In this document: in pieces, positions 1 to 40,181 of the stretch
How positions within the stretch are numbered: the stretch's first letter is position 1
How the letters are laid out: the number at the start of each line of letters is the position of its first letter
DNA from: a virus
Length of the DNA: 40,181 nucleotides
Strand: one strand, 5' to 3'
IMG/VR virus record: IMGVR_UViG_3300037069_001029
Span: 1-40,181 of that record
Position numbers and translations under genes: made by a program
The notes under the pieces: model-generated
Seen by the model: the letters and a program-made list of their open reading frames with translations, nothing else
Told to the model about the DNA's origin: nothing
Database searches by the model: none

Positions 1-3
1 AGG

Positions 4-121
4 AGTCGGTCCACGCATAACAGCAAAGGAGTGCTACACATGTCATATCCAGCATCAAAGCTAATTACAAATTCTTATTATCTGTCTGGTGTTGTAGCCC
101 GCGATTTGCAATCTGTATCAG
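4..121. repeat. Terminal direct repeat, left copy (circular overlap)
   Basis: These 118 bases are identical to 40061-40178. The three bases outside each copy differ (agg against gct on the left, ctc against gcg on the right), as read-end noise in an assembly would. The simplest reading is a circularly permuted genome whose assembly overlaps itself, giving a unit of 40,057 bp. That is what headful (pac-type) packaging by a P22-like terminase produces. A true short terminal repeat in the virion cannot be excluded from sequence alone. Confidence 0.9.
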
Positions 122-744
122 GCGCTCAAGGTAGTGACGGATTAGACATGCTTAATGCGTTACTCGCATTTAAGACGGCTAATCAGAAGTTAATTCCTTA
201 TTACACGAAGTATTCATTCAATGCTGTCATTGGTCAAGAATCCTATTTTGTACCTAATTTGGTAGCACCTGAGACACTGACATTTAACATTGGTCCAGTA
301 CGTTACAGCTCACAACCTACGCCACGTAAGATCTACTTTGGTTCGGGTCGGGTTGATAACATCACATCTTTACCTTTTAATTGGCACGCTGAACGTTGTT
401 TTGGCGGGTCTAACGTATATCTATACTTTGTTCCTGATAACACTTACCCATGCATAATTTGGGGAAGGTTTTCATTACCGGCAGTGACGATGAATCAAGA
501 TTTGTCGTTAACGATGGATCCTTTTTATATTGAGTATTTGCGCTATGCATTAGCTGAATATATTGCTCAAGAAAACACAGTGAGTTTCCCTGCAGAATCA
601 CGTATGAGGCTTAAAGAACTTGAAGAAATGATTCAGGATATTTCTCCTCCTGATCTTACAGCTACTAAAACTTCCTCATTAAGCAGCGGACCTACGATGT
701 CGTGGGCTCAGGTTTCTCTTGGGAAGGGATGGTCTCCATCATGA
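40..744 (+). CDS. P22 gp4-like tail accessory factor (head completion)
   Basis: 234 aa, placed between the coat and gp10-like genes as gene 4 is in P22. In that family the protein binds under the portal ring and begins closing the head after packaging; P22 gp4 also has muralytic activity, which I cannot confirm here. The sequence is mixed alpha/beta, with an N-terminal helical part (residues about 1-70) and a helical segment near 160-200 that resembles the C-terminal helices of gp4-type proteins. I chose ATG 40 over the in-frame GTG at 31 because an AAGGAG box at 26-31 lies 8 nt upstream of it. The gene ends in an ATGA overlap with the next gene, suggesting coupled translation. A truncated copy at 40097-40181 is the circular overlap. 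The family call rests mostly on position. Confidence 0.72.
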   Translation: MSYPASKLITNSYYLSGVVARDLQSVSGAQGSDGLDMLNALLAFKTANQKLIPYYTKYSFNAVIGQESYFVPNLVAPETLTFNIGPVRYSSQPTPRKIYFGSGRVDNITSLPFNWHAERCFGGSNVYLYFVPDNTYPCIIWGRFSLPAVTMNQDLSLTMDPFYIEYLRYALAEYIAQENTVSFPAESRMRLKELEEMIQDISPPDLTATKTSSLSSGPTMSWAQVSLGKGWSPS

Positions 745-2183
745 ATAGTAGCCAAGATGTTCCACTTAATATGGTTGGCTCTAGCGTCTTTGGTCGATAC
801 CCAAAGATATCGAGTGAATATACACAGAACATGATCATTTCAGATGATTTCTTAGTACCCTATGCTGGGTATCAATTACGCACTGAGATAGGTGGTCTTG
901 GACGAGGATTGTTTGTTAGTCAAAAGTTAGGCAAAATGATTGCGGTGATCGATAGCACGGTGTATACAATTGATAGCAATTTGGACTACACACGTGTAAA
1001 CAACATAGCGACATTTGCTGGTAATGTTTCGATTGATGAAGATATCCAGAAAAACATCGCTATATGTGATGGCTTAAATATTTATTGTTATAACTGGGAC
1101 AAAAGTAAATTTACGAATGCTATATTAAATGGATTCGTTCCAAGTTATGTATGTTTTCAAGATGGAAGGTTCATAGCAACGGACGCTTTGAATTCGCAGT
1201 GGAGACTATCTGACCCTGTCTCAGCATCGACAGGTAGTCTTAACTTCCCAAACTCTTCGCAGTATGTAGGTTCATTCCAGACTAAGCCTGATAGCCCTAT
1301 TGCAGTTATCCGTTTCCCCGGACGTGGAAATGTTTTATTGATTATGGGTCATAACGTTTGCGAACTTTGGACGGACGTTGGTGCGCAATTATTTCCATAC
1401 CAAAAGAACACGTCATACAACATTGACTATGGTTGTATTAGCCCTGCAACAATTGCAGCTAATGAAAACATTGTTATTTGGCTGGGTGGTAATGAGCGTT
1501 CAGGTCCTGCAATCATGTACACGACTGGTGGTGATATCCAGCAGATCAGTACGGATGGTATCAACTTTAAGTTTGCTGAATTGAATAATCCTGCGAACTC
1601 GTATGGATTCTTATTCAAGCAAGATGGTCATTTGTTATACCAAATCACCTTTGCAGACCCGTCAGATAACTTCAGTCTTACTTACGACTTTAATACACAG
1701 AAGTTCTTTAACCTTACCAATGAATCTGGCCAAGCACACATTGCTAGAAAGTGTGTATTTTTTAATGGTAGTTATTATTTCTTGGGTGTAGATGGGAACA
1801 TTTACGAACTAAGCAGTGACTTTAGCAATTTCAACTACGGCGAAAATGACGACGGCATTGAAGTAATATGGCAGATTCCCCGTATTAGGATACCTGCAAC
1901 ATTTAGGTTACCGGATGGGTCACCATTTGTGACAAATTCTGTAACGTTCCCCGTGGAACAAGGGGTGAATAGTGGCGTTTCGCGTATTGATTTAAGTATA
2001 TCGAGCAATGGTGGGCAATTTTTTGGCAATAGTGTTGGCATGGAGCTTAATTCTATTGGTAATTACCGGAATAAGTTTATTTATCGTGGACTAGGCAGAG
2101 CAAACGAGATGACCACTCAGTTTAGGTTCTGGTCAAATGGGCGTTTCGTTGTAGGTAATGGCACCATGAGTATCTACAAATGA
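741..2183 (+). CDS. P22 gp10-like packaged-DNA stabilization / tail hub protein
   Basis: 480 aa, close to the 472 aa of P22 gp10. In P22, gp10 forms a hexameric ring that binds gp4, holds the packaged DNA and is the platform for tailspikes and needle. The N-terminal stretch (residues about 5-60, with NMVGSSVFGRYPKISSEYTQN) resembles the start of gp10-type proteins, followed by beta-rich, propeller-like repeats with many Gly/Asn turns. Start ATG 741 overlaps the gp4 stop (ATGA), so an upstream extension of 13 residues is not needed. The stop overlaps the next ATG in the same way. The order gp4-gp10-needle matches P22 and supports the call. Confidence 0.82.
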   Translation: MNSSQDVPLNMVGSSVFGRYPKISSEYTQNMIISDDFLVPYAGYQLRTEIGGLGRGLFVSQKLGKMIAVIDSTVYTIDSNLDYTRVNNIATFAGNVSIDEDIQKNIAICDGLNIYCYNWDKSKFTNAILNGFVPSYVCFQDGRFIATDALNSQWRLSDPVSASTGSLNFPNSSQYVGSFQTKPDSPIAVIRFPGRGNVLLIMGHNVCELWTDVGAQLFPYQKNTSYNIDYGCISPATIAANENIVIWLGGNERSGPAIMYTTGGDIQQISTDGINFKFAELNNPANSYGFLFKQDGHLLYQITFADPSDNFSLTYDFNTQKFFNLTNESGQAHIARKCVFFNGSYYFLGVDGNIYELSSDFSNFNYGENDDGIEVIWQIPRIRIPATFRLPDGSPFVTNSVTFPVEQGVNSGVSRIDLSISSNGGQFFGNSVGMELNSIGNYRNKFIYRGLGRANEMTTQFRFWSNGRFVVGNGTMSIYK

Positions 2184-2986
2184 ACATCCCTAACCTGCCT
2201 GTCGAAAAACTGACTAAAGAAGGCGGTGAAATAAATGATACCTGGCGTCAGTTCTTCGAGACGTTGATTAACCAATTACAATCAAATTTTTCAAATGAAG
2301 GTGTTACAACACCGTCATTAAGCTCAGCTTCTACGACCCAATATCCAAGTGGACAGTTTGCATTGCTCACTAAATCACCAAGCGGGACATTTGCTTACGA
2401 TACCAATGGCAATTTGCCTAAAGTTAATGTCAATGGCACATGGAAATCGCTACTCACATCAACTACAGGCAGTAATGCTGAAGGTGTATTAATAGGTGAT
2501 GGAGATGGTGGTGTAAACGGGATTATTCTTGGCGCAGGACAATTGGTTATTGGTACGAACACTATTAATCCTGTAGGTGCAACTCTGACTAGTGGCGACA
2601 ATATTACGATTAGTTCATCTTCAGGGTCTATACAGATAAGCGCAACTGGATCAGCATCATTTGATTGGGTTCACCAAACAACTACATCAGTCACTATGCT
2701 ACCTAATACTGGTTATCAAGTTGATAATTCAGCACTGGTGACACTGTCATTACCTACTTTCCTACACGCGGGAGATGAATTTGAAATTGAAGCATATGGT
2801 GCTGGCGGTTGGATTGTCGCACAAAATGCTGGTCAATCGATTGTTTTTGGGAATATCACAACAACTGTAGGTGCTTCAGGATCAATCGCATCAACGAATG
2901 TGGGAGACTGTATTAGGATGGTAGTTAATCCAGATAATACGTCACTTACTGTGCTATCCGCAGTAGGTAATTTGGCTGTGATTTAG
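2180..2986 (+). CDS. Needle/fibre-like tail protein (gp26 position)
   Basis: 268 aa, starting in an ATGA overlap with the gp10-like gene. The N-terminus (residues 1-40) has a helical NxxWRQFFETLINQLQ-type segment that could trimerise or anchor. Residues about 45-90 carry a beta segment with FAYDTNGN and VNGTWKSL motifs common in fibre proteins. The last 100 residues form a jelly-roll-like domain with a GAGGWIVAQNAGQSIVFG core and a final VLSAVGNLAVI strand, a module I recognise from several phage fibre and tail proteins. In P22 the tail needle gp26 lies here, but gp26 is a long coiled coil and this protein is not. It may replace the needle or be a short fibre. Confidence 0.55.
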   Translation: MNIPNLPVEKLTKEGGEINDTWRQFFETLINQLQSNFSNEGVTTPSLSSASTTQYPSGQFALLTKSPSGTFAYDTNGNLPKVNVNGTWKSLLTSTTGSNAEGVLIGDGDGGVNGIILGAGQLVIGTNTINPVGATLTSGDNITISSSSGSIQISATGSASFDWVHQTTTSVTMLPNTGYQVDNSALVTLSLPTFLHAGDEFEIEAYGAGGWIVAQNAGQSIVFGNITTTVGASGSIASTNVGDCIRMVVNPDNTSLTVLSAVGNLAVI

Positions 2987-3044
2987 ATCATTTTACGATC
3001 TAGTTGTGATATATTAATACGAATCAAACATGGAGTGTTTGGAT

Positions 3045-3638
3045 ATGGAATTAGAAGATATTTTTGGTCCAAGTTGGTTAATGAATGCTATGGGGATGAA
3101 AAATCCCGCTGATAAAGCAATGGGTTATTACGATCAGATTCCAGGCGCAATGAAGCCTTACTACGACCCGTATATCAATGCCGGTAGATCAGCATTGCCC
3201 ACCTTGCAAAACCAATACAGCAACCTTCTGAATGACCCTACGTCATTGATGAGCAAAATAGGTGGTAACTACCAGAAATCACCTGGTTATCAGTTCCAAT
3301 TTGATCAAGGTATGGCTGGCGCTAACAATGCCGCTGCTGCTGGTGGAATGTTGGGTTCTCCTCAACATCAACAACAAGCTGCTACGGTGGCTAATGGTCT
3401 TGCTAACCAAGATTATTACAACTATATGAATCACGGTATGAGTAGTTACATGCAGGGTTTAAATGGCATGTCTGGTCTAAACCAAATGGGCTATAACGCA
3501 TCTACTGGGTATGCAGATAATCTAGCGGCGTCATTGATGAATCAAGGCAACCTGAAATACGCAGGTCAAGCTAATCGCAATCAAATGATTGGTGGCATGT
3601 TTGGTTCGATAGCTGGAATGGGCATGAACATGATGTAA
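3045..3638 (+). CDS. gp7-like internal virion / DNA ejection protein
   Basis: 197 aa, against 229 aa for P22 gp7, and the first of three genes in the gp7-gp20-gp16 position. Residues about 20-45 contain the GAMKPYYDPYINAGRSALP segment typical of gp7-like ejection proteins, followed by a low-complexity Gly/Ala/Asn/Met-rich part (GANNAAAAGGMLGSPQHQQQ) and a short hydrophobic Gly/Met C-terminus. In P22 these proteins leave the virion with the DNA and form a channel across the cell envelope. I prefer ATG 3045, which has GGAG 9 nt upstream, to ATG 3030, which has no ribosome site. A weak 6-bp inverted repeat just after the previous stop is not a convincing terminator. Confidence 0.7.
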   Translation: MELEDIFGPSWLMNAMGMKNPADKAMGYYDQIPGAMKPYYDPYINAGRSALPTLQNQYSNLLNDPTSLMSKIGGNYQKSPGYQFQFDQGMAGANNAAAAGGMLGSPQHQQQAATVANGLANQDYYNYMNHGMSSYMQGLNGMSGLNQMGYNASTGYADNLAASLMNQGNLKYAGQANRNQMIGGMFGSIAGMGMNMM

Positions 3639-3669
3639 ATGTGATAGTTAACATGTAAAGGGATTTTAT

Positions 3670-5109
3670 ATGGCAATACCAGTTCAGCAATTTCCTATTT
3701 TAAGCTTTGAGCAGGCTAATCCTTTATTGGCTGGCATGCAGTCTGCGAACAGTATTTATAGTGGTTTGTTGCAAAACCAAAATCAACGTAACGTTAATAA
3801 ATATCAGCCTGATATGTTGGCACAGCAGTTACAGAAGCTGAAATATAACAACGATATTCTTGCTCCACAGGCGCAATATGCTCCGCAGATGACACAGGCG
3901 GAACTTGCTAATAAACAAGCTATAGCACCGCATATGAATGCTGAGACAGGATTGATTAATCAGCAATCTAGATATTATGGCAGAGAAGCAGAAGCTAGAA
4001 TTGGACAAATGCAAGCATCTGGGGAATTAACTAGAACCCAGGCTGATTTCTTACGAAAAACTTTACCGTATAAAATTCAAGAAGCAAAAGCTTCAACATT
4101 TACTGATCCAATTTTACACAGATTAAGTGAATTGCAGTATGCTCAAAATGGTGCGATCGACCCTGAATTATTGAAGCAAATTGGCGTTGGTCAACCCCAA
4201 GGTGATCAACAAGGGAATCAGCAAATAAACGGGTTGCCTAACATTCCAATGAATGGTGGATCAATGAATCAAGATCCATTAGCCAACGCATTACAGCAAT
4301 CGATGGGAGCAAATGGTCTGCCACCAACACCTATAAATGCACCTAAAGCTTTCCAAGGTTCTGCATTATCTAATTGGGCTCTTAGTGGTAGTCCTTATGG
4401 ACCATTGCAACAAATGCAAATGAAGAGTCTTGAGCATCAAATGGTAGAAGAGGCTAAAACTGGAGTTCATAGTTACAACACTGTTCAAACTAGCGCCAGT
4501 GAGGCTGCTGATCAAGCTGTTGATATGAAGCGTGACGTTGAAAAGTTTAATGATGCATATTCACGGTTAAATACTTTAGAAAGAGGTCCGGTTGCTGGGA
4601 AAGGTCCAGCTGTGACGGGCGCTGCCAAAGATGCAGAAGCTGCTTCGTCTAAAATGCTTGCTACTTATGCAAGAATGGCTCAGCAAGGACATATTACTAA
4701 TACTGATTTTGAATTATTCAAATCTTTGAAATTAAATAGAGAAATGACACCAGATTCAGTTAAAACAATGTCAAAGTTTACGAATATGATGGCGGATAGA
4801 TTACAAGAACGACCAGAGTTTCTTAATACAGCACGCAAACTTGGTTTAAATGCGCAAGAAGCTCAAACATTATGGACTCGTTATGATAATGATAGACCTA
4901 TTTTTGATTACAAAACAAAAACTCCGTTAACTAAGAACTTAAGCACTTGGCAGTCATTTTTAACACCTCAAAAAATTAATGATGTACGTGAAGGAAAGCG
5001 TGAACCAGTTGATTACTCTGATAAGAAAGCTGACAGTACTCCTGACTATTCTAATATGTCATTATCAGAATTAATGGAAGAGCGTAAACGACTTGCGGGA
5101 GGTGCTTAA
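3670..5109 (+). CDS. gp20-like internal virion / DNA ejection protein
   Basis: 479 aa, very near the 471 aa of P22 gp20, second of the ejection trio. It is strongly helical, Gln/Ala-rich and soluble, with long amphipathic stretches at residues about 15-140 and 270-430 and a Gly/Asn/Pro-rich linker near 175-235. It has an aAGGGA-type ribosome site at 3659-3664. Its stop overlaps the next ATG (TAATG at 5107-5111). Assignment rests on order, length and composition rather than a catalytic motif. Confidence 0.6.
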   Translation: MAIPVQQFPILSFEQANPLLAGMQSANSIYSGLLQNQNQRNVNKYQPDMLAQQLQKLKYNNDILAPQAQYAPQMTQAELANKQAIAPHMNAETGLINQQSRYYGREAEARIGQMQASGELTRTQADFLRKTLPYKIQEAKASTFTDPILHRLSELQYAQNGAIDPELLKQIGVGQPQGDQQGNQQINGLPNIPMNGGSMNQDPLANALQQSMGANGLPPTPINAPKAFQGSALSNWALSGSPYGPLQQMQMKSLEHQMVEEAKTGVHSYNTVQTSASEAADQAVDMKRDVEKFNDAYSRLNTLERGPVAGKGPAVTGAAKDAEAASSKMLATYARMAQQGHITNTDFELFKSLKLNREMTPDSVKTMSKFTNMMADRLQERPEFLNTARKLGLNAQEAQTLWTRYDNDRPIFDYKTKTPLTKNLSTWQSFLTPQKINDVREGKREPVDYSDKKADSTPDYSNMSLSELMEERKRLAGGA

Positions 5110-6767
5110 TGATAAGTTCACGCAATCCTCAATTAGACGCTATTGATGCTGAGATTGCTAAAAGACAAAAATTAGCTGAAATTGATGCGCATATTTCTCA
5201 AAGAAAACAGGATCAAAATTTAGGGGCATTTAGGCAATCACCTAATCAAAGTATGTTTGCACCTTTACTTAATTCACCACACGCTGCGCAAATGCCTGAA
5301 GGGAAGTATGCTAATCAAGAAGCGCAAATGTTGGTTTCAAATTTAATTCCTGTTGGAAGGCTGTCTAATCGAATTCCAGGTATTAGCGGCGTTAAGAAAT
5401 ACGCAACAGATTTGTTAGGATCCATGCTGCAAAATGGAGCTATTAGTGGTGGCATGAATGCCCTTAATACTAAACCAGGGCAAGATATGGGTGAGCAATT
5501 TGGTGAAGGTGCTGCAGTAGGAGCGGGCGCAACAGCCATCATTAATCCTTTAGCATCGTTATTGGGTCATGGTAATCCACTGGTAAGATTAGCAAGTGCT
5601 GCTCTATTAGGAGGCGGTGCGACAGCTGCTGCTGGACTAGGGTTTGGGCATCATAGCAGTGTTGCTGATGTTGGGGGTGCAGCTTTGGCAGCTGCTCTTG
5701 CTTTGCGTGGTGGGAATGCTAAAGATCTAGTGTTAAAAAATATTATTTCAAAGATTAATCCTGAAGAAGCCCTGCCAAGAGCTCAAGCAGCAGAAAGATT
5801 AAATTTAACTATTAAACCAGAAGAAGCAGATCCTAATGCATATTTAGGTGCTGTGTCAGGAAAGCTTGGTAAAACTGCTGAAGGTTCCGAAAAGCTATTT
5901 CAATTCGATCAGAAGCGATCAGGTGAAGAGAAAAATGCTATCAGCAAATTACTTGATACTATTTATGATAAATCTCCAGAATCTGCTCAAAGTATTAGAA
6001 ATCTATATAGCACCGCATACAAATGGAATGTGAAACCTGAAGTATTGGGTAAATTTAAAGATGATGAATTGATTAATCAAGCATTTGAAAATGTTCAAAA
6101 CGATGTTGCTTACCGTAAGAAACTTCTAGGTGTTCCAGAAAACAACTATCAATATTTAGACCAGGTTAAGCGTGCTCTAAATGATATGGAAGGTGTAGCA
6201 AAACGCGCCGGCAACAATGACAAAGCAAGAATAATTACTGGGACACGTAAAGAATTTGAAAATGTTTTAGATTCTAGTAATCCAACTTATAAAGATGCTC
6301 GTGCAGAAGCGCAGAAATCTATAATTCGTAGTCAGATGGAAAAGAAACTGAATATGACTTCAGGGCGCGGGACAGAGTTCGCAAGAAAGTTTTTAAATAA
6401 TGATGATAAATTTAATGACCTTGTGAAAGCATTGTCTAATGCTCCTAAGGCGCAAGATCAACTTCGTGATATGAAACAAGTATTTCCTTATTTGATTAAT
6501 GAAAACTCTAGCCGTAGTTCGTATAAGTTAATGCAAAACAACATGCCTAAGGCACGTAACACAAAAGATTCGGCTCTAGATTTCTTACATTCTTTACAAG
6601 GTGCTAAATACGATAAAGCAGCCATTGATTTGACACGTAGTCGAAACTGGGTAAATGAGATTTCAAATCTTGGTAAATTACAAGGTGTGCCGGGTAAAAC
6701 ATTAACTTTAGCTGACATTTTAGCTAGAAATTTAGGAATAGGATTGAATAACGCAGTTAAAGAGTAA
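5109..6767 (+). CDS. gp16-like internal virion / DNA ejection protein
   Basis: 552 aa (P22 gp16 is 609 aa), third of the ejection trio and translationally coupled to the second by TAATG. The first 35 residues are a charged helix. Residues about 125-200 form a long Gly/Ala-rich hydrophobic region (for example AALLGGGATAAAGLGFG) able to enter or cross a membrane, fitting a protein that helps DNA across the inner membrane. The remaining 350 residues are charged and helical. No lytic transglycosylase or peptidase motif is visible. Confidence 0.6.
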   Translation: MISSRNPQLDAIDAEIAKRQKLAEIDAHISQRKQDQNLGAFRQSPNQSMFAPLLNSPHAAQMPEGKYANQEAQMLVSNLIPVGRLSNRIPGISGVKKYATDLLGSMLQNGAISGGMNALNTKPGQDMGEQFGEGAAVGAGATAIINPLASLLGHGNPLVRLASAALLGGGATAAAGLGFGHHSSVADVGGAALAAALALRGGNAKDLVLKNIISKINPEEALPRAQAAERLNLTIKPEEADPNAYLGAVSGKLGKTAEGSEKLFQFDQKRSGEEKNAISKLLDTIYDKSPESAQSIRNLYSTAYKWNVKPEVLGKFKDDELINQAFENVQNDVAYRKKLLGVPENNYQYLDQVKRALNDMEGVAKRAGNNDKARIITGTRKEFENVLDSSNPTYKDARAEAQKSIIRSQMEKKLNMTSGRGTEFARKFLNNDDKFNDLVKALSNAPKAQDQLRDMKQVFPYLINENSSRSSYKLMQNNMPKARNTKDSALDFLHSLQGAKYDKAAIDLTRSRNWVNEISNLGKLQGVPGKTLTLADILARNLGIGLNNAVKE

Positions 6768-6791
6768 TTGCGATTTATAAAAGGACTTAAT

Positions 6792-9194
6792 ATGGCAACT
6801 GTTACACCGATACTTGCACCAAGTTTAGAAACTTACTTTATCGATAAAGATACAGGTTTGCCATTAAGTGGTGGTCTTGTTTATACCTATTCGGATAGTT
6901 CACGTGGCACACCTAAGTATATTTATACACTTACGGGTAATCCCCCGAACTACACATATACTGCATTACCTAATCCATGTGTTTTGACAGCGAATGGTAC
7001 GTTCTCAGATACGAATGGAAACGATATTATTCCTTATTATTTCCCATATGACGGCACCCCTACTAACACACTTGGTACTATTGATAACTACTACATCGTA
7101 GTTACAAGCGCAACAGGTGTAACGCAGTTCTCAAGATCTGCATGGCCAAATGCTTCTGCAAGTGGATCAACAATAGCAGCGAATTTCAATAACTATATTC
7201 CTAACGGTCAGTTTTTAACGCATAACAGCATTGCCGCTAATCCTTTAGCATCTCCTCCAACAGTTGCTGGACAGATTACACAAGCTGTAACGCAGTTAGC
7301 ACCAGGAGGCTGGACATTTGTTAAAGCTGCTGGGTTTACTTCTGTTGATACAGTTACTTTCCAACGAAACAATGCTCCAATTGCAAGCCCAGGATTACCT
7401 ACACAAAATCCAAGATATAACCTTCAGTTTGTCCGATCTAGTGTAGGTGGTGGTGATAATCCTAGCTTGATGGTCCAGTTCCCAGATGTTAATAAATTCT
7501 CGTATGGAAATACCTATACTTTCGGATTTGTTGGGCAAGCACAAAGTAACGTCACTGTCACATTTTCAACATATCGTTATTTTGGCAGTGGAACATCACA
7601 GATACCTATTCCCATAGCTAAAGGAACATTTGCTATAACACCAACTGCGCAAGCATTTTCTCAAGCGTTTACATTTGATAGTAACGTTGGGCTGACGATC
7701 GGTCCTAATGATGATGATTATGTTGGTTTGATGCTGACATTTTCTAATATCATACAAAATGTGACATTAGATAACTTTATCTTAACTGACGGGGATGTTT
7801 CGTTTACTTACGCTAATCAATTCCCAGCAACAACAAATGCTCATATGTTGGTCAATTCATTGGTATCTGCAACACCAAAAAGTGACGGAAGTGACCTATA
7901 TTTACCATTGAAGTTCACGCAATCTGGATTAGTAGCAGATCATAGCGAAGTTGGTCAAGTTGTGGCCATGCCAAACTTAAGTAGTTTCAGTGGCAATCTT
8001 TCAACCAATAGCAATTTAATGTTAGCCAATGGCCAATCATATCCGGCATCTGGATATTCGCCACTAGGTATTCCCTATTCACGTTTACAGTCTGTTTATC
8101 TCGCAGGCGGGGCATTGAATACACCTCAATTCGGAACAGGTGCTAACTTCGTTACAGCGTATATTGAAGCAGGTGCACCACAGAAATTTACGTTAACAAC
8201 AAATATGCTAGGCACACCGGCGATCCCTGTTGATGTTTCTACGCATTTCACCTTTACCCAAATTATTGCAGGCTCTACAGGTGGAAATGGTGTAGTTGCT
8301 TACACTGGTGGAACTAACTACGTAACTGCAATGGAAACTGCTTTAGCTACCCAAGGGGTGACTGCTGGTGGTGGTACTGGCCCGTTTGCCGGTAACAGCG
8401 TTACTGAATATCGAAATGCAACTGGAACTTACCATGCATTTAATATTGTAGTTCCTGCAGCTAGCGCAATAGCAAATCCTGGGGGGGCTGGGTATTACAT
8501 ACAGTTTTACACCGGGGCAAATGCTGGTCATTATATGTGGTTTAAGATAACCAATGAAACTCAACCATCTGGTATTGGCACTGCAATTCCCGTCGTACTT
8601 GATGCAGCTATGTCAAATTATGATGTGGCGACAGTAATAGCCAATGCATTATCTGGTTTGCAGCTTTATACAGTTACCTGTGGTGCTGCAAGTACATTTA
8701 CAGCGGGTGCTTATTGGCAATTTACTGCAAATGCTACCTTGTATGTTCCTTGGTATATTATTGATGGAGTAGGGACGGCCCCAACCGTATCAAATTCTGT
8801 TTTAATACCAATTAGCATCGCGAGCACGGCAACAGCTGCGCAAGTAGCTAGTGTTACGCAAGCTGCAATCAATGCATTCTATTTTGCTGTACCAAACTTA
8901 GCAGGGTTAACATTACGTGGCGCTGATCCAACTGGTGAATGGGATATTGATTTCTATAAACGTTTCTCATTGATTAATACGCTCACGGGTGGGAATGCAG
9001 GTAGTTTTGAGCTAGATCAGCTGTCATCACATTACCATACAGGGTCAATTGTTGCTGGAACCGCAGCAGGGCAAGGTTCTGCAGGACGAGCAGGTATACC
9101 GCCAGAAGTAGATATTAATTACATAACTAATCAAACTGGTGGGTCTGAAACACGATCTGTTAATATGAGCGTAATATGGGCAATTAAGTACTAA
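6792..9194 (+). CDS. Large tail fibre/spike-type protein with collar-like C-terminus
   Basis: 800 aa, first of the fibre cassette, in the position of the P22 tailspike but unrelated in appearance. The N-terminus (residues about 1-110: LETYFIDKDTGLPLSGG, then DGTPTNTLGTIDNYYIVVT) is a virion-attachment module common at the start of phage fibres. The middle is beta-rich, with a carbohydrate-binding-like segment at about 155-350. The last 100 residues (LAGLTLRGADPTGEWD, SFELDQLSSHYHTG, GGSETRSVNMSVIWAIKY) match the tail-collar/short-fibre tip pattern with an HxH-like motif. ATG 6792 has AAAAGGA upstream. No endorhamnosidase or lyase residues are recognisable, so receptor binding is likelier than depolymerisation. 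Confidence 0.75.
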   Translation: MATVTPILAPSLETYFIDKDTGLPLSGGLVYTYSDSSRGTPKYIYTLTGNPPNYTYTALPNPCVLTANGTFSDTNGNDIIPYYFPYDGTPTNTLGTIDNYYIVVTSATGVTQFSRSAWPNASASGSTIAANFNNYIPNGQFLTHNSIAANPLASPPTVAGQITQAVTQLAPGGWTFVKAAGFTSVDTVTFQRNNAPIASPGLPTQNPRYNLQFVRSSVGGGDNPSLMVQFPDVNKFSYGNTYTFGFVGQAQSNVTVTFSTYRYFGSGTSQIPIPIAKGTFAITPTAQAFSQAFTFDSNVGLTIGPNDDDYVGLMLTFSNIIQNVTLDNFILTDGDVSFTYANQFPATTNAHMLVNSLVSATPKSDGSDLYLPLKFTQSGLVADHSEVGQVVAMPNLSSFSGNLSTNSNLMLANGQSYPASGYSPLGIPYSRLQSVYLAGGALNTPQFGTGANFVTAYIEAGAPQKFTLTTNMLGTPAIPVDVSTHFTFTQIIAGSTGGNGVVAYTGGTNYVTAMETALATQGVTAGGGTGPFAGNSVTEYRNATGTYHAFNIVVPAASAIANPGGAGYYIQFYTGANAGHYMWFKITNETQPSGIGTAIPVVLDAAMSNYDVATVIANALSGLQLYTVTCGAASTFTAGAYWQFTANATLYVPWYIIDGVGTAPTVSNSVLIPISIASTATAAQVASVTQAAINAFYFAVPNLAGLTLRGADPTGEWDIDFYKRFSLINTLTGGNAGSFELDQLSSHYHTGSIVAGTAAGQGSAGRAGIPPEVDINYITNQTGGSETRSVNMSVIWAIKY

Positions 9195-9219
9195 TACATA
9201 TTTATACCAAGGAGGGTAT

Positions 9220-9573
9220 ATGACAACAATGCTATCAATGGCTTCAGACGTAAGAGGGAATAACACATTTGGTTTAGTGCCATCTGATATTAAGTATGGA
9301 ACTACATTAACCAGTGGTGGTGGGCAACAAAGCGTTACTGTTCCTATGGCAACTGGGATCACTAATTGGTTGGTAATCATAACAACTGATCCAGGTTATC
9401 GCGTATGGGTAGCCTATAATGGACAAACCGCTATAATCCCTGGCGCATCAGTTGCAGCTACAAATTCAGAGTTAAACCCGCCTCCAAGAGTTGTAACTGG
9501 GGGATCAACTATCAACATGATTACTCCAGATACATCCGTTGGGGTTGGAGTAGTGTTCTATGCCATTAATTAA
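9220..9573 (+). CDS. Small structural protein of the fibre cassette
   Basis: 117 aa with a perfect ribosome site (GGAGGG at 9211-9216). It is wholly beta-rich and polar, with GQQSVTVPMATGITNWLVII in the middle and a final VGVGVVFYAIN strand, consistent with a single jelly-roll or Ig-like domain. It lies between two fibre genes and overlaps the next small ORF by 14 nt in another frame. It may be a fibre tip, adaptor or head/tail decoration. I do not recognise a family. Confidence 0.6.
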   Translation: MTTMLSMASDVRGNNTFGLVPSDIKYGTTLTSGGGQQSVTVPMATGITNWLVIITTDPGYRVWVAYNGQTAIIPGASVAATNSELNPPPRVVTGGSTINMITPDTSVGVGVVFYAIN

Positions 9574-9739
9574 TGGGAATGGCCCAAAATTTTGTCCTGT
9601 AAAATTTAGTCCTTTTGTTAAATCTTACGAGATTAAAAGTAACTCACCACCACCCGTGTCATATTTTGTCATTAAACAAGATGGTACATTTGTGATCAAA
9701 CAAGATGGAACGAGTGTTATTAAATCAGGATCTACATAG
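9560..9739 (+). CDS. 59-aa ORF with repeated VIKQDGT motif
   Basis: 59 aa, starting 14 nt inside the end of the preceding gene and ending 16 nt before the next ATG. The C-terminal third has three versions of one unit: VIKQDGTF, VIKQDGTS and VIKSGST. The N-terminus is Pro/Lys/Phe-rich (NGPKFCPVKFSPFVKS). Spacing and overlap suit a translated gene, although no strong ribosome site precedes it, so coupling to the upstream gene is likely. The repeats look like short beta strands, perhaps an adaptor between fibres. Function unknown. Confidence 0.5.
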   Translation: MPLINGNGPKFCPVKFSPFVKSYEIKSNSPPPVSYFVIKQDGTFVIKQDGTSVIKSGST

Positions 9740-9755
9740 TTAAAAGGATTTAACA

Positions 9756-11192
9756 ATGGCTAACCAATATTTAAATCAGTTTTCACCAAAAACTACGCCA
9801 GTCGGTGCAGATATTGTATATATAGGCGATTCAACGAATTCATTTATAGAAGCAAAATCTACAATTGGTCAGATTATTAGTAACAATGCCATTGTAGTTA
9901 AAAGCGCTGCAACTTCTGGTCATTTGGCTATCTGGTCTAGCAGCACACAGGTTGGTGATAGCGGTATTGCAGTTGATGGATCTGCCAATGTTACTGGAGT
10001 TGCTAATCTAACGGTTGGCAATCTTGATGGCAAGATAGGCGCTAATAACCCGACGATTGCTCTATTCACGACAGTAACGAGTAGCGCATTAACATCGGGT
10101 CAAATGCTATATGCGACTACTGCAGGTCTTATAGCTAACTCAGGAATTGCAATTGATTCTAGTCAAAACATTACTGGTGTAGGTGGTCTAAGAGGTGCTG
10201 GAACAGGTCAATTTGCTAATTTCAACGTTACTACGCTTACTTCTGGACAGGTTGTGGTTGCAGGTGCAAGCGGCGCATTAACCGGCTCTAGCGCTCTCAC
10301 ATTGTCTGGAAACGTATTCTCTATCACAGCATCTAGTGGCATTGCTGCAAACGTTGCATCGCCTAAAGCGACATACCATTTTGCAACAGGCTCCACGATA
10401 TTAAGCGGTACTAGCGCTATCACGACTGGGAATTTAGCTAACAATGAAATCAACCCATATATTTCAGGGAATGATTTATTGTTTAACTATAAAACCAATT
10501 CAGGAAGCTTCTACACACTGGACTTTAATAATTACATGTTAAAGGCGAGTAATTTAAGTGATGTAGCTAGTGCAACGACAGCATTTAACAATATTTCACC
10601 GCTCACATCGAAAGGTGATCTATTAACATCGAATGGAGCAAGTAGCGTTAGATTCCCAGCTGGTGCGGATGGATATATTTTATCTTATGACTCTACTCAA
10701 ACAAGTGGGCTTATAGCAATTCCACAATCTGCAGCTGCGGCATTTGTGGACAATGCAATGTTTATTGGAACATCGGGTCAAGCAGTAGCAACATCTACGC
10801 CAACAGGAGTGCTTTTAGATACGTTATTAAATAGTACAACTGGAAATAGATGGAGTCTTAACGGCGACAATCTCGGTATGAAATGTGGCAATGCAGGATG
10901 GTATTGGTTTAATGCAATGATACCGGTATATGCTCAATTATCTGGTGGAGGATACTGCTATTTCAGATTCGCGCTAAATGGGACACTTACAGGTCCAACA
11001 ATGCCTATCAATCTTCCTACAACATTCCAAACGGTTACTGTTTCAGTTATGGCATTAATCCAGTGTGCTGTGAATGATGTTGTAACGCTGCGAGTATATA
11101 GCAGCACGCCAGCAAATACATATATGTTAGCTTTTCCTGCGACGAGCGGAGCACCTAATGTCTCATCAGTATCAGTTATTAGATTGCTATAA
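9756..11192 (+). CDS. Tail fibre with C1q/TNF-like C-terminal domain
   Basis: 478 aa with ribosome site AAAGGA at 9742-9747. Residues about 1-330 are fibre shaft: short beta repeats such as LTSGQMLYATTAGLIANSG, LTSGQVVVAGASGAL and ITSSALTSG that recur every 40-50 residues. Residues about 335-478 form a compact beta domain (GNAGWYWFNAMIPVYAQ, YCYFRFALNG, VNDVVTLRVYSS) resembling the C1q/TNF jelly-roll heads that trimerise and bind receptors in phage fibres. The stop overlaps the next gene (TAATG), so two fibre polypeptides are made from one coupled message. Confidence 0.7.
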   Translation: MANQYLNQFSPKTTPVGADIVYIGDSTNSFIEAKSTIGQIISNNAIVVKSAATSGHLAIWSSSTQVGDSGIAVDGSANVTGVANLTVGNLDGKIGANNPTIALFTTVTSSALTSGQMLYATTAGLIANSGIAIDSSQNITGVGGLRGAGTGQFANFNVTTLTSGQVVVAGASGALTGSSALTLSGNVFSITASSGIAANVASPKATYHFATGSTILSGTSAITTGNLANNEINPYISGNDLLFNYKTNSGSFYTLDFNNYMLKASNLSDVASATTAFNNISPLTSKGDLLTSNGASSVRFPAGADGYILSYDSTQTSGLIAIPQSAAAAFVDNAMFIGTSGQAVATSTPTGVLLDTLLNSTTGNRWSLNGDNLGMKCGNAGWYWFNAMIPVYAQLSGGGYCYFRFALNGTLTGPTMPINLPTTFQTVTVSVMALIQCAVNDVVTLRVYSSTPANTYMLAFPATSGAPNVSSVSVIRLL

Positions 11193-13906
11193 TGGTTATT
11201 CATAATAGTTTAAATTTGCCATATCCTATTCCTGCCACGCTTGGTGGGACTGGGGTTGCAAATTTGATATCAAGCACTGTGACTATTGGTGGCCCTGTGA
11301 CGTTTACAGGAGCCTATCCATTTGCAGCCACTTTAACCGGTTCAACAACTGTCACTTTTCCTGTATCTGGAACTCTAGCAACCACAACGCAACTTGCTAA
11401 TTATTTGCCCCTTGCTGGTGGAGCAATGACGGGCAATTTAATCCTTAATGCTAACGCTACATTGTCGTTACAAGCCGTTACATTGCAGCAAGTCAATTCG
11501 TTAATAACTAGTGTGAGCATTACAGGTACTGCAAATCAAATTACGGTATCTGGAACTTCGCCAAACTTTACGCTGTCGTTTCCATCCGTATTACATACAG
11601 TTAACGGAACTACACTAGATGATGGTAGTGGCAATATCAGTACATCTGGCGGAATAATTGTTGGTACCAATGTTGCAATTACTGGATTAACGGTATCAAA
11701 ACCTGTTAAGACAAATGGTACAAAACAGTTGGTTTCAGCGGCAATTGATTTAACAACTGACATTACTAATACGCTACCCATTGCGAATGGCGGCACAAAT
11801 AATACTTCATTCAGCCCTAATGGTTTACTAATTGGTGGTGCAGGAGCACCAATCGCTAGTGGCACGATACAAGAAGTAACGCCACCAGGTTTTTATAAGG
11901 TCTTATGTAGTGATGCAATTGGTGGGGTCAGCTGGCAGACGACAATTCCGATATTAGCTCAAGATGCGATAACGAATCTTGGTACGATTGGCACGGGAAT
12001 ATGGCAAGGTTCGGTTATACAGCCAACATGGGGTGGCACAGGTGTTAACAATGGTTCCAACACCCTAACATTAGCTGGAAGCCTATCTACCATTGGCGCC
12101 TATACGACTGCGCTTACAATGACTGGGCCTACTACTCTTACGCTGCCAACGACAGGTACGCTAGCAACTACAACGCAGCTTGCAAATTATCTACCTCTTG
12201 CTGGCGGTACGATGACTGGTAATTTGATTTTAAACGCGGATGCCACATCAGCAATGCAGGCGGTTACGTATGAGCAGCTTCAGGCAGTATCCGCAGGACT
12301 TGATATTAAACAAGCTTGTTATGCTGCAACGGTCGGAACTACGCTTACTGTAACATATAGCAATGGTACGAGCGGTGTAGGAGCGACATTAACAAATGCA
12401 GGTACTCAAGCAGTATTTACTTTGGATAGCTTAACACCTGCCGTTAATTCACGTATTTTAGTAAAAGATCAAACAAGTAGTTTTCAAAATGGTATTTATA
12501 CTGTAACTAATGTTGGTAGCGTATCAACTAATTGGGTATTAACTCGTTCGACTGACTATAACACCACGAGTGAAATATTCCCGGGCAATTTACTTGTTAT
12601 TGACAATGGCACACTTAATACCGGAACAGGTTGGTTACAAACAGCTACTGTAAATACTATTGGGACAGATGCTATTAGTTTCTCTGCATTTAACTTGATG
12701 CAAGCGGGAACTGGATTAACTAGAACTGGAAACACCATTTCATTAACAAGCCCAGTTGCACTCAATCTAGGTGGGACTAATGCTGCTTTGACAGCAAGTA
12801 ATGGCGGGATATTTTATTCAACAGCTTCAGCAGGAGCGATACTTTCAGCAACCGCAACTGCAAATCAATTATTAATGTCCGGCGCAAGTGCAGCGCCTAT
12901 TTGGTCTACAACAACATATCCCACAACAAACGCTATAAATACTTTGCTATACGCTTCTTCTGCAAACGTAATGTCAGCATTAGCAACTGCAAATAATGGT
13001 GTTTTAATTACGAGTGGTACTGGGGTTCCTTCGATAAGCTCAACTTTACCATCAGCAGTCCAAACGAACATTACGATTGCAGAATCGCAAGTAACAAACT
13101 TAACTACTGACCTAGCATCTAAATTATCTTTGTCTGGTGGAACCATGACCGGGAATTTAATATTAAATGCTAACGCAACATCAAGTCTTCAAGCAGTACC
13201 ATTACAACAATTAACATCGGTTGCATCGGGTTATTTATCGCTGACAGGTGGTACGTTAACAGGATCTATAGCGGGTACGAGTGCGACGTTTTCTGGGTTA
13301 ATCACTGCAAATGGCTCTCTTACAATTCCATATGGTGCAGGAAATGCTTTAAATTTTACGAACGGTGTTGGCACAGGATTTGTAAAATACGATACGACGA
13401 ACGGATTTCAGTTTTTCGATAATTCGACAGGAACCTATGTAAATGCATTTGGTGTCAGTGGCGCAAGATCATATCTTGCAGTCCCTCTTTCAGCTACAAG
13501 CGCATCGTTTTCGGGAAATATAACATCTAGCGCGGGATTAAGTTTAACATTCGACAATATTGTTTCTAATGCAGCCAATTCGCTGAGGATCGGAGCGCCT
13601 AACGGATATTCTATATATGTGGGTCACGATGTTGCGACGACATATGTCAGTGTCGGTGCAGGATGCACGAATGCGCAATTACTCGTACAAAATAATGGAA
13701 ATAACGTTCTCTATAATAATTTCGATAACTCGTTGCATAGCTTGCATAATACACTCGATAACGGTAGTGGCGCTGCAAGTTTCTCAGGACCTGTGTCATT
13801 GCCCGGAAACGCAACTTCGAGTTTACAAGCGGTTCCGCTACAACAACTAGCATCAATAGCAACGGCGACTAATATCGCAGCACACACTTACGCTGGAGGT
13901 TTTTAA
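11192..13906 (+). CDS. Long modular tail fibre
   Basis: 904 aa, ATG in the TAATG overlap with the preceding fibre gene and no clear ribosome site of its own. It is built from repeated cassettes. LANYLPLAGGAMTGNLILNA appears near residue 70, a near copy near 330 and a shorter SLSGGTMTGNLILNANATSS copy near 645. Each is followed by a Gln-rich LQAV-LQQ segment. Two larger LGGTG/GGTGV...TLATTTQ blocks precede the first two copies. Residues about 360-510 form a separate domain (KQACYAATVG ... GIYTVTNVGS) typical of fibre insertions. Near the end, LHSLHNTLDNGSGAASF recurs almost exactly in the fibre gene at 14331. Internal repeats suggest growth by duplication and exchange. Confidence 0.7.
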   Translation: MVIHNSLNLPYPIPATLGGTGVANLISSTVTIGGPVTFTGAYPFAATLTGSTTVTFPVSGTLATTTQLANYLPLAGGAMTGNLILNANATLSLQAVTLQQVNSLITSVSITGTANQITVSGTSPNFTLSFPSVLHTVNGTTLDDGSGNISTSGGIIVGTNVAITGLTVSKPVKTNGTKQLVSAAIDLTTDITNTLPIANGGTNNTSFSPNGLLIGGAGAPIASGTIQEVTPPGFYKVLCSDAIGGVSWQTTIPILAQDAITNLGTIGTGIWQGSVIQPTWGGTGVNNGSNTLTLAGSLSTIGAYTTALTMTGPTTLTLPTTGTLATTTQLANYLPLAGGTMTGNLILNADATSAMQAVTYEQLQAVSAGLDIKQACYAATVGTTLTVTYSNGTSGVGATLTNAGTQAVFTLDSLTPAVNSRILVKDQTSSFQNGIYTVTNVGSVSTNWVLTRSTDYNTTSEIFPGNLLVIDNGTLNTGTGWLQTATVNTIGTDAISFSAFNLMQAGTGLTRTGNTISLTSPVALNLGGTNAALTASNGGIFYSTASAGAILSATATANQLLMSGASAAPIWSTTTYPTTNAINTLLYASSANVMSALATANNGVLITSGTGVPSISSTLPSAVQTNITIAESQVTNLTTDLASKLSLSGGTMTGNLILNANATSSLQAVPLQQLTSVASGYLSLTGGTLTGSIAGTSATFSGLITANGSLTIPYGAGNALNFTNGVGTGFVKYDTTNGFQFFDNSTGTYVNAFGVSGARSYLAVPLSATSASFSGNITSSAGLSLTFDNIVSNAANSLRIGAPNGYSIYVGHDVATTYVSVGAGCTNAQLLVQNNGNNVLYNNFDNSLHSLHNTLDNGSGAASFSGPVSLPGNATSSLQAVPLQQLASIATATNIAAHTYAGGF

Positions 13907-13908
13907 AA

Positions 13909-14331
13909 ATGACAGTAACATCAACTCCCATATATCCACAAACCATAAACACACCGACAGCGCAGATTTTGCCGGCCAATACCACGGCATTAGTGACTTT
14001 ATATACTGCTGGAACAAACGGATCAAAAATAGAAAACATCATTCTAACTAACACTGATACCGCTGCTGCTTATGCGATTACGTTATCTATAGTTATTGGT
14101 GGTGTTACTTCAGTTATCGGCACTGTGAACGTCCCATTAAGTGCGGGAAATACTACTTCTGCTCCTGCAGTAAGTGTAATGCAAAGCACCAATATACCTT
14201 TTTCATATGACGCATTTGGTAATCCCTATATGTATTTGGCAAGTGGTGCAGTGTTAAAAATAAATTCGGCTACAACAGTCAATACGAGTAAAATTGTTGC
14301 AGCCACTTGCGTTGCATCAGGAGATTTTTAA
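13909..14331 (+). CDS. Small beta-rich fibre-associated protein
   Basis: 140 aa with GGAGG at 13896-13900, inside the end of the previous gene. The sequence (LPANTTALVTLYTAGTNGSK, IENIILTNTDTAAAYAITLS, VIGTVNVPLSAGNTTS) reads as one Ig-like beta sandwich, of the sort found as head-decoration or baseplate adaptor proteins. Lying between two long fibre genes and coupled to the second by TAATG, it may join or cap fibres. Function inferred from context only. Confidence 0.6.
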   Translation: MTVTSTPIYPQTINTPTAQILPANTTALVTLYTAGTNGSKIENIILTNTDTAAAYAITLSIVIGGVTSVIGTVNVPLSAGNTTSAPAVSVMQSTNIPFSYDAFGNPYMYLASGAVLKINSATTVNTSKIVAATCVASGDF

Positions 14332-16784
14332 TGTCATTAACGGGTGAATTTAATCAGCACTTGCAGGGCAATAGGGCTACCGTTACACGTGCCTTTAAAA
14401 ATCTTATTTTAAGTAACACATTAGCTATTAATACTACTGCTAACGTTACACTTCCATTGTTGCTAAATAACGCCAATGCTTCTGCAACCACCACAGGTCT
14501 TTCACTATCAATACTGGGGGTGGAGAAAGCTAGATTACAGTGGATATTTGGAACGGGCATACAACTGTATGATTCGGTGCATTCGCAGCCTTGGCTATAC
14601 CAGATATCGGGTGGCAATAATACGATAAGAAATGGCAACCAGGTTTTTGACGATGGCAATGGAAATATGCATCTAGGTGGCAGTATAACGGCTTCGACTG
14701 CGTCCTTCACAACTGTCAATTCTAGTGTTCTATCTACTAACCAAGCGGTAGTAACTGACGGATCAAGAAATTTAGCCTCCCTTGCATATACGAGCGCTAA
14801 TACAGCAAGCACATTAGTAGAGCGAGATGTATCAGGTAATTTTAGTGCCGGGACAATTACTGCCAGCTTAACTGGTGCAGCAAGTCAAAACCTTTTGTTA
14901 ACCGGCGGCACGTTAACAGGTTCACTTACGGGTACGAGCGCATCATTTCCAAGTGGTGTGACTGCGAATATTACGGGAAATTTAACAGGTACGATATTAA
15001 CCGCTGCGCAAACAAATATTACATCACTAGGAACGCTGACAAGTTTAACAGTATCGGGTAATACTAATTTAGCGGCATTAAGCCTAACAAATTCCTTTAA
15101 TGCAGGATATACGGTGACCGATAAGGTGCAGGGATATTTCTGGTCGACAGCTACAGGATTTACATCAACTAATTTTTTCCAGGTATATTCATCGGCCACA
15201 GGTGGTCTAACATTTTCTGATATTTACTCTAGCATTACCCCATTAACAATCGCGCAGACTACCGGTGCTGCCACTTTTGCCGCTCCTGTAACCATTAACG
15301 CTGGGAACGCTGCGGGAGGGAACGCTTTAATTCTTAATAGTACGTCTGCTAACGGTACTTTTATAGATCTAGAAGTGAGCGGCACATCGAAAGCATCTTA
15401 CGGATGGAATCCCAGCAATGGAATAGAAATTTATGATGGGGTAAATACAGCACCTTGGCTTTATCAAGCGAGCACAACTCTTGGTCATATACAAACCCAT
15501 AGTGGTAATGTGCTCGACGACGGCAACGGAAACGTATACATAAATAGCACTAATGGCCCAAGTGCGCCGCTCGTCATTAATACAAACGTATCAAATATCA
15601 TTGCTATGCAATTACATTGTGCTGGTGCGGGAGTTGCGGAATTTGGATGGAATAATTCTACCGGCGTAAATCTTCTGAATGGAAGCGGCCAGATTATATT
15701 GCAACAAGGTTCGGCCGGCGCTTCAGATCAATCTTTGCATAGTTTACATAATACACTCGACAGCGGTACTGGTGCGGCGAGTTTCTCTTCGACGCTAGGT
15801 GTGACGGGCATGCTCACAGCGAGTGGCGGGATAACTGGCAATCTCACTGGTTCTTCAACTTTAACCATTTCATCGACCTCTACTTTTAACGGTAACGACG
15901 GTGGAACTTTTCCAATTCGTCTGTCAAATGCAACGACATCTACAAAAGAATTATTTATGGGGTATGATGGAACAAATGATTGTGGGTTTATTTACGCCAT
16001 AAATGACAGTATCAGCGGTAAGCCTTTGGTGCTTGGCCAAACAGTTAAAACAGGTACTTCTAGCAGCCCAAGAAATATATTAGATGACAGTGCCGGAAAC
16101 GTAACCTTTAATTCGAGCAATAGTCAAAACGTTTTAACTCTTAATTCTCCCGCATCATCTGCTGTCTATTGCCATATGCTACAAAATGGCTCAGGCAAAG
16201 TTTATTATGGCTGGGATCCGTCCGTAGGAATACAAATATATGACGATGCTAATGGACAGTATTGGTTGAAACAGGGAAGCTTGACCGCTGGATCGATGGT
16301 AACTAAAAACAACACGCTCGATAGCGGTGGTACCACTGGTAATATGTCTTGCAAGGGTGGATTGAGTTTTGGCGGAAGCGATGCAACATATGGAACCGCA
16401 TTAACTATATATGATGAAGTCACTAATTCGGTTAACTCTGACATTACATTTACTGGGCCAATCACAGGCGTCACATTCTCTTGTTATGTTAACTGTCGAA
16501 GACTGAACAACGTAGTGCATATGCAAATTGCGCCTGGAAGCGGGACGTTTACCGGATCAGCAAATATATTTTCAACATATGCCGGAAGCATTCCCGCCGC
16601 ATTCAGACCGAGCACGAACCAATTAATACCATGCTGCGTGATTAATGGTGGCGTCAATACAATAGGTTATGCGTATATTCAAACGACCGGCGCTATCAGT
16701 GTTTATGCAGGGAATGGGAATGCGAATTTTACTTCTGGAACAATAGGATGGACATACCCGATTAACGCGACTTACCAGATTTAA
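14331..16784 (+). CDS. Tail fibre with four tryptophan-rich shaft repeats and receptor-tip-like C-terminus
   Basis: 817 aa. ATG 14331 overlaps the previous stop (TAATG) and has AGGAG at 14319-14323; the longer reading from TTG 14307 is unlikely. One motif occurs four times in variant form: LQWIFGTGIQLYDSVHSQPW, YGWNPSNGIEIYDGVNTAPW, FGWNNSTGVNLLNGSGQ and YGWDPSVGIQIYDDANGQYW, each followed by LYQ/LKQ/LQQ and then a DDGNGN or TLDSG turn. A LHSLHNTLDSGTGAASF segment is shared with the 11192 gene. The last 150 residues (AGSIPAAFRPSTNQLIPCCV, GYAYIQTTGAISVYAGNG) match the distal tip domain of many phage fibres. It is a probable receptor-binding protein. Confidence 0.72.
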   Translation: MSLTGEFNQHLQGNRATVTRAFKNLILSNTLAINTTANVTLPLLLNNANASATTTGLSLSILGVEKARLQWIFGTGIQLYDSVHSQPWLYQISGGNNTIRNGNQVFDDGNGNMHLGGSITASTASFTTVNSSVLSTNQAVVTDGSRNLASLAYTSANTASTLVERDVSGNFSAGTITASLTGAASQNLLLTGGTLTGSLTGTSASFPSGVTANITGNLTGTILTAAQTNITSLGTLTSLTVSGNTNLAALSLTNSFNAGYTVTDKVQGYFWSTATGFTSTNFFQVYSSATGGLTFSDIYSSITPLTIAQTTGAATFAAPVTINAGNAAGGNALILNSTSANGTFIDLEVSGTSKASYGWNPSNGIEIYDGVNTAPWLYQASTTLGHIQTHSGNVLDDGNGNVYINSTNGPSAPLVINTNVSNIIAMQLHCAGAGVAEFGWNNSTGVNLLNGSGQIILQQGSAGASDQSLHSLHNTLDSGTGAASFSSTLGVTGMLTASGGITGNLTGSSTLTISSTSTFNGNDGGTFPIRLSNATTSTKELFMGYDGTNDCGFIYAINDSISGKPLVLGQTVKTGTSSSPRNILDDSAGNVTFNSSNSQNVLTLNSPASSAVYCHMLQNGSGKVYYGWDPSVGIQIYDDANGQYWLKQGSLTAGSMVTKNNTLDSGGTTGNMSCKGGLSFGGSDATYGTALTIYDEVTNSVNSDITFTGPITGVTFSCYVNCRRLNNVVHMQIAPGSGTFTGSANIFSTYAGSIPAAFRPSTNQLIPCCVINGGVNTIGYAYIQTTGAISVYAGNGNANFTSGTIGWTYPINATYQI

Positions 16785-16796
16785 TGGAGATCACCA

Positions 16797-17246
16797 ATGG
16801 ATATGCAAAAATTAAAAAAGTTAATCACGATGCAGGAAGGCTACAGACAGTTTCCTTATGACGACGCCACAGGTTTATCAGTTCAAGCACCGCATGGCAA
16901 AATTACTATTGGTATTGGGCGAAATATCCAAGACAAAGGTATCGACATTACAGAAGCAGATAAAATGCTTGAAGATGATCTGAACTACCTTGTACCTAAG
17001 CTAAAAGCTGCATTGCCATACTTTGATAATCTTGGGGATGTTAGACAGGGAGTATTAGTAGATATCGCATTTAACCTAGGATTTAACGGGTTGATGGAAT
17101 TCAAAAACATGCTGGCACTGATTGAGCAGCAAAAGTTTCATGAAGCATCTTTAGAGCTACTAAATTCTAAAGCTGCTAATCAATTACCACGCAGGTACAA
17201 AGATAATGCTACTATGTTGGATGCGGGTGAATGGGTGCACGTATGA
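16797..17246 (+). CDS. Endolysin, T4-type lysozyme (GH24)
   Basis: 149 aa, close to T4 lysozyme (164 aa). It hydrolyses the beta-1,4 bond between MurNAc and GlcNAc in peptidoglycan. The catalytic triad is visible: Glu14 in MQEGYRQF, Asp23 in PYDDATG (nine residues later, as in T4 E11/D20) and Thr37 in the KITIGIGRN motif. The helical C-terminal lobe carries VLVDIAFNLGFNGLMEFKNM. There is no signal peptide or N-terminal membrane anchor, so export through a holin pore is expected. Ribosome site GGAGATCACC precedes ATG 16797. The stop overlaps the holin-like start by ATGA, forming a lysis cassette. Confidence 0.92.
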   Translation: MDMQKLKKLITMQEGYRQFPYDDATGLSVQAPHGKITIGIGRNIQDKGIDITEADKMLEDDLNYLVPKLKAALPYFDNLGDVRQGVLVDIAFNLGFNGLMEFKNMLALIEQQKFHEASLELLNSKAANQLPRRYKDNATMLDAGEWVHV

Positions 17247-17785
17247 CCGCATTACTGGACATTGGTAAAGAGATTATTAAGTATGGGGCACCTCTACTCG
17301 GATTCGCAGTAGCAGGGCCTACAGGGGCTTCAATTGCTTCAGAAGTGGCATCTATGTTTGGCGCTAATACTGACGGTTCAGATCTCATTGCTAAGATGGC
17401 AAGTGACCCTGATGCCGCTACTAAACTTGCGCAGATACAAGCTAGAAAACAAGTTGATCTGCAAAATATCTCTGCGATGTTGCTGGAAGCGCAATACGCA
17501 CATGAAGATCATCAAGCTGATGATGACGTTAAAGACGTTGAAGATGCTCGAAAGATGGAAGAAACATCAAAAAGCATATTCCCGCATGTACTCTCCAGTC
17601 TTATACTCTTTGCATTCATATCAGCATTATGTGTACTACTTTGCAGACCAATACCTAGCGATAATCGCGAAATGATATTAGGTCTGGGTGTAGCATTGGC
17701 ATATGCGTTCTTCATGGTATGTAGGTTCTGGCTTGGCGGTGTTTTACCCGTTAAAGAAATCGAAGCAATCAAAGGGAGTAAGTAA
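17243..17785 (+). CDS. Holin-like membrane protein (3TM-type)
   Basis: 180 aa. Start ATG 17243 lies in an ATGA overlap with the lysozyme stop; ATG 17231 is an in-frame alternative without better ribosome-site support. A Gly/Ala-rich hydrophobic segment near residues 13-35 is followed by a charged helical middle (about 60-115) and two clear membrane helices near 118-140 and 148-170 (LSSLILFAFISALCVLLC and LGLGVALAYAFFMVCRFW). This pattern resembles the 3-TM holin family of phage and gene-transfer-agent lysis modules. It would let the endolysin cross the inner membrane. Confidence 0.68.
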   Translation: MTALLDIGKEIIKYGAPLLGFAVAGPTGASIASEVASMFGANTDGSDLIAKMASDPDAATKLAQIQARKQVDLQNISAMLLEAQYAHEDHQADDDVKDVEDARKMEETSKSIFPHVLSSLILFAFISALCVLLCRPIPSDNREMILGLGVALAYAFFMVCRFWLGGVLPVKEIEAIKGSK

Positions 17786-17786
17786 C

Positions 17787-18107
17787 ATGCAATCTCAAGA
17801 GTTATTAGAACATCGTGTGAATGAAGCTGAATATACATTGCATCTTGTCACTGATAATCTCAGATCTCTACAAAATAATCTTGAGACCATGTTAGAGCAA
17901 TCGAACAAGCTCGTTACACGCATCAACGTTCTTGAGAAAGATCTCGAAGAACGCAAGATACGTAAATATATATTCAATCTACTAATGTTCTTCTATCCAG
18001 TACTGCTAGGCGGTATGTTATTTATGACCACAATTGATCATAGCAAAGTACTACTCGTGCTAGACGATATCGAGAACCTAATAGGGTATAGTGCTGGGGA
18101 TGTCTAG
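17787..18107 (+). CDS. Coiled-coil protein with C-terminal membrane helix (lysis cassette)
   Basis: 106 aa. ATG 17787 is 1 nt past the holin stop, with GGGAG at 17774-17778. Residues about 1-62 are a heptad-like coiled coil (LLEHRVNEAEYTLHLV, LEKDLEERKI). Residues about 63-88 are a membrane helix (NLLMFFYPVLLGGMLFMTTI). The order is reversed from an i-spanin, whose membrane helix is N-terminal, so this may be an antiholin or membrane regulator rather than a spanin. No Rz/Rz1 pair is visible. Its end overlaps the convergent minus-strand gene by 30 bp. Confidence 0.6.
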   Translation: MQSQELLEHRVNEAEYTLHLVTDNLRSLQNNLETMLEQSNKLVTRINVLEKDLEERKIRKYIFNLLMFFYPVLLGGMLFMTTIDHSKVLLVLDDIENLIGYSAGDV

Positions 18108-18332
18108 CGTAATTCCTGGTTCTAAACGTAATGCTACAAAAATTGCTTCATTAATAAGAGCATTCATACAATTCAATAAATCTTTAGCATCTTCGTCGGA
18201 TAACTTATTAATTACCGGATGTGATGAGGCCGAAATACAACTATTTTTTGTTTCAGTATGTTCAGCTTTAACAACTATCAAATTGTATTCTTGTCCGAAT
18301 GCTTCTTCTAATTTAAGTTTAATTTCTATCAT
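18078..18332 (-). CDS. Hypothetical 84-aa early protein
   Basis: 84 aa, the last gene of the long minus-strand early block, ending inside the 3' end of the convergent lysis gene without a terminator between them. The sequence is alpha/beta with a central LSDEDAKDLLNCMNALINEA helix. Its opening KLKLEEAF echoes MKLEEAF of the next gene upstream, which may be chance or a common origin. ATG 18332 is preceded by AGGATG at about -10. Function unknown. Confidence 0.5.
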   Translation of the reverse strand: MIEIKLKLEEAFGQEYNLIVVKAEHTETKNSCISASSHPVINKLSDEDAKDLLNCMNALINEAIFVALRLEPGITLDIPSTIPY

Positions 18333-18369
18333 TCAACATCCTATTTATTGGTTATATCTCTAGTGATAT

Positions 18370-18636
18370 TTAGGGGTTTATTTTTACTAATTCCCAATCA
18401 TCAGCGTTAGCATCTTCTATCATATAATCAGGAATAATAAACCCTAATTTTCTTAATTCCTTATCTGCCCGTGCATGTTGTTTTTTAAGCCATCCAATAT
18501 CATATGCTCCTCCACCAGATTCTAAATATTCTTGTAATTTTTCTTTGTCCACATATTCTGGGAATGTATCTTTAAAGCTAGCTCTTCTTAATGTAGTTTC
18601 ATCTGAATATAATTTAAATGCTTCTTCAAGTTTCAT
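18370..18636 (-). CDS. Small early protein, possibly DUF2829/Tad2-like
   Basis: 88 aa. The N-terminus MKLEEAFKLYSDETTLRRAS and the ending DANADDWELV resemble the two conserved ends of DUF2829 proteins: a first helix followed by a basic Arg-Arg/Lys strand, and a closing helix-strand with DDWE. The Tad2 anti-defence proteins of phages, which bind the Thoeris signal molecule, belong to that family. The middle does not obviously match, and I cannot align it here, so this is a suggestion. It sits among small accessory early genes, where anti-defence genes are often found. Confidence 0.4.
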   Translation of the reverse strand: MKLEEAFKLYSDETTLRRASFKDTFPEYVDKEKLQEYLESGGGAYDIGWLKKQHARADKELRKLGFIIPDYMIEDANADDWELVKINP

Positions 18637-18681
18637 AAATACCTTAATTCTTCATAGGCCAAGATCTAAATTTTATTTCTC

Positions 18682-18837
18682 TCATTTCAAATCAATCCAT
18701 TTAATTCCAAGCAGAGCACGCATAAAAAATCTATTTATCCACCTAGGTTTCTTATAGATGGCGAAACTTATTTTATGGAATTCGCCTATTTCTAAATAAT
18801 AGTTACCTACCGCTTTAGGCATGAAAAATGTATTCAT
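18682..18837 (-). CDS. Hypothetical 51-aa basic protein
   Basis: 51 aa, starting in an ATGA overlap (18834-18837) with the upstream 65-aa gene, so translational coupling is likely. It is rich in aromatic and basic residues (PRWINRFFMRALLGIKWIDL at the C-terminus), which would form an amphipathic or membrane-surface helix. Function unknown. Confidence 0.5.
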   Translation of the reverse strand: MNTFFMPKAVGNYYLEIGEFHKISFAIYKKPRWINRFFMRALLGIKWIDLK

Positions 18838-19031
18838 GGTTTAAACTTAGGTTTTGTATGTTCTTTTTTAGACTCAGCAATCGGTGGCAATTCCTTGGTA
18901 GGTTTCTTCACAGGCTTATTACGTGCTTCAGGATGTGGTGAATCTGGATGACGCTTATCCTCAGCTATTTTAGAGAAATCTAATTTAGGTACTTTTGGTG
19001 GGAACTGTAGTAGCAATCTTGGAGTAGACAT
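18834..19031 (-). CDS. Proline/lysine-rich, probably disordered 65-aa protein
   Basis: 65 aa with a good ribosome site (AAGGAA about 12 nt before ATG 19031, within the end of the upstream gene). Nearly half the residues are Pro, Lys, Glu or Ser (PVKKPTKELPPIAESKKEHT), so it is predicted unstructured. The small genes here are packed end to end with 1-4 nt overlaps or gaps, typical of a phage early operon. No family recognised. Confidence 0.5.
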   Translation of the reverse strand: MSTPRLLLQFPPKVPKLDFSKIAEDKRHPDSPHPEARNKPVKKPTKELPPIAESKKEHTKPKFKP

Positions 19032-19033
19032 AT

Positions 19034-19168
19034 TTATATTATTTCCTTAAATTTTTTAATACTTACCAATTTAACCATATAGTGCAGCGTGTTTTTAGCT
19101 ACACGTCCCCATACCAGCAAGTTTGCACCGATTATTAGCGTTACTACTAGTAATTCACCTACGTTCAT
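19034..19168 (-). CDS. 44-aa single-pass membrane protein
   Basis: 44 aa. Residues about 5-22 form a hydrophobic helix (LLVVTLIIGANLLVWG), followed by a basic tail (KLVSIKKFKEII), which places the C-terminus in the cytoplasm by the positive-inside rule. Its ATG lies 2 nt from the stop of the upstream SAA-repeat gene and is preceded by AAGGAAT. Too short to assign; small membrane proteins of this kind are common in phage early regions. Confidence 0.5.
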   Translation of the reverse strand: MNVGELLVVTLIIGANLLVWGRVAKNTLHYMVKLVSIKKFKEII

Positions 19169-19170
19169 GT

Positions 19171-19869
19171 TTATTCCTTCGTTAATTGTGATAATAGCTC
19201 TAATAGATCAGATGCTTCTTGTTTCCAATAGGCATACTCAGCAGACCTAGCAGCCCAAGAAGCAGAACTAGCAGCAGCCCAAGAAGCAGAACTAGCAGCA
19301 GACCAAGCAGCAGAACTAGCAGCAGACCTAGCAGCAGACCAAGCAGCCCAAGAATCAGACCTAGCAGCAGAACTAGCAGCAGACCTAGCAGCCCAAGAAG
19401 CAGACTCCCAATCTATAGAACATGTATTACTTAATAATTCTGTTTCATGGCATTTCTTAACAGCATTTATAGCAATTATGACTTGCTTTAATAGTCCACT
19501 ATTATCGTCATTGATATTCCTAGTTTGTAGATCAATTAATCTATTCATCCTGCGTATAGCTAATTGATGCTTGATGGGCTCAACATCCATACCAACTGGT
19601 ATTGCAGAAAGAAATTGTTCCGGCCAAAACATCGCCTCTTCTCCTGGCAATCCTTCAAATATTCTATCTTCTAAATGAGCAATCCATTTAGGTAATCCAA
19701 GTTCAATTGGGTAACTAGAGTGATCGTAATTTTCTAATGTGCAACCGACTGCGCAACCTTTCCCATCTTCCCAGCCAGTTCCTTGAATAATATTATCAAG
19801 CTCGCGATGTTTTCTTACTCGATCTAAATATTTCTGTTTTATAGAATCGTCATTGTGAAAGCTAAGCAT
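19171..19869 (-). CDS. SAA-repeat protein
   Basis: 232 aa with AAGGAATAAAC before ATG 19869. Residues 1-150 are a globular part with conserved-looking motifs (GTGWEDGKGCAVGC near 31, YPIELGLPKWIAHLEDRIFE near 53, FWPEQFLSAIPVG near 80). I recognise this combination from phage and prophage proteins of unknown function. Residues about 155-210 are a tetrapeptide-like run of SAAR/SAAS/SAAW units, then a helical C-terminus. The Ala/Ser/Trp repeat should form a long helix or solenoid, and its DNA can expand or shrink by slippage. No enzymatic motif is visible. Confidence 0.7.
   Translation of the reverse strand: MLSFHNDDSIKQKYLDRVRKHRELDNIIQGTGWEDGKGCAVGCTLENYDHSSYPIELGLPKWIAHLEDRIFEGLPGEEAMFWPEQFLSAIPVGMDVEPIKHQLAIRRMNRLIDLQTRNINDDNSGLLKQVIIAINAVKKCHETELLSNTCSIDWESASWAARSAASSAARSDSWAAWSAARSAASSAAWSAASSASWAAASSASWAARSAEYAYWKQEASDLLELLSQLTKE
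19241..19408. repeat. Tandem repeats encoding SAA units
   Basis: Short imperfect repeats built from two elements, agcagacctagc and agcagcccaaga (12-15 nt), recur about a dozen times. On the minus strand they encode the Ser-Ala-Ala-(Arg/Ser/Trp) run of the 19171-19869 protein. The opposite strand is also open, giving an Arg/Ser/Pro-rich shadow with no start signals. Confidence 0.8.
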
Positions 19870-19939
19870 GTTTATTCCTTACAAGTTGACAAATTACGCT
19901 ATTAAGTTTCCAAAGAATCTCGAGTGAGTTGATAATGAT

Positions 19940-20293
19940 TTATCCATTGCCATTACCCCGTCCATTGCCATAATCAGAGTCAGAGATAGAGCTATACCCA
20001 TAGCCAGAGCTAGTGCAACATCCACCATTACCAGAGCCATAGCCAGAGCCAGAGCCATGAACAGATCCATTGCCATTACCCCGTCCATTGCCATAATCAG
20101 AGTCAGAGATAGAGCTATACCCATAGCCAGAGCTAGTGCAACATCCACCATTACCAGAGCCATAGCCAGAGCCAGAGCCATGAACAGATCCATTGCCATT
20201 GCCCCATCCATTGCCATAACCAGATCCAGATCCACAGTCAGAGCCATCACCATTGGAAAAACCATAGCCATCACTTTTCATTATGCTTTCCAT
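19940..20293 (-). CDS. Glycine-rich MES-family protein 5 (array end)
   Basis: 117 aa, last and longest of five tandem paralogues. It opens with MESIMKSDG, the array signature, and continues as Gly-X repeats (GSGSGYGSGNGG) with Tyr, Ser, Asp and Asn. A 41-residue block including CCTSSGYGYSSISDSDYG occurs twice because of a 123-bp duplication. A CysCys pair occurs in each block. The stop lies 6 nt before the start of the previous paralogue's reading region in the repeating pattern TAA-6 nt-ATG. Such Gly/Tyr-rich chains suggest an unstructured or beta-arched surface polymer. Function unknown. Confidence 0.55.
   Translation of the reverse strand: MESIMKSDGYGFSNGDGSDCGSGSGYGNGWGNGNGSVHGSGSGYGSGNGGCCTSSGYGYSSISDSDYGNGRGNGNGSVHGSGSGYGSGNGGCCTSSGYGYSSISDSDYGNGRGNGNG
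19942..20200. repeat. Perfect tandem duplication, 123-bp period, 2.1 copies
   Basis: The block beginning atccattgccattacccc at 19942 repeats exactly from 20065 and begins a third time at 20188, until the first mismatch at 20201. The period of 123 bp is 41 codons, so the Gly-rich reading frame is kept. Identity between the copies points to a recent event. Confidence 0.88.
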
Positions 20294-20299
20294 AAAGAT

Positions 20300-20509
20300 T
20301 TATCCATATCCAGATCCATCGCCATATGTACAACCACAACCAGATTCATCATCATAACCAGATCCAGATCCGGATCCATCGTCATACCCATAGCTAATGT
20401 CATATTCAGATATATATACACATCCTGAACCAGTGCAATCATCGTAACCGTATCCAGATACATAACCATCCCCAGAGCCATAGCCATCACTTACCATTAT
20501 GCTTTCCAT
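20300..20509 (-). CDS. Glycine-rich MES-family protein 4
   Basis: 69 aa: MESIMVSDG signature, then Gly/Tyr/Asp/Ser repeats (GSGDGYVSGYGYDDCTGSGC). It has five Cys residues, more than most of its siblings, and an off-pattern YISEYDIS segment, so the body has diverged while the first nine residues stayed fixed. It is 6 nt from each neighbour. Translation is probably coupled along the array since only a weak GGA lies upstream of each ATG. Confidence 0.55.
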   Translation of the reverse strand: MESIMVSDGYGSGDGYVSGYGYDDCTGSGCVYISEYDISYGYDDGSGSGSGYDDESGCGCTYGDGSGYG

Positions 20510-20515
20510 AATGAT

Positions 20516-20749
20516 TTATCCGTTGCCATCGGAAGAGCCAATGCCATTGGCATTGAGATCTCCAAAGCCAATTCCACGACCATCGCCAAAGCCATAGACA
20601 ATGTCACTACCAAGACCATCACCATCGCCAGAGCCATATCCAATGCCATTACCCCAGCCATAGCCAGATCCATCGCCATATCCAATGCCATTACCCCATC
20701 CATAACCATAGCCATCATCAGAACCATCACTTACCATTACGCTTTCCAT
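20516..20749 (-). CDS. Glycine-rich MES-family protein 3
   Basis: 77 aa: MESVMVSDG signature, then a partly duplicated core (GYGWGNGIGYGDGSGYGWGN). It contains no Cys, unlike copies 2 and 4. The C-terminal half wanders from the pattern (GLGSDIVYGFGDG, GDLNANGIGSSDGNG). 6 nt separate it from both neighbours. Confidence 0.55.
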   Translation of the reverse strand: MESVMVSDGSDDGYGYGWGNGIGYGDGSGYGWGNGIGYGSGDGDGLGSDIVYGFGDGRGIGFGDLNANGIGSSDGNG

Positions 20750-20755
20750 AATGAT

Positions 20756-20947
20756 TTATGCATTGCCATCACCATCACCATCACCATAACCATTGCCATA
20801 ACCATTACCATAACCATAGCCATAGCCAGATCCAGATCCAGAGCCATCACCAGAGCCATAGCTATATCCAGACCCTGATGGATAGCAATAGCCACACCCA
20901 GAGTCAGAGCCATATCCAGAGCCATCACTTTTCATTATGCTTTCCAT
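20756..20947 (-). CDS. Glycine-rich MES-family protein 2
   Basis: 63 aa: MESIMKSDG signature, then Gly alternating with Tyr, Ser and Asp, ending in GYGYGYGNGYGNGYGDGDGD. Two Cys (CGYC) occur near residue 18. Upstream of its ATG is a 36-nt spacer after the first paralogue's stop; elsewhere the spacer is 6 nt. Confidence 0.55.
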   Translation of the reverse strand: MESIMKSDGSGYGSDSGCGYCYPSGSGYSYGSGDGSGSGSGYGYGYGNGYGNGYGDGDGDGNA

Positions 20948-20983
20948 AATGATCTCCCACCCGACCCCACTGCCATAGACAGA

Positions 20984-21142
20984 TCAATAGTCATCACCAT
21001 TGCCATAGCAATAGACATCGCCGTAGCCATATAAAGATCCAACGCCATCGCCATCACCATCGCCAGAGCCATAGCCAGAGCCATAGCCATCGCCAGAGCC
21101 ATAGCCAGAGCCAGAGCCATCACTTACCATTACGCTTTCCAT
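20984..21142 (-). CDS. Glycine-rich MES-family protein 1 (array start)
   Basis: 52 aa, first of the array. MESVMVSDG is followed by very regular GSGYGSGDGYGSGYGSGDGD and a less regular tail ending CYGNGDDY. Its ATG lies 13 nt inside the 3' end of the DUF6948-like gene, in another frame. The same TATGGAAAGC(A/G)TAATG sequence is repeated at the start of every other paralogue, so the array seems to have grown by tandem copying of this junction. Confidence 0.55.
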   Translation of the reverse strand: MESVMVSDGSGSGYGSGDGYGSGYGSGDGDGDGVGSLYGYGDVYCYGNGDDY

Positions 21143-21501
21143 ACTGGGACGTTCTTAATACTTTTTTTAGCTGCTTCAGTTACATTCAAAATCTCTATTG
21201 CTTCTAGCAATTCAACTCGATCGACTTCACATGGAAATTTGCATTCATTAGGTTTTGATGTTCCTTCCTGTGCTAATTGAGATAAGCTTGCAGCGCCCGC
21301 CCATTGCCAAATTCTTCTCGCATTATGCATGACGACTTCTCTGCCGTTTCTTGATATCAATTCTCCAGCAAACACACCGGCGCTATATGTTCTGACTATC
21401 ACATATCGTCCATCTTCTTTTTTATGAGAACTATCAACATTTGCAGTTAGAGCTTGTAATTCTTTGATCTGCTTAAGTGTTAAATCGTTAATGTCTATCA
21501 T
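21130..21501 (-). CDS. DUF6948-like small phage protein
   Basis: 123 aa. ATG 21501 has GGAG 9 nt upstream; reading further upstream runs into the tRNA-like gene. The pattern RYVIVRTYSAGVFAGELISR, EVVMHNARRIWQWAGAASLS, then VELLEAIEILNVTEAAKKSI and a final VWK matches my recollection of DUF6948, a phage family of unknown function. A small beta domain with conserved Arg-Arg-Ile-Trp is followed by a helical tail. In other phages this gene is also often next to Gly-rich ORFs, as here. The last 13 nt overlap the first Gly-rich gene, which suggests linked expression. Confidence 0.7.
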   Translation of the reverse strand: MIDINDLTLKQIKELQALTANVDSSHKKEDGRYVIVRTYSAGVFAGELISRNGREVVMHNARRIWQWAGAASLSQLAQEGTSKPNECKFPCEVDRVELLEAIEILNVTEAAKKSIKNVPVWKA

Positions 21502-21532
21502 GGTTTCTCCATTTTGGTTGTTTGAAATAGGT

Positions 21533-21635
21533 GGAAATCGGAGAGATTCGAACTCTCGACGCCCCATGTATTGCTCCTATTAGCACATCAGGCGTTTCAA
21601 ATAGGTAAGGTTTCAGCCTCTCACCCACGATTTCC
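21533..21635 (-). tRNA. tRNA-Ser(GCU)-like gene with 15-nt insertion in the anticodon arm
   Basis: Read on the minus strand there is a perfect 7-bp acceptor stem (GAAATCG/CGATTTC, extendable by G/C to 8), TG at positions 8-9, a serine-type D arm (GGT-GAGAGGCTGAA-ACC), and a 5-bp T stem with loop TTCGAAT. A GTGCTAA loop gives a GCU anticodon followed by TAGG. Its natural 5' partner CCTA lies 15 nt too far upstream, so the anticodon loop would have 22 nt instead of 7. Removing 15 nt leaves 88 nt, normal for tRNA-Ser without CCA. The discriminator is C rather than the usual G, CCA is not encoded, and the variable arm is weak. It may be a degenerate, intron-bearing or non-translational tRNA. Confidence 0.6.
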
Positions 21636-21640
21636 ATAAC

Positions 21641-21787
21641 AAGGTGGCAACAGTAGTCCCTCAGACCACAACAATATCAGCGACGATTTAGGGTGTTTGC
21701 GCACTAAATTTATAGATATCTCGATACTTCTATCGACCAGCTATCGTTAATGCCCCATTGTTGTATTTCCTGTCGCCGTAAACTGGT
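21641..21787 (-). other. Non-coding spacer upstream of tRNA-like gene
   Basis: 147 nt without a credible ORF on either strand. On the minus strand it contains a short hairpin CGATA-GAAG-TATCG, a direct repeat CGATAG, and an imperfect GTGGTC/GACTAC hairpin close to the tRNA-like 5' end. GCGAC/GTCGC ends could close a 97-nt structure (21680-21776). I see no T-arm or D-arm, so no second tRNA; a leader for the tRNA-like gene or a small RNA are possibilities. Confidence 0.35.
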
Positions 21788-22063
21788 TTAGCTATGTTCT
21801 TTTATATAATCAATTTTGCTTAGTAATTTATTTTTGTGATTTTCATTATCTAAAATAACTGTGCAATTACCTAAAAAAGGTAGATGAGGTTGAGAATTCG
21901 TTAATCTCGCATATTCCATTTGAGTTTTTAAACCTGAAATAATAGTTTCACTTAATTTTGCTATGCAAGCGGCATGTGAAACATCTATTTCACCTTCTGC
22001 AAGAAGATCAAATGTGTCTAAAACTCTAGATCTAAGTTGGTCAATATTCTTTATTTTTGGCAT
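21788..22063 (-). CDS. Conserved-type small phage protein (91 aa)
   Basis: 91 aa, ATG 22063, overlapping the upstream zinc-ribbon gene by 23 nt. The helical first half (LRSRVLDTFDLLAEGEIDVS, then ACIAKLSETIISGLKTQMEY) resembles small phage proteins usually found near SSB and recombination genes and thought to be regulators or nucleic-acid-binding accessory factors. The second half is less regular (HLPFLGNCTVILDNENH). Function unknown. Confidence 0.55.
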   Translation of the reverse strand: MPKIKNIDQLRSRVLDTFDLLAEGEIDVSHAACIAKLSETIISGLKTQMEYARLTNSQPHLPFLGNCTVILDNENHKNKLLSKIDYIKEHS

Positions 22064-22601
22064 TTTTCTTCATTTCCATATATAGTTGATGAGATTTAAG
22101 TATCTGCACTTTATTTTTGTGATAATGTTTTTTGTGTTGTTCTTTTTGGCACTCCTTACATTTAAATTTTTTATTCCCACTCTTATTAAAATATTCTCTA
22201 CCTTTTAAATTATGTTTTTTACATTCAAATTGTTCTGGAAATATTTTTACAAATTCTTTTAATTTTACGATATCTCTCACAGTATCAATCATTTCTTTAG
22301 GGATATCTTCAACTTTTAACTCTCTTCTATGGGTTATTATTTTTAATATATAAAAATCAGGTAATTCTTTTTTTACTTTTTTCAGTTTTTCTTTTCTTAT
22401 TTCTTTATTTATTTTTAATACTTTAATACACCATCTGCATTTTAATACTTTAATCCCTTTTTTTGATACTACCCAGGAATGTTCTATTTTATTCCACCAT
22501 TTTTTATGTCGATGAATCTTGCAAAAAACCTCATCGCCTAAAAAACCTTGTTCATATCCTGGGAGATTATCAATTTGGATATTTTTGAACCATCTAGCCA
22601 T
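22041..22601 (-). CDS. Lysine-rich protein with two zinc-ribbon-like motifs
   Basis: 186 aa. Two Cys/His clusters frame the protein: CxxH near residue 27 with CRWC near 56, and CxxH near 151 followed by CKEC near 172 in FKCKECQKEQHKKHYHK. The second cluster has the look of the zinc part of HNH-type or recombination-associated proteins, but no HNH catalytic set (His-Asn-His) is visible. Lys is exceptionally frequent (KEIRKEKLKKVKKELPDF), and the DNA is more AT-rich than its neighbours. It lies between SSB and the tRNA-like gene, which suits a nucleic-acid-binding role. The call is inference from motifs. Confidence 0.5.
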   Translation of the reverse strand: MARWFKNIQIDNLPGYEQGFLGDEVFCKIHRHKKWWNKIEHSWVVSKKGIKVLKCRWCIKVLKINKEIRKEKLKKVKKELPDFYILKIITHRRELKVEDIPKEMIDTVRDIVKLKEFVKIFPEQFECKKHNLKGREYFNKSGNKKFKCKECQKEQHKKHYHKNKVQILKSHQLYMEMKKNAKNKEY

Positions 22602-22610
22602 TTATACAAC

Positions 22611-23003
22611 CTAAAACCCTATATCATCATCAATTATAGTAATTTGCTCTTCGTTACTTGCGTGTCCATCGGCTTGCTTCTTGTCGAGTATTTCTAGGGT
22701 ACTTATGATTACATCAACGTTTGTTCTGTCTACACCTGCTTTATCTTTCCATTTACTTGTTTTAAGTGATCCTTCAACGTACACAGTTAAGCCCTTTTTT
22801 ACATAGCTATTGGAGATTTCTGCAAGCTTTCCAAATGCTACTATGCGGTGCCATTCTGTATTTTGACGGCGCTCACCTACTTTGCTTTTGCTAAAGCTAT
22901 TAGTTGCTAGCGTAAATTTACTTACTGGAGTATCTCCAGCCATCGCTGCTTCTGGATCTTTTCCGACGTGTCCAATCAAAATAACTTTGTTTACTCCGCG
23001 CAT
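22611..23003 (-). CDS. ssb: Single-stranded DNA-binding protein
   Basis: 130 aa, shorter than E. coli SSB (178 aa) because the flexible linker is reduced. The N-terminal OB fold (residues about 1-108) starts with the classic RGVNKVILIGHVGKDPE and contains EWHRIVAFGKLAEISNSYV and KGLTVYVEGSLKTSKWKDK, as in bacterial SSBs. The acidic tip DDDIGF at the C-terminus matches the partner-binding DDDIPF-type tail. It coats single strands during replication and recombination and probably works with the annealing protein two genes upstream. The start overlaps the preceding gene by 13 nt. Confidence 0.93.
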   Translation of the reverse strand: MRGVNKVILIGHVGKDPEAAMAGDTPVSKFTLATNSFSKSKVGERRQNTEWHRIVAFGKLAEISNSYVKKGLTVYVEGSLKTSKWKDKAGVDRTNVDVIISTLEILDKKQADGHASNEEQITIIDDDIGF

Positions 23004-23527
23004 GCTAGCTTTCCCTTTTTAAGTTGTTTCAGTATTTTAATTAAAGATTTTGCTTCGTCTTCATCTTCAATTGAATTGTGTGCTCCAACAAATAGATCTA
23101 AAGATAAGTCATTGTAATAAGACTCTGACTTTGCAGTAACTGTTGATATCGCTGCAAGCATGATCTCTCTTAATGGGTATAAACGATGTTCTAAAAATTT
23201 TTCATTAACACCTTGAGTGTGACAAAAAACCTCTTCAACATCTCCATTCTTTTTAGTTACTAAACAATTAGAATGCCATTCATGTATTAAATCAAGAAGC
23301 TCTTCTACTTTATGGAATAAACATAAATAGTCATTCATAATAGATTTTAATTTATCAATTCTACTCATTGAGAGCTTATGAAATAGTAATTCTGTAACAT
23401 CTGCATCATAAACTTCATCTATAAGATCAACAATTTCTTTTATCAACTCATCACCATTCTCTTCATGAAGATTTATGTGAAGGTATTTTAAGTATTTTTC
23501 TAAATATGGATTCCTATTCTTTAACAT
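22991..23527 (-). CDS. Hypothetical helical protein between annealing protein and SSB
   Basis: 178 aa, all-helical and acidic (EENGDELIKEIVDLIDEVYD at about 21-40). It overlaps both neighbours (7 nt with the annealing gene, 13 nt with SSB), so it belongs to a recombination operon. That place is often taken by an exonuclease or accessory factor, but I see no nuclease motif, and cysteines are not arranged as a zinc site. Function unknown. Confidence 0.5.
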   Translation of the reverse strand: MLKNRNPYLEKYLKYLHINLHEENGDELIKEIVDLIDEVYDADVTELLFHKLSMSRIDKLKSIMNDYLCLFHKVEELLDLIHEWHSNCLVTKKNGDVEEVFCHTQGVNEKFLEHRLYPLREIMLAAISTVTAKSESYYNDLSLDLFVGAHNSIEDEDEAKSLIKILKQLKKGKLACAE

Positions 23528-24222
23528 TCTGTAACCAATTGCTTATCCTCAAGTTCTAATTTCCGTTTGTCCTTTGCTTTGACGACGAGATTATACGTCA
23601 AATGATCTTTACTTAAATTAGATTTGTGAGCATCTGTGAAAGCTTTTTTTAGTTCTTCCAATGTTGTAGATACTTCAATAGCCTTTAAATGCTGATCAAT
23701 AAGATCCTGTGAGACATAGTCATCTATCACGATTGCAGTAGTAGCATTAGGGATAGATTCAACCTCAGTTTCATCCACCATCCCTAATCCTGCTAGGCTT
23801 AGCGTGACGCGTCTTTTAGCTTTGCTCTCAGCTTTCATAAGGGCGTTAGATTTGGCGTCGCCCTTGAGCCCTACAATGCTTACAGCGCCTATTGCAACAT
23901 CCTTACGACCATCTTTAGTTTCTGCATATGCTGTGCAAGCATATATGCCGTCCTCCAACGTTTCACGTGTAACTTCTGTAATCGATATATGATGAAGCTT
24001 GCGCAACTGTTCCGTTGCGTCTTTTCGTGCGTACAGTGTTAGCTTGCCATTCAAGTTTAAATACTCGAATGGTCTTGTTAGTGGGTTCAATCCAAGTGAT
24101 TCACATGTTTTGTTATAATATAAAATACGTTCTTGTGAGCTAAGCGCTTTTAAATCACCACCAATAACAACTTTCTCTAACAAATCTTCATTACAGTACT
24201 GTGTTACTAAATCATTCGACAT
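23521..24222 (-). CDS. Probable phage single-strand annealing / recombination protein
   Basis: 233 aa. The first part has LSSQERILYYNKTCESLGLN, LTRPFEYLNLNGKLTLYARK and DATEQLRKLH. The middle has the motif GLKGDAKSNALMKAESKAKR followed by RVTLSLAGLGMVDETEVE. I associate this motif with a phage recombinase group near the RecT/Rad52-like annealing proteins. Residues beyond about 165 are a charged tail (LVVKAKDKRKLELEDKQ). Location beside SSB supports a recombination role. I cannot decide among RecT, Rad52-like and an unnamed relative. Confidence 0.55.
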   Translation of the reverse strand: MSNDLVTQYCNEDLLEKVVIGGDLKALSSQERILYYNKTCESLGLNPLTRPFEYLNLNGKLTLYARKDATEQLRKLHHISITEVTRETLEDGIYACTAYAETKDGRKDVAIGAVSIVGLKGDAKSNALMKAESKAKRRVTLSLAGLGMVDETEVESIPNATTAIVIDDYVSQDLIDQHLKAIEVSTTLEELKKAFTDAHKSNLSKDHLTYNLVVKAKDKRKLELEDKQLVTEC

Positions 24223-24234
24223 AGATAAAATTCC

Positions 24235-24486
24235 CTAATCATTACTAAATATTACAATTCTGCGACCAATTTCAACTTGCAATGTTTTAACGTGGTCACG
24301 TATATCTGACTTCTTTACAACAACACTTTGCAATCCAGCTTTATTAACAGCCGTCCATAATGCATTAATCATAGATTTATAGTAGTGCTCATTCATTCTT
24401 TTTTCTGCGATAGCGAATACTGTTGTGAATAGTAACAGTATGCAAACTATTACTTTGGTGATTTCCATTATTTGGCTTGAGTCCAT
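24235..24486 (-). CDS. Hypothetical protein with N-terminal membrane helix
   Basis: 83 aa. Residues about 8-27 form a hydrophobic helix (ITKVIVCILLLFTTVFAIAE); the rest is a soluble helix-strand part with a basic C-terminal half (VVVKKSDIRDHVKTLQVEI). ATG 24486 is preceded by AAGGAATAGC. It is an early gene between the annealing protein and the operon's first gene. Function unknown. Confidence 0.5.
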   Translation of the reverse strand: MDSSQIMEITKVIVCILLLFTTVFAIAEKRMNEHYYKSMINALWTAVNKAGLQSVVVKKSDIRDHVKTLQVEIGRRIVIFSND

Positions 24487-24513
24487 TTTTGCTATTCCTT
24501 GTTGGTTTGTAGT

Positions 24514-24768
24514 CTAGATTAGTCCGTTATAAAAAAGGGAGTTTAAAGCGGTGGGTTTATTAAGTTGGATGGCCTTTCTTACTATTATTTTTATATAGCC
24601 ATTAAGTATTTCGTCATTTTGCTGTGTTCGAGCATCATGAGCCATAGTTTTATAGCCGACTTCTTCTAATGCTGAACTTACGATTTGATTTTTGTTGAAG
24701 CTGTGGTTTATGCAAAGAAATGAATCATCTGACGCGTCCATTCTTGCATCCATGTAATCGTTACACAT
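24514..24768 (-). CDS. First gene of the minus-strand early operon (84 aa, unknown)
   Basis: 84 aa; ATG 24768 has GGAGAAGG upstream. It begins about 45 nt after the predicted start of transcription from the 24820-24847 promoter, so it is expected to be the first early product. The sequence is mostly helical with four Met in the first eleven residues and one Cys-rich-free core (IVSSALEEVGYKTMAHDART). No motif recognised. Confidence 0.5.
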   Translation of the reverse strand: MCNDYMDARMDASDDSFLCINHSFNKNQIVSSALEEVGYKTMAHDARTQQNDEILNGYIKIIVRKAIQLNKPTALNSLFYNGLI

Positions 24769-24819
24769 AGTCCTTCTCCATTGATAGTTAGTAATTATGT
24801 TTTCGTTGTTACGAGAATC

Positions 24820-24847
24820 AGTATATCAGCCGCGCTTATAATTGCAA
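24820..24847 (-). promoter_or_regulatory. Sigma70-type promoter for the minus-strand early operon
   Basis: On the minus strand, TTGCAA (24842-24847) and TATACT (24820-24825) are separated by 16 nt. Both boxes match consensus in four or five of six positions. It points away from the Cro-like gene toward the 24768 start. Its position beside the repressor gene suggests it is a target of the Cro-like protein. Confidence 0.7.
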
Positions 24848-24890
24848 GTACTATTTAATAAAAATATTAGCGTGATTAATATTATATTAT

Positions 24891-24914
24891 TTGGTAATAT
24901 TTGTAGAATACCAA
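24891..24914. promoter_or_regulatory. Putative operator, inverted repeat TTGGTA-12-TACCAA
   Basis: A perfect 6-bp inverted repeat with a 12-nt spacer lies just upstream of the Cro-like gene. A possible plus-strand -10 box, TAGAAT (24904-24909), is inside it, so a bound dimer would block the gene's own start. The dyad spacing fits an XRE-family HTH dimer. Confidence 0.5.
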
Positions 24915-24937
24915 TACAAATAATAGGGGAGTTACAC

Positions 24938-25150
24938 ATGCTTAGATCTAGAAATACCGTTTTAAAATTTCGTAAACAATTAGGATTAACACAGGCGGAA
25001 CTTGCTAAACGTTTGGGGTGCACGCAAGCGCTAGTAAGTCTATGGGAAACCTACATGAACACACCATCAGCTAAGTTAGCTTTTAAACTGGTTAAGTTGG
25101 TACGTAAGCAAGGTGCTAAAACGACAGTTGAAGAGGTTATGGGGTTATAG
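24938..25150 (+). CDS. Cro-like XRE-family transcriptional repressor
   Basis: 70 aa. ATG 24938 has AGGGGAG at 24925-24931; the longer reading from 24842 lacks a start signal. A complete HTH is visible: LKFRKQLGLTQAELAKRLGC, then TQALVSLWETYMNTPSAKLA, with the recognition helix at about residues 27-36. No C-terminal dimerisation or peptidase domain exists, so it is Cro-sized rather than CI-like. It is divergent from the early operon. It probably shuts its own and the minus-strand promoter, shifting expression from early to late. Confidence 0.85.
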   Translation: MLRSRNTVLKFRKQLGLTQAELAKRLGCTQALVSLWETYMNTPSAKLAFKLVKLVRKQGAKTTVEEVMGL

Positions 25151-25163
25151 TAAGTATCTAGAA

Positions 25164-25190
25164 TAAAAAAAGCCCCGATCGTAACGGGGC
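25164..25190 (-). terminator. Rho-independent terminator (minus strand)
   Basis: Read on the minus strand: GCCCCG-TTACGAT-CGGGGC followed by seven T. The 6-bp GC stem and T run are textbook. It ends the short minus operon coming from 26006, and keeps that transcript out of the Cro-like gene. On the plus strand no T run follows, so it is not a clear plus-strand terminator. Confidence 0.85.
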
Positions 25191-25201
25191 AAAAAGACCA
25201 C

Positions 25202-25252
25202 ATGAATTTCAACAAGGAAGTCCGAATCATGAAATACAAATCTAGCATTTAG
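25202..25252 (+). other. Possible 16-codon leader ORF
   Basis: ATG 25202 opens MNFNKEVRIMKYKSSI followed by TAG. An AAGGAAG box at 25214-25220 precedes the internal ATG at 25229 (MKYKSSI), the better initiation site. It lies downstream of the Cro-like gene in an otherwise non-coding stretch (25191-25337). It may be a leader peptide or a chance reading; no paralogue seen. Confidence 0.2.
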
Positions 25253-25277
25253 ATCAAACACATGCAATAATTATTCG

Positions 25278-25332
25278 TGGCTATAAGTACGCTATACGCG
25301 ATCCCCTCCGAGGAACTACATACTTATAGCCA
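25278..25332. ncRNA. Structured element: perfect 12-bp inverted repeat with folded 31-nt loop
   Basis: TGGCTATAAGTA (25278-25289) and TACTTATAGCCA (25321-25332) are exact complements. The 31-nt loop can form CGC/GCG and TCCC/GGAA-type minor hairpins, giving a three-way junction. The plus-strand loop contains TCCCCTCC, complementary over 6 nt to the Cro-like gene's ribosome site AGGGGA. The element lies 5 nt beyond the stop of the minus-strand gene at 25338, so it could alternatively be that transcript's 3' structure or a DNA-level site. No T run follows, so it is not a terminator. Confidence 0.45.
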
Positions 25333-25337
25333 TAATG

Positions 25338-25673
25338 CTAATGAATATCTGCATTCTTTTTAGCTTCTTTCTTTTTCTCAGCAAGACTTTTTAAGTTTTC
25401 TACAATCGTTTTAAAATCATTGCAAATCTCTTCTACATCGTTAGCTTCACTTTCTAATTTTTGCGTATCACCTATGAATGCATTTATGTAACAAGATTTG
25501 ATCTTTACGGACATTGTAAGAACTGCAGACAATATTGTTTGATAACTTTCTTGCGTGGTTAAATTAGATAAAGCAAAACTTGTGGCGCAATCTGCAGTTA
25601 GCGCAAGCTGCAATCTTTCAAGAATGTGACCTTCACCGTTTTCTTCTACTATCTCTTGGATACTACCTATCAT
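25338..25673 (-). CDS. Hypothetical helical protein (111 aa)
   Basis: 111 aa, second gene of a two-gene minus-strand operon ending in the 25164-25190 terminator. It is all-helical with a very charged C-terminus (LKSLAEKKKEAKKNADIH) and resembles a four-helix or coiled-coil accessory protein. Its upstream spacer (31 nt) contains AAGGAAA. Function unknown. Confidence 0.5.
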   Translation of the reverse strand: MIGSIQEIVEENGEGHILERLQLALTADCATSFALSNLTTQESYQTILSAVLTMSVKIKSCYINAFIGDTQKLESEANDVEEICNDFKTIVENLKSLAEKKKEAKKNADIH

Positions 25674-25703
25674 CTTTGTTTTCCTTAATTGTGGTTCTTT
25701 ATG

Positions 25704-26006
25704 TTAGATGTGATCTTGTGGAGCGTTACTTTCGTTGCTTTTTCTATTAGCTGCTTCCTCTTTTATTTTTTCTATAGCTATATCAAGATCCCTGTTTTCA
25801 TGACCTATATCCTGCATTTTATTAATCGTTGGCTGTATGCATTGTAAAATCTGATTTAAGTCTTGGTTTAAACGATAGAATTTAATCAAGTCTCCAGCGC
25901 ATATTTGCAAATAAAGATCATATGCTATTTTAGATAAGACATCAGAAGCATTTTGTAAAGATTTCATATGAAGCATCAATATATTTTCTTTTCTTACATG
26001 GGACAT
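25704..26006 (-). CDS. Hypothetical helical protein (100 aa)
   Basis: 100 aa, first gene of the two-gene minus operon; ATG 26006 with AAGGAAAG about 9 nt upstream. Helical throughout (MKSLQNASDVLSKIAYDLYL, then DIAIEKIKEEAANRK) and divergent from the plus-strand replication block. Early-switch proteins are common in this location, but no DNA-binding motif is visible. Confidence 0.5.
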   Translation of the reverse strand: MSHVRKENILMLHMKSLQNASDVLSKIAYDLYLQICAGDLIKFYRLNQDLNQILQCIQPTINKMQDIGHENRDLDIAIEKIKEEAANRKSNESNAPQDHI

Positions 26007-26087
26007 AAACTTTCCTTATTAGTGGTTTAAGTGCTTGACTATGTTATCAAATAAATTCATCATATGCATTATCAAAAGAGGTAATTT
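26007..26087. promoter_or_regulatory. Divergent regulatory region of the replication block
   Basis: 81 nt between divergent genes. Two direct repeats TTATCAAA (26044-26051 and 26069-26076) are 25 nt apart, and each in reverse reads TTTGATAA, a possible operator half-site. TTGACT at 26033-26038 is a candidate plus-strand -35 box, but no -10 box at proper spacing convinces me. Promoters must lie here or just outside. Confidence 0.35.
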
Positions 26088-26264
26088 ATGAAAAATAAAT
26101 GCTGCATCGAGGGGTGTAATAAAATTATACATGTAAAGAAACATATGTTATGCGCTGTGCATTATTTACGTTATTTAAGAACTGGAGAAGTAGGTTCTGC
26201 AAAAATACGTAAAAGAAGAGATTTGCCTGTATTTAAAACAAAGGTAGCAACAACTACGGAATAA
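26088..26264 (+). CDS. 58-aa small zinc-finger protein
   Basis: 58 aa, ATG 26088 preceded by AGAGGTAA. The N-terminus holds a C-C-x4-C ... C-x2-H pattern (KCCIEGCNKI, then MLCAVHYLRYLRTGE) that is common in small phage proteins and probably binds one zinc. The basic tail (KIRKRRDLPVFKTK) would favour nucleic-acid binding. It is the first gene of the plus-strand replication block. Confidence 0.65.
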   Translation: MKNKCCIEGCNKIIHVKKHMLCAVHYLRYLRTGEVGSAKIRKRRDLPVFKTKVATTTE

Positions 26265-26289
26265 TTACTACTATAACAAGGAAGGTCAC

Positions 26290-26421
26290 ATGAATAGGCA
26301 TGACGTCTACAACCACATCAAACAAGCGCTATGTAACCATGGCGCAATCCCACTGTCCGAAAAATCATACGAAGAGTTAATCAATGAATTATTAGCCATC
26401 ATCCACACCCAAAATCCATAA
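26290..26421 (+). CDS. Hypothetical 43-aa protein
   Basis: 43 aa, ATG 26290 preceded by GGAAGG. Helical (SEKSYEELINELLAIIHTQN) with an N-terminal HDVYNHIKQALCNHGAIPL. It ends 11 nt before the replication gene and shares its AAGGAAGT-style spacing. Function unknown. Confidence 0.55.
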   Translation: MNRHDVYNHIKQALCNHGAIPLSEKSYEELINELLAIIHTQNP

Positions 26422-26432
26422 TAAGGAAGTTT

Positions 26433-27254
26433 ATGACAAAAAGGCCGTCGTTCCAATTTTATCCAGGTGACTGGAGATCCGATATAGCACTTCAATCCTG
26501 TTCTCTTGCTGCAAGGGGGTTATGGATTGAAATGATGTGCATCATGCACCAAGCAAATCCGTATGGTTTTTTAATAAATAATGGAAAAAAAATAGAAATT
26601 TCTCAACTTTTTTTACTAATTTCTTGTAAAAAATCTGAAGGTTTTAAGTTACTTTCTGAGCTAAAAGAAGCTGGAGTTTTTGATATAAACGAGGATGGCA
26701 TCATCTATTCAAAACGAATGGTAAGAGATGAGGAAGTCCGCAATGCACGTGCCTTAGGAGGCCATAAGAGCATAGAACATCCAAACACTCATAAACCTAA
26801 AATGTACAAAATAGAAACAAAATTTGCACCTAAGAAGGGTACCCTTGATGGGTTTAACAGTGTAGAACCCTTCGTACCACCCCCTTCTTCTTCATCTTCT
26901 TCTTCATCTTCTTCATCTTTAAAAGATATAAATATTAAGTGCAAAAATAGTATGAAATTTGATCACGATCTGGTTGATCAAAGATTTGACATTGTATGGG
27001 CGGAGTATCCAATTAAGAAAAATAAGAAAAAAGCTAAGGCCGCTTTCTTAAAAGCGAAAGCTTACGAAGATAATCAATTTGAATTTATTTTGAAGCATAT
27101 CAGGTCAAGCAAGCTTAACGATAAAAACTGGAACACTGGGTTCGCCCCTCATTTAACTACATATCTAAATAACGAGCGCTGGAATGATCAAATTGATGAT
27201 CAGATCATTAGCAAGAATAAAACCAACTCAATACATGATGATTTTATTTTATAA
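26433..27254 (+). CDS. Replication initiator / helicase-loader-like protein with serine tract
   Basis: 273 aa, ATG 26433 preceded by AAGGAAG. Residues 1-100 (FQFYPGDWRSDIALQSCSLA, then ARGLWIEMMCIMHQANPYG) match the N-terminal winged-helix of phage replication proteins related to DUF1376/YdaU. Residues about 152-163 are twelve consecutive serines. After this linker, the C-terminus (FDIVWAEYPIKKNKKKAKAA and FAPHLTTYLNNERWND) resembles helicase-loader or O-type C-terminal domains. It sits immediately before the primase-helicase, so recruiting that enzyme to an origin is likely. No origin iterons were found inside the gene. Confidence 0.68.
   Translation: MTKRPSFQFYPGDWRSDIALQSCSLAARGLWIEMMCIMHQANPYGFLINNGKKIEISQLFLLISCKKSEGFKLLSELKEAGVFDINEDGIIYSKRMVRDEEVRNARALGGHKSIEHPNTHKPKMYKIETKFAPKKGTLDGFNSVEPFVPPPSSSSSSSSSSSLKDINIKCKNSMKFDHDLVDQRFDIVWAEYPIKKNKKKAKAAFLKAKAYEDNQFEFILKHIRSSKLNDKNWNTGFAPHLTTYLNNERWNDQIDDQIISKNKTNSIHDDFIL
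26885..26919 (+). repeat. Serine-codon microsatellite
   Basis: A run of TTC/TCT/TCA units that encodes twelve serines in the replication protein. A change of a multiple of 3 nt alters the linker length; other changes would shift the frame. Confidence 0.85.
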
Positions 27255-27264
27255 GGAGCTTTGA

Positions 27265-29103
27265 ATGATTAGTTTTAGCGAGATAAGTAGATTGCTGGCA
27301 CAACAACCTGAGAATGTTGCGCACTATTTGCTTCCAGGTGGAAAGAAAAAAGGGCATGAATATCACGTAGGCAGTATTGGAGGCGAGCCAGGTGAATCTT
27401 TAAAGGTTCATTTGTCAGGGCCTAAATCAGGCTTATGGTGCGATTTTGCCAGTGGGTCTGAAGGGTATAGAGGGGACCTACTGGATCTCTGGTCTGCGGT
27501 ACGTTCAATTGGCTTAAAACAGGCAGCTGAAGAAGCATCTAAGTATTTAGGTATCGATAAACCAAGAGAAGGCATTGCATCCAAGGTGTTTGAAAGACCT
27601 GTCCTGGAGGGACTAAAAAAGTTACATGGTGATTCTTTGGGTATGCGCTATCTAATCGAAACTAGAAAGTTAGATATTGATGTCATTCTGAAATTTAAAA
27701 TTGTTACTAAAGGCAATGACCTTGTTTTCCCATATTTGCGTGATGGTGAATTGGTTATGGCGAAATATTTGTCACTACCTAGAGTTGACACAAAAAAACA
27801 AATGCGTGCTACGACTGCCACAGAGCCATGTTTATTTGGGTGGGATGCTATACCTCATGACAGCAAAGAAATTACGATTTGTGAAGGAGAGATTGACGCC
27901 ATGTCGTTACATCAATATGGGATTAATGCATTGTCAGTGCCATTTGGAGCAGGGAATCATCAATGGGTTGAATATGATTTCGATAGATTGAGTTATTACG
28001 ATGTAATTTACATTTGTTTTGATAATGATGATGCGGGTAAAAAAGGTGCTGAACAACTCGTGCAGAGGCTGGGTGCTCATCGCTGCAAACTTGTAAAATT
28101 GCCATTTAAAGATGCTAATGAATGTTTATTCAGAGAAGTTCCAGCATTTGAAATTAAGAAATGTTTTGCAAATGCAATGGATATGGATCCTCCAGATTTA
28201 AAAGGCGGGGATGAATTTAGTGATGAAGTAATGGCGGAAATGTTTCCTAAAAACGGAGCTAAACTAGGAATTGAAACGCCCTGGCAAAAAGCACAAGGTA
28301 AAATAATATTTAGACCTGCTGAGTTGTCAGTATGGACAGGAATTAATGGGCATGGAAAAAGTCAAATATTGGGCCATTTAGCTGTAGATGCTATGGCGAA
28401 GGGTCGTCGAGTATTTATTGCAAGTTTAGAGCTTAGACCACCACTCTTATTAAAAAAAATGACCATGCAAGCTGCTGGGTTAGGTAGAGAAGATATTTCT
28501 GAAGAATATGCTTTGTACATTCAAAAATGGTGGAAAGATAAAATTTGGGTATTTAATTTTCTTGGAGAAGTTACGATCGATACATTGATCGATAGATTTA
28601 CTTATGCGTATCAAAAATATCAAGTGGATATGTTTATTGTAGATTCTTTTCTAAAATTAAAAGTAAAAGAGGAAGATTTTGAAGCTCAACGATCCGCAAT
28701 GGAGAAATTAACTCAATTTAAAAATACTTACCCTGTTCACGTTCACTTGATAGCGCATCCTCGTAAAGGTGCAGATGAGCAAACAAGAATTGGAAAGATA
28801 GACATTAAAGGGTCTGGAGCAATATCAGATATGGCGGATAATTCTTTTTCTGTATTTCGAAACAAAAAAAAAGAAGAGTTTAGAGAAAAAAAATCTAAAG
28901 GAATTATTTTAAAAAATGATGAAGAAAAATATTTAGAAATGGCTGATAGTATTTTGAAATGCGATAAAAACCGTAATGGAGATTATGAAGGATCTATTGG
29001 ACTTTATTTCAGTAAAGAAACTTTTCAATTTTTAGATTCAGAAAATCAACGCCCAAAACAATACGTGGAATATTCAAAAATTACTGACGAAATTAAGGAT
29101 TAA
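27265..29103 (+). CDS. Bifunctional DNA primase-helicase (T7 gp4 type)
   Basis: 612 aa (T7 gp4 is 566 aa). It makes RNA primers and unwinds the fork. No Cys4 zinc domain precedes the primase; instead there is a short N-terminal part with WCDFASGSEGYRGDLLDLW. The TOPRIM core shows CEGEIDA at 206-212 and CFDNDDAGKKG at about 251-261. The RecA-like helicase has Walker A GINGHGKS (359-366), Walker B DMFIVDS (455-461) and a probable arginine-finger/His region near LIAHPRKGADEQTRIGK. ATG 27265 has AAGGAG upstream. It follows the initiator-like gene by 10 nt. The lack of a zinc domain may mean priming is weak or needs another partner. Confidence 0.88.
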   Translation: MISFSEISRLLAQQPENVAHYLLPGGKKKGHEYHVGSIGGEPGESLKVHLSGPKSGLWCDFASGSEGYRGDLLDLWSAVRSIGLKQAAEEASKYLGIDKPREGIASKVFERPVLEGLKKLHGDSLGMRYLIETRKLDIDVILKFKIVTKGNDLVFPYLRDGELVMAKYLSLPRVDTKKQMRATTATEPCLFGWDAIPHDSKEITICEGEIDAMSLHQYGINALSVPFGAGNHQWVEYDFDRLSYYDVIYICFDNDDAGKKGAEQLVQRLGAHRCKLVKLPFKDANECLFREVPAFEIKKCFANAMDMDPPDLKGGDEFSDEVMAEMFPKNGAKLGIETPWQKAQGKIIFRPAELSVWTGINGHGKSQILGHLAVDAMAKGRRVFIASLELRPPLLLKKMTMQAAGLGREDISEEYALYIQKWWKDKIWVFNFLGEVTIDTLIDRFTYAYQKYQVDMFIVDSFLKLKVKEEDFEAQRSAMEKLTQFKNTYPVHVHLIAHPRKGADEQTRIGKIDIKGSGAISDMADNSFSVFRNKKKEEFREKKSKGIILKNDEEKYLEMADSILKCDKNRNGDYEGSIGLYFSKETFQFLDSENQRPKQYVEYSKITDEIKD

Positions 29104-29105
29104 TC

Positions 29106-29321
29106 ATGACATCAAACTTGAAGATTAAACGTCAAGCACTCGCCCAACTCATCAAAGAAGTTGGTGAAGCATGGGGAGAACCAATTGAATCAATACGTGA
29201 GTATGCGAAAGAGATTCTGGATACAAAGGATATCGATAAAGCACTTGCGTGCTTCACTGACCTTGCAGCACAGGCAAAACTACTTTCAACAAAATTTCGT
29301 GGGGTAGCTAATGCTAAGTGA
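29106..29321 (+). CDS. Hypothetical 71-aa helical protein
   Basis: 71 aa, 2 nt past the primase-helicase stop. Almost wholly helical and soluble (LAQLIKEVGEAWGEPIESIR, then EILDTKDIDKALACFTDLAA). It ends in a 10-nt overlap with the next gene. No motif recognised. Confidence 0.55.
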   Translation: MTSNLKIKRQALAQLIKEVGEAWGEPIESIREYAKEILDTKDIDKALACFTDLAAQAKLLSTKFRGVANAK

Positions 29322-29559
29322 TTGCTGTAGTAAACCCGTGTATAGCAAATCGATTAATACTGTTCGACATGTATTTGACGATGGTTCAGAGTATCAACCG
29401 CATTGTGACCTATGTGATCAGGCTTGCAAGATCAGTATGTCGCATTGCTGCAATGTACCAATCGAAGAAGTCCTAAGCGAATCCTGGGGCAATGTAGGAA
29501 TCGTTAAGCACAACGTATGTATGCGTTGCCGTAAACAATGTACGTCGAGGAAGAGTTAA
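29311..29559 (+). CDS. Cys-rich zinc-ribbon-like protein (82 aa)
   Basis: 82 aa with ten Cys. Pairs CC (residues 5-6), CDLCDQAC near 32-39, CC near 46-47 and CMRCRKQC near 71-78 suggest two zinc ribbons. It overlaps both neighbours (10 nt with the preceding gene and TAATG with the next). The next ORF opens with a similar LTKCCN sequence. Probably a small nucleic-acid- or protein-binding factor; function unknown. Confidence 0.6.
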   Translation: MLSDCCSKPVYSKSINTVRHVFDDGSEYQPHCDLCDQACKISMSHCCNVPIEEVLSESWGNVGIVKHNVCMRCRKQCTSRKS

Positions 29560-29711
29560 TGCTAACCAAATGCTGCAATGCTGAAACTATAACCATATGC
29601 GATGAAGATCCTTGGTATATATGTTCTAACTGTTCAATAACGGTACAAATTGTAAAAGACGAATCTGAAGACCGTGGTGAAGATTTGTTATTGGGGATAG
29701 TTAAGGACTAG
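29559..29711 (+). CDS. Cys-rich 50-aa protein
   Basis: 50 aa, start in the TAATG overlap. LTKCCNAETITICDED is followed by YICSNCS, so a CC...CxxC zinc ribbon similar in opening to the upstream 82-aa protein (LSDCCSKPVYS). The C-terminal half is acidic. The two are perhaps a duplicated pair. A 70-nt spacer with no ORF follows. Confidence 0.55.
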   Translation: MLTKCCNAETITICDEDPWYICSNCSITVQIVKDESEDRGEDLLLGIVKD

Positions 29712-29781
29712 GATCTAAATATATAGTTTAACCTTGGTACCTTAAAATTCGTTTAAACGGTATTAAATGGGAGATTGTGGA

Positions 29782-30009
29782 ATGAAGCATATTAGTATAA
29801 CGATTGGTGAAGATTTCATTCCAGGGATTATGACAATTGATATGCTGCCATTTAATTTTTTTTCGCAGAGAGTATCAATGAAGCTTGATAGTCCTCAGGT
29901 CAATATCAAGTCTCTTAGTGGTAAATTGACGCAAGATAAAATTATCTTTTTAAGAGATTACTTTAACCAAGTTTTAATTGATATGGATGAGGAGAAAACG
30001 GAATGTTGA
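29782..30009 (+). CDS. Hypothetical 75-aa protein
   Basis: 75 aa. I chose ATG 29782, 8 nt after GGGAG (29769-29773), over ATG 29767. The first half is beta-like (HISITIGEDFIPGIMTIDML), the second helical with an acidic end. Its stop overlaps the start of the next small membrane gene by 7 nt. Function unknown. Confidence 0.55.
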   Translation: MKHISITIGEDFIPGIMTIDMLPFNFFSQRVSMKLDSPQVNIKSLSGKLTQDKIIFLRDYFNQVLIDMDEEKTEC

Positions 30010-30131
30010 ATAATATTCTTGGCTTAGTTCTTGGTATATCGTTACTTATGGTGTCTATAGCGTTTATTATATTTTTATCAATCTTAGGTTATGAAATGAT
30101 TTTACATGGTTTTTCAGGGCTATCTTGTTAA
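30003..30131 (+). CDS. 42-aa membrane protein, twin copy A
   Basis: 42 aa, overlapping the previous gene by 7 nt. One long membrane helix (ILGLVLGISLLMVSIAFIIF) is followed by LGYEMILHGFSGLSC. Copy B is the next gene with the same length and the same GYEMI-HG motif after the helix. The pair looks like a tandem duplication. A phage-encoded membrane regulator, superinfection exclusion factor or toxin-like peptide are all possible. Confidence 0.6.
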   Translation: MLNNILGLVLGISLLMVSIAFIIFLSILGYEMILHGFSGLSC

Positions 30132-30143
30132 GGATCTACCAAA

Positions 30144-30272
30144 ATGATGATGGATTTTATTCACCTGTTAATTGCTGGTCTTATGATCGTATTGCTCGTC
30201 ACAACCATTATCATGCTAATGCTTTTCGGGTATGAGATGATTACGCATGGATGTGTTACGTGTGTTTATTAA
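30144..30272 (+). CDS. 42-aa membrane protein, twin copy B
   Basis: 42 aa, 12 nt after copy A, preceded by AAGGATC. The helix (LLIAGLMIVLLVTTIIMLML) differs from copy A almost completely in sequence but keeps its length, and is followed by FGYEMITHGCVTCVY, matching GYEMILHG of copy A. It ends directly before the terminator. Confidence 0.6.
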   Translation: MMMDFIHLLIAGLMIVLLVTTIIMLMLFGYEMITHGCVTCVY

Positions 30273-30313
30273 CCGCCCTCTTTAAAACGGGCAAAAAGCG
30301 GGCGGAGTTTTTT
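30273..30313 (+). terminator. Rho-independent terminator of the replication block
   Basis: CCGCCC (30273-30278) pairs with GGGCGG (30300-30305), then AG and TTTTTT (30308-30313). The loop holds a smaller GCCC/GGGC alternative. It starts one base after the stop of the last gene and separates this operon from the convergent RHH gene. Confidence 0.78.
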
Positions 30314-30322
30314 ATATAGAAA

Positions 30323-30661
30323 TTAAGTATCTGTATTTTTATTAGAAAATTTCATTTCTGTGTAAGCCTGACTGATTAATCTGGCGATAAGTCGAGAAAC
30401 ATTTTCGCCAGACTTCTCACATAAACCTATTATTTGCTCTTCCATAACTGGAGTAGTATAAAAAGACGTTATACGTTTATTGTTTTTGTTTATTTGTTTT
30501 GGCATCGTTTCCTCAGTTAAGTTGATTTCTTCTATAGATCTCGAAAAATATCTATATCCACCATAAGCATTATCTAGTCTATCTACTGCTCTTCTTGCTG
30601 ATTGACGAGTTTTGTATTTGCCCATGATTACGTTAGTTTTTCTGTCTACTACTTCGTACAT
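30323..30661 (-). CDS. Ribbon-helix-helix regulator with extra N-terminal domain and internal start
   Basis: 112 aa. Residues 1-50 form a small alpha/beta part (MYEVVDRKTNVIMGKYKTRQ). Residues 53-112 form a full ribbon-helix-helix protein starting MPKQINKNNKRITSFYTTPV, with helix EEQIIGLCEKSGENVSRLIA. The internal Met53 (30505) is preceded by GAGGAAACG, the same ribosome-site sequence that precedes Met1 (30661). Both a 112-aa and a 60-aa product are thus likely. The spacer of its own promoter holds a perfect 9-bp operator-like dyad, so autoregulation is expected. Confidence 0.72.
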   Translation of the reverse strand: MYEVVDRKTNVIMGKYKTRQSARRAVDRLDNAYGGYRYFSRSIEEINLTEETMPKQINKNNKRITSFYTTPVMEEQIIGLCEKSGENVSRLIARLISQAYTEMKFSNKNTDT

Positions 30662-30703
30662 TGTCGTTTCCTCTTATTTAGTTAATTGTTGTCTATGAAG
30701 TGC

Positions 30704-30732
30704 ATAATATACTAATAGGTTAGTATATACAA
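30704..30732 (-). promoter_or_regulatory. Promoter with embedded operator for the RHH gene
   Basis: Minus-strand -35 TTGTAT (30727-30732) and -10 TATTAT (30704-30709) are 17 nt apart. A perfect inverted repeat, ATATACTAA-TAGG-TTAGTATAT (30707-30728), fills the spacer. It is well placed for a ribbon-helix-helix tetramer to block RNA polymerase. A plus-strand -10 candidate, TATACT, follows at about 30767. Confidence 0.72.
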
Positions 30733-30802
30733 GTGTTATTTATAATATATTTAAAATAAATAGTGATATACTTTTTTATATAACGATTAAGGTATTAACG
30801 AC

Positions 30803-31153
30803 ATGGATGTCATCCCAACAGAGCACGAAGAATGCGTTGTATTTGTAGAGTGGTTACGGCTACATAAGATTCCTGTGATCCATATACCTAATGAAGGTAG
30901 AAGGTCATATGCGATGGGGAAGCAGCTTAAACGTATAGGGTTAGCAAAGGGCGTCCCAGATTATTTTATACCGCTTATGCGTAAAGGATTTGGCGGATTG
31001 TTTATCGAGATGAAGCGTAAGAAAGGGTCTGTTGTCAGCCATGAGCAGCAAGACTGGATACTTCAATTAAATAAAAATGGGTATAGATCTGTAATCACAT
31101 ATGGAGCTGATGAAGCTATTGAAGTGATGAATCAATACTTAAAGGGGAATTAA
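30803..31153 (+). CDS. VRR-NUC domain nuclease
   Basis: 116 aa, almost exactly one VRR-NUC domain. Its PD-(D/E)xK core is visible: GVPD53 with Asp53, then GLFIEMKRKKG with Glu69 and Lys71, and Gln82 in SHEQQDWILQL. Residues 30-34 (NEGRR) match the conserved N-terminal strand. Stand-alone phage VRR-NUC proteins are proposed Holliday-junction or structure-specific nucleases, which would resolve branched replication DNA before packaging. It is followed at once by a coupled small gene (TAATG). Confidence 0.88.
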   Translation: MDVIPTEHEECVVFVEWLRLHKIPVIHIPNEGRRSYAMGKQLKRIGLAKGVPDYFIPLMRKGFGGLFIEMKRKKGSVVSHEQQDWILQLNKNGYRSVITYGADEAIEVMNQYLKGN

Positions 31154-31272
31154 TGTTTGATAAGATTTGCGAATCATTAATGATGCTAGCTTTCACAATG
31201 TTCATCGTTTCAGTAGGTATTTGCGCTACATACAAAGTAATAGAATTTACATTTATAGAGCGATCTAAATGA
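31153..31272 (+). CDS. 39-aa single-pass membrane protein
   Basis: 39 aa, start in a TAATG overlap with the nuclease stop. Residues about 8-26 are a membrane helix (LMMLAFTMFIVSVGICATY) followed by VIEFTFIERSK. After its end, 31273-31393 has no gene I can support. Function unknown. Confidence 0.5.
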   Translation: MFDKICESLMMLAFTMFIVSVGICATYKVIEFTFIERSK

Positions 31273-31393
31273 ATATTTTATTATATTAACGTGTTCCACG
31301 ATTGGTTTTGTATTGGGACATATAATTTATAAATATCTGCTTTTTTAACCAACTGTGCTATAATTGTCCTGTTATAATTATGGATTATTATGC
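31273..31393 (+). other. Spacer with possible membrane-peptide remnant
   Basis: About 120 nt. One frame reads LTCSTIGFVLGHIIYKYLLF before a stop but has no start codon; a 6-codon ORF (ATG 31269) precedes it in another frame. It may be a frameshifted small membrane gene. Two TATAAT boxes (31359-31364 and 31373-31378) could be -10 boxes for the downstream gene, but no matching -35 is present. Confidence 0.3.
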
Positions 31394-31582
31394 ATGCATT
31401 CATACTACGGATTACTACCTGAAATCTCAATTGCGCAACACAAGAAACTACTTAACTCATGGCTTGAATATCATAAAGAAGAACACATCAATCGATCTGT
31501 AAATCGAAAAGTCGTATTAACTCCACCTAAATCTTATGGCAGACGCCTAACAAAATCATTTTTCCATGTGGATGTTAAATAA
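31394..31582 (+). CDS. Hypothetical 62-aa protein
   Basis: 62 aa from ATG 31394; a longer reading from TTG 31364 has no better support. The ribosome site is weak. It is basic (HINRSVNRKVVLTPPKSYGR, then RLTKSFFHVDVK) with a helical N-terminus. It stands alone before the terminase operon. Function unknown. Confidence 0.45.
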   Translation: MHSYYGLLPEISIAQHKKLLNSWLEYHKEEHINRSVNRKVVLTPPKSYGRRLTKSFFHVDVK

Positions 31583-31652
31583 TTTCATGGACTATAAGTG
31601 GCCATGTTATTAGAATACTATTTGTGCAACTGGAGTATAAAGAGGAATTCAA

Positions 31653-31760
31653 ATGGCTAAGAGTAAGTTTAAACCGATCTCATTTGACGAACTGCATAAG
31701 CTTAAAGAAAAGTTGCCTCCTGCGCAACAACCACAAAAACAACCGGGGACAATATGCTAA
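31653..31760 (+). CDS. Hypothetical 35-aa protein
   Basis: 35 aa. A strong ribosome site (AGAGGAATTCAA) precedes ATG 31653. The C-terminus is Pro/Gln/Lys-rich (PPAQQPQKQPGTIC). It overlaps the next gene by 7 nt in another frame. Too small for the usual ORF cut-off but well signalled. Function unknown. Confidence 0.5.
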   Translation: MAKSKFKPISFDELHKLKEKLPPAQQPQKQPGTIC

Positions 31761-31954
31761 AGAAATGCGATAGCTGCAATGGACAGAAGAAAATAACTGG
31801 ATTGGGAATGTTGATGCATGATTGTAAACCATGTAGCGGGATTGGTTGGATCGATGAATTGCCTGTAACTGAAACTCCTGTAGTACTTGAAGTTAAAATA
31901 GCTAAGTCTGCAGCGCCAATAAAGCGTGCGAAAACATCCCGGAGCAAAAAATAA
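31754..31954 (+). CDS. DnaJ-type zinc-finger-like 66-aa protein
   Basis: 66 aa. CDSCNGQKKITGLGM and CKPCSGIGW form two CxxCxGxG-like knuckles as in the zinc domain of DnaJ and similar small phage proteins. The C-terminal 20 residues are basic (AAPIKRAKTSRSKK). It starts in a 7-nt overlap and ends in TAATG, in the operon leading to terminase. Confidence 0.6.
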   Translation: MLKKCDSCNGQKKITGLGMLMHDCKPCSGIGWIDELPVTETPVVLEVKIAKSAAPIKRAKTSRSKK

Positions 31955-32205
31955 TGGCTGGTGAATATATAAATTGTGGTTGTCCTACCGATGTGATTAT
32001 CACTACTAAAGAAGGTCTTAAACAAGGTGTTGAAGAGCATTTGAGTTCATGCGTTTACAGTGCTGATAAAGCATCAGATGAACTCCATGCTCGAGTAGTT
32101 GAATTAGAATTACGTGCAGATAGATTGGAAGAAGAATTGCATAGTTATTTGCAAAATTCGGTAGCAAAATCCGAAGCTTTCTGGAAACGGTGGTTCAATC
32201 TATGA
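31954..32205 (+). CDS. Hypothetical coiled-coil 83-aa protein
   Basis: 83 aa, start in TAATG and end in ATGA overlap with the terminase small subunit. The first 30 residues have CGC and a SC pair that could bind a metal. Residues about 37-80 form a coiled coil (HARVVELELRADRLEEELHS) with aromatic end (FWKRWFNL). Possibly a packaging or terminase-associated factor by position. Not recognised. Confidence 0.5.
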   Translation: MAGEYINCGCPTDVIITTKEGLKQGVEEHLSSCVYSADKASDELHARVVELELRADRLEEELHSYLQNSVAKSEAFWKRWFNL

Positions 32206-32648
32206 CAAGACCTCGCAAACCAAATCCATTTAACAATATGAACAGACGTAAAGATATTACGTTGACGACGAAGCAACAAAAGTTTGTTAATGCGTATATA
32301 TCTAATCCTGATACAGCGCATGCTGTTAGAGCTGCAGGATACAACACTAAGTATCCAACACAAATGGCAAGTCAGCTATTAGCATTACCACACGTTAGAA
32401 CTGAAATAGAGCGTCGTAGGCGTGCGATGGACATGACTAGCGCATTGACCTACGAACGTAAGTTAAAAATGGTTGAGGAAGCCTTAACAGAGACTCACGC
32501 TGATAAAGATTGGCAGCCATTTGTTCAGATCATTAAAGTTGCTAACGACATGCAAGGTCATAACGCACCTAAAGAGCAGGTTAATCTCAACATTAACGAG
32601 TCCATAAAATCAGTTAAAGATGCCAGGATTAAATACAAAGAATATTAA
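32202..32648 (+). CDS. Terminase small subunit
   Basis: 148 aa, start ATG 32202 overlapping the preceding stop (ATGA). The HTH-like LTTKQQKFVNAYISNPDTAH, then AVRAAGYNTKYPTQMASQLL and ALPHVRTEIERRR, is the signature of the Terminase_2/TerS family: a ring-forming subunit that recognises the packaging site on concatemeric DNA and loads the large subunit. Residues 85-148 form a helical oligomerisation and TerL-contact tail. It lies next to the large-subunit gene, as is nearly universal. Confidence 0.88.
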   Translation: MTRPRKPNPFNNMNRRKDITLTTKQQKFVNAYISNPDTAHAVRAAGYNTKYPTQMASQLLALPHVRTEIERRRRAMDMTSALTYERKLKMVEEALTETHADKDWQPFVQIIKVANDMQGHNAPKEQVNLNINESIKSVKDARIKYKEY

Positions 32649-32663
32649 CCCTAAGGATGCTAC

Positions 32664-34205
32664 GTGGTTGACGCAACGCAAGCGGAACATATTGCTCTAC
32701 GAAATGAGTTACTTAGCTCATTGCTTGAGTTTACGCGCACATTTTATCTTTTGCGAACAGGCAGAAAGTTTGAACTTAGCAAACCTCTTGGACGTGAATC
32801 GCATTATATTTCTATTTGTCGGGCACTCGTTAAAGTAATCACGGGTGAGACTAAGCGCTTAATCATTAATGTCCCGCCTCGTCATGCAAAAACCGAATTG
32901 CTAATCCACTTTGTATCATGGGCAATGGCTCAGTTCCCTGATTCTAATTTTATTTACGTCAGTTATTCACTCTCCCTTGCTAAGCGTCAAACACAGACTA
33001 TTAGGCAGATTATGCAAATGCCTCAGTATCGCGATATATTCGACGTTAATCTCAAAGAAGATTCAGCTGCTAAAGATAATTTTGAAACAACCGATAATGG
33101 CTCCGTGTACGCTGCTGGAGCAGCAGGTACCATTACAGGTCGTGGTTGCGGAATAAAGGGCGCTATGAGATTCGGAGGCGCCTTCCTGATGGATGATATG
33201 CATAAGCCTGATGAAGTTAATTCAGATAAGGTTCGTGAGGGCGTGATTGAATGGTTTTATAACACTGCGCAGAGTCGTTTAAACGATCGTGATACGCCTA
33301 TTATATTTATTGGTCAGCGATTACATGAAGCAGATCTTCCAGCACATTTAATTAGTACAGGTGATTGGGAAACATTGATATTGCCTGCGTTAGATAAAGC
33401 TGGGAATGCATTAAATCCTGAAATGCACGATGTTAAAGCTTTGCTTAAGATGAAAGAAGAAAATCCATACGTATATGCAGCTCAATATCAGCAAGATCCT
33501 CAACCTGCTGGCGGTGGTATATTTAAGCCTGAATGGTTTTATTTGACTGAACCTGAGCAAGAGCCAGAGATACTTGCTACATTTATTACGGCGGACACAG
33601 CAGAAACCGATAAAAGCTATAACGATGCTACCGTGTTTTCATTCTTCGGTATCTACAAAATATTCCATGGCGACATTGAGACAGATACTTATGGTTTGCA
33701 TTGGATTAACTGCATTGAGATACGCGTTGAACCTAAAGATCTTGAATCAGAGTTCATGGCTTTTTATGCAGGATGTATGCGTTATAAAGTTAAACCGATG
33801 ATTGCAGCCATTGAAAAGAAATCAACTGGGGTGACATTGTTATCAGTATTAAAAAAAGTTAGAGGACTGAGATTAATTGAAATAGAGCGCACCAAGTCGT
33901 CTGGAAGTAAAACCACACGATTCTTGGAGATACAACCTATCGTAGCTTCTAGGTATATTTCCTTGCCTGAAGATGGCAAGCATACCCAAATGTGCTTGGA
34001 GCATATGCGTAAGATTTCTGCAAATGATTCGCACCGTCATGATGATATTTGTGACACACTCACTGATGCTATAAAACTTGCGTTAATAGATCGTGTGATC
34101 ATCAACAGTCTTGCTGTTAAACCGCAATACGATAAAGCAGCACAAATAGTAATGGGTAATTTTAATAAGATTACCCAGTTAAAGCAGCTAAGGAATAGCT
34201 ATTAA
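32664..34205 (+). CDS. Terminase large subunit (ATPase-nuclease)
   Basis: 513 aa. GTG 32664 is preceded by AAGGA (32653-32657). The ATPase domain has Walker A VPPRHAKTE (V70-E78) and Walker B with AFLMDD (Asp177/Asp178). The RNase H-like nuclease has Asp311 in TADTAETD, Glu384 in AAIEKKSTG and Asp460/Asp461 in RHDDICDTL, the usual three-acid metal site. It packages the genome into proheads and makes the headful cut, fitting the circular permutation. Confidence 0.93.
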   Translation: MVDATQAEHIALRNELLSSLLEFTRTFYLLRTGRKFELSKPLGRESHYISICRALVKVITGETKRLIINVPPRHAKTELLIHFVSWAMAQFPDSNFIYVSYSLSLAKRQTQTIRQIMQMPQYRDIFDVNLKEDSAAKDNFETTDNGSVYAAGAAGTITGRGCGIKGAMRFGGAFLMDDMHKPDEVNSDKVREGVIEWFYNTAQSRLNDRDTPIIFIGQRLHEADLPAHLISTGDWETLILPALDKAGNALNPEMHDVKALLKMKEENPYVYAAQYQQDPQPAGGGIFKPEWFYLTEPEQEPEILATFITADTAETDKSYNDATVFSFFGIYKIFHGDIETDTYGLHWINCIEIRVEPKDLESEFMAFYAGCMRYKVKPMIAAIEKKSTGVTLLSVLKKVRGLRLIEIERTKSSGSKTTRFLEIQPIVASRYISLPEDGKHTQMCLEHMRKISANDSHRHDDICDTLTDAIKLALIDRVIINSLAVKPQYDKAAQIVMGNFNKITQLKQLRNSY

Positions 34206-34230
34206 TGTACATACATAAAGGAATATTGAC

Positions 34231-36336
34231 ATGGCAGTCGCTCAGACGTATCAAAACGAACTAAGTCGTATTAAAGATAATGTTGAAAAGTCATACCTAT
34301 CATTCAGACCTAATTATGAACGTTTCAGTAAGTTTCGTAAGTTTGTCTTTGAGTCATCGCTCACTAATGCAGATCGTGAAATCCTACAAACCAGAGGCAT
34401 TCCAGACTTAGAATTTAACGTGTTGGAAAGCTTTGTATCACGGTTACGTGGTGAATTCAGTAAGCAAGAACCTTCTATTTCTGTGATGGCAGATGATGGT
34501 GCTGAAGTTGATCCACAGGTGATTAATGTTGTTGAGGCGCATATACGTCACATCATTAATGACGCTAACAAAGAAGGTTGTGAGTACAATGTTTACACAG
34601 ATACGCTGTCAGGTGGCTTCAGCGTACTTAAAGTTTGGACAGAATATGCTCATTCAATGTCACACAATCAAATCATTAAGGTTGGGCGTGTATTTGATCC
34701 TATTCTTTGCGGCTTCGACCCTCTAGCGCGCAATCCTTCAAAGTCGGATGGTAGATTTTGTTTCGAGTTGTATCCCAAATCTTGTGAAGAGTTTGAGAAA
34801 GAAAACCCAGGCGTGGATCTGAAAGGGATTCAATTCTCGCGTAGTTTAGAAGGATTCAACTGGGGTTATACGAACCAGCGTGAAGACATATTATTGATTT
34901 GTGATTACTACGAGCGCAAGAAGAAACGCACAAAGATTGTTCAGGTAGTAAATGGCAAATCAATGACTGAAAAGGACTATAAAAAGTTCGTGGAAGATTG
35001 GGAAGCTGAAGGTCATATAGAGCAAGCTCCAGGAATCGTTGGTAAGCCGCGTTGGACAGACATTGAAACTATTTGTCGTTATAGATTCATAGAAAATAAG
35101 ATGATCGATTACGTTGAAACAGATTTCAAATATTTACCATTGGTGTTTGTTGACGGTAATTCTATTTATTTACGTAATTCAACGAATGCTTCTGTTGAGC
35201 AAATGACACGTCCGTATGTTTACCACGCTATGGGTATTCAGCGTTTGAAGAACTTTGCTGGTCAGTCTCTTGCAAATGAACTTGAGAACACAGTGCAGCA
35301 TAAGTTTATGATCACTGAAGAAGCATTGCCTGATGGTCCTTGGTTGAACGCATATACTAACCCACAAGTTCAGCAAGTATTAGTATCTAAGGGATTTAAA
35401 GACAATGACCCTAATGTCCCATTGCCACCACCAATGCCAGTTCCACGAGTCCCAGCGCCACCTGAAATAGCACAAACATTTACGTTATCTGATCAGATGA
35501 CACAGGCGATATTGGGTTCATACGATGCTTCATTAGGTATCAACGATAATCAGTTATCAGGTATAGCTATTGTTGAAGGTGCGACACAGTCTAACGCCGC
35601 TGCAATGCCATATGTTGTAGGTAACATGCAGGGATGGAATCAAGTAGCACAGATATTGATTGATCTTATTCCTAAGTATTACAAAACACCTAGAACGATT
35701 CCTGTTGTTGGTATAGATGGTAAAAAGACCTATCAGAAGATCAATCAAGACAATGGAATTGACATTAATTACGATGAAAATGCACTTCAGGTTAAAGTTG
35801 AAGCAGGGGTTAACTTTGCGATACAGAAATCACGTGCTTTACAGCAAATTATAGCTATGATGCAAGCTTCACCTTTATTTGCGCAGTTTATGAACCAGGA
35901 AGGTTTAGAGGTGTTGTTGGATAACATTGAAATCAGAGGCATAGATCAGTTGAAGCAAATGGCTCAACAGTTCATGCAGAAGATGCAACAAATGCAGCAA
36001 CAGCAACAACAGATGGCACAGCAAGCTCAGCAGAATAATCCTGCGATGCTTAAGGTGCAGAACGAACGAATGAAGATGGAAGAGGATGCTAAGCAGCATG
36101 AGATCGATACCAAGATTAAGTTGCTTGAATTGCATCAGAAAGAAGAGCAAGTGAAGATAGAAGCCGCTGTAATGTTAGATAAAGCGCAGGCTGAGAAAGC
36201 ACGTGCAGCTGCTGATCTCGGTATGCGTGCAGCCGATATGTCTCACAAGCATGCAAAAGAGCATAGAGAGCTTAATCATAAAGTTGATATAGATCATAAA
36301 CAGTTAGCAAGTAAAACTTCACCACTTAAGGAGTAA
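34231..36336 (+). CDS. P22-type portal protein
   Basis: 701 aa, near the 725 aa of P22 gp1. It forms the dodecameric ring through which DNA enters and leaves. The N-terminal two-thirds are typical portal alpha/beta sequence (RGIPDLEFNVLESFVSRLRG near 52; GFDPLARNPSKSDGRFCFEL near 165). From about 575 it becomes a long Gln/Lys-rich helix (MAQQFMQKMQQMQQQQQQMA), matching the C-terminal coiled-coil barrel of P22-type portals. ATG 34231 has AAAGGAA upstream. Confidence 0.88.
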   Translation: MAVAQTYQNELSRIKDNVEKSYLSFRPNYERFSKFRKFVFESSLTNADREILQTRGIPDLEFNVLESFVSRLRGEFSKQEPSISVMADDGAEVDPQVINVVEAHIRHIINDANKEGCEYNVYTDTLSGGFSVLKVWTEYAHSMSHNQIIKVGRVFDPILCGFDPLARNPSKSDGRFCFELYPKSCEEFEKENPGVDLKGIQFSRSLEGFNWGYTNQREDILLICDYYERKKKRTKIVQVVNGKSMTEKDYKKFVEDWEAEGHIEQAPGIVGKPRWTDIETICRYRFIENKMIDYVETDFKYLPLVFVDGNSIYLRNSTNASVEQMTRPYVYHAMGIQRLKNFAGQSLANELENTVQHKFMITEEALPDGPWLNAYTNPQVQQVLVSKGFKDNDPNVPLPPPMPVPRVPAPPEIAQTFTLSDQMTQAILGSYDASLGINDNQLSGIAIVEGATQSNAAAMPYVVGNMQGWNQVAQILIDLIPKYYKTPRTIPVVGIDGKKTYQKINQDNGIDINYDENALQVKVEAGVNFAIQKSRALQQIIAMMQASPLFAQFMNQEGLEVLLDNIEIRGIDQLKQMAQQFMQKMQQMQQQQQQMAQQAQQNNPAMLKVQNERMKMEEDAKQHEIDTKIKLLELHQKEEQVKIEAAVMLDKAQAEKARAAADLGMRAADMSHKHAKEHRELNHKVDIDHKQLASKTSPLKE

Positions 36337-36341
36337 TAAGC

Positions 36342-36593
36342 ATGACGGTAGAGATAATTGAACTTCGTGATTCACAACGTGTATTGATTAGCGAAATGAT
36401 TCCGCATTTTAATTCATTGTATGAAATATTAAACAAATGTGAACAAACGTCGGATGCTAACTACACTAGCTACAAATTGAAAGATGCATTGGTATGGATG
36501 AATGCAACGATTACATCTAGCTTAAAAGATCCAGAACCAGTATCGCCAGAAGTTGCAAAACCTGTTGAAGGTGAGGTTATTAGTGCGGCGTAA
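36342..36593 (+). CDS. Hypothetical 83-aa protein after portal
   Basis: 83 aa, ATG 36342 with AAGGAG upstream. Helical first half (SEMIPHFNSLYEILNKCEQT) and an acidic Pro/Glu/Val tail (PEPVSPEVAKPVEGEV). It overlaps the next gene by 11 nt. In P22 the gene between portal and coat is scaffold, so this and the next gene are additions. Function unknown. Confidence 0.55.
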   Translation: MTVEIIELRDSQRVLISEMIPHFNSLYEILNKCEQTSDANYTSYKLKDALVWMNATITSSLKDPEPVSPEVAKPVEGEVISAA

Positions 36594-36888
36594 GATAGAT
36601 CAAGACATCGTCAATGCTTACGTTAAAGTGTCGGAAGAATGCGCTGACTACATACGTAAGCAATTGATTGAGCCTAAAAACGTAGCTGAAAAGTATAAGC
36701 GTGCGTTAAAAGCCTTGCGCAATCATTTGAATGTGCAGGGCTGGCGCATGCCTAAGCCTAAATGGAAGTTTGATCAACGCGATACGTCGACATGGATTTA
36801 TTCGGATGTAGAGATTACTCATACAGGTTCGAAGCAAACATATCGAGGCGCTATGTTAAACCCAGGGTTTAGATTTCATCGCCGTTAG
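36583..36888 (+). CDS. Hypothetical 101-aa basic protein
   Basis: 101 aa from GTG 36583, which has GAGGT nearby; longer readings start inside the previous gene. Helical YVKVSEECADYIRKQLIEPK followed by KALRNHLNVQGWRMPKPKWK and a strand-rich end (TGSKQTYRGAMLNPGFRFHR). Its compact, basic composition suggests binding to nucleic acid or another virion protein. Not recognised. Confidence 0.5.
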   Translation: MRRKIDQDIVNAYVKVSEECADYIRKQLIEPKNVAEKYKRALKALRNHLNVQGWRMPKPKWKFDQRDTSTWIYSDVEITHTGSKQTYRGAMLNPGFRFHRR

Positions 36889-36910
36889 CCATAAAAAAGC
36901 ACAATCAGTA

Positions 36911-36939
36911 TTGTTAGCTACCACGTTTTAGAGTATATA
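36911..36939 (+). promoter_or_regulatory. Probable sigma70 promoter for scaffold-coat
   Basis: TTGTTA (36911-36916), 17-nt spacer, TATATA (36934-36939), in a 153-nt gene-free stretch (36889-37041) before the scaffold gene. It would give a separate, strong head-protein message. The rest of the stretch shows only small hairpins. Confidence 0.55.
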
Positions 36940-37041
36940 TTACTCAGTAAGGCAGCTATGCCGTAAAAATAGCCGTATACACTACGATAAGTGGTGAAAC
37001 CGTGACACGGGTCAATAGTCTGATAGGGAATATGGCTGATT

Positions 37042-37818
37042 ATGGATCAAATAGCCGAAAATGGACAAGAAGCACAGGATTTACAGGAACAACCAGCGTT
37101 AAACAATGAACCCGTTGCGAAAGCTCCGGAGAAAATGCTACCGCAGTCAATGGTTGATAAGTTGATACATGCTAGAACTAAAGATGTATCTGCAAAAGCT
37201 TACGAAAAGGGAATGAGAGACGCTATGGAACAATTGCAAGCTCAGCAACAACCAGCAATGCAACCACAACAAGCAGCACAGCCAACCTCTATGGGCGGCA
37301 TGCAACAATTATCCCCTGATCAAATCACCCAAATGATAAATGAAGTAGCAGATCGCAAGGTTCAAGATAAACATCAAGAACTCTTGCAATCGCATATGCA
37401 ACAACAACGCGAAGCAGATGCTATGCGTGTTGCTAATGAATTCGTTGGAAAAATGCAGGCTGGTCATGAAAAATACCCTGACTTCGCTCAGACTGTTGGC
37501 AAATTAGAGCTCGCAAAGCTATCTGACATCGTACGCTTAGCAAATGGTGCTGAGAATACAGCAGATGTGATGTATGAGCTTGCTAAGAACCCGCACAAGA
37601 TCGTCACGCTTCAGGCGCTGATTGATCACCCTGGTTTACAGCATTTAGCTCACTCTGAAATGCAAAGATTATCTGACTCGATCAAGACGAACGAGCAGGC
37701 ATCTAAAGCACCATCGGCAAATGAACCGTTATCTCGCATACAACCATCAAGCGTTGGCACGGATAACGGTGAACGAACGGTAAAGGATTACCGCAAACAA
37801 CCTTGGTTGAGAGCGTAA
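37042..37818 (+). CDS. Scaffolding protein (P22 gp8-like)
   Basis: 258 aa (P22 gp8 is 303 aa), between portal and coat as in P22. Highly charged, helical and Gln-rich (MEQLQAQQQPAMQPQQAAQP) with a basic C-terminus (ERTVKDYRKQPWLRA) suited to coat binding. Its central LSPDQITQMINEVADRKVQD forms a coiled coil. It guides prohead assembly and is released before packaging. The ribosome site is weak, and ATG 37042 is the first reasonable start. Confidence 0.8.
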   Translation: MDQIAENGQEAQDLQEQPALNNEPVAKAPEKMLPQSMVDKLIHARTKDVSAKAYEKGMRDAMEQLQAQQQPAMQPQQAAQPTSMGGMQQLSPDQITQMINEVADRKVQDKHQELLQSHMQQQREADAMRVANEFVGKMQAGHEKYPDFAQTVGKLELAKLSDIVRLANGAENTADVMYELAKNPHKIVTLQALIDHPGLQHLAHSEMQRLSDSIKTNEQASKAPSANEPLSRIQPSSVGTDNGERTVKDYRKQPWLRA

Positions 37819-37876
37819 ATATCTAATACTTGAAGTGTAGCCGTTATCTCTAATTAATTTTTTTGGAGATTTAACA

Positions 37877-39205
37877 ATGGCTACGCCTACAAATATCTTG
37901 ACCCAGGTACAAACCTATCAAAAAGCTTCACTTGGCTTGTTGCAAAACATGTCACCATTTATTTCGATTGCTAATACTAAGTTTAAACAATTTGATCAAG
38001 TAACGGCCAATCTTGGCTCAAGCATCACGTTTGATTTACCACCACGTTTTACAACTGTTAATGGCTTAGTTGCTTCATGGCAGCCAGCTAACCAACGTTT
38101 GTTAACACTAAGTTGCGATCAAGCAGCTAATACCAGCTATGCTTTCACAGCGCAAGAACGCATTTTCAACGTTGATAAAGACACTGAATCCTACATGAAA
38201 GAATTTGGTAGATCAGCAGTTGCTGAATTAGCAACCTCCGCTGAAATCAACATTGCATTAAATGCAATCTCAGCTGTTCCAGTTAACACAGTTGTTAATG
38301 GTCAAACAGTCCCAACAGGTGCTTTGCATGTTGAGTCTGGTCCATACAGATTCTACGGAAATGGCTCTACAGCTATTAATAGCTATCAGCAGCTCCAACA
38401 AGCAGTTACAAATTTCAAAAATTTCGGGGCAGTTAAAGAAGGCATTAAAGTTATCCTTCCTGACACTATTATCCCAGCAATCGTTGGTAGCGGTTTAAAC
38501 CAATTTGCTCCAAGACGTAACGATGAAATCGCGATGTCATGGGAACTTGGGGAATTTGGATCACCAAGAGTTGAGTATCTACAATCCAACTTATTGCCAA
38601 TCCAAGTAGCTGGTAACGTTGGTAACAATGCAACTGTATTAACAGTTATATCAACCAATGATCCAACTGGTGCGAACATCACTCAAATCACATTCTCTGG
38701 CGCTTCCGCAAGTGATGCTAATGCGATTTTAAGTGGTGACCTTGGTCAGTTCTCAGATGGCGTTTCTGGTCATCCAAATCTTCGTTACTTAACATTCATT
38801 GGTCATCAACAATCCGCACAGCCAGTTCAATTCCGCGCAATTGCTAATGCAGCTGCTGACGGTTCTGGCCATGTTACGGTTAGCATTACACCTGCACTGT
38901 CTTCAGTTGCTGGCGCTAACCAAAACATCGCTTACAACATTGTTGCTGGCATGCAAGTTACGTTCTTACCAAGTCACAGAGCGGGTTTAATCATTGGTGG
39001 CGATTCATTGTTCTTAGCAATGCCAAAGCTCCCAGATCAATTCCCATATGCAACTTCTGCTGAATATGACGAAGAAACTGGTGTTTCGATGCGTATGACA
39101 TACGGTTCAGTATTTGGACAAAACCAAATGGGTATGATTAACGACTTAACATACGGTTCTGTGTTAGTTCCTGAGTACAGCATGCGTATTGCATTGCCTG
39201 TGTAG
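37877..39205 (+). CDS. Major capsid protein, P22-coat type
   Basis: 442 aa (P22 gp5 is 430 aa). ATG 37877 has TTGGAGATTT upstream. N-terminal MATPTNILTQVQTYQKASLG and SSITFDLPPRFTTVNGLVAS match the P22_CoatProtein pattern. The middle includes the inserted-domain region typical of this family (about 220-340, beta-rich) and the end has TYGSVFGQNQMGMINDLTYG followed by SVLVPEYSMRIALPV, the HK97-fold P-domain. This is the most diagnostic P22-like gene in the window. Confidence 0.88.
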   Translation: MATPTNILTQVQTYQKASLGLLQNMSPFISIANTKFKQFDQVTANLGSSITFDLPPRFTTVNGLVASWQPANQRLLTLSCDQAANTSYAFTAQERIFNVDKDTESYMKEFGRSAVAELATSAEINIALNAISAVPVNTVVNGQTVPTGALHVESGPYRFYGNGSTAINSYQQLQQAVTNFKNFGAVKEGIKVILPDTIIPAIVGSGLNQFAPRRNDEIAMSWELGEFGSPRVEYLQSNLLPIQVAGNVGNNATVLTVISTNDPTGANITQITFSGASASDANAILSGDLGQFSDGVSGHPNLRYLTFIGHQQSAQPVQFRAIANAAADGSGHVTVSITPALSSVAGANQNIAYNIVAGMQVTFLPSHRAGLIIGGDSLFLAMPKLPDQFPYATSAEYDEETGVSMRMTYGSVFGQNQMGMINDLTYGSVLVPEYSMRIALPV

Positions 39206-39217
39206 TGACAAAGGATT

Positions 39218-39235
39218 GGGGGTGTAAAAGCCCCC
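39218..39235 (+). terminator. GC hairpin after coat gene (attenuator-like)
   Basis: GGGGG-TGTAAAAG-CCCCC, just after the coat stop. No T run follows, so it would stabilise the coat message 3' end or attenuate readthrough rather than stop all transcription. That fits a need for more coat than downstream tail proteins. Confidence 0.55.
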
Positions 39236-39266
39236 TAATTGAACTTAATTTAAAAGGATTTTAGAT

Positions 39267-40034
39267 ATGACTACTAACTTATCTCAGCTCGAAAACGCAG
39301 CATTTTTATATGTAAATGGTCTGCAATTGTCTTGGACTAGCAATACTACATTAACTATTGCACCAGGTATTTGCCGCGACAGCACTAATGCTGAAGATCT
39401 TAACCTTGGCGGTTATGGTTCTAGCGCACCTGTTAACACAGTTGTTAACAGCGCCATCAATGGTGTTAATGGTTTAGATACTGGAGCTGTTGCAAATGCT
39501 ACTTGGTATGCTGTTTACGTTATTGGTGATGCTTCTGGTTACAAACCAACTGGAACATTGCTATCTGCTTCAGCAACTGCACCTACTTTGCCAGCTGGAT
39601 ACAACGTATTCCGTCAAATTGGTTGGGCATTAACTGATGGTTCTGCACACTTCTTAAAGTTCTATACTGTTGGTAACGCAGGCGTTCGTCAACATCATTG
39701 GGATTCGATGATTTCTGTGTTAGCAGCTGGTGTTGCTACTGCATTTACGGGTGTTAGCTGTTCAGCAGCTGTTCCGCCAGTAAATTCAACGGTTGTAACC
39801 TTCTATGCTGGTTTAACACCTGCAGTTGCTGGTGATGCTGCTAGTTTCCGTCCTACTGGCTCATCTGCTACTACAGTATTTGACATGACTGGTCTTGTTA
39901 CAACGCACTCGCAAGACTTGCAGTTCAAGATGTTAACCTTGTTGTCATCCGGAAATCCATCGCTTGACTACAAAGTTTCTTCTGGTTCTGACTCGTTAAA
40001 TCTGTCTGTGTTGTCGTTTGATTATTCACTCTAA
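39267..40034 (+). CDS. Virion surface protein after coat (decoration/fibre-like)
   Basis: 255 aa, ATG 39267 with AAAAGGA upstream. Beta-rich and fibre-like (LQLSWTSNTTLTIAPGICRD, GLDTGAVANATWYAVYVIGD) with a Ser/Thr/Gly-rich C-terminal half that could be a jelly-roll tip. Position between coat and gp4 suits a head-decoration or neck-fibre protein. P22 itself has no such gene there. Function inferred from context. Confidence 0.6.
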   Translation: MTTNLSQLENAAFLYVNGLQLSWTSNTTLTIAPGICRDSTNAEDLNLGGYGSSAPVNTVVNSAINGVNGLDTGAVANATWYAVYVIGDASGYKPTGTLLSASATAPTLPAGYNVFRQIGWALTDGSAHFLKFYTVGNAGVRQHHWDSMISVLAAGVATAFTGVSCSAAVPPVNSTVVTFYAGLTPAVAGDAASFRPTGSSATTVFDMTGLVTTHSQDLQFKMLTLLSSGNPSLDYKVSSGSDSLNLSVLSFDYSL

Positions 40035-40048
40035 TCAAATGTTAAGGG

Positions 40049-40076
40049 TATGCGTGGGCTAGTCGGTCCACGCATA
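40049..40076 (+). promoter_or_regulatory. Hairpin before gp4-like gene at the circular junction
   Basis: TATGCGTGG (40049-40057) and CCACGCATA (40068-40076) are exact complements with a 10-nt loop, one extra G-T pair possible. No T run follows. It lies about 20 nt before the ribosome site of the gp4-like gene. The first copy at the window's start is cut by the contig end. Confidence 0.6.
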
Positions 40077-40178
40077 ACAGCAAAGGAGTGCTACACATGT
40101 CATATCCAGCATCAAAGCTAATTACAAATTCTTATTATCTGTCTGGTGTTGTAGCCCGCGATTTGCAATCTGTATCAG
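40061..40178. repeat. Terminal direct repeat, right copy (circular overlap)
   Basis: Identical to 4-121; see that entry for the reading as circular assembly overlap. The last three bases of the window do not match. Confidence 0.9.
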
Positions 40179-40181
40179 CTC
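40097..40181 (+). CDS. gp4-like gene, 5' end only (duplicate from circular overlap)
   Basis: 28 codons identical to the start of the gene at 40-744, cut by the window end. It is not a second gene but the same one met again on the circle; the final three bases differ and are probably artefactual. Confidence 0.85.
   Translation, partial: MSYPASKLITNSYYLSGVVARDLQSVSA

Follow-up and report, generated by a model that had tools for sequence, protein, structure and literature searches.

Comparison of phage genomes indicates that a gene of the DUF6948 family and a short gene overlapping its end, which encodes a glycine-rich (Gly-X)n chain, make up a very common and undescribed phage module, and in the phage analyzed here the chain gene is present in five copies. 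Given the Sm/LSm fold predicted for DUF6948, we propose, with a probability of roughly 0.4, that the module specifies an Sm-like assembly of the phage, for which separate genes provide a low-complexity tail in trans. No description of the DUF6948 fold or of its near-constant overlap with a Gly-X gene was found in the literature searched.

The window, that is, the whole stretch of 40,181 nucleotides analyzed (IMG/VR record IMGVR_UViG_3300037069_001029), carries the array directly behind the DUF6948 gene and on the same strand. A first-pass annotation had described five tandem glycine-rich ORFs of 52, 63, 77, 69 and 117 aa sharing the start MES(I/V)M(K/V)SDG, and all five are indeed found at the positions it gave, each continuing after this leader as Gly-X repeats. 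The features of the region are the following:

21130-21501, minus strand: DUF6948 gene (Pfam PF22253), 123 aa counted from MIDINDL...; the mechanically called ORF extends to 21567
20984-21142, minus strand: Gly-X unit 1, 52 aa, with its start codon within the last DUF6948 codons (13-nt overlap, 21130-21142)
21116-21142, minus strand: leader of unit 1, ATGGAAAGCGTAATGGTAAGTGATGGC, its first 13 nt inside the DUF6948 gene (which reads ..W-K-A-stop in its own frame)
20954-20958, minus strand: Shine-Dalgarno-like GGGAG of unit 2, 6-nt spacer ATCATT, read directly from the sequence
20756-20947, minus strand: Gly-X unit 2, 63 aa, the sole unit with a clear Shine-Dalgarno sequence
20921-20947, minus strand: copied leader of unit 2, 24/27 nt identical to unit 1
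20516-20749, minus strand: Gly-X unit 3, 77 aa, 6 nt past the stop codon of unit 2
20723-20749, minus strand: copied leader of unit 3, 26/27 nt identical to unit 1
20633-20716, minus strand: internal 42-bp repeat of unit 3
20300-20509, minus strand: Gly-X unit 4, 69 aa, 6 nt past the stop codon of unit 3
20483-20509, minus strand: copied leader of unit 4, 26/27 nt identical to unit 1
19940-20293, minus strand: Gly-X unit 5, 117 aa, 6 nt past the stop codon of unit 4
20267-20293, minus strand: copied leader of unit 5, 24/27 nt identical to unit 1 and 27/27 to unit 2
19942-20224, minus strand: in-frame 123-bp tandem repeat of unit 5, 2.3 copies, 98%

The gaps between the five ORFs measure 36, 6, 6 and 6 nt, so that three spacings of 6 nt are present and not the four previously counted, and ribosomes terminating on the preceding unit probably reinitiate across these short gaps to translate units 3-5. 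The repeat periods in the window range from 6 to 123 bp and are multiples of 3; since unit 5 carries the 123-bp tandem repeat, part of its length can be attributed to recent duplication. A near-perfect hairpin, CATTATG-GAAAG-CATAATG, surrounds the start of unit 2 (window 20929-20951, minus strand) and occupies the equivalent place in units 3 and 4. It could hide the start codon until an upstream ribosome arrives, but it is probably incidental, because it is absent by eye from other arrays. The next gene downstream of the array (window 19171-19869, minus strand), built from 12- and 45-bp DNA repeats, also encodes a low-complexity protein, whose tail consists of Ala/Ser/Trp/Arg repeats (SAAWSAARSAASSAAW...), so that two repeat proteins adjoin.

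The leader shared by the units has a simple origin. Unit 1 starts inside the final DUF6948 codons (GTATGGAAAGCGTAA, ..VWKA*), and units 2-5 each carry a copy of the same leader with no DUF6948 gene in front, the first 27 nt of any two units being identical at 23-27 positions. The "fixed leader" is a translation start that has been copied, its first part reproducing the DUF6948 3' end with its embedded start codon. Its residues are also explained in this manner: residue 2 is encoded by a Gnn codon because the TGG codon overlaps there, and residue 4 is I, V or L in 84/99 loci because the DUF6948 stop codon provides its last bases, the V/I and E residues of the leader thus being largely forced by overlap with the DUF6948 Trp and stop codons. 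The conservation of the leader noted in the first-pass annotation stands, but the leader is in itself no evidence of a diversifying family, since its first part is a copied DUF6948 end containing a start codon. The annotation was nevertheless right that this is a real gene family with a conserved leader and fast-changing bodies, the latter being seen in the pair L102/L124, which are 98% identical across 300 nt that end at the stop codon of DUF6948, whereas 25 aligned codons of their Gly-X bodies differ and one 24-codon indel separates them.

Whether these ORFs are genes cannot be read from the window by itself, where the hexanucleotide repeats are open in a Met-Ala/Leu frame as well as in the Gly-X frame, which makes the open frames weak evidence of coding. 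The coding claim rests instead on comparison with relatives, which favors the Gly-X frame. Across the examined loci, the codon preceding the terminal Trp ends in a base that creates, together with TGG, an ATG (or GTG) from which the Gly-X frame follows. This wobble base is A or G in 104 of the 109 distinct DUF6948 loci having the terminal Trp; a Gly-X ORF begins at that start in 98 of the 101 evaluable A/G loci and in none of the 5 loci with C or T. Wobble A occurs in 84/94 Val/Ile codons at the start position, compared with 21/107 in a nearby conserved Val codon used as a control (Fisher p=1e-24, a value not corrected for phylogeny). Moreover, a Shine-Dalgarno-like motif lies upstream of the Gly-X ATG in 68/99 loci against 8/99 control segments, taken 60 nt upstream. 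The chains themselves are constrained in composition: X is S, Y or D at about 80% of positions, with Tyr at about a quarter of them, and Ala at X was observed 9 times, about 25 times fewer than predicted for independent bases, while the third base of the Gly codons varies (C/T/G/A = 2377/697/322/207). Unit 1 shares the general plan of the DUF6948-linked chains, namely an overlapped start and a (Gly-X)n body with X mostly S/Y/D/N/F/H/C, and 95% of the chains are net acidic. Indels between the bodies of close pairs are multiples of 3 and keep the frame. Taken together, the conserved start, the wobble selection, the Shine-Dalgarno enrichment and the constrained X beside varying Gly third bases argue that the Gly-X chains are translated proteins and that the wobble base of their start codon is under selection.

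The association is also widespread. A viral scan with the DUF6948 alignment retrieved relatives on at least 510 IMG/VR contigs, and DUF6948 was also found in genome assemblies of bacteria and archaea whose labels span many phyla. A Gly-X ORF accompanies DUF6948 in nearly all relatives having enough flanking sequence (128 checked, window excluded), and the mention in the first-pass annotation of Gly-rich ORFs beside DUF6948 genes in other phages is thus extended to an association constant among relatives, present on at least several hundred phage contigs. Among viral contigs, the exact window leader was found in no other phage; Gly-X arrays with leaders of their own do lie beside DUF6948 elsewhere. 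Separate arrays, each copying its own leader, are present in L109, L139, L142, L065, L072, L102 and L180; in the last, from the Rhodobacteraceae phage LS06-2018-MD06 (L180 49-460, minus strand), two tandem Gly-X ORFs have leaders that copy the 3' end of another upstream gene (..LLNV*), unrelated to DUF6948. A tree built from 117 DUF6948 proteins requires 11 changes of the multi-copy state, at least 5 of them forced by supported branches, and by this reconstruction multi-copy arrays arose repeatedly. Five is the maximum number of copies seen, although contig ends may hide more elsewhere.

Several observations bear on the genomes and annotations in which the module is found. DUF6948 has an accessory distribution, as it is absent from 11 long contigs with related terminases, in a search run with a positive control; two short, near-identical pieces among terminase relatives (L013 and L014) gave no DUF6948 or Gly-X match. 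A tight link with SSB, hinted at by the window and Pectobacterium phage Koroua, is not general, since a recognizable SSB occurs in only 5/45 carriers, and the genomic context points to no single pathway. Public records misname some Gly-X genes as 'adsorption protein' or 'lamprin' (L184 1722-2057; L185 1734-2048). Matches of Gly-X chains to the Pfam family TrAA12 are low-complexity noise, with the window units falling below the cut-off, and the DNA similarity to Pantoea phage AH07 and Escherichia phage SM_A2 lies in PEPEPE-coding repeats on the opposite strand and is coincidental.

The DUF6948 protein of the window is a secure member of its family (PF22253, E=1.7e-32, 111.8 bits against a gathering cut-off of 27). 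Its AF2 model, built from 12 sequences, is a five-strand barrel (pLDDT 89.4, pTM 0.74), and in a Foldseek search of the PDB the best 50 matches listed were all Sm, LSm or archaeal SmAP chains, with probabilities of 0.95-1.00, moderate E-values (6e-3 at best) and a target TM-score of up to 0.74. No LSM or Hfq profile matched any of the 12 members and no PDB sequence was matched, although one member showed a weak SM-ATX profile match (E=0.054); in an alignment (A1) inspected by eye and not based on structure, neither the canonical Asp/Asn of Sm1 nor the Arg-Gly of Sm2, which are RNA-binding residues, is obviously conserved. An Sm/LSm fold is therefore a prediction from the model, and as such it provides the first testable function for DUF6948. 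In the window, a tRNA-like element (21533-21634, minus strand) overlaps the 5' region of the DUF6948 ORF; it scores 32.4 bits with the Rfam tRNA model (gathering 29), is not called by ARAGORN, and has good acceptor and T arms, with about 34 nt replacing the normal anticodon arm, being possibly a degenerate or intron-bearing tRNA.

A second family predicted to have the Sm fold accompanies Gly-X genes as well. Gp37 of Eggerthella phage PMBT5 matches the DUF6948 model at rank 8 and overlaps the Gly-X gene gp38; a sequence relative of gp37 in Manatee Spring phage MW202566 (L182) is followed by a Gly-X gene, and the same is true of a remoter relative in MW202613. The PMBT5 pair resembles that of the window in that a predicted Sm-fold protein overlaps a Gly-X ORF, and differs from it in that gp37 lies outside DUF6948 by sequence, a single Gly-X copy is present, and the two genes are annotated as 'hypothetical' and 'adsorption protein'. 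As this family also precedes Gly-X genes, the pairing of a predicted Sm fold with Gly-X is wider than DUF6948. A third Sm-like-looking family, sought with a consensus as query, matched one record, with no adjoining Gly-X gene.

These results can be combined in the following model. The phages carry an accessory module with two kinds of gene, one for a predicted Sm-fold protein (DUF6948) and the other for short acidic low-complexity (Gly-Ser/Tyr/Asp)n chains, which are made separately and started through translational overlap with the DUF6948 gene. Like its structural relatives, the Sm protein would probably be a ring; it may bind nucleic acid, most likely RNA. The chains may act as its trans-supplied low-complexity tail and, by associating with it and with one another, may form a nucleoprotein assembly, or adjust one, in the infected cell. 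Duplication has given this phage five copies of the tail gene, with the start region copied each time. The proposal of a tail supplied in trans derives from the Sm proteins known to have fused tails and from the Tyr-rich X positions, as Tyr-rich chains are typical of condensate formers. Among the functions suggested in the first-pass annotation, an RNA-binding condensate gains indirect support from the predicted Sm/LSm fold, whereas neither a secreted matrix nor a phase-variable surface is supported, the latter because length changes come as multiples of 3, which keep the frame; neither a signal peptide nor a hydrophobic stretch is visible by eye in the leader. A more general statement, that tailed phages widely encode a split Sm RNP, namely a ring protein of Sm fold with a condensate-forming low-complexity tail from a separate, overlapping and duplicable gene, in which tail dosage and type are set by copy number and not by the length of a fused tail, is rather doubtful.

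Other explanations start from the same data. The array could be repeat DNA, subject to slippage or forming a G-quadruplex-like GGN4 element, that is open by chance and only incidentally translated, as the hexanucleotide repeats open in two frames and the evident tandem duplications would allow; the wobble selection, the contrast of 98/101 with 0/5 loci, the depletion of Ala at X, the close-pair indels in threes and the Shine-Dalgarno enrichment make this very improbable, and no G-quadruplex bias is seen, because GGG makes up only 9% of the Gly codons. The chain could also be a C-terminal extension of DUF6948 reached by -1 frameshifting, so that Sm core and tail would be fused as in Acinetobacter Hfq. 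The Gly-X frame is in fact -1 relative to DUF6948, the overlap is short, and a single profile, PHROG 18306, matches both Gly-X (59-136) and DUF6948 (149-233), which hints at fusions somewhere; yet slippery heptamers (X-XXY-YYZ) occur in 0/99 overlaps, the conserved wobble creates ATG or GTG, and units 2-5 have no DUF6948 in front, so that we give frameshifting hardly any weight. No DUF6948-Gly-X fusion was present among the examined loci.

Two further readings accept the chains as proteins and assign them other tasks. They could build a regular repeat scaffold of silk-like or solenoid beta type, in which Gly lines one face and S/Y/D the other, serving as a binding or fiber module to which the Sm-fold gene is merely a neighbor or chaperone. 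Gly-X is indeed N-terminal to a longer protein in L011, L012, L060, L061, L170-L172 and L174, and the C-terminal domain concerned is elsewhere joined to leucine-rich repeats (L062) or ENSRVEAWGNS repeats (L090), so that Gly-X may be one of several interchangeable repeat modules. We consider a scaffold improbable, since in most phages, this one included, the chain has no partner domain, a sequence that is acidic and purely Gly-X lacks a hydrophobic core, the minus-strand array lies away from the long plus-strand tail-type genes (6.8-16.8 kb), and the PDB offers no fold match for the C-terminal domain. Alternatively, the module could be a mobile anti-defense or host-takeover cassette, its acidic chains being polyanionic decoys (nucleic-acid mimics) whose number and length vary in an arms race. 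The accessory distribution, with 11 long terminase-related contigs lacking DUF6948, the fast evolution of the bodies beside a conserved gene, the repeated formation of arrays and the negative net charge of 95% of the chains would agree with such a role. It is unlikely all the same, because no similarity to known anti-defense proteins was found in Pfam or PHROGs, the charge density is low, at about -0.1 per residue, whereas that of known DNA mimics is far higher, and the constant Sm-fold partner is left unexplained.

The domain at the C terminus of the long Gly-X proteins deserves mention in its own right. In the eight loci listed above, it is conserved as IDGVPT..AHGDT..WH..LTGSC, with invariant His and Cys, and its AF2 model (pLDDT 91), together with the lack of a fold match in the PDB, suggests a possibly new domain. 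It occurs with three kinds of repeat, that is, Gly-X, leucine-rich (Riemerella phage CRP6, L062 2309-2917, annotated 'ribonuclease inhibitor') and ENSRVEAWGNS (L090 5500-6300), the phage of L090 also having DUF6948 and Gly-X.

The trans-tail proposal can finally be set beside known systems. The gp38 adhesins of T-even phages, which are tail-fiber tip proteins, contain Gly-rich motifs with polyglycine-II packing; they share only the Gly richness, and neither the strict Gly-X alternation nor the non-tail position of the module fits them. Low-complexity regions of prokaryotes and phages are strongly depleted of aromatic residues and Cys (PMC6821194), in contrast to the Gly-X chains, in which about one X residue in four is Tyr. 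In yeast, a Gln/Asn-rich C-terminal region of Lsm4 acts in P-body assembly (PMC5087693), a case of an Sm-fold protein with a low-complexity tail in RNP granule assembly; Lsm4 differs in being eukaryotic, fused, Q/N-rich and part of a defined Lsm ring. If the partnership proposed here is true, phages possess Hfq/LSm-like assemblies of their own, whose tail is supplied in trans, and they would offer a natural system for learning how the number and composition of low-complexity chains control nucleoprotein assemblies. In the Hfq of Acinetobacter baumannii, an Sm core carries a long Gly-rich acidic low-complexity tail with 12 GGFGGQ repeats, the number of which affects RNA binding and autoregulation (PMC11617691). 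The phage module would have the same two parts differently arranged: its core is DUF6948 and not Hfq by sequence, and where the Moraxellaceae-type tail belongs to the same polypeptide as the core, the tail here, in which Gly and X alternate strictly, has a gene of its own that overlaps the core gene and can be present in multiple copies.
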